Part shown: one piece after another, positions 1 to 64,000 of the stretch | Layout: each line of letters starts with the position of its first letter | Position numbering within the stretch: the stretch's first letter is position 1 | Assembly: GCA_009787625.1 (NCBI GenBank) | Contig: WQSX01000010.1 | Coordinates: 1 to 64,000 of the forward strand | DNA length: 64,000 nt | Reading direction: 5' to 3' | Origin: Oscillospiraceae bacterium | GTDB lineage: Bacteria; Bacillota; Clostridia; Oscillospirales; Oscillospiraceae | Notes under the pieces: model-generated | Seen by the model: the letters and a program-made list of their open reading frames with translations, nothing else | Told to the model about the DNA's origin: nothing | Databases searched by the model: none | Made by a program: the position numbers and the translations under genes

Positions 1-396
1 GCAGGACGGCAAGTTATCTGCGGTCACGCAAGAAAAGTAATGTATATCTCTGCTGAGGGGCGCATACTGCCATGCATGTCGCTCTCAGGGCTTGATGTGC
101 AAAAAGATTACCCGCTTGTAACAGAGATTGGGCTTGTGAAATGCCTTACAGATTCAGCATATATGCGGCTCATCGGCTCGACTGTTGCTGACTTTTTGGA
201 AAACTGCCCTGAATGTGCAGAATGTGAGTTTAAATATCAGTGTTGCACAGGTTGCCGTGCTTCTGCGATGGATAGCGGCGGCGACTTGATGGGGCCTGAC
301 CGCGCATGTTGCGAAATCTTCAAAGGCGGAATTATTCCTCGCATTATAGAAGCTGCAAAAGGCGCAGAATGTGTCAACTACACATTACCTGACTAA
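1..396 (+). CDS. Radical SAM/SPASM domain protein, C-terminal part (5' truncated by window edge)
   Basis: Frame open from base 1; Cys-rich CxxCxxCxxxxxCCxGC pattern (CPECAECEFKYQCCTGC) typical of SPASM auxiliary cluster domains. Confidence 0.75.
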   Translation, partial: AGRQVICGHARKVMYISAEGRILPCMSLSGLDVQKDYPLVTEIGLVKCLTDSAYMRLIGSTVADFLENCPECAECEFKYQCCTGCRASAMDSGGDLMGPDRACCEIFKGGIIPRIIEAAKGAECVNYTLPD

Positions 397-418
397 ATTT
401 AATTTTTCCATATGACTA

Positions 419-452
419 AGGCAGGCGGGGAAAGCAAACCCCGCCTGTTGCT
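419..452. terminator. GC-rich hairpin, probable terminator
   Basis: GCAGGCGGGG-aaagcaa-CCCCGCCTGTTGC just after the SPASM ORF. Confidence 0.55.
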
Positions 453-507
453 GATTTGCTGAAACGATATAAACAAAAATCCGTAAATTAAAAGTTTGGT
501 GTTGTTT

Positions 508-536
508 TTGACAGTGCTGTGATTTTTTGATATACT
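508..536 (+). promoter_or_regulatory. Sigma70-type promoter of TA operon
   Basis: TTGACA (508-513) - 17 nt - TATACT (531-536), upstream of ORF 568. Confidence 0.7.
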
Positions 537-567
537 CTAAGAAGTCGAATTTTAGTTAGATAGGAGC

Positions 568-762
568 GTGAGCAATATGCCCGATAAGCAACGTGTATTG
601 GAACTTGTTACTGCCATGCCTGAGGTCTATAGCTATCAGGAAATAGTGCAGGCACTTAACGTCTGGTTTAGTGATCATCGGGCAGAAGCTGACATCGAAG
701 CCGGACGATACTATGAGAAAGATGTAGCAAAACAACGAGTCCGTGAACTGGCAGGTGCATAG
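568..762 (+). CDS. Small antitoxin-like protein
   Basis: 64 aa, overlaps the ParE-like ORF by 1 nt; shares a layout (VLxLxxxMP...IEAG) with the antitoxin at 27404. Confidence 0.65.
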   Translation: MSNMPDKQRVLELVTAMPEVYSYQEIVQALNVWFSDHRAEADIEAGRYYEKDVAKQRVRELAGA

Positions 763-1049
763 TGGCAAAAGCATTATGGACCGACGAGTCATTGCAGTAT
801 ATGGCAGAAATCTATAAGTATATAGCAGAGGATTCTCCAAGAAACGCTGAGGAATTCTTGAATGATTTAATGGATAGTGTAGAAACTCAACTTGAATTGT
901 CGGCTGAAGTTGGACGTATAACACCAGAGTTCGAAAATCCAAAAAAACGTGAGATCATCTATAGAAAATATCGTGTGTTGTACACTGTCAGCGACGATAA
1001 AAGTGTTGCATATATCACACAAGTCCAACATGGTGCGAAGGTGATGTAA
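762..1049 (+). CDS. ParE/RelE-superfamily toxin
   Basis: 95 aa, GTG start; typical ParE pattern (LQYMAEIYKYIAEDSPRNAEEFLNDL ... REIIYRKYRVLYTVSDDKSVAYITQVQHGAK). Confidence 0.8.
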   Translation: MAKALWTDESLQYMAEIYKYIAEDSPRNAEEFLNDLMDSVETQLELSAEVGRITPEFENPKKREIIYRKYRVLYTVSDDKSVAYITQVQHGAKVM

Positions 1050-1166
1050 AGGTCAAGCCATGTATCTATGATACTGAAAAAGTCTAAACTAACTGTCATT
1101 CTGCGACTACGCGCAGAATGTGTCAACTACACATTACCTGACTAAATTTAATCGAACAACTCATTA

Positions 1167-1200
1167 GGCAGGCGGGGGAAGCAAACCCCGCCTGTTGCTA
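1167..1200. terminator. GC-rich hairpin, second copy of the 419-452 terminator
   Basis: GCAGGCGGGGG-aagcaaa-CCCCGCCTGTTGCT. Confidence 0.55.
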
Positions 1201-1209
1201 GCGTTTCGC

Positions 1210-2736
1210 CTATATTTTCAGCTCACCAATTACGTCCTCGACAACTTCTACTATTGAGCCGTCACAAATTATCCTATAAATTTCCAAGATGTCAGGTGCC
1301 AGAACTCTATCTTCTTCCAGATGTGCCACAACTGAGCGGATTTTGTCATGTGCGGCTTTTGTGCCTTTTCCGGGCTTCTGGGGTTTAAGAAAGTCACAGC
1401 CTTGGGCAGCGGCGAGAAGTTCGATAGAGAGTACATTTCGCACATTTTCTAAAATCTCCCTCGCCTGTCTGGCGGCTATTGTACCCATGCTCACGTGATC
1501 TTCTTGGTTTGCTGAGGTTGGGATTGAATCCACTGATGCAGGGTGCGCAAGCACCTTGTTTTCACTTACCAGAGCGGCGGCGGTGTATTGCAGTATCATA
1601 AAGCCTGAGTTGACACCCGGATATGCTGTTAAAAATGCAGGTAAATCGCTCAGTGTACGATCCACCAAGCGGTTTAATCTCCGCTCAGAGATATTTCCAA
1701 GCTCGGAAACGGCAATTTTGAGATAATCCATGACCAGTGCCATAGGTTGGCCGTGGAAGTTGCCCCCTGAAATTATTTCGCCTGTGTCCGCCATAACAAG
1801 TGGATTGTCGGTCACGGAGTTTAGTTCTACATTTACCGTTTCAAGCACACGGCGCAGGGCATCTTTTGATGCACCGTGGACTTGCGAAACACAGCGCAAG
1901 GAGTATGCGTCCTGAACTTTATCACAACCTGCGTGGTCTTCCATAACCTCACTGCCGTCGGTCAAGCGGATAATATTTTCTGCCGAAACTGCCTGCCCGA
2001 TGTGGGGGCGAATCATAGCTATCCGCGGGTCAAAAGCAGTCACGGTTCCTCTCAGAGCTTCAAGCGAAAGTGCGGCGGCAATATCTGCGGTTTTCATCAG
2101 CTTGATTGCATCAAAACAAGTGAGTGCCGCAATGGAGGTCATAACCTGAGTGCCGTTAATGAGCGCAAGCCCTTCTTTGCCGGATAATTCAAGCGGCTCT
2201 AAACCAAGCGATTTGAGCGCCGCACCGGCAGGTACTTCCTTGCCATCCACAATGACCTGTCCTTCGCCGAGCAAAACAGCGGCAACATGCGATAGCGGAG
2301 CTAAATCACCACTCGAACCGACAGAACCTTTGCATGGAACATGCGGGTGTACATCATTATTGAGTAGCGCAACAAGCCCCAGTGTCGTCTCGGGGCGAAT
2401 GCCTGAATAACCCGCACTATGCGAGTTTACACTGAGAAGCATTACAGCACGGCAGACATCTTCAGACAGTGGCTCGCCAACGCCGGTGCAGTGGCTTAAA
2501 ATAAGATTTCGCTGTAGTCGCGCGCGCTCATCATGTGGGATAAATATTTTACTGAGCTCGCCAAACCCTGTATTTATACCGTAGACAGGCTTTTCAGACT
2601 CTAATATCTCATCAACCCATACTCTGCTTTTTTTCATGCGCTCGATAGTCAAAGGTGACAGCGAAACACGCTCCCTATGCCGTGCCACACGCACAACATC
2701 ATCAATTGTTAATGGCTTTTCTCCAATAATGTACAT
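1210..2736 (-). CDS. hutH: Histidine ammonia-lyase
   Basis: 508 aa; MIO-region GSVGSSGDLAPLSH, YGINTGFG, QEDHVSMG motifs. Confidence 0.93.
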   Translation of the reverse strand: MYIIGEKPLTIDDVVRVARHRERVSLSPLTIERMKKSRVWVDEILESEKPVYGINTGFGELSKIFIPHDERARLQRNLILSHCTGVGEPLSEDVCRAVMLLSVNSHSAGYSGIRPETTLGLVALLNNDVHPHVPCKGSVGSSGDLAPLSHVAAVLLGEGQVIVDGKEVPAGAALKSLGLEPLELSGKEGLALINGTQVMTSIAALTCFDAIKLMKTADIAAALSLEALRGTVTAFDPRIAMIRPHIGQAVSAENIIRLTDGSEVMEDHAGCDKVQDAYSLRCVSQVHGASKDALRRVLETVNVELNSVTDNPLVMADTGEIISGGNFHGQPMALVMDYLKIAVSELGNISERRLNRLVDRTLSDLPAFLTAYPGVNSGFMILQYTAAALVSENKVLAHPASVDSIPTSANQEDHVSMGTIAARQAREILENVRNVLSIELLAAAQGCDFLKPQKPGKGTKAAHDKIRSVVAHLEEDRVLAPDILEIYRIICDGSIVEVVEDVIGELKI

Positions 2737-2767
2737 AATGATTCTCCTTTACATCTGCACCTAACCT

Positions 2768-2796
2768 GTGGGTGACCGGGGACGGTCGCCCCTACA
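2768..2796. repeat. R1 palindromic repeat (GACCGGGGACGGTCGCCCCTAC)
   Basis: Shares its core with copies at 17986, 22767 and 54218. Confidence 0.7.
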
Positions 2797-2797
2797 T

Positions 2798-3715
2798 TCA
2801 AATAATCAAAAAATAAACCAGCAGCGGCACGGTTACAGCGCATAGCAGGGTTGTTAAGAACACTCCTGCGGTCGCTGTGCGCTCGTTTCCATTGTATTGT
2901 ATAGCAAACATGACTGCCATGACAGCAGTTGGCATAGCTGACAGCACAACGAGTATTCCGAGTATCAACTCGTCTGTTACAAAAAGCCTAAAAATCAACC
3001 ACACAACAATGGGTATGGCAATAAGTTTTAGTGCGGTAGCCGGGAATACACGCCATTCATAGAATAAACTTTTAAGTGGAATATAGGCAAGTGTTGCACC
3101 TGTTACAATCATAGCTGTTGGAGTCGCTATAACCCCGATTGAAGAGATGGTGTCAGTTATAATAAAAGGAAAACTTACATCAAAAATTGCAATAGGAATT
3201 GTTAAAACAGAGACAATGAGTGTGGGGTTGAATAGTGGCTTTAAGCTAAAGCTATCGCCCTTTCCGGAGACCATTAATATGCCTACAGAAAATGCCAGTA
3301 GGCTAAAGACAACAATGGTGAGGGCAACATAATAAGCAGACTCAATCCCAAAGATCGCTGTGCTGATGGGGATTCCCATAAATCCGACGTTTCCGAAAAC
3401 TGCCGTATAGGAAAGAATCCCTCTGTCCTCTTTTTTTCCGCCCAGAAGGCGAATTATGGGCAGAGCAATAGCAAAGGCGATTGCAAACATCAAAGCCGCC
3501 AATAGAAGAAAGAAGAACGTGTCAGCGGCACTGATTGTTGCGTCAGATGCAAGCACCGAGCTGAGCAAGGTGCAAGGCATAGCGACAAAGAGGACGAATT
3601 TTGAGAAAATCCGATTTCCCTCTGATGTAATCAGCTTTGCCTTGCCGATAACAAACCCAACTGCCATTAACAAAAAGAGGACAGCCATTTGATTTAAGAT
3701 AACTTGCAGTTCCAT
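2798..3715 (-). CDS. AEC-family (auxin efflux carrier/malate permease-like) transporter
   Basis: 305 aa, ~10 hydrophobic segments; start MELQVILNQMAVLFLLMAVGF typical of AEC family. Confidence 0.8.
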   Translation of the reverse strand: MELQVILNQMAVLFLLMAVGFVIGKAKLITSEGNRIFSKFVLFVAMPCTLLSSVLASDATISAADTFFFLLLAALMFAIAFAIALPIIRLLGGKKEDRGILSYTAVFGNVGFMGIPISTAIFGIESAYYVALTIVVFSLLAFSVGILMVSGKGDSFSLKPLFNPTLIVSVLTIPIAIFDVSFPFIITDTISSIGVIATPTAMIVTGATLAYIPLKSLFYEWRVFPATALKLIAIPIVVWLIFRLFVTDELILGILVVLSAMPTAVMAVMFAIQYNGNERTATAGVFLTTLLCAVTVPLLVYFLII

Positions 3716-3720
3716 ATGTT

Positions 3721-4773
3721 TTAACTTTTTAGTTCAGTCCAGAGTCTGTCATAGAGGTCTAGGATGTGTTGCGGAAGGTGCATGAACACCTCTGTATTAT
3801 CCATAACTTCGGCAGATGGGAACATTATCGCATACTTCCAAGGTTCTATCTCTGCGGCATAGAGTGCCGCCGCTTCAAAGTTTGCAGATGAATACATAAT
3901 AGCAGACATGTTCATAAGGGCGATGTCGGTGCGTGCCATGAAGTTTATGAAGAGTTCCGCATTTTCTCGGTTTGGTGCGCCGCGTGGAATTACCATAGCA
4001 TCAACGAAAGCATTTGTGCCTTCGTGAGGAATGGCAAAAGCCAAATCAGGGTTTGTTTCGTACATCCATAGAAAATCGCCCATGTAGTACGGGCCAATCC
4101 ACGCCTCGCCTGATTCCATAAGGTCAAAAATCTGATCCATTACGTAGGCTTGCAAGACATCTCTCTGTGCCACTAAGACATCAAATGCTTGCATTATTTC
4201 ATCTTCATTAGATGTGTTCTGAGAAAAACCGAGATACTTAAGAGCTATACCAAAAGCATCGCGGGGGTTATCAAACATGAGGATTTGTCCTGCAAACTCA
4301 GGATTCCACAGAGCATTCCAACTTGTTGGAGTCTCGGTGATGAATCTGGTGTTATAGATGATTCCGACCGTGCCTGTCATGTATGGAACGGCGAACCTCT
4401 CATCGGGATCAAAATGCAGATTACGAAATCTCGGGTCAATCAGCTCAATGTTTGGAATGTTGTCGAAATTTAGCTCATAGAGCATGTCTTCCGCGATGAG
4501 CCTTGCTATCATATAGTCTGATGGAATAACAACATCGGCGACAATCGTTCCCATATGGAGTTGTGCGTAAAGCACCTGATTTGTGGCATATGTGTTGTAA
4601 ATTACCCTGATACCGTACTCTTCTTCAAAAATGCGTAAAACGTCAGGATTAATAAACTCACCCCAGTTGTGAACATGAACCTCACCCACAATCTCAGCTT
4701 GCTCCTCACAGCCAACCAATAAAGGCAATGTGAGCAAACTCAGGATTAAAGCCACCAATAAGATTTTTTTCAT
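3721..4773 (-). CDS. potD: Spermidine/putrescine ABC transporter substrate-binding lipoprotein
   Basis: Lipobox LLVGCEE; VHNWGEFINPDVLRIFEEEYGI; followed by potC, potB, potA homologs. Confidence 0.9.
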   Translation of the reverse strand: MKKILLVALILSLLTLPLLVGCEEQAEIVGEVHVHNWGEFINPDVLRIFEEEYGIRVIYNTYATNQVLYAQLHMGTIVADVVIPSDYMIARLIAEDMLYELNFDNIPNIELIDPRFRNLHFDPDERFAVPYMTGTVGIIYNTRFITETPTSWNALWNPEFAGQILMFDNPRDAFGIALKYLGFSQNTSNEDEIMQAFDVLVAQRDVLQAYVMDQIFDLMESGEAWIGPYYMGDFLWMYETNPDLAFAIPHEGTNAFVDAMVIPRGAPNRENAELFINFMARTDIALMNMSAIMYSSANFEAAALYAAEIEPWKYAIMFPSAEVMDNTEVFMHLPQHILDLYDRLWTELKS

Positions 4774-4848
4774 TATTTTCCCTCAACTTTCATTATTTAA
4801 TCAGTATTAACTGAATTTAACTTGCCGGCTATCTAAAGCTAAGCACAA

Positions 4849-5670
4849 TCAACGTTTATCCAAAAGTGCTTTTCTATCTCGTTCTTCCTGCCTTGCCTGG
4901 CGAACATTTACGATAATGAGCAGAGTCAGAACGGTCACAAATAAAATTGTCGATAGAGCGTTTATCTCAGGCGTTGTGCGCCTGCGGGTCATTGCAAAAA
5001 TTTGCATAGGCAGTGTCATGACATTTCCGCCTGATGTGAAATAACTTATGATGAAATCGTCAATGGATAGAGTAAATGCAATTATAAGCCCGTTGATTAC
5101 TCCCGGTAATATTTCAGGTATTATAACTTTTCTAAACGCAACCATCCATGTACAGCCAAGGTCACATGCGGCATCGACTAAATTTAAGTCAAGCTGTCTG
5201 AGCTTTGGCATTATGCACATGACAACGTATGGTATGCTAAACGTGACGTGCGCAAGTAATAATGTGGTGAACCCAAGATTAAACCGTAGAAAAGAACCAA
5301 GAGTGATGAAAAGCAGAGTCATGGAGACACCTGTTACGATGTCGGCGTTCATCATGGGGATATTGTTTATCTGCAAGAGGGGAGTGCGCCATTTACTGCG
5401 CATATAGAAAAATCCGACAGCCGCCAAAACCCCGGCTATTGTTGCGATAACAGCAGAAATTAATGCAAGTGAAAGCGATGTATAAAAAGAATCCATTATC
5501 ATATTATTTTGCAGAAGTGTACGATACCAGTCAAATGTAAAGCCACTCCACACAACACGGCTTCGTGAGTCGTTAAATGAAAATACGATAAGCAAGGCAA
5601 TCGGCGCATACAGAAAAAGCAGTATCAGTCCAATATACGTTCTGCCAAAAAATCCCGGTTTCTTTGTCAT
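4849..5670 (-). CDS. potC: Spermidine/putrescine ABC transporter permease
   Basis: EAA-loop permease (LVDAACDLGCTWMVAFRKVIIPEILPGVING), PotC-like. Confidence 0.9.
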   Translation of the reverse strand: MTKKPGFFGRTYIGLILLFLYAPIALLIVFSFNDSRSRVVWSGFTFDWYRTLLQNNMIMDSFYTSLSLALISAVIATIAGVLAAVGFFYMRSKWRTPLLQINNIPMMNADIVTGVSMTLLFITLGSFLRFNLGFTTLLLAHVTFSIPYVVMCIMPKLRQLDLNLVDAACDLGCTWMVAFRKVIIPEILPGVINGLIIAFTLSIDDFIISYFTSGGNVMTLPMQIFAMTRRRTTPEINALSTILFVTVLTLLIIVNVRQARQEERDRKALLDKR

Positions 5671-6488
5671 TGTCCGCCTCTCACCAACCTTCCGTCACTC
5701 TCGCCGAAGCGATTCATCACAACCATGAAGAATATTACAATAACCATCATAACAAGCGCAACGGCACTGCCGAGTTGCGGATTAAATGCCGCACCAAGAA
5801 ACTGCCTCTCTATCAAATCGCCGAGGAGCATAACCATGCCGCCGCCAAGCAGTTGCGAAATAACAAACGTAGACACCGACGGAACAAACACCATCATCAC
5901 ACCGGACAACACACCCGGCAGGCTCATTGGAACAACTACCTTTCGAAAAACACTGCGTGAGTTTGCGCCGAGGTCTTGCGCCGCCTCTATCAAACTTCGG
6001 TCAATCTTTACAAGCACTGAATAAATCGGAAGCACCATAAACGGCAGGAAGTTATACACCATACCTATGACAACGGCTGTTGGAGTATTCATCACACGAA
6101 AAGTCGGAAGACCGATTGTTTCAAGGAATGTATTGATGATACCCGTATTTGCAAGCAAAGCCATCCAAGCATATGTCCTGAGCAAAAAATTCATCCAGAG
6201 CGGTAGAATTACAAGCATTATGAGAAGCCTTTGCACACGTGAGCTTTCGCGCGAAAGTATATATGCAAGCGGATAACCAAGCGCAATGCAAACAAGAGTA
6301 GAGATAATACCAAGCTGAAAAGAGCGCAGGAAAAACGGCCAGAATCTGTACATCTCGGCAAAATTAGCCAACGTGAGTGCGCCTTCTCGCGTAGTGAAAG
6401 CATAACCGACAGTAAGAAGCACCGGAGCGACAACAAATATCGCCATCCAGATGACATATGGAATTGAAAAATGTTTTGGCTTTAGCAT
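5667..6488 (-). CDS. potB: Spermidine/putrescine ABC transporter permease
   Basis: EAA loop LIEAAQDLGANSRSVFRKVVVPMSLPGVLSG; 4-nt overlap with potC. Confidence 0.9.
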   Translation of the reverse strand: MLKPKHFSIPYVIWMAIFVVAPVLLTVGYAFTTREGALTLANFAEMYRFWPFFLRSFQLGIISTLVCIALGYPLAYILSRESSRVQRLLIMLVILPLWMNFLLRTYAWMALLANTGIINTFLETIGLPTFRVMNTPTAVVIGMVYNFLPFMVLPIYSVLVKIDRSLIEAAQDLGANSRSVFRKVVVPMSLPGVLSGVMMVFVPSVSTFVISQLLGGGMVMLLGDLIERQFLGAAFNPQLGSAVALVMMVIVIFFMVVMNRFGESDGRLVRGGQ

Positions 6489-6523
6489 ATGAAATACCCT
6501 TAATCCAGTTTTGCTGAAGTCCA

Positions 6524-6619
6524 GCAGATTGTGGGCTGTTTACGGAGTCTTTTTTGCGAGAACAGCGGTGTAGATCCCGATGGCTCGCAAAAAAGCGGAG
6601 TAAATTGCCCACCATCTGC
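6524..6619. repeat. R2 hairpin repeat, copy a
   Basis: Loop AACAGCGGTGTAGATCCCGATGG on + strand within GCGAG/CTCGC stem; between potA and potB. Confidence 0.85.
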
Positions 6620-6640
6620 GAGGTCACCGCGGCGCGTCCC

Positions 6641-7789
6641 CTACACGTTTTCGATTTCCTCTTCGTCATACTCAACATCGCTGATGTCTTCATAATCTGT
6701 GCTGTACGAGCTGTAGTCGCCGTACATGCCTGAATATTTGCTTTTAGGCATGACGTGAATACCGTCGGGTTCAATTTTAATGCCGATTTTTGTGCCGACA
6801 GGGCAGAGGTCGGTTGTTTGAATGAGCCATTTGAAACCGTGAAAATCGACAATTATATCGTACATGACACCCCGAAAAGTAATCGCAGTGACTGTGCCTG
6901 TGAGTTGACCCGACTCATATTCCACGATGTCCACATCTTCCGGCCGGATAACGACATCAACGGCCTCATTAGGCTCAAACCCCTTGTCGAGACAGTCAAA
7001 CTTTCTTCCGAAAATTTCCACAACACCATCGACCCTCATGATACCATCGACAATATTACTCTCGCCGATAAAATCAGCGACGAAAGCATTTTTAGGTTCG
7101 TTGTAGATATCCTCCGGAGTGCCAATCTGCTGAATGACACCGAGATCCATAACAACAACAGTGTCGGACATGGCAAGAGCTTCCTCTTGGTCATGAGTGA
7201 CATATACAAAAGTGATACCCGTGTCTTGCTGGATTTGCTTTAGCTCGTTTTGCATATCTTTACGAAGGCGCATATCCAGAGCGCCGAGCGGTTCGTCAAG
7301 CAAAAGCACTTTAGGCTCGTTAACAAGCGCACGCGCAATCGCCACACGCTGTTGCTGTCCACCTGACAATGTGGATACGCTGCGTTTTTCAAAGCCCTTT
7401 AGGCTCACAACTTCAAGCATAGCCAAAACACGCTCTGAGATTTCACTCTTACTGAGCTTCTTGCCCTCAGGGCGCTTAAGTTTCAGACCAAATGCCACAT
7501 TATCAAATACGTTTAAATGAGTAAAAAGCGCATACTTTTGGAAAATTGTATTGACCATACGCTTATGCGGCGGGACATCATTAATCCTCACACCATCAAA
7601 AAAGACATCTCCTGAATCAGGTTTCAGGAATCCGCCAATAATCCTAAGCGTTGTGGTTTTACCGCAACCGCTGGGACCAAGAAGTGTGAGGAACTCTTTA
7701 TCTTTTACATACAGGTTAATGTTGTCTAAAACAACGTCGCCGTCAAACGCCACTCTACACTCCGAGAGGCGAATCAACCCTTTTTCCAT
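6641..7789 (-). CDS. potA: Spermidine/putrescine ABC transporter ATPase
   Basis: [32 protein letters not shown]-like C-terminus. Confidence 0.92.
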
Positions 7790-7867
7790 TTATCCTCCCC
7801 CTTATCTGTACCCGAGTTCGCGTAGAAAGGTATGCGGACATGAACGTGATTTTTTGCGTAGAAGAAC

Positions 7868-7896
7868 AATATAATGCCATAGCTTTCAATTGTCAA
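7868..7896 (-). promoter_or_regulatory. Sigma70-type promoter of pot operon
   Basis: Minus strand TTGACA - 17 nt - TATATT. Confidence 0.7.
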
Positions 7897-7937
7897 GTGA
7901 AAAGTTGCCTAAAATTTCTTTTTACCGGTTTTCTTTT

Positions 7938-8900
7938 TTATACATCGCTAAAATACTTGTCTGAAAAATTAATTTTATTGAGCTTAAACTCTTGGTTATG
8001 CAAGTACTCCAAAATCCCCGCATCAGACTTAAAAGAAAAAATTAATTTATACGAGCAGAGTGCTTGCCTTGTTTCGCCATAGGGTTTATCTTTACGCTGG
8101 CTGCCGTATTTGCTGTCGCCGAGTATGGGGTGTCCGATGTCGGCGAGTTGTGCGCGTATTTGGTGGGTTCGCCCTGTTATTAGCCGGCATTCGAGTAGCG
8201 AAAGATTTTCTTTTGCTTTAAGCGTTTTGTACTCCATTATGGCGGTTTTTGCACCGGGTTGGCTGTTTTGGGTCACGTAGACACGATTTTTAACAGAATC
8301 CTTGAAGATATATCCCTCAAGCCGCCCCTGTGGTGGTTTTGGTGAGCCATGTACTGCGGCGAGGTAAAACTTGTCAAGTTCTTGATCTTTTATTTTTTCA
8401 TTGATAATGCGCAGAGTTTCAGCGTTTTTTGCGGCAATTACTATTCCTGACGTGTTTCGGTCAATGCGATTGCAAAGAGCGGGTGTAAATGAGTTTTCAT
8501 CGCGTGGTCGCCATTCACCGCTTTTGTGCAAATACGCCTGAACTCGTGCGATTATTGAGCTGTAGTCAAAACTGCCGTCACTGTGGCAAAGAATCCCGAC
8601 AGGCTTGTTTATGAGCATGATGTTTTCATCCTCGTAGACAATATCAAGTGCAGGGTCAGAAATCTTGAGATAGACAGTCTCCTCTGTAGGTGTCTCGAAA
8701 AACTCATCATTTACATACATTTGCACAGTATCGCCATCTGTAAGTTTATAGTCCCGTTTTGCGCCCTTGCCGCTGACCTTGATTCGCTTAATGCGGATAT
8801 ATTTCTGCACAAGAGAAGACGGAAGCAGAGGTACAACCTTTGCTACAAATCTATCAAGCCGTTGACCGGCATCGTTTTTTGATATGATAAACTCTTTCAT
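7938..8900 (-). CDS. RluC/RluD-family pseudouridine synthase
   Basis: S4-like N-terminus, NRIDRNTSGIVIAAK, GRTHQIRAQLADIGHPILGDSKYG. Confidence 0.9.
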   Translation of the reverse strand: MKEFIISKNDAGQRLDRFVAKVVPLLPSSLVQKYIRIKRIKVSGKGAKRDYKLTDGDTVQMYVNDEFFETPTEETVYLKISDPALDIVYEDENIMLINKPVGILCHSDGSFDYSSIIARVQAYLHKSGEWRPRDENSFTPALCNRIDRNTSGIVIAAKNAETLRIINEKIKDQELDKFYLAAVHGSPKPPQGRLEGYIFKDSVKNRVYVTQNSQPGAKTAIMEYKTLKAKENLSLLECRLITGRTHQIRAQLADIGHPILGDSKYGSQRKDKPYGETRQALCSYKLIFSFKSDAGILEYLHNQEFKLNKINFSDKYFSDV

Positions 8901-8904
8901 TTAG

Positions 8905-10038
8905 TTAAATTTTACCTAATTCACCTAACTCAATGCCGCCCTCTTTTCGCACATTTAAAAAATGGCACGCCTTGTCGCCGAAAAATGCTGACATTTTTGA
9001 TTTGTATTGCTCTTTTAGCTCATCAGGCACAAATGCGAGTATCGTTCCGGCAAATCCGCCGCCATGCACCCGCCATGCACCTTTTCCATCGAGAACTTTC
9101 TCCGAAAGTGCGAGTGCCAGTGTTAGACCTTGGTCGTGTGGTGTTGTGCCTGTGAACACGTTTTGTAAATATGCGAGAGACGAGCGCCCGGATTCATTTA
9201 CTAAGTTTAAAAATGCTTGAATATCACCGCACTTTAATGCGGCGGTTTGTTTTGATACGCGTGCGTTATCGTCGTAAAAGTGGATAGCACGGAGAATTGC
9301 CCTGCTACTCAGATGCCTGAGTTTGTCGATTTCTGCGTAAAACACATCGCTTGAAACTTCACTTAAATAGCTTTCGCCAAAATGATTTGCCACTGCTTTC
9401 ATTTCGCTTGGTATTGCCGCATATTCGTGTGTCAAATCAGCGTGAGAACCGCCTGTGTCCACAACGCACAGCGAATATCCCGTCAAGTCTGCATCAATGG
9501 GTGTTACCTTAGTATTTTCGGGGTCGGTGAAGTCTATTTTGCTCAGGCCGCCAAAACTGGAAGCGGCTTGGTCCATGAGTCCACACGGTTTGCCGAAGTA
9601 TTCGTTTTCGGCATATTGTCCTGCAATTGCAATGTCAAGCGGTGATACATCTGCGCCGAACAATCCTTTAAAGATATTGCCTATGAGCACCTCAAATGCC
9701 GCTGAACTGGACAATCCTGAACCTGCGGGTATAGTAGACTCAATTACTCCGTCGAAGCCGCCTATTGCATGGCTACGCGCGTCAAACCATGCGGCAACAC
9801 CCCTGACAAGAGCGGCTGTGGTCTCCTTTTCGCTCTCTTGCAAAGTGAGCGTGCTGAGGTCAACGCTGAGGTCTCCATATTGTTTGTTTTTCAGGCTCAC
9901 AGTGTTTGTGCCGTTTGGTGTTACTGCGCATGTAACTTCCAAATTCACCGCCGAAGCAAGCACTGAGCCATGCTGATGGTCGGTATGGTTTCCACCAATC
10001 TCCACACGCCCCGGAGCAGAAAAAATTCTCTCTTTCAT
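8905..10038 (-). CDS. galK: Galactokinase
   Basis: APGRVEIGGNHTDHQHG; PAGSGLSSSAAFEV; GHMP kinase layout. Confidence 0.92.
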   Translation of the reverse strand: MKERIFSAPGRVEIGGNHTDHQHGSVLASAVNLEVTCAVTPNGTNTVSLKNKQYGDLSVDLSTLTLQESEKETTAALVRGVAAWFDARSHAIGGFDGVIESTIPAGSGLSSSAAFEVLIGNIFKGLFGADVSPLDIAIAGQYAENEYFGKPCGLMDQAASSFGGLSKIDFTDPENTKVTPIDADLTGYSLCVVDTGGSHADLTHEYAAIPSEMKAVANHFGESYLSEVSSDVFYAEIDKLRHLSSRAILRAIHFYDDNARVSKQTAALKCGDIQAFLNLVNESGRSSLAYLQNVFTGTTPHDQGLTLALALSEKVLDGKGAWRVHGGGFAGTILAFVPDELKEQYKSKMSAFFGDKACHFLNVRKEGGIELGELGKI

Positions 10039-10060
10039 AAAATGTCCATTCCTTTCGAAG

Positions 10061-11239
10061 TTACTTCATAACCTTCTTCGCTATTTTTATTGCTGTTCGA
10101 TACCAAAGTGGCTCCATTCGTTTTCTGACCTCTAATATACGCTCAACTATTGCGATGTTTTGCGGGCAATGTTTTTCGCAGTGGCCGCATTTTGTGCAGT
10201 CATATAGGGAGAATGTGGTATTGAAGCCTCCTGTGGTTGTGGCGTATTGAGTTATCCCTGCAAATCTACTTATGGTGTAGCTGGTGTTGTATGCAAGGAA
10301 GCTATCGGGGATATTTATGCCTTTTGGGCAGGGTAGGCAGTAATTGCAACCTGTGCAGGGGATTTTATACGATTCTTGGAAAATGTCGGCTACTTTTTCG
10401 ATGATTTTTAATTCGTCATCCGTCATACACTCCGGCTCGGAATTTACCGCAAGTGCGAGGTTTTCGTCCAGCTGTGCCATATCGCTCATGCCTGAGAGCA
10501 GGACTGTAGGTTCGCTCTGATGCCATATCCACCGAAGCGCCCACGACGCAGAGGTGGCATTTGGGTCGCTCTGTTTTAGTAAATTGACTGCGGTGGGCGG
10601 CAAGTCGTTTACGAGACGTCCGCCGAGCAGAGGCTCCATTATTATTACGGGTATGTCCTTTGAGTGTGCATATTTTAGCCCATCACGCCCTGCTTGGTAG
10701 TTTATATTGATGTAGTTGTACTGAATCATGCAAAAATCCCACTCATATGCATCAATCAGTTTCACAAACTGATCTTTCAATCCATGAAAAGAAAATCCGA
10801 GTTGCTTGATTTTGCCCTCTGCTTTTTTCTCTGCAATCCACTTTTCTACGCCGAGCTCGCATAGGCGCTTCCAATCGTGAAGTCCGGACAGATTATGCAT
10901 AAAATAATAGTCGATATAGTTCGTTCTGAGTCGTTCCAGTTCTTCATTAAAAAGTTTGTCGAAATCTTCATAGCTATGGCACTTAAAGAGCGGAAGCTTT
11001 GTTCCGATATACACCTTCTCACGTGCTTTGTTTTTTTCAAGAATAGTTCCAAGTGCTACTTCACTTCCCGGATATAGATATGCTGTGTCGAAAAAATTCA
11101 CACCACCCTCAATAGCACGCATAATAAGAGCTTCCGACTTTTGCATATCGATTCTGCCAAAACCACCGGGCAAACGCATACATCCAAGCCCCAGTGCAGA
11201 GAGTTTGTTACCTGACTTTTTATCTAAGCGATATTGCAT
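10061..11239 (-). CDS. Aldo/keto reductase with C-terminal 4Fe-4S domain
   Basis: AKR motif GVNFFDTAYLYPGSE; CTGCNYCLPCPKGI and CTKCGHCEKHCPQNI. Confidence 0.9.
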   Translation of the reverse strand: MQYRLDKKSGNKLSALGLGCMRLPGGFGRIDMQKSEALIMRAIEGGVNFFDTAYLYPGSEVALGTILEKNKAREKVYIGTKLPLFKCHSYEDFDKLFNEELERLRTNYIDYYFMHNLSGLHDWKRLCELGVEKWIAEKKAEGKIKQLGFSFHGLKDQFVKLIDAYEWDFCMIQYNYININYQAGRDGLKYAHSKDIPVIIMEPLLGGRLVNDLPPTAVNLLKQSDPNATSASWALRWIWHQSEPTVLLSGMSDMAQLDENLALAVNSEPECMTDDELKIIEKVADIFQESYKIPCTGCNYCLPCPKGINIPDSFLAYNTSYTISRFAGITQYATTTGGFNTTFSLYDCTKCGHCEKHCPQNIAIVERILEVRKRMEPLWYRTAIKIAKKVMK

Positions 11240-11380
11240 ACAAGTTTATTGCTCCAATCTTGATTTAGTTTTGCTTTTCCTTTATACTACAATAAATGAA
11301 GAATAAAGGCAATAGTTTCGAGTTGACAATTAGTATTTGCAAGACGAAACGGCAGTACCGGAAAGGAATGGTGTTTACTT

Positions 11381-13717
11381 TTGAAAGAACTATTTAGGTT
11401 ATTGATAATTATTACAGCGCTACTATTGCTCACGGCATGTGACGATGGGGAAAGTTCCGGAGAAAATATGGAAAATGGCTCCACCCTAAACAGCACTGAA
11501 AGTTTGAGTAATGGAATAGAAGCAAACTTAGATTGGTTTGAGGAGTACACCTATCGCAGAAGAAGTGTTACTTTGCCTGATATGGACTATAGCTTGCAGT
11601 TTACGCTGATACAGGGGGGCATAGTTCATTTTGGCTTTACAGACACATCAACAACTAATCCGCTTATAGTAATAATCAGCTTGTCTATAAGTGGCGGCGA
11701 AATAAGCCGCACAGAAATTCCACTTGACTCAGAGTTCACACAGATAGTCGGATTTGATATAACAAACGACGAGAACATAGCGATTTTTGCTGTGGAGTTT
11801 GATGAAGAATATGAAGAAATTTTGGCTGTTTATTATGCAGAATTTGATGCGATGGGCAGAGAACTCCTTCGTTTTGATTTCAGTGATATGTTTGTTCAAA
11901 TGCCGGGCAGTTTTGAAATAGAGCAGGCAGTATTTGCAGGAGATGGAAACATTGCGGTAGCTGTGTGGAAAGGGTTAGGTACAGAAGTATACTTGCTAAA
12001 CATAGAGAGCGATGAATATGCTGTATTAGAGCTTGATGGCCGTGTTTGGCGTGAAGGCATGATTAGGTTAAATGATGAGCGTGTCATGACTATTGATAAT
12101 TTTCCGACCACTATACTCAGAGAAATTAATTTTGAAGAGGATGATTGGGGAGAAACCCTGCCGCTTGTCTCCGACCACCACTACAGAATGTTTAAAGCCG
12201 GGAGCGACTCAACGTTCGACTTTCTGTCTGTCGATTGGATTTATCTCTACGGGCATGATGCTGTGAGCGGAGAACAAACAGTGTTGCTCAATTTGGTAGA
12301 GCAGGGATTTCATCACATTATCCACGCATATGAGATTGCAAACAGAGAACTGATTATCCTGTCAGGAGTATGGGAAAACGATGAAATGATTCTCCAATTA
12401 TTCATTCTTTCGCCCCTTTCGAGAGCTACACCCGATGACCGTACTGTTATCACCGTAGGTCAGATAGGTGCACCGGGGGAAACATTTCCAATGATAGTGT
12501 CGGAATTTAACCTTGAAAGTGATAGATATATTATTGAAGTAGTTGACTACTTTGACTTCACTGACGGCGGTGACTTTTACGATGGAGTGCGGAGTGGGAT
12601 AATTCGCCTTCAAATAGACCTTATGACAGGACAAGGTCCTGACATACTGATTATTCCGTCAGGATTTAGAATGAATAGTGAACTTCTTATAGACCTATAT
12701 CCACTGATTGATGCAGACCCAATGCTAAGCCGCTCAGATTTTCTCCCTAATATGTTGGCTGCCCTTGAGAGTCCCGACAATACTTTACGTGCGATTGCAG
12801 AATATTTTACACTGCGCACCATTATAGGATTGCCGGAAGCAGTGGAGCATATTGTGCAGTGGACTCCGTCGGAACTCCTAAGGTTTGTGCGGCAAACTTA
12901 TGGTACGCACTATCCGTTTTCTCCTAACCTATCCTCAGAATGGTTTTTGAGGATGATATTGACAAACTCAGGAACAGCCTTTATTGATTGGTACCTGATG
13001 GAAGCCAATCTGGACAGTGATGCTTTTATTGAGATTCTCGAGGTTGCTAAAATTTTAAACGGGGTTGTGTACAGAGGTGGGGGAATGTGGGCCCCACAGC
13101 CTGATGAATTGATGGCGCGTGGCGAGCAGCTACTACAAACTGAGAACTTTTTTGGATGGGGTGCTTTCAGGCGTTACTTAGTAATGCAAGGTGATTTTGA
13201 AGTGCTCGGAATACCCACTGTGGACGGAGGAGAAAATGTGTTGGTGCCGTTTATGCAAATGGGCATAAACGCAGCTTCCGAGAATATTGACGGCGCATGG
13301 TCATTCTTACGAGAATTTCTAACGCCTGACGGAGTAATGTCAGAAACCCTGAGAGAAGGAACAATCCCTTATCGGGTTGACCTTTTCGAGCAAATTCTCA
13401 CAGACATATCCACACCAATAATGGAAGCCGACGGAGATGGAAACATGATAGAAATGCCGCAAACGGAGTTTTGGGTGAGTGGCTCAGGTGGTGATTTTGA
13501 CATTATCAACGTGTACGCCATAGCATCTGAGCAGGCAGACAGGTTTAGAAATATTGTGGAAAATGCAGTGCCTCTAAGAGGACAGCCGATATATCAAGGA
13601 CTATGGGACTTAATTGAGGGTGACTTGGCCCGATTTTTCTCAGGAGTATCCTCGGCTGAAGATACCGCAAGGGTTATGCAGAGCCGCATATCAATCTATC
13701 TTGCAGAGCAAAGCTAA
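11381..13717 (+). CDS. Large extracellular solute-binding-type lipoprotein
   Basis: 778 aa; TTG start after GAAAGGAATGGT; lipobox LLTACDD; C-terminal half resembles sugar-type solute-binding proteins. Confidence 0.7.
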   Translation: MKELFRLLIIITALLLLTACDDGESSGENMENGSTLNSTESLSNGIEANLDWFEEYTYRRRSVTLPDMDYSLQFTLIQGGIVHFGFTDTSTTNPLIVIISLSISGGEISRTEIPLDSEFTQIVGFDITNDENIAIFAVEFDEEYEEILAVYYAEFDAMGRELLRFDFSDMFVQMPGSFEIEQAVFAGDGNIAVAVWKGLGTEVYLLNIESDEYAVLELDGRVWREGMIRLNDERVMTIDNFPTTILREINFEEDDWGETLPLVSDHHYRMFKAGSDSTFDFLSVDWIYLYGHDAVSGEQTVLLNLVEQGFHHIIHAYEIANRELIILSGVWENDEMILQLFILSPLSRATPDDRTVITVGQIGAPGETFPMIVSEFNLESDRYIIEVVDYFDFTDGGDFYDGVRSGIIRLQIDLMTGQGPDILIIPSGFRMNSELLIDLYPLIDADPMLSRSDFLPNMLAALESPDNTLRAIAEYFTLRTIIGLPEAVEHIVQWTPSELLRFVRQTYGTHYPFSPNLSSEWFLRMILTNSGTAFIDWYLMEANLDSDAFIEILEVAKILNGVVYRGGGMWAPQPDELMARGEQLLQTENFFGWGAFRRYLVMQGDFEVLGIPTVDGGENVLVPFMQMGINAASENIDGAWSFLREFLTPDGVMSETLREGTIPYRVDLFEQILTDISTPIMEADGDGNMIEMPQTEFWVSGSGGDFDIINVYAIASEQADRFRNIVENAVPLRGQPIYQGLWDLIEGDLARFFSGVSSAEDTARVMQSRISIYLAEQS

Positions 13718-13825
13718 TGTCATATTTAATTATACAATTTGCAATTAGAATAACTTTTTCTAAAAAACATTTGACATACCACTCACTTTGCCTTATAATA
13801 TTGAGACGTGTGCAGGAGGCAAGCA

Positions 13826-14317
13826 ATGCTAATCGACCTTCGAGAGATAATTGGAGTTCCCGGCGGCGTAGTCTCGTTTGACTTCGAGCCTGATTTATCT
13901 GAAATAATTGATGACTCAATTATTTCGATAGTACCGCCGACGAGAGCTGCGGGAAGTGTTACAAACAGCGCAGGAGTGCTGACATTTTCGGCGAATGTAG
14001 ATGCAACGTGTAAATGCATCTGTGCAAGATGTCTTAAAGAGTTCAAGAAACCTGAACACAAGCAAATTTCGGCGAATCTCACTGAAGGGGGCGAGGGAGA
14101 AAATCCCGATGGCTACTTCCTTCAGGGAGACAAGGTCGATGCAAACGAGATAATATTCACAGAATTTATTTTAAATATGGAAGATAGACAGCTTTGTAGT
14201 GACGATTGTCAAGGCTTATGTCAAAAATGCGGAGCTGACTTAAATAATGATTTATGCAAGTGCGAAAAAGAAATAGACCCAAGGCTTGCAGTACTCGGTC
14301 AACTACTGGAAGAATGA
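13826..14317 (+). CDS. YceD/DUF177 family protein
   Basis: CICARCLKEF ... CQGLCQKCGADLNNDLCKCE; immediately upstream of rpmF. Confidence 0.85.
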   Translation: MLIDLREIIGVPGGVVSFDFEPDLSEIIDDSIISIVPPTRAAGSVTNSAGVLTFSANVDATCKCICARCLKEFKKPEHKQISANLTEGGEGENPDGYFLQGDKVDANEIIFTEFILNMEDRQLCSDDCQGLCQKCGADLNNDLCKCEKEIDPRLAVLGQLLEE

Positions 14318-14338
14318 TTCACATAGGAGGTGTTATAT

Positions 14339-14509
14339 ATGGCAGTACCAAAGAGTAAAGTCTCAAAAGCGAGAAGAGATAAAAGACGCTCAGCGCACTG
14401 GAAACTTGAAACCCCCGGACTCACAAAATGCTCAAAGTGCGGAGAACTGCGCTTGCCTCACAGAGCCTGTAAGGCTTGTGGCAACTACAATGGCCGCGAG
14501 GTATCATAA
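14339..14509 (+). CDS. rpmF: 50S ribosomal protein L32 (56 aa; absent from ORF track)
   Basis: [67 protein letters not shown]. Confidence 0.96.
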
Positions 14510-14562
14510 GTTCATCGCTGATTTCGAAGGGAGAGTTGCAGTGTATAGACACTGACACTATC

Positions 14563-14597
14563 GCCCTAAGGGCGGGGGTATTCCCCCGTCTTTCGTT
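14563..14597 (+). terminator. Probable terminator after rpmF
   Basis: CGCCCTAAGGGCG followed by CGGGGGTATTCCCCCGTCTTTCG. Confidence 0.5.
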
Positions 14598-14653
14598 TGG
14601 TGAAAAAATCTCCACCAATCTGTCAGACACTGGGTTTCCGGAGGTTACCTTAA

Positions 14654-15991
14654 ATGAACAATGTTGTTAAATCAATTGAGCAAGGGTCGCCTGCGAGCAA
14701 CTCTGTCATAGCGCAGGGTGATGTGCTTTTAAAGGTCAATGGCGATGCAATCAGAGACGTACTGGATTATCAATTTCTCACCTATGACAGCTCGGTACAG
14801 CTCCGGTTGCTGTCGGCAAATGGAAAATTAAAACTGGTTACAGTTAACAAACCCGAAGGAGTCGATTTGGGTATTGAATTTGGCTCATATCTAATGGACA
14901 ATGAGCGTGTCTGTGAGAACCGATGCATATTTTGCTTCATGAGCCAACTGCCTGCGGGTATGCGCAGATCTTTATACTGTAGGGATGATGACGTAAGACT
15001 ATCGTTTTTGCATGGCAATTACGTGACGCTCACAAATTTAACTAAAGACGATATAGACAGAATAATCGAGTATCGCATCAGCCCTATAAATATATCTGTT
15101 CATACACTTGATCCAAAACTCCGCTCTTTTATGATGGGTACAAGTAAGGGTGGTAAATCACTAAGCACGCTTCGAAGACTGGCATCAAACGGCATTACAC
15201 TAAATTGCCAAATAGTCTGTTGTCCCGGTGTAAATTCAGGCAAAAAGTTGAGGGCGACCTTGGAAGGGCTTAGAGCACTTGGCTCTGCTATAAACTCTGT
15301 ATCTGTAGTACCTGTGGGTCTCACAAAGCATAGGGACGGACAATACCCGCTAAAGCCGTTTGATAAGAGGATTGCGATAAACACTTTGAATTTGGTTCGG
15401 TATTTTGCACGGTCCTGCTTACGTGAGCGAGGTTCAAGGGTGTTTTACTGTGCAGATGAGATATATCTCCTTGCAGGGGTGGAGTTACCGAATGAATCAT
15501 ATTATGAAGATTATCCCCAACTTGAAAACGGGGTGGGGATGTTAAGGCTGTTTATTGCTGAGTTTGAAAACGCAATTGATAACTGCAAAAGCACGAAAAA
15601 AAACCACAAGCATATTTCTGTTGCGACAGGAAAGCTCGCCTATCCTTATATAAAAAATATTGTTGACATATTGCTCATGAAATGTGATACAATAACTTGC
15701 GATGTCTACGCCATAACTAACGACTTTTTTGGACATGGGATTACTGTTTCGGGACTGATTACAGGCAGTGATATTCTAAATCAACTGTCAGGCAAAAATC
15801 TTGGCTCAAAACTACTGATTCCGCAAAACATGCTAAAATTTGGGGAAGATGTGTTTTTGGACGATGTCACGGTTTCAGAAATTTCTGAAAAACTAGGGGT
15901 TGAGGTTATGGTTGTTGAGCAAAATGGAAGAGAATTCTTTAACGCACTTTCTGAAAGCATTGACCATATAATGGAGGATGAAAATGGCTAA
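14654..15991 (+). CDS. DUF512 family PDZ/radical SAM-like protein
   Basis: N-terminal PDZ-like region, ENRCIFCFMSQLPAGMRRSLYCRDDDVRLSFLHGNYVTLTN. Confidence 0.88.
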   Translation: MNNVVKSIEQGSPASNSVIAQGDVLLKVNGDAIRDVLDYQFLTYDSSVQLRLLSANGKLKLVTVNKPEGVDLGIEFGSYLMDNERVCENRCIFCFMSQLPAGMRRSLYCRDDDVRLSFLHGNYVTLTNLTKDDIDRIIEYRISPINISVHTLDPKLRSFMMGTSKGGKSLSTLRRLASNGITLNCQIVCCPGVNSGKKLRATLEGLRALGSAINSVSVVPVGLTKHRDGQYPLKPFDKRIAINTLNLVRYFARSCLRERGSRVFYCADEIYLLAGVELPNESYYEDYPQLENGVGMLRLFIAEFENAIDNCKSTKKNHKHISVATGKLAYPYIKNIVDILLMKCDTITCDVYAITNDFFGHGITVSGLITGSDILNQLSGKNLGSKLLIPQNMLKFGEDVFLDDVTVSEISEKLGVEVMVVEQNGREFFNALSESIDHIMEDENG

Positions 15992-17312
15992 CCCGCTTGT
16001 TGCTATTGTTGGCAGACCAAATGTTGGCAAATCAACACTTTTTAACAGACTGGCAGGCAAACGCCTCTCTATTGTCGAAGATACGCCCGGTGTAACCAGA
16101 GACAGGCTTTATGCGAAAACCGACTGGAATGGGCGGAATTTCGATATTGTTGACACCGGTGGTATTGAGCCCACAACGGACAACGAAATTTTGATTTTTA
16201 TGCGTGAGCAGGCTATGCTCGCGATTGAAATGGCTGATGTTATCGTATTTGTGACCGATTTTACAACAGGGGTCACAGCAACAGACGAAGAAGTCGCAAG
16301 AATGCTCAATAAAGCGAGAAAACCGATTATTCTTGCAGTCAATAAAATGGACTCGATTGGTCCTGTGCATCCCGATATATATGAGTTTTACTCACTGGGT
16401 TTGGGTGAGCCTGTCTCACTTTCTGCGGCGCACGGGCACGGTACGGGCGACCTGCTTGACGAGTGTGTAAAGCTCTTTGACGACCCATCAGGCGAAAATG
16501 ATGACGACGACGATATTATCCGTGTAGCTGTGATTGGCAAGCCAAATGCGGGGAAATCTTCTCTAATCAACAAAATTTTAGGTGAAGTGCGTGTCATTGT
16601 AAGCCCTGTGGCGGGCACGACAAGAGATGCCGTGGACACTTCCTTTGAAAATGAACATGGCAAATATGTGTTTATCGACACAGCAGGACTCAGACGTAAA
16701 TCTAAGATAGACAGCAGAATTGAAAAATACAGCGTACTCAGGGCGCAAATAGCCATTGAGCGCTCAGATGTTTGCGTAATTATGATAGATGCTCAGGAAG
16801 GTGTCACCGAGCAGGATACCAAGGTTGCAGGGCTTGCACATGAGGCAGGCAAGGCGAGTATCATTGTTGTCAACAAATGGGATTTGATTGAAAAAGAGAC
16901 AAATACCATGGAAAATATGCGTAATGATGTCAGGCGTGACCTCAGTTATATGACCTATGCCCCCGTTCTGTTTATTTCAGCACTCACAGGCAAGCGTGTC
17001 GATAGAATCTTCGAGCTTATAAACTTTGTGAGCGAACAGGCTTCCATGAGAATTACGACAGGAACACTAAATGGTGTGCTTGCCGATGCTCAAATGAGAG
17101 TACAACCGCCCACCGACAGAGGCAGGAGACTGAAGATTTTCTACATAACTCAATCGGGCATAAAACCGCCGACGTTTATTTGCTTCTGTAACGACTCCGA
17201 GTTATTTCATTTTTCATACCTTAGATATCTTGAAAATCAAATAAGATCTGTTTTTGGACTTGAAGGCACGCCGATACGTATGATAGTCAGAGAAAGAGAA
17301 AAGGAAAATTGA
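15978..17312 (+). CDS. der: Ribosome biogenesis GTPase Der
   Basis: Two GTPase domains (GRPNVGKSTLFNR, GKPNAGKSSLINK) plus KH-like C-terminus. Confidence 0.95.
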   Translation: MKMANPLVAIVGRPNVGKSTLFNRLAGKRLSIVEDTPGVTRDRLYAKTDWNGRNFDIVDTGGIEPTTDNEILIFMREQAMLAIEMADVIVFVTDFTTGVTATDEEVARMLNKARKPIILAVNKMDSIGPVHPDIYEFYSLGLGEPVSLSAAHGHGTGDLLDECVKLFDDPSGENDDDDDIIRVAVIGKPNAGKSSLINKILGEVRVIVSPVAGTTRDAVDTSFENEHGKYVFIDTAGLRRKSKIDSRIEKYSVLRAQIAIERSDVCVIMIDAQEGVTEQDTKVAGLAHEAGKASIIVVNKWDLIEKETNTMENMRNDVRRDLSYMTYAPVLFISALTGKRVDRIFELINFVSEQASMRITTGTLNGVLADAQMRVQPPTDRGRRLKIFYITQSGIKPPTFICFCNDSELFHFSYLRYLENQIRSVFGLEGTPIRMIVREREKEN

Positions 17313-17316
17313 GGGC

Positions 17317-17988
17317 ATGTTGTTTATTATTTTGGTGCTTATTACCGCAATTCCGGCATATCTCTTAGGTAGTGTCAATGGTGCTTTAATCGCGTCTAAG
17401 GTTTTATACCGTAAGGATATTCGCGATTATGGCAGTGGAAATCCCGGACTGACAAATTTTTATCGGACTTTTGGCAAAGGCGGAGCGCTGATTGTCGTTT
17501 TCATTGATGTTGCTAAAACCATTGCTCCGCTGATTTTTGGCGGTTGGATTTTTGCAAATTTTTCTGAACTTGTGCCATCGTTTGTGTGGCCGTTTGATAC
17601 TTATTTTGATGAGGTGTTTTTCGGAAGAACTGTTGCAAGCCTGTTTGTTGTGCTTGGGCATTGCTTTCCTGTGTTTTATAAGTTCATGGGCGGCAAGGGA
17701 ATCATGGCTATCGGTGCAATTGTAATTGTTCTCGACTGGCGGATTGCCCTTGCTGCTTGGGGAGTTTTCGTTTTGATAACTATCTTGACTCGTTATGTCT
17801 CGCTCGGCTCAATGATTGGTAGCATTGCGATAGCTGTTTCCGTTATAGTGTTTGATATCGGTGGGATTCCTGAGTTTGTGGTTATTGCGTTAATTGTTAT
17901 CTTAGTTCACATCAGGCATTTTCCGAATATTAAGCGTTTGGTCAAAGGCGAAGAATCGAAGCTCAATTTGAGCAGGAAAAAATCGTAG
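17317..17988 (+). CDS. plsY: Glycerol-3-phosphate acyltransferase PlsY
   Basis: YLLGSVNGALIASK, GSGNPGLTNFYRTFG, GHCFPVFYKFMGGKG. Confidence 0.92.
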   Translation: MLFIILVLITAIPAYLLGSVNGALIASKVLYRKDIRDYGSGNPGLTNFYRTFGKGGALIVVFIDVAKTIAPLIFGGWIFANFSELVPSFVWPFDTYFDEVFFGRTVASLFVVLGHCFPVFYKFMGGKGIMAIGAIVIVLDWRIALAAWGVFVLITILTRYVSLGSMIGSIAIAVSVIVFDIGGIPEFVVIALIVILVHIRHFPNIKRLVKGEESKLNLSRKKS

Positions 17989-18080
17989 GGGTGCATTTTG
18001 TAGGAGCGACCGTCCCCGGTCGCCCGCAACATAGGAAGCAAATCCGACAAACGGGCGACCGAGGACGGTCGCCCCTACGG
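17986..18080. repeat. R1 palindromic repeat, inverted pair
   Basis: GTAGGAGCGACCGTCCCCGGTCGCCCG ... CGGGCGACCGAGGACGGTCGCCCCTAC. Confidence 0.8.
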
Positions 18081-18107
18081 CAAGCACTAAGGATATTATG
18101 GGAGTGG

Positions 18108-19130
18108 ATGTTTTTGAAAGTTACTGTTTTGGGCTGTGGTGCTTGGGGAACTGCTGTTGCTCTTGTTTTATTTGACAATGGGTATGATGTTACCATGTGG
18201 TCAAAATTTGAGGACGAAGTTTCATCTATCAGAGAATCTCGAATTAACAGGCTTTTGCCTGATGTTTCAATTCCTGACGAAATTATTATTACCGCTGACT
18301 TAGATAGTGCCGTTAGCGGGGCAAGTGTTATTATCATAGTTGTGCCGTCGTTTGCGCTGCGGGAGACAGCTACAGCTATTGCAAATCAAATCAATGAAGG
18401 CACAGTTGTGGTCTGCATGTCCAAGGGGATAGAGAAGGACACCTGTGGACTTTTTTCTGATATTTTAGAGGATATCTTGCCTGATGAGACTATGATTGCT
18501 GTGGTTTCAGGGCCTACTCACGCCGAGGAAGTTTCTAAAAGAGTTCCGTCTGCTTGTGTGGTTGCCGCTGAAGATATGTCTGTGGCTATGCGGGTGCAGA
18601 ATCTTCTTATGAACAAGTACTTGCGGGTATACACTTCAACAGACCTCATAGGTGTGGAACTTGGTGCGGCTTTAAAAAATGTAATTGCGCTCGGTGCGGG
18701 GATTGGTACAGGGCTTGGGCTTGGCGATAATGGGCTTGCGATGCTTATGACTCGCGGGCTTGCTGAAATTGCTGAGCTTTGCATGAAAATGGGCGGAAGC
18801 AAGGAAACCCTTGCAGGACTCGCAGGTCTGGGGGATTTGATTGTCACTTGCATGTCTGAGCATTCCCGAAACAGGCGTGCGGGACGACTCATAGGGCAAG
18901 GCATGAGCGCAGAGCAGGCTATGGAGTCAGTAGGTGCCGTTGTTGAGGGATATTATGCGGCTAAGGCGGCAAAAGAACTCGCTGAATTAATGGATGTGGA
19001 TATGCCGATATGTCTGGAGACTTACAGGGTTCTCTATGAGGGAAAGGCTCCGGAGCAAGCACTTGAAGATTTAATGAGCAGGAGCAGACGAAGTGAACAT
19101 GGCACAGGCGGCGAACACTGGGTTATGTAG
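18108..19130 (+). CDS. gpsA: NAD(P)-dependent glycerol-3-phosphate dehydrogenase
   Basis: VTVLGCGAWGTAVALVL; start moved to 18108 because the upstream ORF extension is repeat sequence. Confidence 0.93.
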   Translation: MFLKVTVLGCGAWGTAVALVLFDNGYDVTMWSKFEDEVSSIRESRINRLLPDVSIPDEIIITADLDSAVSGASVIIIVVPSFALRETATAIANQINEGTVVVCMSKGIEKDTCGLFSDILEDILPDETMIAVVSGPTHAEEVSKRVPSACVVAAEDMSVAMRVQNLLMNKYLRVYTSTDLIGVELGAALKNVIALGAGIGTGLGLGDNGLAMLMTRGLAEIAELCMKMGGSKETLAGLAGLGDLIVTCMSEHSRNRRAGRLIGQGMSAEQAMESVGAVVEGYYAAKAAKELAELMDVDMPICLETYRVLYEGKAPEQALEDLMSRSRRSEHGTGGEHWVM

Positions 19131-19182
19131 GGATTGTGCTATTTATTACGTCTAGACATTTTTGAAAGGAATGGTCATTAGT

Positions 19183-20562
19183 ATGACATTCAAAGATTAT
19201 CTAAGCAGCATAAAAGATAAGAGAGTCACTGTTGTTGGCGCAGGCATCAGCAATACGCCGCTTATAGAGGCACTGTGCAGTGCAGGTATTTCTGTTTCTG
19301 TGCGTGATATGCGCTTACACGCTGACCTTGGCGAGAATGCGAAACGTTTTGAAAGTCTCGGTGCGACGCTTATATTGGGTGCAGATTATCTGCAAGATAT
19401 CAGCGAAGATATTATCTTTAGAACGCCGGGGCTTATGCCGACAAATCCTGCTTTGGTTCAGGCTGTAAAAAGGGGTGCCACGCTCACCAGTGAGATGGAA
19501 GTGTTCTTTGACGTTTGTCCATGTTATACTATCGGTGTGACAGGGACTGACGGAAAAACTACTACGACCTCAATAATCGCAGAAATATTAAAAAACGGCG
19601 GAAAAACGGTGCATCTAGGGGGTAATATCGGCACACCGCTTCTCACGAAAGCAGATGATATGTCGCCCTGTGATATTGCTGTGGTGGAGCTTTCTTCTTT
19701 TCAGCTTATATCAATGAAAAAATGTCCCAACACCGCAATTGTGACAAACCTCACGCCCAACCATCTCGATGTACACAAAGATATGGATGAGTATGTTGGT
19801 GCTAAACGAAATATTTTCATAAATCAAAACAGTTCAGACAGAGCCATTTTTAACTTAGATAATGAGGTAACGCTCAATTACTCAAAAAGCGCAGTGGCGG
19901 AAGATGTGCTTATGTTTAGTCGCCATGAAAAGGTAAAAAATGGCGTATATTTAAAAGGCGGCGTCATATACGACACTCACGATGATGTGCGTGAAGAAAT
20001 TTTGAGTGCGGGAGAAATATTGCTCCCGGGCGACCACAATATTGAAAATTATATGGCAGCTTTTGCGGCTGTGCGAGGGCTTGTGAGCTATGATATTATG
20101 CGTGAGACGGCGAGAACATTTGCAGGCGTGGCACATCGCATTGAATTTGTCAGAGAGCATGAGGGTGTCAAGTATTATAATGATTCAATAGCGTCCAGTC
20201 CGACAAGGGCGATTGCGGGGCTAAAGTCATTTGACCAAAAGGTTGTTTTGATTGCAGGCGGAAAGGGCAAGGGAATCACATTTGAAAACTTTGCCGCTAC
20301 AGTTAATGAGCGAGTCAAAAAGCTGATTTTAACAGGGGCAACCGCAAGGCAAATAGAAACGGCTGTTCAGAGTGCGCCGTGTGATGAAAGCCGCCCTGAG
20401 ATATTCATTTGCAATGAATTTGAAGATGCTGTAAAAAAATCAGCGGAGATTGCTGATAAAGGTGATATTGTATTATTATCGCCCGCTTGCACATCGTTTG
20501 ACCGGTTCAAAAACTTTGAAGAGCGCGGAAACTATTTTAAGGAACTGGTACTCCGCTTTTAA
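19183..20562 (+). CDS. murD: UDP-N-acetylmuramoyl-L-alanine--D-glutamate ligase
   Basis: GVTGTDGKTTTTSIIAEIL, LTPNHLDVHKDMDEY, YNDSIASSPTRAIAGL. Confidence 0.93.
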   Translation: MTFKDYLSSIKDKRVTVVGAGISNTPLIEALCSAGISVSVRDMRLHADLGENAKRFESLGATLILGADYLQDISEDIIFRTPGLMPTNPALVQAVKRGATLTSEMEVFFDVCPCYTIGVTGTDGKTTTTSIIAEILKNGGKTVHLGGNIGTPLLTKADDMSPCDIAVVELSSFQLISMKKCPNTAIVTNLTPNHLDVHKDMDEYVGAKRNIFINQNSSDRAIFNLDNEVTLNYSKSAVAEDVLMFSRHEKVKNGVYLKGGVIYDTHDDVREEILSAGEILLPGDHNIENYMAAFAAVRGLVSYDIMRETARTFAGVAHRIEFVREHEGVKYYNDSIASSPTRAIAGLKSFDQKVVLIAGGKGKGITFENFAATVNERVKKLILTGATARQIETAVQSAPCDESRPEIFICNEFEDAVKKSAEIADKGDIVLLSPACTSFDRFKNFEERGNYFKELVLRF

Positions 20563-20660
20563 GATAAGATAGGTATTCAACAACTTTGTCACTTCGCGCG
20601 TAGCCGCAGAATCTATTGAGGAAAAATTGAGGGAGCAAAATATTAAGGGAGTAAAAAATT

Positions 20661-21698
20661 ATGGCAATAAACACTATGGAAGTACTAACACAACTATGTG
20701 AACTACCCGGGCCTTCGGGGTCTGAGGAACTAGTAATCAAGCAAGCGCAGGAACTTTTAGAGCCGTATATGGACAAGACATGGGTAGATGCACTCGGAAA
20801 CCTTATAGGGGTTAAAAAATGCGGTAAGCAGGGGGCAAAAAGGCTTCTGATAGATGCTCATATTGATGAGATTGGATTTGTTGTAACAGAGATTGAAGAA
20901 GGCTTTTTAAAGTTTTCGGCACTGGGTGGGTTTGACGCAAGGCTTTTGCCAGCCGCAGGGGTGACTGTTATGGCAGAGCCACCGCTTGACGGTGTCGTTT
21001 GCGTGTTGCCGCCGCATATCCTTAGACCTGAGGACATTGCGAGAACTACAAAAATCGAGGATATGTACATAGATGTGGGACTCTCGCAAGCAGAGGCACA
21101 GCGGAGCATTCCCATTGGCACACCCGGAGTCCTGGTGAGCTTTACAAGAACACTTGGTAAAGATGCGGTTTGTTCAAAGGCTTTGGATAATAGAGCGGGT
21201 TTTGTGGCGATACTGAGTGCGCTTGAACAGATAAAGGATATAACACTGAATGTTGATTTATATATCATGGCAAGTGTAGAGCATGAAGTTGGTGTTCGCG
21301 GTGCGGGTGCCGGAGCTAATGCAATAGCACCTGATTACTGCATTGTTGTGGATACAGCAAATGCAAAGACTCCTGATGCAACAGAGGACGAGGCTCGTGA
21401 GAAAGTTGGGAATGGTGTCATAGTGGCACGCGGTCCAAATATGAACAGGGCTTTTACCGACTCAATTTTGCAACATGCAAAGGAAAAACAAATTAAGCAT
21501 CAGCTTAAAGTTTTACCGAGTGGCATGAGCAATACAAGTGCAAGGGAAATTCAGATTTCTCAAACCGGAGTCATAACGGCGTTTATTGCGATTCCTCTAA
21601 AGTACATGCACAGTGCAAATGAAGTTGTGTTATTTGACGATATAGACAGTACAGCCAGATTATTATCCGAAACAATAAAGGCTATGAAAGGGGCGTAG
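20661..21698 (+). CDS. M42 family metallopeptidase
   Basis: AHIDEIGFVVTEIEEGFLKF, KALDNRAGF, SVEHEVGVRGA. Confidence 0.9.
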   Translation: MAINTMEVLTQLCELPGPSGSEELVIKQAQELLEPYMDKTWVDALGNLIGVKKCGKQGAKRLLIDAHIDEIGFVVTEIEEGFLKFSALGGFDARLLPAAGVTVMAEPPLDGVVCVLPPHILRPEDIARTTKIEDMYIDVGLSQAEAQRSIPIGTPGVLVSFTRTLGKDAVCSKALDNRAGFVAILSALEQIKDITLNVDLYIMASVEHEVGVRGAGAGANAIAPDYCIVVDTANAKTPDATEDEAREKVGNGVIVARGPNMNRAFTDSILQHAKEKQIKHQLKVLPSGMSNTSAREIQISQTGVITAFIAIPLKYMHSANEVVLFDDIDSTARLLSETIKAMKGA

Positions 21699-21702
21699 GA
21701 AG

Positions 21703-22719
21703 ATGGTCGAGTTATTAAAAGAACTCTGTGCAATCGACGGAGTGTCAGGCGACGAGAGCAAAGTCAGCGATTATATCGAGAGTTTTGCGAAGCAGTATGC
21801 TGATGAAGTTACTATAGATGTCTTAGGCAATGTACTGGTCTATAAAAAAGGCGCAAAGGCTTCTAAAGAGCGGATTGTTTTATGCGCCCATATGGACGAA
21901 GTTGGTTTTGTGGTGACTTACATCACAGATGATGGTTATTTAAAGTTTGACAATGCAGGGGAAATTGATGCGCGTATTGTCCTCGGTAAAGCGGTAAGAG
22001 TGGGAAAATACGGCACTTTGGGTGTTGTTGGCTGTAAGCCTGCATATATGGTAAAGCCGAAAAACTTGGAAAAGTCCATGCCACTGAGTGAACTATATGT
22101 CGACATTGGAGCAAAAAATCGCGAGGAAGCTGAGCAGCTTGTTGTGCCTGGCGATACTTGCGCTTTTGAGACTGATATACGTGAGTTTGGCGATGGTTAT
22201 ATCAGGTCAAAGGCTATTGATGACAGGTTCGGCTGTGTGGCACTTTTGGAGTTAATCAAGTCAGACTTACCCGTTGATTGCATGTTTGCTTTTACGGCAC
22301 AAGAGGAAGTTGGCGCGCGCGGTGCATACACTGCGGCATACAGCACGGCACCGGATATTGCCATAATAGTTGAAGGCACTTCAGCGGCTGATTTGCCGTC
22401 TTCACCGGGGAATAAAAAGGTCTGCAAAGTTGGGCAGGGTGTTGTTATTCCGTTTATGGACGGTGGTGCAATTTACAACAAAGAGATTTTTGGGTGCCTC
22501 ACAGGTCTTGCAGAGAAAAACGGCATTCCGTGGCAGACAAAAACATATGTTGCAGGTGTCACCGACGCATCAGTATTTCAAAAGTCACGCTCCGGAATCA
22601 AGGTTGCAGGCATTGCCGCCCCCATTGGCAATCTTCATTCGCAGTCATGTGTCGGTAAGATTACTGATATGGAGGCTGTTATAAAGCTTTTACGTTTGTT
22701 TTTGGCTGAGCGGGCGTAG
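21703..22719 (+). CDS. M42 family metallopeptidase (second copy)
   Basis: AHMDEVGFVVTYITDDGYLKF, KAIDDRFGC, TAQEEVGARGA. Confidence 0.9.
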   Translation: MVELLKELCAIDGVSGDESKVSDYIESFAKQYADEVTIDVLGNVLVYKKGAKASKERIVLCAHMDEVGFVVTYITDDGYLKFDNAGEIDARIVLGKAVRVGKYGTLGVVGCKPAYMVKPKNLEKSMPLSELYVDIGAKNREEAEQLVVPGDTCAFETDIREFGDGYIRSKAIDDRFGCVALLELIKSDLPVDCMFAFTAQEEVGARGAYTAAYSTAPDIAIIVEGTSAADLPSSPGNKKVCKVGQGVVIPFMDGGAIYNKEIFGCLTGLAEKNGIPWQTKTYVAGVTDASVFQKSRSGIKVAGIAAPIGNLHSQSCVGKITDMEAVIKLLRLFLAERA

Positions 22720-22735
22720 TGCACTCGTTGATTTC

Positions 22736-22861
22736 CGCAGATGATGGGCAATTTGCTCCGCTTTTTGTAGGGGCGACCGTCTCGGTCGCCCGCTCTTGCC
22801 GCTTGCACAGTGTAGCCGCTGTTCTCGCAAAAAAGACTACGCAAACAGCCCACCCTCTGCT
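22736..22861. repeat. Hybrid R2/R1 repeat, copy b
   Basis: R2 outer arms GCAGATGATGGGCAATTTG ... CTGTTCTCGCAAAAAAGAC...CTCTGC with R1 core GTAGGGGCGACCGTCTCGGTCGCCCG replacing part of the loop. Confidence 0.75.
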
Positions 22862-22884
22862 AGATTGTGGGAGGATTATTAACC

Positions 22885-24138
22885 ATGAGCCAATTTGTCA
22901 TTTCAAATAAAATACTAGAACTATCACAAGCCGTGCAGGCAGACATATCACCACAGTTTGAGTTAATTGACGAAATTACACTTAAAAACACTGAAAAAGT
23001 GCTGTCTGCATTTCAGAAACATCGGGTGTCTGATACCATGTTTGCGGGTTCCACCGGTTATGGGTATAATGACAAGGGGCGTGAGACGTTAGACCTTGTT
23101 TTTGCTGAAATAATGAAAACCGAATCTGCGCTGGTGAGAGAGGGGTTTGTCAGTGGCACACATGCAATTACCGCTATGCTCTTTGCTACCCTTCGACCGG
23201 GGCAGACCCTGCTTTCTGTCGCTGGGATTCCCTATGACACTTTGCATGGTGTTATTGGTATTACAGGAAATTATAGTGGTTCGCTTAAAGATTATAACAT
23301 ATCATATTCACAGATTGAGCTTTTGGAAGATGGCTCACCGGACTTAAAAGCCATATCACAGGCGGTAAAAAGTGGAAATGTTGGGGCTGTCCTCATTCAG
23401 CGTTCGAGGGGTTATTCAAGTCGGCGTGCTTTGTCTGTGAGTGAAATTGGTGAGATTTGCGACTGTGTGTGCTCGTCTAACAAAAATGTGCGTATAATGG
23501 TCGATAACTGTTATGGTGAGTTTGTGGAGATTATTGAGCCGGGTGATGTTGGGGCAGATATTTTAGCGGGTTCGCTTATAAAAAATCCCGGCGGCGGCAT
23601 TGCTCCGACAGGTGGTTATGTTGCCGGGCGAGAGGAGCTTGTTAACGCGGCGGCAAACAGACTCACTGCCCCCGGAATTGGTGATAAATGCGGTTCAGAA
23701 CAAGGTGGGCATCGTCTCTTGTATCAGGGATTGTTCTTGGCACCACACACTGTTGCACAGGCACTCAAAACTGCGGCATTTGCAGCGCGGCTGTTTGAGA
23801 AACTCGGCTACAAAACGCACCCTTGCTATAATGATAAGCGCTCTGATATAATACAAATGATTTCGCTTTTAAGCCCTGATGCACTTCTAAGATTTTGTGA
23901 GGGAATTCAAGCTGCGGCACCGGTTGATTCCTACGTGACACCAATAGCCGGAGATATGCCGGGATACGAGCATAAGGTCGTCATGGCGGCAGGCACGTTT
24001 ATCCAAGGTGCCTCAATTGAACTTTCAGCCGATGCACCAATGAGAGAGCCTTACAATGTCTTTCTTCAAGGTGGGCTGACGTATGAGTCGGGTAAACTCG
24101 GTGTGATGCTCGCGGCATCGTATTTGTTGGGAAATTGA
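22885..24138 (+). CDS. Methionine gamma-lyase/aluminium-resistance family PLP protein
   Basis: FAGSTGYGYNDKGRETLDLVFAEI; SLIKNPGGGIAPTGGYVAGR. Confidence 0.87.
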   Translation: MSQFVISNKILELSQAVQADISPQFELIDEITLKNTEKVLSAFQKHRVSDTMFAGSTGYGYNDKGRETLDLVFAEIMKTESALVREGFVSGTHAITAMLFATLRPGQTLLSVAGIPYDTLHGVIGITGNYSGSLKDYNISYSQIELLEDGSPDLKAISQAVKSGNVGAVLIQRSRGYSSRRALSVSEIGEICDCVCSSNKNVRIMVDNCYGEFVEIIEPGDVGADILAGSLIKNPGGGIAPTGGYVAGREELVNAAANRLTAPGIGDKCGSEQGGHRLLYQGLFLAPHTVAQALKTAAFAARLFEKLGYKTHPCYNDKRSDIIQMISLLSPDALLRFCEGIQAAAPVDSYVTPIAGDMPGYEHKVVMAAGTFIQGASIELSADAPMREPYNVFLQGGLTYESGKLGVMLAASYLLGN

Positions 24139-24167
24139 AAATTGAAAAGTAGCTGTTCAGTATCCCC

Positions 24168-24262
24168 GCAAATGATGGGCAATTTACCCTGATTTTTCGG
24201 GAGCCATCGGGATATACACCGCTGTTCTCCCGAAAAACCAGGGCAAACTGCCCATCATTTGC
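24168..24262. repeat. R2 hairpin repeat, copy c
   Basis: Inverted arms GCAAATGATGGGCAATTTACCCTGATTTTTCGGGAG / CTCCCGAAAAACCAGGGCAAACTGCCCATCATTTGC. Confidence 0.9.
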
Positions 24263-24312
24263 TAGCCTGGTGAATAGTTACTACAAAAACTCCACAGGAG
24301 GTACATTTTGTA

Positions 24313-26040
24313 TTGAAAAAGCTTTTCAGACTTTTTAGCTTTGCAGGTCCCTGGGCGCATTTGTTGATTATTGCGACGGTTGCACTCCTTGTTATAACGG
24401 GGGTAAACTTGCTTGCTCCGGAAGTAATTCGGCGTGTTATTGTAATTATGGAAGGCGGAGATGTTCAAAGCCATTTAGACCAAATAGTGCGCCTTGCATT
24501 AATTTTATTTGGATTTTTCACACTTCGTGCGATTTGCCAGTTCATCAACAGCTATTTATCTCATGTTGCTTCATGGAATATGGTCAATAGGCTACGCTGT
24601 GTTGTTTATGAGCATCTTCAAAAGCTCTCGATGAGTTATTATCACAATAAGCAAACTGGCGAACTCATGTCGCGTGTCATTAACGACACCACCACATTTG
24701 AAAACCTTATTGCACACGCACTGCCTGAAATTACCTCACACATAATCACAATTGTGGGTGTGCTTATAATACTGTTTACGATAAACCCTATGCTTGCTCT
24801 TCTTGTGTGCATACCGATTCCGTTTATCGCTGTGGTGTCAATGATACCGAAACTGATGCGTAAGCATTTCAAGCGAGGGCAGGAACTGATTGCTGAGCTA
24901 AATGCTGTGTTACAGGATAACTTTTCGGGGATTAAAGAAATTCAGGTTTTCAATAAGCAAAAGTATGAGCTTGAAAAGGTCAAAGAAAAGTCAACTTTAC
25001 ATGTTAAGGCTCTTATAAAGGCGCTATTTTATGCAGGGGTACTACACCCTTCGGTGGCGTTTATTACAACGCTTGGTACGATAATTGTTTTAATTGCAGG
25101 GCCGAGGATAGCTGTTGCGACAGGACTTCAAATCTCGGATATAGTTGCTTTTCTGCTGTACCTAAATCTGTTCTACGCACCGATTGCAACACTTGCACGC
25201 ATTGTTGAAGATGTGCAACAAGGCATTGCGGGAACGGAGCGAGTTTTTGACTTACTTGATGTCGAGCCGGACATAAAGGACAGCCCAAATGCTCAAAAAG
25301 TCGGCAGGCTAAGTGGGCAAATTGAGTTTCGTGATGTGTCGTTTTCCTATGAGGAAGATATCGAAGTTTTGGAGAATATCAACTTTAAGGCGGAAGCAGG
25401 GCAGATGGTGGCAATTGTCGGGCCCACAGGTGTAGGGAAGAGCACGATTTCAGGGCTTATTGCACGCTTTTATGATCCGATTTCAGGCTCAATAGTGATG
25501 GATGGCATAGATATTAAAAACATGACTCTCGAAAGCCTGAGAAATCAGCTCAGTCTTGTATTACAAGATGTATTTTTATTCAATGGCACCATAGGTGAAA
25601 ACATCGCCTATGGCACAGATGGCGCAACGCCTGAGATGATTGAAGAGGCGGCACGGGTTGCATGTGTTGATGAATTCATAGAATCACTGCCAGATAAATA
25701 TGATACTTTTATCGGCGAGAGGGGAGTAAGGCTGAGCGGCGGACAAAAACAACGTCTGTCAATTGCCCGCAGTATATTAAGAAACAGCCCTATTTTACTG
25801 CTCGACGAGGCGACATCGGCGGTCGATACAGAAACAGAGCGTGAAATTCAAAATGCCATCGGAAAAATTAAAGGTCAACGGACACTAATTGTAATAGCCC
25901 ACAGGCTTTCGACAATCAAACGAGCCGACTTGATTATAGCCCTGCAAGACGGAAAAATCGCCGAGAGCGGCACACACGACGAGCTACTGACAAAAGGCGG
26001 CATCTATGCTGCGCTTTGTGAGTATCAGAGTTTGAGTTAG
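24313..26040 (+). CDS. ABC transporter ATP-binding/permease (exporter type)
   Basis: N-terminal TMD; GPTGVGKST, LSGGQKQRLSIARSI, LLLDEATSAVD. Confidence 0.92.
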   Translation: MKKLFRLFSFAGPWAHLLIIATVALLVITGVNLLAPEVIRRVIVIMEGGDVQSHLDQIVRLALILFGFFTLRAICQFINSYLSHVASWNMVNRLRCVVYEHLQKLSMSYYHNKQTGELMSRVINDTTTFENLIAHALPEITSHIITIVGVLIILFTINPMLALLVCIPIPFIAVVSMIPKLMRKHFKRGQELIAELNAVLQDNFSGIKEIQVFNKQKYELEKVKEKSTLHVKALIKALFYAGVLHPSVAFITTLGTIIVLIAGPRIAVATGLQISDIVAFLLYLNLFYAPIATLARIVEDVQQGIAGTERVFDLLDVEPDIKDSPNAQKVGRLSGQIEFRDVSFSYEEDIEVLENINFKAEAGQMVAIVGPTGVGKSTISGLIARFYDPISGSIVMDGIDIKNMTLESLRNQLSLVLQDVFLFNGTIGENIAYGTDGATPEMIEEAARVACVDEFIESLPDKYDTFIGERGVRLSGGQKQRLSIARSILRNSPILLLDEATSAVDTETEREIQNAIGKIKGQRTLIVIAHRLSTIKRADLIIALQDGKIAESGTHDELLTKGGIYAALCEYQSLS

Positions 26041-26060
26041 ACAGGGCAAGGGCAATTGCT

Positions 26061-26570
26061 TTATACAGTATCAATTGTTCCCGAAATGCCGTTTAGTGCG
26101 CCGTTGTACAGTTCTTGCACCATACTCCACTCTGCTGATTTATCGCTCTTATGATAAATACTATATGAATAAGACGGAACGAATCCTAATTTATGATAAA
26201 GATCCGGGTTACCACAAAGAAATACTGCTCTAAAACCCATATTCCTCGCACGAGCCAATGCTTCTTCTGTCATGGCACGAGCAATGCCTTGTCGAAAAAA
26301 GTTGGGATGTACGCTTATCGGTGAAAGCAATAATTCCGTGTGGTTACCTTGCGGAGTAATTATATCAGTCTTGTATAGGGTTATCTGTCCAACAATTTGC
26401 CCACCTTTTTCAGCAACTAGCGATAATTCAGGGATGAATACATCTTTCGTGCGTAACTCATTTAAGTAATCAGGTACTGTCCCATCCGTGGCTTCATTGG
26501 ATTCAAACGAAGATTTGACAAGCTGATACACTTCGCTATAGTCCGCCGGTCTTTCTTGACGAATTGTCAC
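26061..26570 (-). CDS. GNAT family N-acetyltransferase
   Basis: LSPISVHPNFFRQGIARAMTEEALARARNMGFRAVFLCGNPDLYHKLGF. Confidence 0.9.
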   Translation of the reverse strand: MTIRQERPADYSEVYQLVKSSFESNEATDGTVPDYLNELRTKDVFIPELSLVAEKGGQIVGQITLYKTDIITPQGNHTELLLSPISVHPNFFRQGIARAMTEEALARARNMGFRAVFLCGNPDLYHKLGFVPSYSYSIYHKSDKSAEWSMVQELYNGALNGISGTIDTV

Positions 26571-26610
26571 TATTGAAGTCCCCCTATTATAAATTCGTTA
26601 CAGCGACACA

Positions 26611-26709
26611 GCTTAAGGACTTAACACGTCGCCTAACTCCGCATGAACTGTTTGCTCCACTAATTGAGCAATTTCTGTTGCTTTTGCTTTATTCAAGCCG
26701 ATATGTTCG
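26611..26709 (-). pseudogene. hipA-like C-terminal remnant
   Basis: Minus strand reads EHIGLNKAKATEIAQLVEQTVHAELGDVLSP*; ~64 nt nearly identical to 27671-27734. Confidence 0.7.
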
Positions 26710-26945
26710 ACTAGGCGGCATCGGAGGTCGATACAGAAACAGAGCGTGAGATTCAAAATGCCATCGGCAAAATTAAAGATCAAAGGACACTAATTGTAAT
26801 AGCTTACAGGCTTTCGACAATCAAACGAGCCGGCTTGATTATAGCCCTACAAGACGGCAAAATAGCCGAGAGCGGCACTCACGACGAGCTACTCGCAAAA
26901 GGCGGCATCTATGCGGAGCTTTGTGAGTATCAGAGTTTGAGTTGA
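26708..26945 (+). pseudogene. Duplicated 3' end of the 24313 ABC transporter gene
   Basis: Matches 25803-26040 at roughly 90% identity by eye (post-Walker B to stop). Confidence 0.85.
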
Positions 26946-27067
26946 TAAACAAATTAACTGTTGTGTGGTGGTTACATAGTTTACGTAATTGTTTTGGAGG
27001 AAAATGAAAAAATTGTAAGGGAAGTTATCGAGTTTTACGATGTTAACTTGCATAGATTTAAGTGGTG

Positions 27068-27093
27068 AAGCAGGGTTACCGTAACCTTGCTTT
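27068..27093 (-). terminator. Probable terminator of hip/TA operon
   Basis: AAGCAGGGTTACCGTAACCTTGCTTT dyad at the toxin stop. Confidence 0.45.
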
Positions 27094-27403
27094 AAAGGGG
27101 AATTTGCGTCAAGTATCCTTCGATATATTTTTGCTTGCTATGAACAACAGCGACAATCGTGACAATTTCTCCATCAAAAGCATAGATGATACGATAAGAG
27201 TATTTTATCAACTGTCTTAATCCTAAATCGGGGAAATCAGATAAAATATGTCCCATTTCAGGAAAGATTTTCAAATTATCTGCATGGTCGATGATCTCAT
27301 TTACAACCCTCTTTGCATGAAAAGTGGAGTCTTCTGAAATGTAGCGTTCAATAGATTTTAAGTTTGCTAAAGCCTTGCTTGACCCATTTAGGGAAAATTC
27401 CAT
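27092..27403 (-). CDS. ParE/RelE-superfamily toxin
   Basis: KSIERYISEDSTFHAKRVVNEIIDHADNLKIFPEMG ... IKYSYRIIYAFDGEIVTIVAVVHSKQ. Confidence 0.82.
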   Translation of the reverse strand: MEFSLNGSSKALANLKSIERYISEDSTFHAKRVVNEIIDHADNLKIFPEMGHILSDFPDLGLRQLIKYSYRIIYAFDGEIVTIVAVVHSKQKYIEGYLTQIPL

Positions 27404-27571
27404 TTATGCGAATATCCTTTTTACCTCATCATGGGTGTGAACACGACCTGCTTCAATGTCTTCAATCCCTCCTGTTATGTTGTTCATGATATATAAATTG
27501 TACAATAAGTCAGCAAAGGTAACATCATCAGGCATAGTATTAATAAGATCCAGTACTTCTTGTTTTGACAT
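27404..27571 (-). CDS. Cognate small antitoxin-like protein
   Basis: MSKQEVLDLINTMPDDVTFADLLYNLYIMNNITGGIEDIEAGRVHTHDEVKRIFA; abuts toxin start. Confidence 0.72.
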   Translation of the reverse strand: MSKQEVLDLINTMPDDVTFADLLYNLYIMNNITGGIEDIEAGRVHTHDEVKRIFA

Positions 27572-27617
27572 TGCTATAACACTCCTTGTCTTTTTGTCTA
27601 GTATATCACAAAGCAAA

Positions 27618-28775
27618 TTAACATTTCAACCTCAACAGTACCCTATTTCCAAAAGATCCAAGTTCCTCTTGAACTGTTTGCTCCACTAATTGAGCAACTT
27701 CCGTTGCTTTTGCTTTATTCAAGCCGATATGCTCAGCAACGGCGAGCAAATCTTTTGTCGAGGGGTTCAGCCCGTTGCCGTTTATGCAAGTTGCATGTTC
27801 TCCGCCGAGCGAATAGCTGTAGGTTAAATCATATGCAGGGGATAACTTCCACTGATGCGATGCTTCATCATAGAGAAACGAAAAGTTATTTGAATGGTCG
27901 TCTCGGTTGTGAGCGAACACATTAAAGCACATTAGGCGGTACATTTTTTCCACTTCCGAATAGTCTTTTGTGAGTTCAAGCGTCAGCTTCATAAGTGAAT
28001 TATAGTCGAGAGCTGGTAAGCGGTGAGAGATTTCAAGCAGAGCGGACACAGAGAGCATGTGTGTTCGCTTTGTTTTACCGTCTTTAAGCTTTTGTCTGTC
28101 AAACCGCTTAGTTCCGAAATATCCTGCACATTGTGCTGAAGGGAACAGGCGTGTTTCGCTCATGGTGATACCACATTTTTTTGCACACCGTGAGTACCGA
28201 TATTCAATCTCGCCTGAATCTTTTCTGTCGAGACCGGCGTGGAACTTAACAATCCAGTCTTCGCCGTCTATTTTTGTCAAAATTTTGGGGCGTGCTCCGC
28301 CTGATGAACCTCCGAGTCGGAAGAGTTCGTCAAGGTCATCAGAATATTCTGACTGAAGTATTTTTGTGCATTCTCTAGCGAGTCTGTCATATTCGTATGT
28401 GTCCTCTGTAATTTGCCACTTATGAGCAGGAAGGTAGGTGAGTGCTCCCATTCCTGATTTTCCCACAATCGCCAGACGGGTGATAGCATCTATTTTATTC
28501 GGTGCAGTGCCCTCTTTGGCGAGCATTCGATCCACCAACAGCCGCCCCCAGCCATCAGGCAAGCTGTCCGCAAAAACTCCAAACAGTCCATCAAATGGGT
28601 CGTATTTGGGCATGAAAAGCTTTTTTATGAGCGGAAGTGCAAAGGGGCTTATCGAAAAACCGTCAGCAAGCCATGCGTCTGCATATTCAAAAGCAACAAA
28701 CCGCCCTTGATACATAGCCAAAGTTCCGACCTGCCTGTCGTCAATATGGACATTGAGCATTTTATAGGTTTCCAT
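27618..28775 (-). CDS. hipA: HipA-family serine/threonine kinase toxin
   Basis: GGSSGGARPKILTKIDGEDWIVKFHAGLDRKD; NVFAHNRDDHSNNFSFLYDE; LSPAYDLTYS. Confidence 0.9.
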   Translation of the reverse strand: METYKMLNVHIDDRQVGTLAMYQGRFVAFEYADAWLADGFSISPFALPLIKKLFMPKYDPFDGLFGVFADSLPDGWGRLLVDRMLAKEGTAPNKIDAITRLAIVGKSGMGALTYLPAHKWQITEDTYEYDRLARECTKILQSEYSDDLDELFRLGGSSGGARPKILTKIDGEDWIVKFHAGLDRKDSGEIEYRYSRCAKKCGITMSETRLFPSAQCAGYFGTKRFDRQKLKDGKTKRTHMLSVSALLEISHRLPALDYNSLMKLTLELTKDYSEVEKMYRLMCFNVFAHNRDDHSNNFSFLYDEASHQWKLSPAYDLTYSYSLGGEHATCINGNGLNPSTKDLLAVAEHIGLNKAKATEVAQLVEQTVQEELGSFGNRVLLRLKC

Positions 28776-29040
28776 CTATTATCTCCTGAATTGAGCGTGG
28801 CTGACTATTTGCAAAGAGATTTTCAAAATCATCTGCACAGTCAAGCACCAGAGCAATTTTGAGCAGTGCGGTGAGAGAAATCTCGCCACTTGCTTCAAAG
28901 CGCTTAATAGACCCATAGCTGACGCCCGACATTTCGGAAAGGCGTTTCATAGAGATTTTATGTGCCTTCCGAAGTGTCCGAACATTGTTTGAAATCTTAT
29001 GACCAAGCAGCGTTGGTGTTTTGAAATTAATATCTATCAT
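28762..29040 (-). CDS. hipB: HipB-like XRE antitoxin/regulator
   Basis: HTH LRKAHKISMKRLSEMSGVSYGSIKRFEASGEIS; overlaps hipA by 14 nt. Confidence 0.83.
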   Translation of the reverse strand: MIDINFKTPTLLGHKISNNVRTLRKAHKISMKRLSEMSGVSYGSIKRFEASGEISLTALLKIALVLDCADDFENLFANSQPRSIQEIIDGNL

Positions 29041-29127
29041 AGCTAATATTTTAGCCTAAAATGCCGTTTTTGTCAAGAATTAGATAATATATTAGCTGTT
29101 TTAGTAAAAAACCATTGCGCAAAGATA

Positions 29128-29224
29128 GCAGGTGAGGAGTTGTTTGCGTAGTCTTTTTTGCGAGAACAGCGGTGTAGATCCCGATGGCTCGCAAAAAAGA
29201 CTACGCAAACAACTCCTCACCTGC
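29128..29224. repeat. R2 hairpin repeat, copy d (perfect arms)
   Basis: GCAGGTGAGGAGTTGTTTGCGTAGTCTTTTTTGCGAG and its exact reverse complement around the conserved loop. Confidence 0.92.
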
Positions 29225-29231
29225 GGGAGGT

Positions 29232-30869
29232 CTAGCGTAGAACATCCCCAAACATTAGCTCCAGTGACTGTAGTGCCAGGTGAGATTCCACGGAGAGCGA
29301 ATAGAACGGTCGCTCTGCTCCGGCACTTGAATCCCACACTCGGTAAAGTGACTCTCTGATTTGCGTTTTTAGCTCTGTATCCTGCGTGTTTTCGTACACT
29401 TCTATTGCGGGGATAATGCCCGCTAAATCAGCTCTTCTCACAATTTCTAAGTCAAACTCTCGCAGTGTGCCGCTGAGGTATCTGTCTGCATTGTATCTGA
29501 CGACAATAGAATCGGGATTCGCAAGGCTCAGAAGAGACAGCATAATGGCACCGACTATCAGTGAAAAACGGACTATTGAAAACTCTTTTTTAAAAGAAGC
29601 GAGCTGGCGCACTATGATAGCAATGAATATTATTGCAAGAAACAGCATGAAAACACAGGGGAGCAGTCTCAGCATTGTGAGCCCGAACACATGTACATAT
29701 AAGATCATCTTGCTAAATGCCGTCGCTATCAAGACGAGTGTTATTACCGAGAGAGCTATGTTAAATGCGCGGAGAGCTTTTGATTCTATGCGCCTTTTTT
29801 TGCACATTGAGTTGCAGATAGCGAGGAGGGCGAGGTTGATTGCCGCTATCCAGCAAAGTTCAAAGAAACCTTGTCTGGCGAACTCGGAGTGAAGTAACCA
29901 GCCATATGGAATGCTTCCTGTAAATGCTGAGAAAAAATAGGGGAGTTGGCTGAGTATGAAAATCAAATACAGTGCACAAGTGACTGAGAGTAAAACAAAT
30001 ACTGTGACAGGTTGCAAAATGCGCACAGAGGCGGCGGCATTATCCACGGACTCTTGTTTTATGATATCCGTACCTTTTTTATGCGCTACGCCTGATGTGA
30101 GCCCATACATGAATGCTGCGACAGGGATGGCAAAAAACATATGGAAAATGAATAATCCGAGGTTAAACTGAACGTGATTGCCAATATCAAAGAGGTTTCT
30201 GAAAAAGTCGAGAATAACTCCAAAACCGCCACTGTCCGCACGTTCGAGAAGTGGAATTAAAATTGTAACTAAAATAAGCGAAATAGCAACTCCAAGCAGG
30301 ATATGGAGCGATTTGCTTTGTTTGCCCAAGACATTGCCCATGTTGCCGAGTACCTTGAAACTCACGTATTGGTTAATTAAATTGCGAAAAGGAACAATAA
30401 TCAGTACATTCAGCGCATCTATTAACGAGCTGCTGTCAGTTTTGCCTACGGCACTGCGCCCGCTTGCCGAAATGACATAGAGAGCCGCTGAGCCGAACAA
30501 CAGTAATGCGCGTATAGGCTGTAGACCTATATTATTCCAGATTCCGTATGACACGCCGACTGCAAACGTGACAGTGAGCCAGAACCAAGTTGCGGGAGTT
30601 TTTGTAAACACGCCTTTTTTCAGGAAATATAGGCTGGTGCAGAGTAAGTATAGGGTTGTAAACACGCTTACACCAAGCCCTGTCCAAGCAAAAAACACCC
30701 ATCGAGTGCATAAGTATCCGAGCAAAAAGGTGATAAGCGCAAATACAAAATCAGTAGTATCAGGCTTAAAAGCATTTTCAAGTTTAGGGATACTGGGAGC
30801 GATAGGATATGTGCATTGCGGCGAGTTGTAGCTCTGTATATCTGCCTGATGTGTATGTTCGTTATTCAT
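29232..30869 (-). CDS. DUF4173-like multi-pass membrane protein
   Basis: 545 aa, many hydrophobic segments; ...YNADRYLSGTLREFDLEIVRRADLAGIIPAIEVYENT... C-terminus. Confidence 0.7.
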   Translation of the reverse strand: MNNEHTHQADIQSYNSPQCTYPIAPSIPKLENAFKPDTTDFVFALITFLLGYLCTRWVFFAWTGLGVSVFTTLYLLCTSLYFLKKGVFTKTPATWFWLTVTFAVGVSYGIWNNIGLQPIRALLLFGSAALYVISASGRSAVGKTDSSSLIDALNVLIIVPFRNLINQYVSFKVLGNMGNVLGKQSKSLHILLGVAISLILVTILIPLLERADSGGFGVILDFFRNLFDIGNHVQFNLGLFIFHMFFAIPVAAFMYGLTSGVAHKKGTDIIKQESVDNAAASVRILQPVTVFVLLSVTCALYLIFILSQLPYFFSAFTGSIPYGWLLHSEFARQGFFELCWIAAINLALLAICNSMCKKRRIESKALRAFNIALSVITLVLIATAFSKMILYVHVFGLTMLRLLPCVFMLFLAIIFIAIIVRQLASFKKEFSIVRFSLIVGAIMLSLLSLANPDSIVVRYNADRYLSGTLREFDLEIVRRADLAGIIPAIEVYENTQDTELKTQIRESLYRVWDSSAGAERPFYSLSVESHLALQSLELMFGDVLR

Positions 30870-30912
30870 AATTAAGGACCCCTTTTTTTATTTGTAACTG
30901 CTCTGCGTTCCC

Positions 30913-31007
30913 GCAGATGATGGGCAATTCACCCTGATTTTTCGGGAGCCATCGGGATCTACACCGCTGTTCTCCCGAAAAACCAGTGCAAACTGCCCAT
31001 CATCTGC
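30913..31007. repeat. R2 hairpin repeat, copy e
   Basis: GCAGATGATGGGCAATTCACCCTG...CCATCGGGATCTACACCGCTGTT...CCAGTGCAAACTGCCCATCATCTGC. Confidence 0.9.
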
Positions 31008-31025
31008 TAGTCTGGTGAATGGTTA

Positions 31026-31241
31026 TCACGATTCTTCATCCACGATATATTCTAAAATGTCACCCGGCTGGCAATCCAGTGCTTTGCATATTGCTTCGAG
31101 CGTTGAAAACCTGACTGCGCGTGCTTTGCCTGTTTTTAGGATTGACAAATTTGCCTGAGTTAATCCGATCATCGAGGCAAGCTCACCCGATGAAATTTTG
31201 CGCTTCGCCATCATCATATCTAAATTTACTATAATCCCCAT
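31026..31241 (-). CDS. XRE-family transcriptional regulator
   Basis: MAKRKISSGELASMIGLTQANLSILKTGKARAVRFSTLEAICKALDCQPGDIL. Confidence 0.88.
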   Translation of the reverse strand: MGIIVNLDMMMAKRKISSGELASMIGLTQANLSILKTGKARAVRFSTLEAICKALDCQPGDILEYIVDEES

Positions 31242-31250
31242 AACGCTACC

Positions 31251-31700
31251 TCAAATTGTGAGTTCGGCATCGTCTTGAAGTGACACAGCTTTTGAAAAGA
31301 CATTTTTCACAACACGCAAGATGAGCCCCATAAATGCGGCGGCTACTCCAATTGCGAGCCATGGGAGATAGTAGAGTGCTGATAAGATGCATATTGCAGC
31401 ACCGATAAAACAGCACCATGATATTTGCCGTAGACTCCGAATGTTTTCTCCGGCAAACACAATGCCCTTGCCAATCCTGCTGAGAAATATATTGAAAATT
31501 ACAAGTAGCGCACCTGCCGGGATTGCGCCTGCATATATTGTGAGCAGGAAAAGTGCATTTCCCGCATCGCTCGCAGAGTGCGACATGAAGATAAGACGCG
31601 CGACAAGTCTGGGAGCAAGCACCAGACACACTACAAGCAGTGCCATAAACAGCCAGACGCTGATCTTACTGAGCATAAGAGATTTTGATTCATTCCACAT
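31251..31700 (-). CDS. DUF2975-like membrane protein
   Basis: Membrane protein adjacent to the XRE regulator, a common pairing; start MWNESKSLMLSKISVWLF. Confidence 0.75.
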   Translation of the reverse strand: MWNESKSLMLSKISVWLFMALLVVCLVLAPRLVARLIFMSHSASDAGNALFLLTIYAGAIPAGALLVIFNIFLSRIGKGIVFAGENIRSLRQISWCCFIGAAICILSALYYLPWLAIGVAAAFMGLILRVVKNVFSKAVSLQDDAELTI

Positions 31701-31804
31701 AAAAAATACCCTCCGCAATAATAAGTGCAATGCACATGTTGCGGAGAGTATAACATATATTTTATTGTTTTGCAATATAAATTTATCGAAAAACGATAAA
31801 TTTA

Positions 31805-32356
31805 TTATAATGCTGAATTTTTCTTTCTCATATATTCTTTTGCTTTGAGTATGCCTATGATTGTTTTTGCATCTTTAAGCTCACCCCGCATAATCCTTGC
31901 AACCAGCTCATCTATATCTATTTCTTCGACGGATAAAAGCTCATTTTCATCAAGATGCATTTCACCTGGTATGAGGTCAAGGGCAAGGTATAGGTACAGT
32001 GTTTCCTTGCAATAGCCGGGAGATGGGTACATTGCACCAAAGTCAACATATGTGTTTGCAGTGTAACCTGTCTCCTCGGACAGCTCCCGCTTAGCGCATT
32101 CAAATGGGTCCTCGCCGATATCAAGTTTGCCTGCCGGAATTTCGAGAACTTCCTCTTCCATGGGGTAGCGGTACTGCCGCACCATAAGTATCTTGCTGTC
32201 CGCAGTAACAGCAACAATGCCAACACCACCCGGATGCACAACCACCTCGCGTTTTGCTCTATTGCCATTTTGAAGCTCCGCAATATCGCGCCTGACATCG
32301 ACAATTATGCCCTCATAGACGGTGTTAGTTTCAATCTGTTTTTCAAAAAAACTCAT
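31805..32356 (-). CDS. NUDIX hydrolase (ADP-ribose pyrophosphatase-like)
   Basis: Nudix box GEDPFECAKRELSEETGYTA; EIPAGKLD. Confidence 0.92.
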   Translation of the reverse strand: MSFFEKQIETNTVYEGIIVDVRRDIAELQNGNRAKREVVVHPGGVGIVAVTADSKILMVRQYRYPMEEEVLEIPAGKLDIGEDPFECAKRELSEETGYTANTYVDFGAMYPSPGYCKETLYLYLALDLIPGEMHLDENELLSVEEIDIDELVARIMRGELKDAKTIIGILKAKEYMRKKNSAL

Positions 32357-32467
32357 GTTTTATCTCCAATTTTATTTATTTCAGCGATTATTATACATCA
32401 GATTGCTTTGAAACTGCAAGCCTCATGGGAGATTATCGGCAGTTTAAAAAAAGTTGAGGTAAAAGTA

Positions 32468-32496
32468 TTGCATTGTTGGCTTATAAGTAGTATAAT
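32468..32496 (+). promoter_or_regulatory. Promoter of tRNA-Gly
   Basis: TTGCAT - 17 nt - TATAAT. Confidence 0.65.
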
Positions 32497-32532
32497 ATTT
32501 TTCGGTTTTAATTAGCGTGTTGTTTCGTTTTT

Positions 32533-32606
32533 GCGGGTGTTGCGTAATGGTAACGCTCCAGCCTTCCAAGCTGGCCACGTGGGTTCGATTCCCATCACCC
32601 GCTCCA
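32533..32606 (+). tRNA. tRNA-Gly(TCC), CCA encoded
   Basis: Acceptor GCGGGTG/CACCCGC, anticodon arm CCAGC-CTTCCAA-GCTGG, T arm GTGGG-TTCGATT-CCCAT, 3' TCCA. Confidence 0.95.
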
Positions 32607-32610
32607 AATA

Positions 32611-32650
32611 TCCCATAGGCGAACACAGAAGTTCGCTTGTGGGATTATTA
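32611..32650 (+). terminator. Terminator-like hairpin after tRNA
   Basis: CCCATAGGCGAAC-acagaa-GTTCGCTTGTGGG then ATTATT. Confidence 0.5.
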
Positions 32651-32691
32651 ATTTGATTCAAACCAAAATATAAACATTCAGGAGAAATTAG

Positions 32692-33306
32692 ATGCTAACA
32701 AAGCAAAACATTCATAGAGCATATTTGCTCATAAGCGCGTTTATTATTTTGCATGGCACAATACTCCTCATGAGTTCGGGTGGCACATTTAGTGTTTATG
32801 CGCTTAGAATGTACACGCCACTCAGCAATTATCTTGTTGCTTTTAGCTTCATTGCGATGTTTTTTCTCTATAATCGCAAAGGCAAGATGCGAAGTTATAT
32901 CTCTGCAAGTGCAATTGTGAGCATTACTGTTACAGGGCTGGTGTACAACTTAATACTTGTGCCGACCATACCCGAAGCGGAAATGATTTTATCCGATTAC
33001 CCAAATTTTGTGACGCATTTTTTCTCTATGGTGCTTGCCTTATTTAACTACTTTTTCTTTGAGAAAAAGGGTGAGTTTACCTATAAGCACATTTTGGCAG
33101 GTATGGCTTTCCCGTTTGTCTATTGGATAGTTTTCATATCAATCGGTGGCATGATTGATTTCTTCCCATATTTCTTTATGAACCCGGCGCAGATTGGTTG
33201 GGGCATGACCTTCATATGGTTTGGCATTATACTGACTGTAATTGCAGTGCTTGGATTCTTGCTAGTGCGGTTTGATAAAGTGCGTGGGAGAAAAGCAAAG
33301 GATTGA
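32692..33306 (+). CDS. Pr6Pr-like six-TM membrane protein
   Basis: 204 aa; YTPLSNYLVAFSFIAMFF ... six hydrophobic segments. Confidence 0.65.
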   Translation: MLTKQNIHRAYLLISAFIILHGTILLMSSGGTFSVYALRMYTPLSNYLVAFSFIAMFFLYNRKGKMRSYISASAIVSITVTGLVYNLILVPTIPEAEMILSDYPNFVTHFFSMVLALFNYFFFEKKGEFTYKHILAGMAFPFVYWIVFISIGGMIDFFPYFFMNPAQIGWGMTFIWFGIILTVIAVLGFLLVRFDKVRGRKAKD

Positions 33307-33390
33307 CCGAGTATAAATTTTATACACTTCATAATATTTACAAAGAACTTGGAATATGTAGGGATTCATAATTATTCGCAAACGTCAAAT

Positions 33391-33426
33391 AGAGAAGCAC
33401 CAAACCCGAGAGAGTGGTGCTTCTCT
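33391..33426. terminator. Strong hairpin, probable bidirectional terminator
   Basis: AGAGAAGCACCA-aacccgagagag-TGGTGCTTCTCT, 12-bp perfect stem. Confidence 0.6.
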
Positions 33427-33480
33427 GTTGCTTAATTATTAGGTTGTGGCATGGAGACAGATGCCCCCCTGTCCTAGCTT

Positions 33481-34065
33481 CTACGCTACTGCGTCTTCAT
33501 AGTCCGGTGGTGTTTCAACATGGACTTTTTCGTTGCGACTTTCGACCCACTCCATTATGGCCTCAACAAATCTTGCCCACGCTTCTCTCCAGCGCTCAAA
33601 ATCATCATAAGAAACTCTTTCTTGTGCGCCGAGCTTGATTATTGAGCCATCTTCTTTTATAGTGATATGCATCTGGAAAGGATCGCCGCCGACTTTTTCG
33701 GAAAATTTGTAGGTGGCAACAAGCCAACGTTCAATTATCTCTGTTACCCTTTTGTATTCATCAGGGCAGTTCGCCATCCTGTTTAGCAAACTTTCAGAAA
33801 TTTGCACGAAATGGGTTTGACTATTGTTCCTGCACTCCATGGTACCGTTTGCAGACAATACGCTAAACGACACGCCGCCGAACCTGTCACGGAGCCTTTC
33901 GAGCATCGACTCTGAATCGGAGATGGGGGTTTTGTAGCTATTGTAGACATTTGAGAAACTGATGCAATCTGAGCTTTCGACTTTCGGCTTGGCAGAGTAA
34001 GGGACGCCAACGCCTGTGTTTCCCTGCGTTTGCCTGTGGCTTGTACAGCCAATTTGATTTGCCAT
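33481..34065 (-). CDS. Hypothetical protein
   Basis: 194 aa ORF in the gap; no family recognised with confidence. Confidence 0.6.
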   Translation of the reverse strand: MANQIGCTSHRQTQGNTGVGVPYSAKPKVESSDCISFSNVYNSYKTPISDSESMLERLRDRFGGVSFSVLSANGTMECRNNSQTHFVQISESLLNRMANCPDEYKRVTEIIERWLVATYKFSEKVGGDPFQMHITIKEDGSIIKLGAQERVSYDDFERWREAWARFVEAIMEWVESRNEKVHVETPPDYEDAVA

Positions 34066-34209
34066 AAATTTATCCTCCTCGATAATTAGCGTCCTTGCAA
34101 GAATTTTTATCCTTATTCGTATTATCGGGAGTTTAGGCGAAAGTGTTTAGTTATCCGTCTATGGGACGGAGTTGGGACAGATGAACCGTCCCCTGTCCCA
34201 CTAGCCGTC

Positions 34210-34248
34210 AATATATTTGCTTTACAGCAAATATATTTGTGATATAAT
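34210..34248 (+). promoter_or_regulatory. Promoter with palindrome centred on the -35 box
   Basis: AATATATTTGC-TTTACA-GCAAATATATT; TTTACA - 16 nt - TATAAT. Confidence 0.6.
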
Positions 34249-34299
34249 TTTAGCACTGATACTTCAACAAACTAATCTAAACCGAAATGGAGAAAAATT

Positions 34300-34432
34300 A
34301 TGTACATTATCATCACTGCGAGCCCGAATCGGAGTTACTAAGTATAACAGAGAGCCTATGTTGGCAGTCATAAAGGACTCAGGGAAACGCTTCGTTACCG
34401 GAGATTATTTTGGGCACAAACTGACGATTTAA
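34300..34432 (+). pseudogene. Possible remnant of an FMN reductase/flavodoxin-fold family gene
   Basis: MYIIITASPN start then frame change to REPMLAVIKDSGKRFVTGDYFGHKLTI*. Confidence 0.35.
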
Positions 34433-34479
34433 TTTCATGCGCTCATTCGTAAACACCCACAAGGAAGGATAACTAAACC

Positions 34480-35706
34480 ATGGACTGTGTTTTGACAAAT
34501 ATAGGCACCCTCTGTACTCCGAAGGGAAAAACAGCTCTTAGAGGGGAAAACCAAGGTAATATTTTAACTATATGCGATGCGGCAATAGGTATAAGAGACG
34601 GAATTATTGTCTATACCGGGCCGAAAAACGAGTTGCCTGATTTTTCCGGTGCTCGCATTATCGACTGCGGCGGAAAGCTTGTCACTCCGGGGCTTGTTGA
34701 TGCTCACACTCATCTTGTATTTGGCGGATGGCGACAAAACGAGCTAAGTCTTAAACTTGCGGGAGTCGCTTACCTTGATATTTTAAAAAGCGGTGGCGGA
34801 ATTTTGCGCACCGTTGAGCAGACCAGAGCCGCTTGTGAAAATGAGCTAATTGAGCGAGGCAGGGAGTTTCTTGCTGAAATGCTCGGATTTGGGGTTACCA
34901 CCTGTGAAGCAAAGAGTGGTTATGGGCTTTGCACCGAAGATGAACTAAAGCAACTTAGAGTTATTCGTACTCTCAATGAGTCACAGCCGATTGATATAGC
35001 CGCAACTTTTATGGGTGCTCATGCTGTGCCTAAAGAATATGCGGATGACAGGGCAGGGTACATAGAACTCATTTTAACTGAAATGCTGCCGGCAGTAGCT
35101 CGTGAGGGGATTGCAGAGTTTTGCGACATATTTTGTGAAAGTGCTGTGTTTACTCCGGATGAGAGTAGACTGATTTTGACCGAAGCTAAAAAGCACGGAT
35201 TCACGCCTAAAATTCACGCAGATGAAATTGACCCAATCGGTGGCGCAGAGATTGCCGCTGAAGTCGAGGCGATATCTGCGGAGCACCTGATTATGGCGTC
35301 AGATGACGGGATAAGAAAAATGGCGGAAAAAGAGCTTGTCGCAGTGCTATTACCCGCAACATCATTTTATCTCGACAAACCCTACGCGAGGGCAAGGGAT
35401 ATGGTAAGTTCAAATCTCGCCGTGGCGGTTGCCACAGATTTTAACCCAGGGTCAAGTCCGAGCCTCAACATTCAGCTTGCTATGAATCTAGCCTGCTTAA
35501 AGTATAAACTCACACCGGCAGAAGCACTAACTGCCGTCACACTCAACGGCGCGGCGGCTATTAACAGAGCAAACACTTGTGGAAGCTTAGAAGTAGGCAA
35601 GTCAGCAGATATGGTTATATGGAACGCACCTGACCTTGATTATTTGTTTTATCGCTACGGAAGTAATTTGGTGGACAAGGTGATTAAGGGCGGAGTTATG
35701 GTGTAG
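34480..35706 (+). CDS. hutI: Imidazolonepropionase
   Basis: VDAHTHLVFGGWRQNELSLKLAGVAYLDILKSGGGI; VAVATDFNPGSSPSLN. Confidence 0.93.
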   Translation: MDCVLTNIGTLCTPKGKTALRGENQGNILTICDAAIGIRDGIIVYTGPKNELPDFSGARIIDCGGKLVTPGLVDAHTHLVFGGWRQNELSLKLAGVAYLDILKSGGGILRTVEQTRAACENELIERGREFLAEMLGFGVTTCEAKSGYGLCTEDELKQLRVIRTLNESQPIDIAATFMGAHAVPKEYADDRAGYIELILTEMLPAVAREGIAEFCDIFCESAVFTPDESRLILTEAKKHGFTPKIHADEIDPIGGAEIAAEVEAISAEHLIMASDDGIRKMAEKELVAVLLPATSFYLDKPYARARDMVSSNLAVAVATDFNPGSSPSLNIQLAMNLACLKYKLTPAEALTAVTLNGAAAINRANTCGSLEVGKSADMVIWNAPDLDYLFYRYGSNLVDKVIKGGVMV

Positions 35707-35713
35707 GTGATTT

Positions 35714-35884
35714 ATGCATATATTTTTTCCTTTGACATTTCGGTGCCCAAAATGCGGGCACATATTCAAACCATCACTGTTAGACAGAATGTTTCGGATA
35801 AGACTAATAGGCATAGCCAGATACGCAAAGCAACTATTAAAATGCCCTGCATGCAAAATAAGAAGCGTTTGCACTACGGTGTAG
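35714..35884 (+). CDS. Small zinc-ribbon-like protein (56 aa; absent from ORF track)
   Basis: MHIFFPLTFRCPKCGHIFKPSLLDRMFRIRLIGIARYAKQLLKCPACKIRSVCTTV*; two CPxC pairs. Confidence 0.55.
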   Translation: MHIFFPLTFRCPKCGHIFKPSLLDRMFRIRLIGIARYAKQLLKCPACKIRSVCTTV

Positions 35885-35901
35885 GTATGACTTGAAACAT
35901 G

Positions 35902-35939
35902 AAAAAGCACCTGTCAAATTGTATTGACAAGTGCTTTTC
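35902..35939. terminator. Bidirectional terminator
   Basis: AAAAAGCACCTGTCAA-attgta-TTGACAAGTGCTTTTCT. Confidence 0.7.
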
Positions 35940-35965
35940 TGTAATTTACTTAGTCAAGAATCAGC

Positions 35966-37042
35966 TTACGCCATAATTGCACGGGTGTTGCGTACCGCTT
36001 CTATTCTTGCTTCTGCCATTGCGTCGGCGGTTTCGTAGGTCAGTTTGCCTGTTTCTTCTGAAATGCGGAGAATATCAAGCATTCTGTAGTGAATTCTGTC
36101 GATATCGCGCAGTGCGGCTTCTTCGTTATATCCGCCTTCGGCACGCTCGTAGGAGACATTTATGACACCGCCTGCGTTTGCGAGATAGTCAGGGGCATAG
36201 GCAATGCCTCTGTCGCGCAGCGCTTTGCCGTGGACAGGTGGGTCTTTTAGAATGTTGTTTGCGCCGCCGCAGACGATTTTGAAACCAAATTGTGGAAGTG
36301 TATCATCATTGACAGTTGCACCGAGAGCGCATGGAGCATAAATTTCAGCTTTTTGGCTGTAGATATCAGCAGGGTCAACAGCAGTTGCGCCAAATTCTTC
36401 TACAACGCGCGAAACAAGATCTTTCTTTATATCGGTAACTAAAATCTTTGCACCATTGTCATTCAGGAGCTTGCACAGGTAGTAACCAACATTGCCTGCG
36501 CCCTGAACTGCAACGGTTTTACCCGCAACAGTGTCTTTATAAACATGCTCACAACACGCTTGCATTGACTTGAAAACACCAAGTGCTGTGTAAGGAGAGG
36601 GGTCGCCGCTACGTCCGGGCAAACCAACAACGTGGCTTGTTTCCATGTGCACATAGACCATATCTTGTGTTGATGTGCCGACATCTTCAGCGGTGATATA
36701 GCGACCGCTCAGACCATTTATGTAGCGACCAAATGCACGCCAAAACGCCTCTCTATTGGTTGGATTTTTGCGGATTTCTGCCGCATCGCCGATGATGACA
36801 GCTTTACCGCCACCGAGAGCAAGACCTGCAAGAGCACTCTTGTAAGTCATGCCGCGAGCGAGTCTGAGAACATCTTCAGCCGCATCTTCTTCACTTGAAT
36901 AATTCCAAATGCGAGTGCCACCCAGAGCCGGGCCGAGTACGGTGTTGTGAATGCAAATGATTGCTTTTAGACCTGTGTACTTGTCATGGAAGTAGCACAG
37001 TTGCTCATAACCAAAATCTTCCATGTACTTGAACTTGTTCAT
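35966..37042 (-). CDS. Glu/Leu/Phe/Val dehydrogenase (leucine dehydrogenase type)
   Basis: GPALGGTRIWNYSSEEDAAEDVLRLARGMTYKSALAGLALGGGKAVI. Confidence 0.92.
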   Translation of the reverse strand: MNKFKYMEDFGYEQLCYFHDKYTGLKAIICIHNTVLGPALGGTRIWNYSSEEDAAEDVLRLARGMTYKSALAGLALGGGKAVIIGDAAEIRKNPTNREAFWRAFGRYINGLSGRYITAEDVGTSTQDMVYVHMETSHVVGLPGRSGDPSPYTALGVFKSMQACCEHVYKDTVAGKTVAVQGAGNVGYYLCKLLNDNGAKILVTDIKKDLVSRVVEEFGATAVDPADIYSQKAEIYAPCALGATVNDDTLPQFGFKIVCGGANNILKDPPVHGKALRDRGIAYAPDYLANAGGVINVSYERAEGGYNEEAALRDIDRIHYRMLDILRISEETGKLTYETADAMAEARIEAVRNTRAIMA

Positions 37043-37066
37043 AATTTACCTCCAAATTATTGTTGT

Positions 37067-37600
37067 TTACGGTTTCCAATGATGAAATGCGTTAAGGTTC
37101 ATATCTACAAGCGAGGCCTTTCTCTCGCCAAAGTAGTCACGGATTACCTTTTCTACATTCTCGCCTTTTACGGTGTTTGTTGTGCGGACAAATGCACCGA
37201 GCATGATAATATTTGCCACTCTTATTTCGCCCATTTCTTGAGCGATTTCCGATGCGGCAACTTTAACTACATTGATATCACTGCGTGCAGGGGGTTCGCG
37301 AACCAGAGATGAGTTTATAAACAGTGTGCCGCCGGGCTTTAGTGTTGGCTCAAACTTTAGCATTGAAGGGATTGTCATTGCCACAACGTAGTCAGACTCG
37401 TGAACAAGCGGACTGCTTATTTCGTTGTCTGAAACTATAACAGTACAGTTTGCAGTACCGCCGCGCATCTCAGGACCGTATGAGGGGAAGAATGTAACAG
37501 CCTTGTCCTCGGAAATCGCCGCAGTACCAATGATTTGCCCCATGAGCAAGATACCCATACCACCTGTTCCGGCGAAAAACATTTTACTTGTATCAGCCAT
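37067..37600 (-). CDS. 2-oxoacid:ferredoxin oxidoreductase gamma subunit
   Basis: FAGTGGMGILLMGQIIGTAAI; SYGPEMRGGTANCTVIVSD. Confidence 0.9.
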   Translation of the reverse strand: MADTSKMFFAGTGGMGILLMGQIIGTAAISEDKAVTFFPSYGPEMRGGTANCTVIVSDNEISSPLVHESDYVVAMTIPSMLKFEPTLKPGGTLFINSSLVREPPARSDINVVKVAASEIAQEMGEIRVANIIMLGAFVRTTNTVKGENVEKVIRDYFGERKASLVDMNLNAFHHWKP

Positions 37601-37602
37601 AT

Positions 37603-38352
37603 CTAGTCAACTCCTTCCAGTGATTTAAAAACTCCGAGCGGGTAGTAGGGGAGCATTTTTTCATTGAGGAAATCAATAGCATCAAGTGGTGAAAGTCCCC
37701 AGTTAGTCGGGCAGGTGGATACAAACTCAACCATCGAAAAGCCAAGTTTCTTTTCCTGTACATCAAAGGCTTTACGAACCGCTTTTTTTGCTTTGTTGAT
37801 GTTGGCAGGGGAGTTGAGTGCTACGCGCTCTATGTAGACAGCTCCATCAAGTGTAGAAACAAGCTCACTGACACGCATTGGCGCACCTGCCTGTGCCACA
37901 GTGCGACCGGTTTGGGTCGTTGTGGACTTTTGACCTATAAGCGTGGTTGGAGCCATTTGGCCACCTGTCATGCCGTAAATGGCGTTGTTGACGAAGAAGA
38001 TTGTGATATGTTCGCCACGCGCCGCGGCATGGATAAACTCAGCAGTACCAATCGAAGCGAGGTCACCGTCGCCTTGATAAGTGAAAATAAGTTTGTCGGG
38101 GTGGACACGGCGAATCCCTGACGCAATCGCAGGTGCCCTGCCGTGGGCACATTCCATCATATCTACATTCATAAACTTATGAGCCATGACACTGCATCCG
38201 ATTGGACCACAGCCTATTGTCTCACCTAATTTGCCCTTTTCATCTAAAACTTCCATAATAAGCCTATGTGAAATTCCGTGCGTACAGCCGGGGCAGTAAT
38301 TTGTCTCGGTACGTATCATGCCTTTTGTGTATTCAAAAACAGGTTGTTTCAT
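37603..38352 (-). CDS. 2-oxoacid:ferredoxin oxidoreductase beta (TPP) subunit
   Basis: YCPGCTHGISHRLI; TYQGDGDLASIG; NNAIYGMTGGQMAPTT. Confidence 0.92.
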   Translation of the reverse strand: MKQPVFEYTKGMIRTETNYCPGCTHGISHRLIMEVLDEKGKLGETIGCGPIGCSVMAHKFMNVDMMECAHGRAPAIASGIRRVHPDKLIFTYQGDGDLASIGTAEFIHAAARGEHITIFFVNNAIYGMTGGQMAPTTLIGQKSTTTQTGRTVAQAGAPMRVSELVSTLDGAVYIERVALNSPANINKAKKAVRKAFDVQEKKLGFSMVEFVSTCPTNWGLSPLDAIDFLNEKMLPYYPLGVFKSLEGVD

Positions 38353-38356
38353 AGTC

Positions 38357-39442
38357 TTAGCCTCCCATCTCTTCATAGATTTTCTTCGCTCGCTGTGCGA
38401 TTTCAAGCGAAGTCGGAACCGTGCCGCCTGTGCGGTTGATGAGCTTAACAGGAAAGCGGTTTGCAACAGCAAGCTTTACATCTTGAATCATTTGGCCCAT
38501 TGAAAGCTCTGCGGATACTACGACTTTTGTTTTGTCAGAAATTTTATTAAACACATCATAGGGGAACGGCCACAGTGAAATCGGGCGAATAAGACCGACT
38601 TTAATGCCTTGCTCAGCAAGCATTGCGATTGCTTCTTTTGTGATTCGGGCGACTGTGCCAAAGGCGACGATGACCATGTCTGCATCTTCAATGTCAAACG
38701 TCTCTACACGGCATAAATCTTTTTCTGCTTGATCGTACTTTTCAAAGAGACCGTGTACATATTGCTCCAAAACTTCAGGAACAATACGCAGAGATGTGAC
38801 TGTGTTGCGTTTTGAGTCGTCATTACCATAACCTGTGAGCGCCCACGGTTTGCTGTTTCTGATTTCTCCGGATTTAGGTACGGGGACAAAATCAGGGAGT
38901 ACAACAGGCTCCATCATTTGACCTAGCAGACCATCGGTGAAGATAATTACAGGGTTTCTTAGCCTATCGGAGAGTTCCATAGCTTCAAACGTCATGTCAA
39001 CACCTTCTTGAACAGAAGATGGTGCAAAGACGGGAACCCTATAGTCGCCATTGCCGCCGCCGCGTGTGGATTGGAAGTAGTCGGCTTGTCCGGGCTGAAT
39101 TCCGCCGATTCCAGGGCCGCAACGTGAGACTGTCAAGATGACTGTTGGAACTTGCGCACTGCACAAGAGACTTATGCCCTCTTGGAACAGCGCAATACCG
39201 GGTGAAGATGAGCTTATGAACACTCTGCCGCCTGCGGCACCTGCGCCGTAAGCCATCATAATTGCGCCGATTTCGCTCTCTGCCTGGATGAAATGTCCGT
39301 CGTGCTTTGGAAGCTCGCGAGACATGTATTCGGGGATTTCGTTTTGCGGTGTTATCGGGTAACCGAAGTAGTAGCGGCAACCACCGCGTATAGCGGCTTC
39401 AGAAAATGCTTCGTTGCCTTTCATCAGAACTTTTCCACTCAT
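38357..39442 (-). CDS. vorB: 2-ketoisovalerate-type ferredoxin oxidoreductase alpha subunit
   Basis: KGNEAFSEAAIRGGCRYYFGYPITPQNEIPEYMS; SSSSPGIALFQEGISLL. Confidence 0.9.
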   Translation of the reverse strand: MSGKVLMKGNEAFSEAAIRGGCRYYFGYPITPQNEIPEYMSRELPKHDGHFIQAESEIGAIMMAYGAGAAGGRVFISSSSPGIALFQEGISLLCSAQVPTVILTVSRCGPGIGGIQPGQADYFQSTRGGGNGDYRVPVFAPSSVQEGVDMTFEAMELSDRLRNPVIIFTDGLLGQMMEPVVLPDFVPVPKSGEIRNSKPWALTGYGNDDSKRNTVTSLRIVPEVLEQYVHGLFEKYDQAEKDLCRVETFDIEDADMVIVAFGTVARITKEAIAMLAEQGIKVGLIRPISLWPFPYDVFNKISDKTKVVVSAELSMGQMIQDVKLAVANRFPVKLINRTGGTVPTSLEIAQRAKKIYEEMGG

Positions 39443-39663
39443 TTAGCAGTGTCCTCCTTGTAAATTGAAATAGCACCATCAGGACAGACCAACGCACATG
39501 CCTTACAGCCAATGCACTCATCTATTTTATCAATTTCTGCCGGACTATACCCTCTGCTATTGATGTGCGAGCTCATCGAAATGATTTTCTTTGGGCAAAA
39601 ACGTACACAAAGCTCGCAACCCTTGCACACATCGCCGTCGAAACGGACTTCAAATTTCGCCAT
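39439..39663 (-). CDS. 4Fe-4S ferredoxin subunit of 2-oxoacid oxidoreductase
   Basis: CKGCELCVRFCPKK ... CIGCKACALVCPDGA. Confidence 0.9.
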   Translation of the reverse strand: MAKFEVRFDGDVCKGCELCVRFCPKKIISMSSHINSRGYSPAEIDKIDECIGCKACALVCPDGAISIYKEDTAK

Positions 39664-39707
39664 GTTTGCTTCTCCTTTGTATGTTAAAGTATTGTGATTA
39701 TTGCGTC

Positions 39708-39865
39708 ATACTCGCAGTCATAAACATTTGCAGTTTCTTGCTTGTCTTTTTTCCACCCTGCTTCGCTTTTGTCCTTGCCTTGCGTCAGCAAGGCTGCGTC
39801 CTCCGCCTCACAGGGCGAAAAAAATCCTGCGCAATAATTCTGCAAATATTTATGACCGCGAGTAT
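39708..39865. repeat. Long imperfect hairpin element
   Basis: 26-nt arms ATACTCGCAGTCATAAACATTTGCAG (39708-39733) and CTGCAAATATTTATGACCGCGAGTAT (39840-39865), 24/26 complementary, with nested CCTTGC-GTCA-GCAAGG. Confidence 0.8.
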
Positions 39866-40599
39866 ATATCTAACCATGTAGGTCTTAAATAAAGTCCTAG
39901 TGGTAGTAGATTTTCGATTGACCCGCTCAGATTTGATGCGTCAATTATTCGGGATGGGTAACAGTTGTATAAAATAGGGATATTCAGCGTTTTGGACACT
40001 TCTTTGCAAAGATTGTTTCCTTTGATAATGTCACCGACTGTGGTCTCGTGGAGCATGTGAGTGTTATTTATTAGTTTTGAAACACTGAGACCTGTGATAG
40101 ATTGTATGGCGGAGATATGAGCGAGAATGTCTTTAACAGTAGCGGTTTCGGGGCGATTTGTGTTGATAACGGCGAACATTTCAGAGTCGTTATCGGTGAA
40201 ATATTTCTTGAATTGATTTATTATCATAGCTCCGATATCATTCCCGCCGAGGTCTATTATAACACGGCAATTTTTATCTTCAAGAGGCTTTCTCACAGTT
40301 GCCCCGAGAGCGGGAAGCTCAGCAGTGATTTCTGTATCAAACATACTGCCATACAGGGAGATTCCGGCATCTTCAAGCATTTCACGTTGCTCACGTGAAC
40401 GAAAATAGGGGTTTACGATGTCGAGGTCAACAAGGGCGAGACTGCTATATGGAGAGCCACCACTAATACCTTTTGAGCGGCTTAGCTTCTCAGCTAAAAG
40501 CATAGCGAGAGAAACAGAAAATTCCGTCTTGCCACTGCCGTAATGCCCCGTGACAATGGTTTTTCTGCCAAACTTCGGGGAAACAAGCTCGTCAATCAT
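39850..40599 (-). CDS. P-loop ATP-binding protein, unknown function
   Basis: GRKTIVTGHYGSGKTEFSVSLAMLLA; VDLDIVNPYFRSREQR. Confidence 0.8.
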   Translation of the reverse strand: MIDELVSPKFGRKTIVTGHYGSGKTEFSVSLAMLLAEKLSRSKGISGGSPYSSLALVDLDIVNPYFRSREQREMLEDAGISLYGSMFDTEITAELPALGATVRKPLEDKNCRVIIDLGGNDIGAMIINQFKKYFTDNDSEMFAVINTNRPETATVKDILAHISAIQSITGLSVSKLINNTHMLHETTVGDIIKGNNLCKEVSKTLNIPILYNCYPSRIIDASNLSGSIENLLPLGLYLRPTWLDIYSRS

Positions 40600-40762
40600 C
40601 AAATTACCTCTTATCAACGTTTATCTCGCTTGCACAATTTTAACAAAAAAATCAATTATAGTCAAGTAGTTATTTGTGGAAATTGCGATAAATTTGCGAA
40701 ATAAAAAGCCACAAGGTTGTGCAAAATTGTATTGGAATTATCATAGAAGTGAAGAGACATGC

Positions 40763-40791
40763 TTGACACTATGCACGATTTCCTGCATTAT
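40763..40791 (+). promoter_or_regulatory. Promoter of sensor kinase gene
   Basis: TTGACA - 17 nt - CATTAT. Confidence 0.5.
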
Positions 40792-40830
40792 AAATGAATA
40801 AAGTAATTGACAGGAGGTCCGGTTGAAGTT

Positions 40831-42420
40831 ATGAAACTGAAAATAAAAACTCTCGTTATTTACATGTGCTGCGCTTTGCTCATTATAGCATCTGCTTCGT
40901 ATGCGTTTTATCTATATACTTCTCGCTTGTTTATCAATAACACTCATGCAGGGTTGATAAGTACGGCAAACAGAATAGCCCATCAAATAGATTATCAAAT
41001 AATCCATATGGATTTTGCATTGCGTTCTCTGATGTCTGATAGATTGTTTGTCCAAGCGGTTACGCGGATGGGATTGGGTTCCGGCTCAAGTTTGGATGCT
41101 CAAAATACAATTATAAACTCCATTTATAAAGAATCCTTCATCAGAACTTTTTACAGAGTCAATTACTTCAACAGAAATCACGATTTTTTCACTAGCCGCA
41201 TATATAACCGCGATACGGTTTCCCGAGGAAATGATGCGATTTTGGAGAGTATGTCATGGCTGCCGAATATAAATAATGAGCTGCCAAATCCATTAATTAC
41301 TCCGAGCCACAATGACCCGTGGCTTGTCGGGAGAGAAATTCCGGTGTTTAGTGTATTACGAGCTTTGAGAGGCTATGGTACCAGTATCGGTTATCTTGAA
41401 GTTCAAATGACGATTGAGCAACTGGAAGAAATACTGTTGATTGAAGATTCTGACAATATTTATCTGATTGTTACCACACGGCATAACGAAATAATATATC
41501 ATAATTTGTACGATGACACATATGCTCTGCATTATTTTCCTTTTTTCGAAGAAGCTTTAGGGGGCATACTCCTTGCGCAAAGCAGTGAGGCAGTCACGAA
41601 AATTATAACCACATACAGAGGGACATCTGGAGTAGGAGTTATGCTGATACAGGATCAGGATGCACTGCTGGCTCCATTTGCGAACTTGGGAAGATTGATA
41701 TTTATAGCAAGTATTATATTGCTTCTGGTGGCTTTTATTTACGGCTACCTCTATTCGAGTCGTTTAATCAGAGCAAAAAACCTCCAAATGCAAGCTAATT
41801 TCAATCTGCTGCAAACGCAAATTAATCCACATTTTATATATAATACACTAAATGTTATTTCCGGTCGCGGACTTTCTCTTGGTGATGAATCGATAGGAGA
41901 TATATGCGAAAACATTGCACATATGTTGCGATACTCAGTCTCAACAGAGGAGAAAACTGCATTAATGTCAGATGAAATTAACCATGTTAGCCAGTACTTG
42001 CATCTACAGAAAACAAGATATGAGCACCGCTTAACTTACTCAATTCAGGTGAGCGAAGATCTGTTAAACATGCAGGTTCCAAAAATTGTTCTTCAGCCTT
42101 TTGTGGAAAATTCCATTGCGCATGGGTACAAAAATGGTACGCAGAGCATGAACATATCAATAACAGGTCAGAAGGATAATGACCACTGGTGCATAACAAT
42201 AAGTGATGATGGCGGAGGTTTTACAGGTGATTCTTTCAAAAAACTCAATGAGTCAATCTCCGAGGTGGTAAATAGCAAAAAGCCACTGGAATTATCTCTC
42301 GGGAAAATGGGGATTGTAAACACCTTTGTCCGTCTGCGGCTTTTTTATAAGGATTTTCGGTTGACTTTTGGAAACAATCCCACAGGCGGTGCATTCGTAG
42401 AGCTACACGGAAGGAGTTAG
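40831..42420 (+). CDS. Sensor histidine kinase (YesM/LytS-like, HisKA_7TM-free two-TM type)
   Basis: LLQTQINPHFIYNTLNVISGRGL; VLQPFVENSIAHGYKN; HATPase motifs. Confidence 0.88.
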   Translation: MKLKIKTLVIYMCCALLIIASASYAFYLYTSRLFINNTHAGLISTANRIAHQIDYQIIHMDFALRSLMSDRLFVQAVTRMGLGSGSSLDAQNTIINSIYKESFIRTFYRVNYFNRNHDFFTSRIYNRDTVSRGNDAILESMSWLPNINNELPNPLITPSHNDPWLVGREIPVFSVLRALRGYGTSIGYLEVQMTIEQLEEILLIEDSDNIYLIVTTRHNEIIYHNLYDDTYALHYFPFFEEALGGILLAQSSEAVTKIITTYRGTSGVGVMLIQDQDALLAPFANLGRLIFIASIILLLVAFIYGYLYSSRLIRAKNLQMQANFNLLQTQINPHFIYNTLNVISGRGLSLGDESIGDICENIAHMLRYSVSTEEKTALMSDEINHVSQYLHLQKTRYEHRLTYSIQVSEDLLNMQVPKIVLQPFVENSIAHGYKNGTQSMNISITGQKDNDHWCITISDDGGGFTGDSFKKLNESISEVVNSKKPLELSLGKMGIVNTFVRLRLFYKDFRLTFGNNPTGGAFVELHGRS

Positions 42421-42552
42421 TTTGAAAGATTTCAAACTAACGGGGGAATGTGCGATTTGCTCCCCCTACGGGGAACCGCAAATGATGCACAAAATGACAA
42501 TTCCTTTCATTAGTCGTTTTGTGCCTGAGAATTTTCGAAAGGAATGGTCATT
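42416..42552 (+). promoter_or_regulatory. Intercistronic leader with several dyads, including an SD-sequestering hairpin
   Basis: Alternative stems 42487-42498/42513-42524 and 42493-42508/42537-42552. Confidence 0.65.
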
Positions 42553-42555
42553 ATA

Positions 42556-43647
42556 ATGATGTTTAAAGTATTTATAGCTGAAGATGAACCTGCGTCTATG
42601 GAATACATTAAGAATATTATTCAGTTTAAATGCCCGGAGTTTTACGTTGCAGGTCAGGCTCATGATGGGGCAGAAGCATTAGAAAAACTTTTGGAAAACC
42701 CTGTAGATGTTCTGATTTCTGATGTTGAAATGGATGATGTAAATGGCATAGAGTTAATCACACAACTGGGTGAAATATACCCACAAACTCACTCAATTAT
42801 AGTTTCAGGGTATTCAGATTTCACCTATATGCAAGGAGCGCTTAGAGCAAGAGCAGTAGACTATATTTTAAAGCCAATTAATGTTCAACAAATGGTGGAT
42901 TTACTGAACAAAATAGCTGAAAAACTGCGAAAAACTCACATAGAAGAGCAATCACGCATATGGAGTGATTACATAGGCAAGCAACAGCCTGCGCAGGCTG
43001 TTGATGTGCACGCAAAGACATTGGATTTGGGAGAGTTTCCCCGTGTGGCTGACAATTATCTGCAAAGCGGAAACATTGCAGGCTTCAAAGATGAACTTGC
43101 CAGAAGTTTCAATATCTGGGAAAAGGAGTCGTATAATGCATTGCAAATAGTCAGGGCGCTGGAATTACTTTTTGTAAGAATTTCAAAGTTTAAGTCTCCT
43201 GATAGCTATTACGACTATCAAGAACCCTTGGCAACTGCTCTATATACTGCAAGTTCTATGCAAGAACTCATGTCTATGGTCTGGGATATTATTGCTAAAT
43301 TACTCGAATTAAATTCATCAATATATCAAAGCACAGGTGATTTGTTCGAACTTATAGGTGACTATATATCACGTCATTATATGGAACCGCTGTCATTAGA
43401 TGGGATATGCAGACGCTTCAACATTTCACAAACATATCTAAGCCGCCTATTTAGAAAACACAAAGAGATGACATTTAACGATTATCTGACAGTACTGCGT
43501 GTAGAGCGGGCAAAAGAAATTATCGCAAAAAATAGAGATATTAAGCTAAAAGATGTTGCTCAAATGGTAGGTTATCCTGATTCATCTTATTTCAGTAAAG
43601 TTTTTAGGCAGCACGTTGGATGTTCACCTTCACAGTATTCTCCTTAA
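42556..43647 (+). CDS. YesN-type response regulator with AraC-family DNA-binding domain
   Basis: MMFKVFIAEDEPASMEYIKN; VLISDVEMDDVNGIEL; C-terminal AraC HTH SQTYLSRLFRKHKEMTFNDYL. Confidence 0.92.
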   Translation: MMFKVFIAEDEPASMEYIKNIIQFKCPEFYVAGQAHDGAEALEKLLENPVDVLISDVEMDDVNGIELITQLGEIYPQTHSIIVSGYSDFTYMQGALRARAVDYILKPINVQQMVDLLNKIAEKLRKTHIEEQSRIWSDYIGKQQPAQAVDVHAKTLDLGEFPRVADNYLQSGNIAGFKDELARSFNIWEKESYNALQIVRALELLFVRISKFKSPDSYYDYQEPLATALYTASSMQELMSMVWDIIAKLLELNSSIYQSTGDLFELIGDYISRHYMEPLSLDGICRRFNISQTYLSRLFRKHKEMTFNDYLTVLRVERAKEIIAKNRDIKLKDVAQMVGYPDSSYFSKVFRQHVGCSPSQYSP

Positions 43648-43800
43648 ATGCGTCAAATACTTAGATCTATTGCCTAATGCATGTATTAAAAATTGCTTGT
43701 GTTGGATTTTACCATTTTTTGTGCTGATATATCCATAGACTTTGTGTTTTTTTTACAGTACACTCCATAGTATCACAAAAATAATTTGGAGGAAAATAGT

Positions 43801-45123
43801 ATGTTGAAAAAAATATCTTGTATGTTGCTGATAGCTATTCTGGCGATCGCCATCGTTGCATGTGACGATGCAGGGACACCGGAAGGTCAAATCCAAAACG
43901 GAGATAGCCCACAAAGCGATGTTGTGTTGTCGTACATCATCGACCGTGACACAGACCTAACCGGTTTGGTAGCGGTAATGGAAGCGTTTACCGCAGAGAC
44001 AGGTATTCGATTTGAACAAGAACTCAGACCGGGCGGAGCTGAAGGAGAAACGTTCCTGCAAGTTCGTTTTGCAACCGGCGAAGCCTCTGACTTCATTTGG
44101 TTTAACTCCGGCTCTATGGTACAGCTTTTAGACCCCACAAACAATCTTGCAGATTTAACAGGTCAACCGTTTTTAGACAGATTGCAATCTTCATTTTTGG
44201 AAACTGTCACCTTTGATGGTAGGGTAGTAGGTATTCCCGGAAGAACCTCAATGGGCGGCGGCTGGCTGTACAACATTGCTGTATATGAAGAGCTTGGGCT
44301 GGAAATACCGACAACATGGGATGAATTAGTTGCAAATAATGAAATAATTTTGGCATCAGGAAGAACTCCGGTTATAGCGTCGTATAGAGATAGTTGGACA
44401 GCACAACTCCTTCTTCTTGCAGATTTCCACAATTTACAAATTCAAGTGCCTAATTTTGCAGAGCAGTACAGTATAAACCAAGCACATTTTGCAACAACAC
44501 CTGCGGCGTTACGAGGATTTGAAAGGCTTGCCGATATTTTTGAAAGAGGGTTTATCAACGCTGACCACATGGCAGTTACTCACGATATGGCTCTTGAAAT
44601 GCTGGTTAGCGGTGAAGGTGTTCACTATCCTATGTTGACGTTTGCTTTGGATAGTATTTATGCAACGTTTGGTGAAGAGGCGGCAAATAATATAGGGATA
44701 TTTGCACAGCCCGCCGATAGCGCAGAACATACCGGACTCACAGTTTGGATGCCTGATGGTTGGTTTGCAAATCAAAATTCACCGAATCTTGAGTATGTCA
44801 TGCAGTTTTTCGACTTTTTCCTATCAGAGCAAGGTCAAGCTGTACTGATTTCTGTAGCTCGCGGTGTAGGACCCAGTGTGGTTATCGGAGCGCCCGCCGC
44901 CGATAATGCTTTTACAGCCGTAAGGCAAATGCAGGAAAGATATTTTGATACAGGAAGAAATGCGCCTGCGCTTGAATTCATTACTCCGGTTACCGGACCT
45001 AATCTTCCACAAATCTGTGTCGCAGTCGGTACGGGTACAATGACTCCGCTGGAAGGAGCACAAGAGTACGACAACGATGTCCGCAACCAAGCCCTTCAAT
45101 TGGAACTACCGGGCTGGGATTAA
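43801..45123 (+). CDS. Sugar ABC transporter substrate-binding lipoprotein
   Basis: Lipobox AIVACDD; solute-binding family 1 type sequence; followed by two MalF/MalG-like permeases. Confidence 0.88.
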   Translation: MLKKISCMLLIAILAIAIVACDDAGTPEGQIQNGDSPQSDVVLSYIIDRDTDLTGLVAVMEAFTAETGIRFEQELRPGGAEGETFLQVRFATGEASDFIWFNSGSMVQLLDPTNNLADLTGQPFLDRLQSSFLETVTFDGRVVGIPGRTSMGGGWLYNIAVYEELGLEIPTTWDELVANNEIILASGRTPVIASYRDSWTAQLLLLADFHNLQIQVPNFAEQYSINQAHFATTPAALRGFERLADIFERGFINADHMAVTHDMALEMLVSGEGVHYPMLTFALDSIYATFGEEAANNIGIFAQPADSAEHTGLTVWMPDGWFANQNSPNLEYVMQFFDFFLSEQGQAVLISVARGVGPSVVIGAPAADNAFTAVRQMQERYFDTGRNAPALEFITPVTGPNLPQICVAVGTGTMTPLEGAQEYDNDVRNQALQLELPGWD

Positions 45124-45143
45124 TAAGTAAATGTTTTAATATG

Positions 45144-45172
45144 CTTGGGGGCTTCACCGCCCCCAAGATTTT
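45144..45172 (+). terminator. Hairpin after substrate-binding protein gene
   Basis: CTTGGGGGC-TTCACC-GCCCCCAAG-ATTTT. Confidence 0.65.
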
Positions 45173-45247
45173 ACAAATTATAAACAATAGAAAAACAGTT
45201 CGAGATATCTTTTCTGTGTTCAAATTACGAGGTAGGAGGCAAAAGGT

Positions 45248-46102
45248 GTGACAAAAAAAGTATATCCATATTGGTTTTTGCTCCCAATCGGGATTTTATT
45301 TATTGTAATATTCGTAGTACCAACGTTGATGTCTTTCTTTTTTAGCTTCACTTGGTGGAATCTCACAGAGTGGAGATTCATTGGTTTTGACAATTTTATT
45401 CGTTTCTTTACGGAAAGAAGGCTGAGTGTAGGTATAACAAACACCATGATATATGCTGTATTTACCAGTGGTTTTAAAGTAGTGCTTGGACTTTTATTGG
45501 GTGCGTTTTTATGCACAAAACTAAAAACAGTGAGCTTCCTACGTTCAATGCTGTTTTTTCCGACACTGCTTTCAACAATGGCTGTTGGTATTAGTTTTTT
45601 TAGTATTATGCACCCGACTCGAGGTATAATAAATGAGACTTTGGCAATGATTGGAATTTCCGGTCCGGACTGGTTGGGAAATGCCGATTGGGCACTTTGG
45701 TCTGTAATTTTTGTCGACGTGTGGCGAGGAGTTGGTCTTGCGACAATCATATATATTGCAGGAATTATGTCCATTGATGAGCAATGCTATGAAGCATTGC
45801 TGGTTGATGGCGGCAATTGGTGGCACAAGTTTTGGTATATAACAGTACCACTCAGCCGCCCTGCCAGAAACTCTGTTATAATATTATCATTCATTGGTGG
45901 ATTACGTACTTTCGACTTAGTGTGGGTAATGACGGGAGGAGGCCCCGGATTTGCCTCAGAGTTATTGACATCAATCGTTTTCCGAAACTTTGCCAGTGGT
46001 TTTCATGGTTTAGCGACAGCAGGAAATGTGATTTTGTTTGTTCTGGTTTCAATATTGGTGTTCCCTCTGTTCTGGTGGATAAATAGGAAGGAGAATACGT
46101 GA
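45248..46102 (+). CDS. Sugar ABC transporter permease (MalF-type)
   Basis: YEALLVDGGNWWHKFWYITVPLSRPA EAA loop. Confidence 0.92.
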   Translation: MTKKVYPYWFLLPIGILFIVIFVVPTLMSFFFSFTWWNLTEWRFIGFDNFIRFFTERRLSVGITNTMIYAVFTSGFKVVLGLLLGAFLCTKLKTVSFLRSMLFFPTLLSTMAVGISFFSIMHPTRGIINETLAMIGISGPDWLGNADWALWSVIFVDVWRGVGLATIIYIAGIMSIDEQCYEALLVDGGNWWHKFWYITVPLSRPARNSVIILSFIGGLRTFDLVWVMTGGGPGFASELLTSIVFRNFASGFHGLATAGNVILFVLVSILVFPLFWWINRKENT

Positions 46103-46103
46103 T

Positions 46104-46946
46104 ATGAGCACAAAAAAGAAAGTAAGCGTGCGTAAAGTCATCATTGAAACATTCGCGGTTCTATTTGTGTTGGTGATATATGGTATACCGTTCTCTTTCG
46201 TAATATTAAATTCAGCTAAACCAAGGGCTGAAGCATTACAATTCAGGCTGAGTTTTCCACAGCAATTTGCTGCAATAGAAAACTTCACAGAGGTGTTACA
46301 GACCCAAAACTTTATGATAATACGAGCCTTTTTTAACAGTTTGATTATTACGGTTGCATCTGTGGCAATACTGGTTGTTTTCTGTGCATTGGCAGGGTTT
46401 GTCATGCAACGCCGTAAGGGTAAAATTTCGACAATAGCCAGCTACTTATCGCTAACCGGATTAATGGTACCACCTGCAATTGTTCCTACGATATGGGTGC
46501 TTCAATTTCTTGGAGTATTTGGGGAGTTGTCCAGTATGGTTATGGTGCAGGTTGTACTGCAAGCACCTTTTGCAATCATGCTTTACCGCAGTTTCTCGGC
46601 ATCAATACCGCGGGAAATTGATGAGGCCGCTTTTGTAGATGGATGCACTTCTCTCAGATATTTCTTTAATATAATGTTCCCACTCCTAAAGCCAATTACA
46701 GCAACAGTTGTGGTACTCTCAGCTATACATATCTATAACGACTTCGCAAATCCACTGTACTTTCTGCCCGGAGCAAGAAATGTCACAGTACAGCTCACAA
46801 TGTTTAATTTCTTCGGACAGTTTGGAAGTGCGTGGAATTTACTATTTGCAAATGTTGTACTAATTTCAATTCCACCGCTAATAGTATTTATATTCTTCAG
46901 TAAGCGCATAGTGTCAGGCATGGTAGCAGGTGCCGTTAAAGGGTAA
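46104..46946 (+). CDS. Sugar ABC transporter permease (MalG-type)
   Basis: IDEAAFVDGCTSLRYFFNIMFPLLKPI EAA loop. Confidence 0.92.
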   Translation: MSTKKKVSVRKVIIETFAVLFVLVIYGIPFSFVILNSAKPRAEALQFRLSFPQQFAAIENFTEVLQTQNFMIIRAFFNSLIITVASVAILVVFCALAGFVMQRRKGKISTIASYLSLTGLMVPPAIVPTIWVLQFLGVFGELSSMVMVQVVLQAPFAIMLYRSFSASIPREIDEAAFVDGCTSLRYFFNIMFPLLKPITATVVVLSAIHIYNDFANPLYFLPGARNVTVQLTMFNFFGQFGSAWNLLFANVVLISIPPLIVFIFFSKRIVSGMVAGAVKG

Positions 46947-46975
46947 AGTTAAAATGTAAAGGAATGGTAATTATT

Positions 46976-49267
46976 ATGGTTAATTTTAAAGCGAAATTTA
47001 TTACCCCGGATGCGCCGGGTGATGCAGAGCTTTCAAAAGGAAAACTACTGCGCAAAAAATTCGAAATAAAAAGCGAAATAAAAAGCGCAACTGTACACGT
47101 AACAGCACTTGGATTATATGAGTTATATATCAATAATCAGCGAGTCGGAGATGCGGTGCTCACTCCCGGCTGGACTGAGTATAACTCTCGACTCCTTTAC
47201 CAAACATGGGATGTCACTTCAATATTGAGAAGCGGAAATAATGTGATAGGTGCAACTCTCGGAGCGGGCTGGTATAAGGGCGACCTCGGTTGGAAAAGTC
47301 TCCGCAATGGACTTGGGTTGCGAAATGTGTACGGCAAGCAAAGTGCTCTGCTTATGCAGCTTGATTTGGTACTTACAGATGGTAGCAGAGAATTGATTAT
47401 TACAGATGAATGCTGGAAGTGCTCAGAAGGTCCTATCCAATTTTCTGAACTTTATCATGGTGAGATATATGATGCCGGACAAGAGAAGGAGGGTTGGTGT
47501 GAAGCCGGATATGATGACTCAGGCTGGGATAATGTGGAAATAATAAATCGTAAGCCGGATACTCTGGCACCACAAGATGGACCGCTTATTCGCCGTCAAG
47601 AAGTAATAAAAGCGAAAAATCTATTCACTACGCCTAAAGGCGAGCTGGTATTGGATTTCGGGCAAAATATATCAGGTTGGGTGCGGTTCACTGTCAGCGG
47701 AAAAGCAGGTGATGTCGTTAAACTGCGCCATGCTGAGGTTCTTGACAGCGATGGGAATTTTTATACAGAAAACTTGCGTGCCGCTCGAAATGAGATACAA
47801 TATATTCTCAGCGGCAAAGAGAAAGAAATATTTGAACCACACTTTACGTTTCAAGGTTTCCAATACGCCTGCATTGATGAGTGGCCGGGAGAACCACAGC
47901 TTGGTGACTTTGAAGCAATCGTAGTGCATTCTGATATGAAGCGCACAGGCTGGTTCGAGTGTTCAAATCCGCTTTTAAATCAGCTTCATCATAACATTTT
48001 ATGGGGATTAAAAGGTAATTTTGTTGACGTGCCAACCGACTGCCCGCAACGAGACGAAAGGATGGGTTGGACCGGCGATGCACAGGTATTTATACGTACA
48101 TCGACGTATCTAATGGATACGAAAGACTTTTTCATCAAATGGCTACGCGACTTAAGAGCGGCACAATTTGATAATGGGGCAGTACCTTTTGTGGTGCCCG
48201 ATGTATTGACCGGGAATTTTAGTGATGGTGATATTATAGCAAATGCTGAAGCTGTTTCAGGCTGGGGCGATGCCGCAGTTATATGTCCATGGGCACTTTG
48301 GCTTGCCTATGGTGATGAAGAAATACTCCGTGAGTGCTATGAAAGTATGAAAAATTGGGTCGAATATATTCGCAAGCGTGCGACCGATGGTGTATTGTGG
48401 AATACAGATTTTCAGCTGGGCGATTGGGTTGCACTGGACGCAAAGGAAGGCAGTTACTTTGGTGCAACTGCCACGGACTTGATTGCCACTGCATATTATG
48501 CAAAATGCACTGAAATACTCGCAGAAACTGCAAGTATTCTTGGTAACACTAAAGATAAGACACTTTATACTTCATTACATGCAGATATTAAGAGAGCCTA
48601 TGAAAATGAGTTCTTTTCTCCAAACGGCCGTTTATGCAGTAACACACAAACAGCGCATATCCTCTCATTGGCATTTGACATTACCCCTGAGAAGTACAGA
48701 AAACGCACGGTTAAGGGGTTACTGCAACTGCTGGATGAAAATGATGGTCATTTGACAACAGGGTTTTTGGGTACACCATACTTTTGCCAAGTCTTAGCTG
48801 ATAACGGCTGTTTAGACGAAGCATATAATTTACTTTTAAAAGAAGGTTACCCATCATGGCTTTACCAGATAACCAAGGGTGCAACAACAGTCTGGGAGCA
48901 TTGGGATGGAATTAAGCCGGACGGTAGCATGTGGAGTGCAAATATGAATTCATTCAATCACTACGCATATGGCTCAGTCGGAGAGTTTCTGTATCGCACT
49001 GTGGCAGGAATTGATACTCACTCTACTCATGCCGGGTACAAGCATATAATAATGCGTCCAAGGCCGGGCGGAGGACTGACTTATGCAAGGGCTACCGTAG
49101 AAACGCCTCATGGAGCGGCATCAGTATCATGGAGTATTGAGGAAAATAAGTTTAAATTTGATGCCCATGTGCCTGATAACACGACCGCCACAATCGTATT
49201 ACCGAATGGGAGCACACATGAAGTTGGAGCCGGTGATCATAGCTACATAGTGGAAATACAGCGTTAA
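46976..49267 (+). CDS. Alpha-L-rhamnosidase, GH78-like
   Basis: VPTDCPQRDERMGWTGDAQVFIRTSTYLMDTKDFFIKWLRDL; GATTVWEHWDGI; MNSFNHYAYGSVGEFLY. Confidence 0.93.
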   Translation: MVNFKAKFITPDAPGDAELSKGKLLRKKFEIKSEIKSATVHVTALGLYELYINNQRVGDAVLTPGWTEYNSRLLYQTWDVTSILRSGNNVIGATLGAGWYKGDLGWKSLRNGLGLRNVYGKQSALLMQLDLVLTDGSRELIITDECWKCSEGPIQFSELYHGEIYDAGQEKEGWCEAGYDDSGWDNVEIINRKPDTLAPQDGPLIRRQEVIKAKNLFTTPKGELVLDFGQNISGWVRFTVSGKAGDVVKLRHAEVLDSDGNFYTENLRAARNEIQYILSGKEKEIFEPHFTFQGFQYACIDEWPGEPQLGDFEAIVVHSDMKRTGWFECSNPLLNQLHHNILWGLKGNFVDVPTDCPQRDERMGWTGDAQVFIRTSTYLMDTKDFFIKWLRDLRAAQFDNGAVPFVVPDVLTGNFSDGDIIANAEAVSGWGDAAVICPWALWLAYGDEEILRECYESMKNWVEYIRKRATDGVLWNTDFQLGDWVALDAKEGSYFGATATDLIATAYYAKCTEILAETASILGNTKDKTLYTSLHADIKRAYENEFFSPNGRLCSNTQTAHILSLAFDITPEKYRKRTVKGLLQLLDENDGHLTTGFLGTPYFCQVLADNGCLDEAYNLLLKEGYPSWLYQITKGATTVWEHWDGIKPDGSMWSANMNSFNHYAYGSVGEFLYRTVAGIDTHSTHAGYKHIIMRPRPGGGLTYARATVETPHGAASVSWSIEENKFKFDAHVPDNTTATIVLPNGSTHEVGAGDHSYIVEIQR

Positions 49268-49273
49268 ACAAGA

Positions 49274-50263
49274 CTACACCAATTGCCTTTTCTTTTGAAC
49301 GCAATCGAAGCCCACTGCGGCAGCAAGTACAACTCCTCTTACAATCATTTGATCAAATGCACTTATGCCAAGAAGAATCATGCCGTTGGTAAGAATACCT
49401 ATTATGAAAACGCCTGCGATAACATTGGAAATTTTTCCGTAACCACCCGTGATGGAAACACCACCTAAAACAACGCATGTTATAACGTCAAACTCCCAAC
49501 CCGAACCTGCGGTTGGCTGTGCGGAATTTGTTCGAGAGAGAAGAACGATGCCTGCAAGTCCTGCGAAGAATCCTGATAGAGCATAAACAAGACATTTTAT
49601 TCGTTTAATTCGAATACCCGACAGCAGCGACGCCTCCTCATTGCCGCCAATTGCGTAAAAGTAGCGCCCAAAGTAAGATTTGTTCAAAATGAAGCTTCCG
49701 ATGGCGAAACAGACAATCATTATTATTACCGGCACCGGAACAGGAGTATTGAGGAACATGCCCTGCCCGATTACACGAAAGGTATCATCAAAACCAAAAA
49801 TTGGTCTGCCGCCACTTATCCTGAGCGCAACACCTTGTATGACTGTTTGCATTGCAAATGTTGCAATAATTGCAGGAATTCCTATAAAGGCAACCATAGC
49901 ACCGTTTAGCAGTCCGATGATGGTTGACAAACCCAAGGAAATGATGATGGCAAGCCACATGTTGACACCTAAATTGACCATCAGAAATGCGCAAGCAACA
50001 CCGACAAAGCTTATTATTGAGCCAACAGAGAGGTCAATTCCGGACGTTAAAATAATAAATGTCATTCCAACTGCGGCAATACCAAACATGGAAACCTGCA
50101 AAAGTATGGTTAGAAGATTATTATAGTGTAAAAATCTTGGATGAGCGATTGCAAAAACAATAAATAGAATTAAAAATACAATCCATATAGCCTTATCTTT
50201 AATCTGATATTGGATCATATAACCCAAATTGTTGCTCCCATCCTGTTTAGTTTGTGTTTGCAT
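49274..50263 (-). CDS. Ribose-type ABC transporter permease
   Basis: GMTFIILTSGIDLSVGSIISFVGV; GGNEEASLLSGIRI. Confidence 0.92.
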   Translation of the reverse strand: MQTQTKQDGSNNLGYMIQYQIKDKAIWIVFLILFIVFAIAHPRFLHYNNLLTILLQVSMFGIAAVGMTFIILTSGIDLSVGSIISFVGVACAFLMVNLGVNMWLAIIISLGLSTIIGLLNGAMVAFIGIPAIIATFAMQTVIQGVALRISGGRPIFGFDDTFRVIGQGMFLNTPVPVPVIIMIVCFAIGSFILNKSYFGRYFYAIGGNEEASLLSGIRIKRIKCLVYALSGFFAGLAGIVLLSRTNSAQPTAGSGWEFDVITCVVLGGVSITGGYGKISNVIAGVFIIGILTNGMILLGISAFDQMIVRGVVLAAAVGFDCVQKKRQLV

Positions 50264-51776
50264 TTGTAAGTACCTCCTTGTGTTTTATAGCAGATGCATA
50301 AGACATGATGGTATCTTGGTCGAACTCGCTTTTTTCAAGAGTTCCGGTTATTTCACCCTCAGCAAGCACGATAATTCTGTCAGACATACCAATAAGTTCT
50401 GCCATTTCAGAAGAAATCAAAAGTATCGACTTACCCTCGTTCTCCACCAAATCATTCATCAATTTGTAGATTTCTTGCTTTGCTCCGACATCTATTCCGC
50501 GCGTTGGTTCATCAAATATAATAAGCTCGGAGTTGGCTGCCAAGCATTTGCCCAAAATTACTTTTTGCTGGTTTCCGCCGCTTAAATTTTTGACAAGTTG
50601 TTGCAAGCTTGGTGTCTTTATCTGTAGTTCATCTTTATACTTATTTGAAATAGCTGATTCTGTTTTTGATTTGATGACACTTAAAGTTGATATGCGCTTG
50701 TAAATAGGCATGTTGATGTTATTTTTGATTGATATGCCAAGAAGAGCTCCATGTTTCTTGCGGTCTTCAGGAACCAATGCTATACCGAGGTCAATTGAAT
50801 TTCGCGGGCTTTTGGGATTGATTTCATTTCCTTTGAAGATGATTTGACCTTTTTCCTTTTTAGCAATACCGAAAATTATCTGAGCCAATTCGGTGCGTCC
50901 TGCACCAATCAAACCACCAAGACCCAGAATCTCGCCTTTGTGGACTTTGAGGTTTATATCTTTGTCGCCATGCCCCGTCAGATTTTTAAGTTCAAGCACT
51001 ACTTCATCTTTGTCGATGCAATCTCCTCTGGTTGGAAATGTTTCTTTGAGTGTGCGTCCAACCATCAAGTGAATCAGTTCATCTACATCAGTTTCGCTTG
51101 TGTTTAATGTTGCGATATATTCTCCGTCACGGAGCACCACAACTCTGTCTGAGAGCTGAAAAATCTCTTCAAGACGGTGTGATATGTATATTATGGAAAC
51201 ACCCTGTTCCCGTAAAAGCTTAACGACGGAAAACATGCTTTCAACTTCCGCATTTGTGAGAGGAGCAGAGGGTTCATCCATAATTAAAATTTTCGCATTT
51301 TGTTCAATAGCCTTTGCAATCTCAACCATTTGCTGATAACCGACAGTCAAATGTTTCATCAGTGTTTTAGGGTTTATTTTTATATTTAAACGCTCAAATA
51401 CCTGCTCTGCTCTGCGCTCCATAGCCGCTTTATCTATCATAAAGCCTTTTCGTATGGGTCTACCTAAAAATAGGTTTTCTGCTACGGTCAGTTCTTGAAC
51501 GTTGTTGAATTCTTGGTAAACAATTGCAATACCATTTTCTGCTGCAAGCCCCGGAGTCATGCTTGAAAAAACTTTTCCATTTACAATAATTTCCCCTTCA
51601 GTGGGGACAACAGCTCCTGAACATGTTTTTATCAAAGTAGATTTTCCCGCTCCATTTTCACCAATCAGCGCAAGAACTTCTCCCTCTTTGACCTGAAGTG
51701 AAACGTCGCTCAGAGCAACAACACCGGGATAAACTTTCTTTATGTTTTTTAGTTCTAAAACATATTTTTCACTCAT
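50247..51776 (-). CDS. Ribose-type sugar ABC transporter dual ATPase
   Basis: GENGAGKSTLIKTCSG; LSGGNQQKVILGKCLA; FDEPTRGIDVGAK. Confidence 0.93.
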   Translation of the reverse strand: MSEKYVLELKNIKKVYPGVVALSDVSLQVKEGEVLALIGENGAGKSTLIKTCSGAVVPTEGEIIVNGKVFSSMTPGLAAENGIAIVYQEFNNVQELTVAENLFLGRPIRKGFMIDKAAMERRAEQVFERLNIKINPKTLMKHLTVGYQQMVEIAKAIEQNAKILIMDEPSAPLTNAEVESMFSVVKLLREQGVSIIYISHRLEEIFQLSDRVVVLRDGEYIATLNTSETDVDELIHLMVGRTLKETFPTRGDCIDKDEVVLELKNLTGHGDKDINLKVHKGEILGLGGLIGAGRTELAQIIFGIAKKEKGQIIFKGNEINPKSPRNSIDLGIALVPEDRKKHGALLGISIKNNINMPIYKRISTLSVIKSKTESAISNKYKDELQIKTPSLQQLVKNLSGGNQQKVILGKCLAANSELIIFDEPTRGIDVGAKQEIYKLMNDLVENEGKSILLISSEMAELIGMSDRIIVLAEGEITGTLEKSEFDQDTIMSYASAIKHKEVLTNANTN

Positions 51777-51818
51777 AACTAAATCAACCTTTCAAAATTG
51801 AAACTGTTCACCACTTTC

Positions 51819-51913
51819 GCAGATGATGAGCAACTTATCCTGATTTTTCGGGAACCATCGGGATATACACCGCTGTTCTCCCGAAAAACCAGTGCAAACT
51901 GCCCATCTTCTGC
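51819..51913. repeat. R2 hairpin repeat, copy f
   Basis: GCAGATGATGAGCAACTTATCCTG ... CCAGTGCAAACTGCCCATCTTCTGC with conserved loop; outer AACTGTTCACCA/TGGTGAATAGTT. Confidence 0.9.
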
Positions 51914-51949
51914 CAGACTGGTGAATAGTTATTCAAAATTTACATATGA

Positions 51950-52918
51950 TTAGTCGTAGTCAGCGATATACTCTGCTGCATTATTTATATCCATTGGGGT
52001 TTTGACGCGTAGCATGTTTCTTGGCATGTTATCGCCGCTTAACAGACCTACGTATACTTCAACAACGGCTTGCGCTGTTCGTAGGCTTGAACCTTCAAAA
52101 CCGACAGTTACGCGTGTTGCCTCGCCATTTAAAATAGCGTTGAGTTGTTGGAGTGTGGCATCTGCTGAGAAAATACCTACGTTATCAGGGATTTCTCCGC
52201 CGAAGTGAAGCATGAAAGCTTCATTTGCTCCGATGTCACCGCCCGCACCAATACTTGCTACGATTGTTACATCAGGATGAGCTGATAAGATTGTCTCCAT
52301 ATTGGATTGTGCTGTTGCGGCATCTAGTGCAGGTTGACGTGCAACAATTTCAAATCTGCCGCCGGCGATGTCTTCAAGAGCTCCTACTATTCCGTTTTCA
52401 CGGTCCAGAAGAATCGGTGTCATTGGGAAATTCATGATAGCTACTTGTGCAGGATTATCTTCTGTGTAGTGCTGATTTATGAAGTTAGCGGCAGCTGTTC
52501 CAATTTCGCGCCCTAAAACTTCGTTGTCCAGTACCCAGTTTAGATCTGAGTTTGTCATAACATCATCCCAACTCATAAAGAGAATGCCTGCTTCCATTGC
52601 TCTTCCGGCAACGTCTTCAATTGCCACAGGATCAGAGGGATGAACCATGATAAGGTCAACACCTGCTGTGATGAACCCTTCGATTTGGCTGATTTGAGTG
52701 GCTGCGCTGTCTTGTGAATCAAGGATTGTGAAGTTTATGCCTCTCTCTGTCAGGATGTTTTCGACGTGTCCGAACACGCCTGCCCAATAGGGATTTTCAT
52801 AGTTTTGCAATGTGATTCCGATTGTCCAAGTGTCGTCACCCGCCGCGCCGTCTGCGCACGCAACAAGAAATACTGTTGCAAGTGCAATGCATAAAATCAG
52901 TAATAAAGCCTTTTTCAT
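51950..52918 (-). CDS. Ribose-type substrate-binding lipoprotein
   Basis: Lipobox FLVACAD; WTIGITLQNYENPYWAGV; periplasmic-binding protein 1-like sequence. Confidence 0.9.
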   Translation of the reverse strand: MKKALLLILCIALATVFLVACADGAAGDDTWTIGITLQNYENPYWAGVFGHVENILTERGINFTILDSQDSAATQISQIEGFITAGVDLIMVHPSDPVAIEDVAGRAMEAGILFMSWDDVMTNSDLNWVLDNEVLGREIGTAAANFINQHYTEDNPAQVAIMNFPMTPILLDRENGIVGALEDIAGGRFEIVARQPALDAATAQSNMETILSAHPDVTIVASIGAGGDIGANEAFMLHFGGEIPDNVGIFSADATLQQLNAILNGEATRVTVGFEGSSLRTAQAVVEVYVGLLSGDNMPRNMLRVKTPMDINNAAEYIADYD

Positions 52919-52934
52919 TAAAAACCTCCAACAA

Positions 52935-52964
52935 TTGACATAGGTTAGTACTATGCCGTATAAT
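52935..52964 (+). promoter_or_regulatory. Promoter reading toward PfkB kinase gene
   Basis: TTGACA - 18 nt - TATAAT. Confidence 0.65.
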
Positions 52965-52965
52965 T

Positions 52966-52984
52966 CTTACTATCAACTAGTAAG
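52966..52984. promoter_or_regulatory. Operator-like dyad
   Basis: CTTACTA-TCAAC-TAGTAAG between the two predicted start sites. Confidence 0.5.
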
Positions 52985-52992
52985 ATGTGAAG

Positions 52993-53021
52993 ATTATACA
53001 TAAATAGTTTGTAAAAAGCAA
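52993..53021 (-). promoter_or_regulatory. Promoter reading toward rbs-like operon
   Basis: Minus strand TTGCTT - 17 nt - TATAAT. Confidence 0.5.
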
Positions 53022-53100
53022 CCTTTTTTGGTAAAATAATTAACATATATGTGATATATGTGATAAGATATTGTGAATAATAAGCAGGAGGTATGTTACA

Positions 53101-54051
53101 GTGGCGAAAGTTTGGACTATGGGTGAACTGTTGTGTGAAGTTATGAGACCGGAGCTTGATGCGTCTTTAGATAAGCCCGGAGAGTTTCTCGGACCGTATC
53201 CGAGCGGTGCCCCGGCGATTTTTATAGACACAGTTGCAAGATTGGGGCACAGTGCGGGCATTGTCGGAGGTGTTGGCAAAGACGATTTTGGAAAATGCCT
53301 GATTGATAGGCTCAAGCGGGACGGTGTTGACTGCACTCATATCAAGCAGTATGACGATGGAACTACAGGTGTTGCGTTTGTGACGTATTTTAGTGATGGC
53401 TCACGTCGATTTTTATATCACTTTCCCGACACACCGGCAACAAGACCAAAAGCCCCCGATGTAAGTAGTTTAGGGGATAGTGTTCACTTTTTTCACATCA
53501 TGGGCTGCTCTCTTATGGCAAAAAGAGAATTTGGACAGGAAATTGTTAAGCTTATGCACGCATTAATTGGCAGAGGTGCAAAAATTTCTTTTGATCCGAA
53601 TATTCGCCCGGAACTCTTAAAAGATGATCTCACACTAAAGCTTGTAAATGATGTGATGCAAAATTGCAGCGTGTTTCTTCCCGGTGTCGCCGAGCTTCTG
53701 AGCATTAGCGGAAAAGAGACTGTTGAGGAAGCCGTAAAATGTTGTTTTGAAAACCCCACGCTTGAAGTGATTGCACTTAAAAAAGGTTCTGACGGTTGTG
53801 TCGTATTTACTCGCGACAGCGAGGTTTCGCTTGGAGTATATCAGGTTGAAGTTAAGGATCCCACAGGGGCAGGTGATTGCTTTGATGCGGCTTTCTTGTG
53901 CGGACTTTTGGATGAGAAGAGTATTTCCGATGCCGCCAAAATCGCTTCCGCAGCCGCTGCACTGAACACCGCCGCATTCGGTCCGATGGAAGGGGATATA
54001 AGCAGAGATACAGTCGAAAACATGGTGAGAGGTAACTATTCACAGGGCTAG
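53101..54051 (+). CDS. PfkB-family carbohydrate kinase
   Basis: GGVGKDDFGKCLIDRLKRDGVD; DPTGAGDCFDAAFLCGLL. Confidence 0.92.
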   Translation: MAKVWTMGELLCEVMRPELDASLDKPGEFLGPYPSGAPAIFIDTVARLGHSAGIVGGVGKDDFGKCLIDRLKRDGVDCTHIKQYDDGTTGVAFVTYFSDGSRRFLYHFPDTPATRPKAPDVSSLGDSVHFFHIMGCSLMAKREFGQEIVKLMHALIGRGAKISFDPNIRPELLKDDLTLKLVNDVMQNCSVFLPGVAELLSISGKETVEEAVKCCFENPTLEVIALKKGSDGCVVFTRDSEVSLGVYQVEVKDPTGAGDCFDAAFLCGLLDEKSISDAAKIASAAAALNTAAFGPMEGDISRDTVENMVRGNYSQG

Positions 54052-54145
54052 CAGATGATGGGCAGTTTGCCCCGGTTTTTCGGGAGAACAGCGGTGTAGA
54101 TCCCGATGGCTCCCGAAAAACCGGGGCAAACTGCTCATCATCTGC
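54051..54145. repeat. R2 hairpin repeat, copy g
   Basis: GCAGATGATGGGCAGTTTGCCCCGGTTTTTCGGGAG...CTCCCGAAAAACCGGGGCAAACTGCTCATCATCTGC, loop AACAGCGGTGTAGATCCCGATGG. Confidence 0.92.
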
Positions 54146-54217
54146 GGAGACACTGAGCAGGTACGGTGAGAAGGATAAAAAAATCGGTCGTCTTATCAAC
54201 GGCCGATTTTCTTAACG

Positions 54218-54246
54218 TAGGGGTGACTGCGGCCGGTCGCTCCTAC
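54218..54246. repeat. R1 palindromic repeat, diverged copy
   Basis: GTAGGGGTGACTGCGGCCGGTCGCTCCTAC. Confidence 0.65.
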
Positions 54247-54253
54247 AACTATT

Positions 54254-55552
54254 TTATTTCCCTGAGACTGTCACACCATCGAATAGTGCCCATGGGCGAA
54301 TGGAAGAGCCGGTTTCGTTGCGTTCTTTTGAAATCGCAAGTATATTGCTGATAACATCTACCACGTTAAAGCTAATCATCGTCTCAGATATGGCATCGGT
54401 GACTACACCATTTTCTATTAGGAAACTATTTTTTGCAACGCCTGAGATATCACCGCTGGGACCGGGGGAAGCGCCTGAAAAACGTCCGAGCAAAATGCCT
54501 TTGTCAACGCTCTTAATCATATCGGCGAGCGGAGTATCGCCGGCAGCTATCTCGTAAGATTCAGGCGAGCAGAGCGCACGGGGTTTTCCGGTCTTATTTG
54601 CTCCGTAGAGTGACAGAGCGAACGATTTTAGGATTCCATCACAGATGAGGTCGGTGTTTTGAGCCTCAAAGCCATCGGGTGTAAAGCGTTCACCCCCGAC
54701 AATGCTTGGGTGAAAAGGAGATAGGCGCATGGTGAGTTTAGAATCTGCAACCTTTTTCCCAAGTGAGTCTTTCCAGCGGCTGGTGCCTTCAATTAAAGCT
54801 CTGTTGGATAAAAAAGCATCTAGAATAGTCTCCCAGACTACATCATAGGTGGGAGTTACTATAACTTTTCCGACGAACTTTTCTTCTATCATGCATGTGT
54901 CGAGTGAGCGCACAGATTCATCAAGTAATGTACGCATTAGCCCAATGTCCATGAAGGGTTTATCAAGCGCAGTCAGAGAAGCGCCGGTGTAGTTGAAAGA
55001 CGATGCTTTTTCGCCGTCTTTAGCTGAAAACATGGGACCGTATGAATAGCACTCTTGCTCATCATTAAACTCAACACCGTTGCTGTTGACATATGTAGAC
55101 TCAGATGCGGTAAACTCGGAAGCCATGCTTTCCAAGACAATTTTCGGAAACTCATCCTGCACTTGCTCAAGATATTCCTTTGTCCGAGTGAAAAGTTTTG
55201 CCATATCAGAGCCGCCGATATTTCTGCTGTAATCCTTATTTTCTGCTTTTGGGGCGATATCCTCAGCTTCATCGGGAGTTGCGGAGTTTGCTAGTGTAAC
55301 GCAATCCTCAACAGCTTTGTCGATGGAGTCTTTGTCAAGTTTATTGACAGATACAACACCCTTTCTGCCACCTATGATGGCTTTAAGGCTGAGTTCATCG
55401 TTAAACAAAGTGCGAAGCAGAGAAAACTTGTTTGCTTCTATATTAAATTCTTCTTTTCTGCCGCGAGTCACTGTGCAAGCTGCCTTGTCGGCACCTGCTT
55501 TTTTCAGTGATTCAAGCGCGTACAGAGCGAGTTCTTGTCTTGTTTTTGTCAT
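54254..55552 (-). CDS. pmbA: TldD/PmbA family protein, PmbA-like
   Basis: SFNYTGASLTALDKPF; LSPFHPSIVGGERFTPDGFEAQNTDLI; adjacent to tldD. Confidence 0.82.
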   Translation of the reverse strand: MTKTRQELALYALESLKKAGADKAACTVTRGRKEEFNIEANKFSLLRTLFNDELSLKAIIGGRKGVVSVNKLDKDSIDKAVEDCVTLANSATPDEAEDIAPKAENKDYSRNIGGSDMAKLFTRTKEYLEQVQDEFPKIVLESMASEFTASESTYVNSNGVEFNDEQECYSYGPMFSAKDGEKASSFNYTGASLTALDKPFMDIGLMRTLLDESVRSLDTCMIEEKFVGKVIVTPTYDVVWETILDAFLSNRALIEGTSRWKDSLGKKVADSKLTMRLSPFHPSIVGGERFTPDGFEAQNTDLICDGILKSFALSLYGANKTGKPRALCSPESYEIAAGDTPLADMIKSVDKGILLGRFSGASPGPSGDISGVAKNSFLIENGVVTDAISETMISFNVVDVISNILAISKERNETGSSIRPWALFDGVTVSGK

Positions 55553-55554
55553 AA

Positions 55555-56937
55555 TTATCGACCCCCTATATTAACTTCACAGCGGAGTGCAGGACCACCC
55601 ATGCCTGTTGTCATGGCTTGTTTTTTGCCACAGAAACCACTGCATGTCCAAAGCATATCATCTGAAACCATATCAACGGTTTTGAGCATTTCAAAAGCCA
55701 CACCTGAGATTGTTGTCTCGCGGATTGCCTTACCCAGCTTGCCGTTTTTGATTTCATAACCAAGTTCAACAGAGAACATGAATTCGCCTGTAGTGTCAGC
55801 CTGTCCATTGCCTGTTTTAACCAAGTAATAACCATCGTCTATGCTGGCTATCATATCATCAAGTTTGCTTTTGCCGGGCAAAATTGCTGTGTTTCTCATG
55901 CGAATAAGCGGCTCATCGGTAAACTCGAAAGCCCTTGCATTGCCTTGTGGCTTAACATCAAAGTGTCTTGCCGACTCACGGTTATGCATAAATGATTTTA
56001 AGATTCCATTTTCGATGAGAACGGCATCTTCAGCGACTACACCTTCGTCGTCAACATAGACGGGAAGTGGGGCAGGCTTGCCGAGTGCTGTGTGTGCAAA
56101 GTCAACCATGGAGACAAGTTCGCTCGCTACTTGCTTGTTCACATTATGTGCGGCAACACTGCCACCGAGGACGAGATCCGCCTCTACTGTATGACCGACT
56201 GCTTCGTGTGCCAGGATTCCTGCAAGGTCAGGATGCATGATGCACTTGACAAGCCCTGCATTTGAGTAAACTGCTTCACGTTTTTGCATTAGTTGCTCAT
56301 ATAGTTTGTCCATTTGTTCCTCAAGATTTTTCGGGTCGGGATAGAGTGTATCAAATTGCCCAAGCGCACTAAACGGCTGATAAAGTTCAACAGGAACACC
56401 GTCGTCTGTCTCAGCAGTCATAAACACGTAGACAGTACTGCGAGGTTGAAACGAATGGCTATTTGCGCCGTCGCTGACAACAAGCATTTTTTCAATGCCG
56501 AGATAGTCTGCGACAACTGTGCGGCTTGTCAGTTTTTTGTATTTCTTTTCAATCATACTGTCGAGTTCTTTTGCAAAGTCAATTAGTACACTTTGCGGAG
56601 CTTCGTTTCCGGGCTTGAGTTTTAAGCCGAAATTATCGGCTGCGAGTGTGGGTAGGGGAGGCAGAGCCTTTTTGACGTGAGTATCCATGAAAAGTGCATT
56701 TTCAGTCGCCGCTGAGAGTATGTTTTTTACACTTTCGGTTGAATATTCGGCGCCGGATGCAAAGCCGAATGTTCCTCCTTTGTAAACGCGTGCGGAGACA
56801 CCTCCGCCTGAAGTTTGTGCATTTGACACCATGTTCCCGGCAAGCAATGTAACTCTGCCGGAGGTGTTCACTTGCGCTCGCAGCTCGGTATAATCCTTAA
56901 AGCTGCCCTTATGCTCACTGAGCAAATCTTGTAGCAT
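55555..56937 (-). CDS. tldD: TldD/PmbA family metalloprotease, TldD-like
   Basis: HEAVGHTVEADLVLGG (HExxxH); YVDDEGVVAEDAVLIENGILKSFMHNRESARHF. Confidence 0.9.
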   Translation of the reverse strand: MLQDLLSEHKGSFKDYTELRAQVNTSGRVTLLAGNMVSNAQTSGGGVSARVYKGGTFGFASGAEYSTESVKNILSAATENALFMDTHVKKALPPLPTLAADNFGLKLKPGNEAPQSVLIDFAKELDSMIEKKYKKLTSRTVVADYLGIEKMLVVSDGANSHSFQPRSTVYVFMTAETDDGVPVELYQPFSALGQFDTLYPDPKNLEEQMDKLYEQLMQKREAVYSNAGLVKCIMHPDLAGILAHEAVGHTVEADLVLGGSVAAHNVNKQVASELVSMVDFAHTALGKPAPLPVYVDDEGVVAEDAVLIENGILKSFMHNRESARHFDVKPQGNARAFEFTDEPLIRMRNTAILPGKSKLDDMIASIDDGYYLVKTGNGQADTTGEFMFSVELGYEIKNGKLGKAIRETTISGVAFEMLKTVDMVSDDMLWTCSGFCGKKQAMTTGMGGPALRCEVNIGGR

Positions 56938-56976
56938 GTATTGTTCCTCCTATTTAAATGTGTGTTGAAATAACGT

Positions 56977-58161
56977 CTATAGTGAAAATTCTTCCTTGAC
57001 TTTTGCAAACTGTTTAATTACAAATTCTAAATCTTCTTTGGTGTGTGCGGCAGAAACCTGAGTGCGTATGCGGGCTTTGCCCTCGGGGACTACGGGGTAA
57101 CTGAAGCCTACGACATAGACACCGAGCTCCAGCATTCGCGCGGCAATTTTGCCTGTGAGTGCGGCATCTCCGAACATGATTGCGACAATCGGGTGGGTGC
57201 TGTCTATCACGTTTAGCCCAAGCTCAGAGAGTTTGCTCCTGTAAAACATAGTGTTTTCTTCGAGCCTGTCGCGCCTTGATGTGTCTTGACTGAGCATTCT
57301 AAACACTTTCAGAGAACCGGAAGCAATAGCGGGGGCGAGGGTGTTGGAAAAGAGATATGGTCGGCTTCGTTGACGCAGGAGCTCAATTATTTCGCGCCTC
57401 GCAGATGTGTATCCGCCGGAAGCACCACCCAGAGCCTTGCCCAGTGTGCCTGTAATAATATCCACTCTGCCCTTGACTCCGGAGTGCTCATGCGTCCCTC
57501 TGCCTGTTTTGCCGACAAAGCCTACGGAGTGGCTGTCATCTACCATCACGAGTGCGGTGTATTTATCCGCCAAATCGCAGATAGTTTCCAGGTTTGCAAT
57601 AGTGCCGTCCATTGAAAAAACACCATCTGTGACGATGAGTTTAATGCGTGCCTCGGATGCTTCTTTAAGACAGCGTTCAAGGTCATCCATATTATTATTT
57701 TTATACCGAAATCTCTTCGCTTTACAAAGGCGCACGCCGTCTATGATACTGGCATGGTTGAGTTCATCAGATAAAATTGCATCTTGCTCACCGAGCAAGG
57801 TTTCAAACAGTCCTGTGTTGGCATCAAAACATGAGGAGTAGAGTATTGTGTCGTCCATTTCAAGAAAGCTCGAAATCGCCGCTTCAAGCTCTTTGTGAAC
57901 CTCTTGTGTTCCGCAAATAAAGCGCACGGACGAAAGCCCATAACCCCACTTGTCATAGCTCGCTTTTGCGACAGTTATGACATCAGGGTCGCTACTAAGT
58001 CCAAGGTAATTGTTGGCACACATGTTTATCACATTTGAAACTTCTGTCGTGCCAATGCTTGCTGACTGCGGAGTTACAAGCACCCGTTCGGTTTTATATG
58101 TGCCTTTGGATTTTATATCCTCCACAGTTTGTGCGAAAATATTAAGTGCATTTTTATCCAT
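56977..58161 (-). CDS. kbl: Glycine C-acetyltransferase (2-amino-3-ketobutyrate CoA ligase)
   Basis: NMCANNYLGLSSDPDVI; DDSHSVGFVGKTGRGTHEH; GTLGKALGGASGGYTS. Confidence 0.92.
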   Translation of the reverse strand: MDKNALNIFAQTVEDIKSKGTYKTERVLVTPQSASIGTTEVSNVINMCANNYLGLSSDPDVITVAKASYDKWGYGLSSVRFICGTQEVHKELEAAISSFLEMDDTILYSSCFDANTGLFETLLGEQDAILSDELNHASIIDGVRLCKAKRFRYKNNNMDDLERCLKEASEARIKLIVTDGVFSMDGTIANLETICDLADKYTALVMVDDSHSVGFVGKTGRGTHEHSGVKGRVDIITGTLGKALGGASGGYTSARREIIELLRQRSRPYLFSNTLAPAIASGSLKVFRMLSQDTSRRDRLEENTMFYRSKLSELGLNVIDSTHPIVAIMFGDAALTGKIAARMLELGVYVVGFSYPVVPEGKARIRTQVSAAHTKEDLEFVIKQFAKVKEEFSL

Positions 58162-58225
58162 TTAGTCCTCCTATATTAAAAGTTATCCACCAATCCGGCA
58201 GATGGTGTGCTGGTGCAAGGCTCTC

Positions 58226-58321
58226 GCAGATGACATGCAATTTGTTCCGCTTTTTTGCGAGCCATCGGGATCTACACCGCTGTTCTCGCAAAAAAGACTC
58301 CACAAACTGCACATCATCTGC
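58226..58321. repeat. R2 hairpin repeat, copy h
   Basis: GCAGATGACATGCAATTTG ... CAAACTGCACATCATCTGC with conserved loop, between kbl and tdh. Confidence 0.9.
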
Positions 58322-58348
58322 TTACATTGTGCAGTTATAAGCTATGTG

Positions 58349-59392
58349 TTATGCCCAATTTAATACAACCTTGCCTGATTCACCGCTTTGCATTACTTCA
58401 AAGCCTTTTTCAAAATCTTTAAAATCAAATCTGTGAGTTATGATTTTGCTTACATCAAGTCCTGTTTGAAGCATTGACATCATTTTGTACCATGTGTCAA
58501 ACATTTCGCGTCCATAAATTCCTTGAATTGTCAAGCCACCAAAGACTACTTTGTCCCAGTTGATATCGGTTTTTCCGCTGAGAATTCCAAGTAGGGCAAT
58601 TTTACCGCCGTTGCCCATGCTATCAACCATATCGGCAAATGCGCGAGGGCTTCCTGACATTTCAAGTCCAATATCAAACCCTTCCGTCATGTCCATTTTT
58701 TTCATCAAATCGGGCAAAGATATCTCACTCGGATTGACCACATATGCATCAGGAACTGCGTTTTTTGCAAGTTCAAGGCGATAGGGGTTGAGGTCGGTGA
58801 TGGCTATTTTTTTCGCACCGATATGACGGCAGATTATGCCTGCCATTATGCCTATAGGTCCTGCGCCTGTTATGAGTACATCTTCGCCCGTGAGGTCGAA
58901 CTTCAGCGCAGTGTGAACGGCGTTGCCCAAAGCGTCAAAGCAAGAGGCGATATCTAGATCTATGCCGGGTGCCAAGCGTACTACGTTCTCCGCAGGTATG
59001 ACGAGATACTGCGCAAAACAGCCGTCTCTGTTTACGCCGACTCCGATTGTGTTTTTACACAGATGAAGCCGCCCTGCCATGCAATTACGGCAGGTTTTAC
59101 ATATAATATGCCCTTCGCCCGATACGATGTCACCGAGGCTATACTGTGTGACACCACCGCCGAGTTCTACGATTTCACCGACAAATTCATGCCCGATAAT
59201 TTGCGGTACTTTGATGGTGCGCTGACTCCACTCATCCCAGTTATAGATGTGCAAATCCGTGCCGCAAATGGCTGATTTTAACACTTTGATTTTCACTTCT
59301 CCGGGATTTGTCTGCGGAATGGGTACTTCTTTGAGCGTGAGCCCTGCTTTTGGCTCTGCTTTGACAAGTGCAAACATGGTGTTTTCTGCCAT
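58349..59392 (-). CDS. tdh: L-threonine 3-dehydrogenase (zinc alcohol dehydrogenase family)
   Basis: ICGTDLHIYNWDEWSQRTIKVPQIIGHEFVGEIVELG; next to kbl. Confidence 0.92.
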   Translation of the reverse strand: MAENTMFALVKAEPKAGLTLKEVPIPQTNPGEVKIKVLKSAICGTDLHIYNWDEWSQRTIKVPQIIGHEFVGEIVELGGGVTQYSLGDIVSGEGHIICKTCRNCMAGRLHLCKNTIGVGVNRDGCFAQYLVIPAENVVRLAPGIDLDIASCFDALGNAVHTALKFDLTGEDVLITGAGPIGIMAGIICRHIGAKKIAITDLNPYRLELAKNAVPDAYVVNPSEISLPDLMKKMDMTEGFDIGLEMSGSPRAFADMVDSMGNGGKIALLGILSGKTDINWDKVVFGGLTIQGIYGREMFDTWYKMMSMLQTGLDVSKIITHRFDFKDFEKGFEVMQSGESGKVVLNWA

Positions 59393-59624
59393 GACATACC
59401 GTTCCTTTCCTGAGTGTTTCGTGCATTAATCTTACTGTAAACGAGTATAACATGGCAAGTGGGAGTTAGCAAGGGGAAGTGCGATATTTTAGTGCGCTTT
59501 GTCCCGCAGAGTCAGTTGCACTAAAACATAGAGAATCCCGCACACACTAGGGGACTGCTCTATTGCTACTCAAAATCTAGGTTATTACGCACTAGGGTGG
59601 GCGAGAGGGCGGCCTGATACCTGA

Positions 59625-60569
59625 TTATTTTTTTATTTTGATGGGAAGCAGTAGATCCAGTTGCTTTTCGCTGTCGGGTATTTGCTCCGACATGAATGTT
59701 TCAAAGTCCATCACTTGTTCTTCAAACCATTGAAGGGAAAATTCGCCTTCGTATCTCTCGCTTTGGGTAGACCACTCATAAAGTGATTCCCAGCGTTCGC
59801 CTATTTCGTTCATCTGTGCCGAAACTGAGGCATACATACCACCGTCGAACTGCTTTTTGACAAATGGGGCAGACAACTCAAAATCTTCGGGAATCGTAAC
59901 CCATAATTCATACCCATAAATTGGGCTGTCTTCGGAAGGGTCCGGATTATTAAACCCAAAGTAGCGGTGTCCGCTTCGTTTGTGTAGGTTATTGTCAAGC
60001 ACAAACTTATCAAACACTTTTGCGCAGTCTGCCTCCGGCGTTTCACTTAGGACACAGTATGTTGCAATCGTCATTGGGGGAAGTTCTACTATCCTCACGT
60101 TTTTCAGTTGCTCAGTATTTTTTAGATGTTCCACAATTACAGTCCTTTCAGAGAGTTTAGTTTGGGGTGCTAACTCATGCCCCACGGTGATAGCTTCGCT
60201 TTGTGTTTCAAGGTGCAAAAACATTTCTTCAAGGTTTCGGCTTTTCTTGATTCTCACCAGAAGATTTTCAACAATGATAGCAAGCGAATTATACACAGCG
60301 GTATGATGTTTCAAGTTTGCAAGGTAGCTTGTCAATGTGTCTATAGCCACATCGTAACTATCAGCAATGAAAATTTGCTCAATGTCAGCAATAGGCATTT
60401 TGAGTTTTCGCAATAGGACGATTTGGCTAATTCGTGCTACATTTTCATTGTCATAGTATCTGTAGCCATTCTCTGCCCTTGTGCTTTTCAACACGCCCAC
60501 ATCTTCCCAATACCGCAACGTGCGGTTGGAAATGCCGTATGTTTTTGCCACTTCACCGATTCTTTGCAT
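59625..60569 (-). CDS. MerR-family regulator with effector-binding-like C-terminus
   Basis: MQRIGEVAKTYGISNRTLRYWEDVGVLKSTRAENGYRYYD. Confidence 0.88.
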   Translation of the reverse strand: MQRIGEVAKTYGISNRTLRYWEDVGVLKSTRAENGYRYYDNENVARISQIVLLRKLKMPIADIEQIFIADSYDVAIDTLTSYLANLKHHTAVYNSLAIIVENLLVRIKKSRNLEEMFLHLETQSEAITVGHELAPQTKLSERTVIVEHLKNTEQLKNVRIVELPPMTIATYCVLSETPEADCAKVFDKFVLDNNLHKRSGHRYFGFNNPDPSEDSPIYGYELWVTIPEDFELSAPFVKKQFDGGMYASVSAQMNEIGERWESLYEWSTQSERYEGEFSLQWFEEQVMDFETFMSEQIPDSEKQLDLLLPIKIKK

Positions 60570-60632
60570 GGTACACCCCTCCTCTAAAAACAAGAATAAA
60601 CCATTCCGTGGGGGAAAGGTCAAGAGATAATT

Positions 60633-60941
60633 TTAAATTTCTGAGTTGTCAACACCAATGCCGCATTTTTTCATATCTACGCGTCCGTCGGGTAAAAATA
60701 TTACGCCTTCTTCCTCAAGTTTTTTCCTACGGATTTCGGCGTACCCGCCGCCTGCTATAGTTCCGTCGATTTTAACAACCCTTTGCCACGGCAGATGCTC
60801 CGGGCAAACTCTCATAGCCCATCCGACTTCACGTGCCGCACGGGGATTGCCCAACATTCGGGCAATTTGACCATATGAAACAACCATGCCAAGGGGTATG
60901 CTCTCAACGATTTCGTAGACTTGTTTGTTAAAACTACTCAT
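60633..60941 (-). CDS. Alkyltransferase-like (ATL) MGMT-family protein
   Basis: IPLGMVVSYGQIARMLGNPRAAREVGWAMR; PWQRVV in place of PCHRV. Confidence 0.87.
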   Translation of the reverse strand: MSSFNKQVYEIVESIPLGMVVSYGQIARMLGNPRAAREVGWAMRVCPEHLPWQRVVKIDGTIAGGGYAEIRRKKLEEEGVIFLPDGRVDMKKCGIGVDNSEI

Positions 60942-61734
60942 TGTTGTTCTTATCCGGAGGCACTGTGTTACCCCTTAGCTTATTTATAACCCTTGGAAGT
61001 GCATCGCGGGAGGTTTTCCAATCTTCATCTTTATAGCGGTAGTCGTGCTTCTTTGTGAACCATTGGAGCTCATCGCCTAAGCGGGTGAAGTTTTCCGATT
61101 GCAGGCGTGTCAGCTCTGTGAAAAAGTCAGTTTTAGATTGACCTGAAAGATGCTTAGTGCCCATATCGAGGATATCAACAAGATGCGGCACACAAAAGCC
61201 TTTGGAGGTACAAAAAATATCGCGAAACTCTTCGTCTGTTTTGAACAGATGGAAAACCGTGTAGATATATCGTTTCATTGCTGTGTCTGTTTTTTCGCAA
61301 AGGACACATGTTTCAGTGCGTTTTCGGATAGCTTTTTCGGAGGATGACTGCGGTGAGGCGGAGTCACCATCATCTTTGCCATCGCTGAGAATACGGGAAA
61401 ACAGCCCTTTGCCGCTTTTTGAAGAACTTGCCAGTGGCTTCATGGCAGAATCTATAACCTTTGTAGTCTCAGCCAAATGTGTATGTAAAATATATGCAAG
61501 ACCAAGCCGTGGTCTGTGCTCATAGAGTTTTACAAGATGCCTTGAGCAATATCCTTTTTCATTGCTCTCGATACGGTAATCCGATTCCACAACAGCACCT
61601 CCGAGTGAAGCTTCAACATAGCTTGCATCCGATGCATCCTGCAAATCGCAAAGGGGACATTCGCCTTGTTTTTCAAAAGCATCCCACACGGGAATAGTTT
61701 CAAGCTGATATTTCAAATTTATGTACCTCCGCAT
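60934..61734 (-). CDS. DUF6062-like conserved protein
   Basis: 266 aa with paired Cys motifs CPLCDLQDAS and CVLCEKTD; family name tentative. Confidence 0.6.
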   Translation of the reverse strand: MRRYINLKYQLETIPVWDAFEKQGECPLCDLQDASDASYVEASLGGAVVESDYRIESNEKGYCSRHLVKLYEHRPRLGLAYILHTHLAETTKVIDSAMKPLASSSKSGKGLFSRILSDGKDDGDSASPQSSSEKAIRKRTETCVLCEKTDTAMKRYIYTVFHLFKTDEEFRDIFCTSKGFCVPHLVDILDMGTKHLSGQSKTDFFTELTRLQSENFTRLGDELQWFTKKHDYRYKDEDWKTSRDALPRVINKLRGNTVPPDKNNNE

Positions 61735-61881
61735 GTACTATAAACGAGTATACCACGCCATGGGAAAATATGAAATAGTGAAATTTAGATCATCCGTTCT
61801 TATCTAATTGGAGATTGACCACAATGAAAATATATGCTAATATAAAGCCCGAGCTTGGATTTGCATAAATGAGGTGAAGAT

Positions 61882-63144
61882 ATGTATTATGAACGCACAA
61901 TAGAAAAAACTTTAAGAAGTATAAGTGAATCCTTTCCTGTACTACTGCTTACAGGTCCCAGGCAAGTGGGAAAGACCACGTTACTGAATAAAATGGCAGG
62001 GGATAATCGTAAGGTAGTTTCCCTGGACGCACCTACCATAAGGGTGCTTGCAAAGAGTGAACCGGAATTGTTCTTACAACGATATTCACCACCTGTACTG
62101 ATAGACGAGGTGCAGTATGCTCCGGAATTATTTGACTATATCAAGGTTTACGTAGATTCAAAAAAAAACAACGGCGATTTCTGGCTAACTGGCTCGCAGA
62201 CCTTCCATATGATGAATCGGGTAACGGAATCATTAGCGGGCAGGGTTGGCGTGGTGCGAATGTTGGGATTGTCTAACAGCGAGATTCTCTGCAAACACTT
62301 CCCACCATTTGCGGTGGAGCCACAAGAATTGATAGCGAGAATGGGCAAAGTTAATTCGGTAAATATTAGTGAGTTATTTGCCCGCATATTCCGAGGGGCT
62401 ATGCCTCGACTGTATGAATCTCCCAATGTAAATCGTGACGAATATTATGAGTCATACCTGGAAACGTACATTAGCAGGGACATCAAAGATCTGTCGCAGG
62501 TTGCAGACGAACTAAGTTTCCTAAACTTTATAGGTATTGTTGCCGCACGCACTGCAACTAATGTAAATTATGATGCATTGGCAAGCGAGGCAGGGATTTC
62601 TGCGCCAACAGCAAAACAATGGCTGTCTATTTTGGTATCGTCGGGGCTTGTAGCTTTAATACCGCCATTTTCAAATAACGCATTAAAACGCGTAATTAAG
62701 GCTCCGAGGATGTACTTTCTGGATACAGGATTATGCTCATATGTGACCCGATGGCCAAGTGCAGAAGTGTTGGAGCGGGGTGCGATGGACGGCTCATTTT
62801 TTGAAACATGGGTAGTGTCTGAGATATATAAGAGTTACATCAATAACGGTAAACGCCCACCCCTCTATTACTACCGTGATAGTAACAAAAAAGAAATTGA
62901 CATTATCATTCATACCGGTGCAACGGTCAATCCTGTTGAAATAAAGAAAAGAGCAGCACCGAAGAATGCTGTCAAAAACTTTTCTGTTTTGCGCCCAATA
63001 GAGAAAGAGCCGAGTGAGGAAGATGTGTTTGCTGGCACAGCTCATCTTAAAACCACGATAGGCTCAGGTGCAGTTATCTGTATGTCTGCCGATATTATAC
63101 CAATTGATTCTAAGAATTGGTTTGTACCTGCTTGGATTATTTAA
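61882..63144 (+). CDS. AAA ATPase with DUF4143-like C-terminus
   Basis: LLTGPRQVGKTTLLNKMAG; DEVQYAPELFDYIKVYVDS; FFETWVVSEIYKSYINNG. Confidence 0.9.
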   Translation: MYYERTIEKTLRSISESFPVLLLTGPRQVGKTTLLNKMAGDNRKVVSLDAPTIRVLAKSEPELFLQRYSPPVLIDEVQYAPELFDYIKVYVDSKKNNGDFWLTGSQTFHMMNRVTESLAGRVGVVRMLGLSNSEILCKHFPPFAVEPQELIARMGKVNSVNISELFARIFRGAMPRLYESPNVNRDEYYESYLETYISRDIKDLSQVADELSFLNFIGIVAARTATNVNYDALASEAGISAPTAKQWLSILVSSGLVALIPPFSNNALKRVIKAPRMYFLDTGLCSYVTRWPSAEVLERGAMDGSFFETWVVSEIYKSYINNGKRPPLYYYRDSNKKEIDIIIHTGATVNPVEIKKRAAPKNAVKNFSVLRPIEKEPSEEDVFAGTAHLKTTIGSGAVICMSADIIPIDSKNWFVPAWII

Positions 63145-63212
63145 GTAGTTTCACTATCGCTTGACTGCATAGCACTAAAGTGATAATATATCGTGTGAAT
63201 TGAGGTGAGATT

Positions 63213-63812
63213 GTGATAGAAAATGCAGAAGAAAAGAAGAAAGAAAAATGGGGATTTGAGGATTATGCATTTACCTTGACGGGCATAATTGTTGCGTTCC
63301 TTCTGGTTGTTCCTGAAATATTATACGCCCAATTTGATATTATTATTCTCGGCGGTAGCTTGGACACGAATTTGGGTGATGATTATTGGCTCGGTGCATT
63401 TACAATTCATGATTTTCGAGCGCTGTCGCCTTTACTTTTCCTTTTAACAACAACAATCGTTTTTATAAAAGATGCGGTAGATGCGCGAAAAACCGGTGGG
63501 TACACCGGCTCGCTCTTTAGACATACTTTTGAGTCGCTGGTCGAAGATGCCATCTATATGGCTGTGACAACGGCTATGGTGTTTTTTGCGGTGTTTGCCG
63601 ATACTATGTATATTTCGTGGTTGGCAGGCCCGTTAACATGGGTGCTGTTTATTTTTCTATTTCCGTTTATACGCAGAAAACGCAGTGATTACGAGGCGGA
63701 CCCAATACCGTGGCTACTGCTGTTAATATTTGCAGGCGGGATTATCACTGAGCTTATAACAGGGGTTTGGATTGCGTTTCCTTTGTCATGGCTTGTCATT
63801 TGTGCATTTTAA
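63213..63812 (+). CDS. Hypothetical membrane protein
   Basis: 199 aa with several hydrophobic segments. Confidence 0.65.
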   Translation: MIENAEEKKKEKWGFEDYAFTLTGIIVAFLLVVPEILYAQFDIIILGGSLDTNLGDDYWLGAFTIHDFRALSPLLFLLTTTIVFIKDAVDARKTGGYTGSLFRHTFESLVEDAIYMAVTTAMVFFAVFADTMYISWLAGPLTWVLFIFLFPFIRRKRSDYEADPIPWLLLLIFAGGIITELITGVWIAFPLSWLVICAF

Positions 63813-63815
63813 CTG

Positions 63816-64000
63816 GTGGGCTGTATTCGTGAATTTGATAAAACCATCGACTCGGTTTTTGATATTTTGTACTATGCGTTCTCGGTTGTTCTCATGGCGG
63901 TTGGTGTGATTTTTGACTTCTGGATAGCATCATGGGCAGCGTTTCCGATTGCAGTTGCCATATGCTGGGTGGTGAAGAAGTTTGGGAAGTATAAGAGTGC
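63816..64000 (+). CDS. Hypothetical membrane protein, 3' truncated by window edge
   Basis: Open frame MGCIREFDKTIDSVFDILYYAFSVVLMAVGVIFDFWIASWAAFPIAVAICWVVKKFGKYKS... from GTG 63816. Confidence 0.5.
   Translation, partial: MGCIREFDKTIDSVFDILYYAFSVVLMAVGVIFDFWIASWAAFPIAVAICWVVKKFGKYKS

Follow-up and report, generated by a model that had tools for sequence, protein, structure and literature searches.

A MITE family with IS66-type ends and a candidate strand-specific RNA hairpin core in an Oscillospiraceae bacterium and its congeners

The R2 hairpins of an Oscillospiraceae bacterium are probably the cores of a MITE family that is mobilized by an IS66-type transposase, and these cores are likely to be structured, strand-specific RNAs that are kept in old copies after the ends of the element have decayed. 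As a MITE family with IS66-type ends, it is of a known kind; what is unusual is the clarity of its one-strand, RNA-like core, whose tips differ between species.

Among 114 copies with full flanks, 84 are of type 1, with a GCGAG or TCGAG inner stem and hardly any conserved sequence outside the hairpin, and 30 are of type 2, with a CGGGAG inner stem and outer inverted repeats. The 23-nt tip folds further: CA.CGG and CCG.TG pair with each other, and the eight bases UGUAGAUC remain as the loop. Within the window, by which we mean the whole 64-kb stretch of DNA that was analysed, the 23-nt loop CCATCGGGAT(C/A)TACACCGCTGTT occurs exactly in seven copies (starting at 6561, 24204, 29165, 30949, 51855, 54087 and 58262), and in none of 100 dinucleotide-preserving shuffles. 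The preliminary description had counted about eight copies sharing this loop; the seven complete ones carry it exactly and the eighth is a hybrid. The copies are as follows, where the strand given for the 24149..24281 element is the one that carries the G-U wobbles.

6523..6623, plus strand: type-1 hairpin with a GCGAG inner stem, between two co-directional genes; loop 6561-6583.
22732..22861, minus strand: hybrid copy (22736) that retains its outer arms, while a TGTAGGGGCGACCG.. repeat stands in place of one inner arm and half of the loop; the repeat at the loop half is of the TGTAGGGGCGACC type.
24149..24281, minus strand: complete type-2 element, the copy of the preliminary description, with inverted ends GTAGCTGTTCA / TGAATAGTTAC; hairpin at about 24168-24262, loop 24204-24226, A variant.
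29128..29224, plus strand: type-1 hairpin whose 37 perfect pairs are contiguous; loop 29165-29187.
30894..31025, minus strand: type-2 element with outer inverted repeats; loop 30949-30971.
51800..51932, minus strand: type-2 element, 133 bp long, whose flanking 8-bp target duplication (TCAAAATT) is perfect; A-variant loop at 51855-51877.
54032..54164, plus strand: type-2 element between convergent genes, with an 8-bp duplication that has one mismatch; loop 54087-54109.
58222..58322, minus strand: type-1 hairpin in a kbl/tdh-like operon; loop 58262-58284.

Several details given earlier for these copies hold up. The stem arms do differ between copies, the copy said to have 37 perfect base pairs is the one at 29165, where all 37 are contiguous Watson-Crick pairs, and the outer repeats of the longer copies are true terminal inverted repeats with 8-bp target duplications. 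The statement that all copies are extragenic is correct for the window and fails elsewhere, because one copy lies in frame in the gene for a 4Fe-4S (Fer4_22) protein (L066:646-1806, minus strand, hairpin at about 1042-1156). This copy has the sense of the wobble-carrying strand and is translated through as ..SLFCENSGVDPDGSQKSGAN...

The source genome (G000; an uncultured, gut-type member of the Clostridia; 3.02 Mb in 94 contigs, ~95% complete) contains 136 copies of the loop, split almost evenly between the strands (69 and 67), or about one per 22 kb, and no copy of the reversed loop pattern that served as a control. We extracted 120 distinct copies from the sequence stretches surrounding them. 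The loop is identical in 110 of these, with 12 substitutions among all 2760 loop bases, and the mean identity between copies is 99.1% for the loop and 72% for the arms. Arms are closer to those of their nearest neighbour (median 93%), and no pair of copies is identical. Contigs of this genome and of its congener G005 often end at R2 hairpins (e.g. C12:39, C19:33, C33:29 and C70:40), so that short-read MAGs fragment at the family and under-count it.

The arms covary strongly. In 113 aligned copies, the consensus structure has 37 pairs, of which 24 have changed on both sides, and standard pairs occupy 97.7% of pair cells, compared with 85.6% in shuffles. Cells with double changes number 427, against 98 after shuffling, and a covariation score of 0.366 compares with 0.139 for shuffled and at most 0.09 for slid alignments; on every covariation measure, no shuffle equalled the observed value. 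Parsimony on a tree of the arms counts 88 double changes from one Watson-Crick pair to another. The self-complementary arms with compensatory change that had been described are thus upheld far beyond all controls. Unbroken runs of 29-37 perfect pairs occur in several copies, where the middle segment, asymmetric in the others, has become symmetric. The asymmetric internal loop is conserved, and the terminal loop is not inverted in any aligned copy. No Rfam family attains its gathering score at the element in the window, and the weak matches in relatives are microRNA-type hairpins that score far under the cut-offs. Membership in a known Rfam family was accordingly rejected, and on this point, too, the preliminary description, which could not name a family, stands.

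Imperfect pairs are strongly biased towards one strand. On the strand reading AACAGCGGTGTAGATCCCGATGG, there are 126 G-U and 17 A-C pairs, a count that omits two pairs where mismatches or wobbles are common. As events counted on the tree, Watson-Crick pairs changed to G-U 81 times and to A-C 16 times (p ~1e-11). The bias is the same where neighbouring genes run with this strand (32:3) as where they run against it (59:7), and the matching strand of seven congeners has 187 G-U and 12 A-C pairs (G018 69:4, G005 71:8, G006 14:0, G007 13:0, G004 3:0, and G008 and G009 together 17:0). The asymmetry therefore belongs to the element and not to its surroundings, and it points to a single strand as the object of selection, whichever way a copy faces. 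Most simply this object would be an RNA, which is the simplest single-stranded molecule with such a tolerance of wobbles. Covariation and one-sided wobbles together support the functional RNA that had been offered as one reading of the repeat.

Relative to co-directional neighbours, the selected strand is antisense in 48 cases and sense in 26 (p 0.014), and 19 copies lie at convergent and 7 at divergent sites (p 0.03), counts that rest on approximate gene calls. The antisense excess argues against a simple mRNA element that serves the adjacent genes. We found no promoter for the selected strand. One candidate, an extended -10 promoter that would face outward from the edge of the hairpin, was dropped, as TATAAT is matched at four or more of six positions in just 20% of type-1 and 3% of type-2 copies.

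A recognised mobile hairpin was the other reading of the preliminary description, and its mobility is established by terminal inverted repeats, 8-bp target duplications, sites that are empty in a congener, and an IS66-family partner whose ends match. Complete copies are about 133-142 bp long and contain no transposase gene. The youngest have inverted ends of the form GT(A/T)AC..TTCA and 8-bp target duplications. In type-2 copies the ends are GTAACTGTTCA..TGAATAGTTAC, flanked by 8-bp duplications (for example CAAATAAG around the copy at L053:10357-10489), and in young copies of congener G018 they are GTTACACTTCACA..TGTGAACTGTAAC, likewise with 8-bp duplications. The terminal repeats of type-1 copies have mostly decayed; remnants with at least 8 of 12 matches show only a weak enrichment of ~3- to 6-fold, being found for example in 19% versus 6%, or 17% versus 3%, of copies, and target duplications are not detectable above the control in this type. 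Syntenic sites in G005 lack the copies at 22736, 24204, 30949 and 58262, and the flanking genes there are close or contiguous. At the 24149..24281 element they are contiguous, and at 58222..58322 only ~16 bp separate the flanking alignments in G005, compared with 191 bp in the window. A shortened type-2 element of G000 (L043, ~2652-2730) has both terminal repeats intact and has lost the inner stem and loop, which implies that the loop is not needed for transposition.

A probable source of mobility is present in congener G006, where an IS66-family element (L242:1372-3266) has the same 12-bp ends as the hairpin elements, GTAACTATTCAG / CTGAACAGTTAC, and a perfect 8-bp target duplication, CTTTTTCA. 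Its transposase is 514 amino acids long (PF03050, E 2e-41). The 626 kb of sequence that was fetched contain seven exact matches to the 12-mer GTAACT(A/G)TTCAG, and five of these are on such elements or on a shortened copy. In G005, GGTGTGACTAGTAAC, which forms the end of another G018 subfamily, follows an IS66-type gene, and an IS66 relic in G000 consists of a 207-amino-acid C-terminal part followed by the matching end GTGAACAGTAAC. No intact IS66 transposase was found in the ~95% complete G000 genome, and no IS66 gene was detected in G018, which has young copies and whose partner may have been lost or missed. The hairpin core was not found in IS66 loci. An IS66-family partner for the MITE is well supported at the sequence level, its activity on the element being predicted from the shared ends.

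A covariance model built from the G000 copies, a check proposed in the preliminary description, finds homologues in seven congeners: at least 61 in G005, 41 in G018, 9 in G006, 7 in G007, 5 in G008, 4 in G009 and 1 in G004. The genome G036, from the same family, has a single weak match (E 0.04), and nothing was found by the model in 64 loci around kbl from other Clostridia and unrelated bacteria. Most named proteins related to the kbl product come from Clostridia MAGs, and the closest are labelled Oscillospiraceae, with 76% amino-acid identity. The G000 loop itself, at up to three mismatches, has no copy among 98 relatives, including 18 congeners, and exact searches of a species-level genome collection and of viral contigs returned none. 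A similarity search of phages and plasmids gave no match either, and a phage, plasmid or viral-contig source was rejected on the basis of these searches.

The congeners instead have tips of their own. The tip is GGGCGACAAGACCC in G018, G004 and G007, GGGCGATAAGACCC in G006, and GCTTAG(A/C)ATTGAGC in G008 and G009, while G005 has several, of which AACAGTGGCGCAATGCTCTCTGG is the main one, with 35 copies at three mismatches or fewer. Nearly all G000 copies have the G000 tip; the two exceptions found are on contigs C36 and C51. At the start of contig C36 (L248:1-120), one copy matches the G005 loop exactly, has arms like those of G005 and carries a terminal inverted repeat; it is either a recent transfer or a contaminant contig end. 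The other (C51:8149; L249, ~510-610) combines the tip AACAGTGACGACAAGATCGCTGG with arms that bear no relation to those of the family, and the same tip occurs in G005 (L148) on ordinary arms. With one tip shared by unrelated and ordinary arms, and the G005 tip present in G000, the tip behaves as a module.

At three G005 sites and one G018 site, a hairpin is found in the same place and orientation as in G000 with the loop of the other species; the G005 site (L114) syntenic to 6523..6623 has a same-orientation hairpin with a different loop. One G005 site has its hairpin in the opposite orientation. The arms of the paired G005 and G000 copies are not mutual best matches (zero-based ranks 26, 8 and 13 of 120). 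The tree of the arms mixes species (14 changes), and an AU test does not reject a single G005 clade (p 0.36). These sites are no more than suggestive of concerted loop replacement at orthologous insertions, and independent insertion may also account for them. We do not claim concerted evolution, because arm similarity fails to single out the orthologue.

If R2 were an ordinary MITE that does nothing except move, the hairpin and loop would be constrained only in a few source copies and all copies would be young. The terminal repeats, target duplications and empty sites do attest to recent mobility, and the congeners' own loops fit the filling of each species by its own active lineage. However, no two arms are identical, yet the loops hardly differ, and type-1 copies have a loop and pairing as good as those of type 2 despite the decay of most of their terminal repeats. 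In 14 type-2 copies with recognizable target duplications, moreover, the duplicate pair differs at ~6% of sites and the loop at ~0.9%, whereas constraint on source copies alone would leave dead copies unprotected. Decayed ends and diverged duplications beside an intact loop and intact pairing favour maintenance after insertion, and on these comparisons the hairpin seems to be preserved at its present site. We consider an ordinary MITE unlikely.

Maintenance of pairing could have a mutational cause, since template switching can restore hairpin pairing and leave perfect palindromes (PMC8794818). This documented process probably contributes to the perfect palindromes of R2, in which long runs of perfect pairs accompany a symmetrized middle segment. 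As the sole cause of pairing, through quasipalindrome correction with no selection for structure, it is very improbable, for it makes Watson-Crick palindromes and leaves unexplained why G-U is 7-fold commoner than A-C, why the asymmetric internal loop is conserved, and why none of the 113 aligned copies has an inverted loop. The perfect palindromes also bear on a hairpin selected as single-stranded DNA, for example during replication or transposition, with RNA irrelevant, as they suggest template switching at the DNA level. One such DNA hairpin would likewise give a one-stranded bias of G-T over A-C, and the mixed orientation to genes is compatible with it. We nevertheless judge a DNA-level hairpin distinctly unlikely: the 8-bp duplications and terminal repeats point to a double-strand DDE mechanism and not to Y1/HUH, a Y1 transposase is absent from the genome, and strongly tolerated wobbles and conserved G-U positions are typical of RNA. 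A REP/RAYT-type palindrome deserves practically no credence. High-copy, mostly extragenic palindromes in one species do recall REPs, but R2 is far longer than a REP and has target duplications and terminal repeats. The RAYT/TnpA_REP partner that the preliminary description proposed to look for is also missing, as PF01797 has no match in the genome, with positive controls in five known genomes; the candidate was already contradicted by the absence of this Y1 (TnpA_REP) protein.

A mobile element with a selected RNA core thus remains our preferred reading, and it would work as follows. An IS66-family transposase, the most likely agent, would mobilize MITEs of ~133-141 bp in trans by recognizing their outer GT(A/T)AC..TTCA inverted ends, and would make 8-bp target duplications. 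The core is a ~36-bp hairpin with a structured 23-nt tip and is selected as a single strand, most simply RNA, reading 5'-UAGC..stem..GAG-AACAGCGGUGUAGAUCCCGAUGG-CUC..stem..GCGG-3'. The ends of old copies are gone, but their pairing and loop persist, the hairpin apparently being maintained in place. A loop that is uniform within a species and replaced in congeners suggests recognition by a co-diverging factor, and this factor, which might be an RNA-binding or RNA-processing protein, would recognize the tip. Transcription, the recognizing factor and a benefit to host or element are what we infer from these patterns. A bolder version, possible but tentative, is an RNA regulon dispersed by a transposon, in which transcribed hairpins function in place and a co-diverging trans factor reads the species-specific loop, so that ~130 loci in one genome would be kept in concert.

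Several known repeats share properties with R2. Reports on prokaryotic MITEs whose transcripts form stem-loops (ERIC/RU, Correia, RUP, BOX and Coxiella QMITE2) describe elements that are likewise short and non-coding, with terminal inverted repeats, target duplications, many intergenic copies and predicted stable stem-loops (PMC10969869, PMC3049150, PMC2229807). Unlike those MITEs, R2 has strong compensatory covariation, a one-strand wobble bias, and a loop that is uniform in a species and different in congeners; in the literature consulted we found no report of such covariation, strand bias or species-specific loop for those families. IS66-family insertion sequences share the 8-bp target duplication with R2 and, in the G006 element, the same 12-bp ends, but R2 has no transposase and only the ends in common with them. 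REPs and BIMEs with RAYT are also high-copy extragenic palindromes, whereas R2 has target duplications, no Y1 transposase, and a ~95-nt hairpin with a structured 23-nt tip. The copy in L066 is read in frame in a protein gene, as are Rickettsia palindromic elements and intragenic ERIC, although R2 offers only one such case among the copies examined. With Rfam RNA families R2 has in common a covarying structure, but no gathering-score match.

Small mobile repeats of bacteria are usually treated as decaying parasites, and R2 bears all the marks of an RNA structure that has been conserved, on a single strand and in eight genomes. If the hairpins act in place, they would be a direct example of a transposon that spreads a ready-made RNA element genome-wide, and the loop differences between species would make the partner factor searchable.

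Other repeats were seen in the same DNA. A second hairpin repeat, TGTAGGGGCGACCG..CGGTCGCCC, occurs in the window at 2770-2795, 17999-18078 and 54221-54246 and within 22767-22815, and also at L031:17296-17380; twice it replaces the loop inside an R2 hairpin. Direct repeats of 240 nt (92%) and 71 nt (93%) lie in the window segments 25799-26943 and 26638-27734. Two further repeats, one of 42 nt that is identical and one of 34 nt that is GC-rich and hairpin-like, are both duplicated ~750 bp apart, at 362-452 and 1111-1199.
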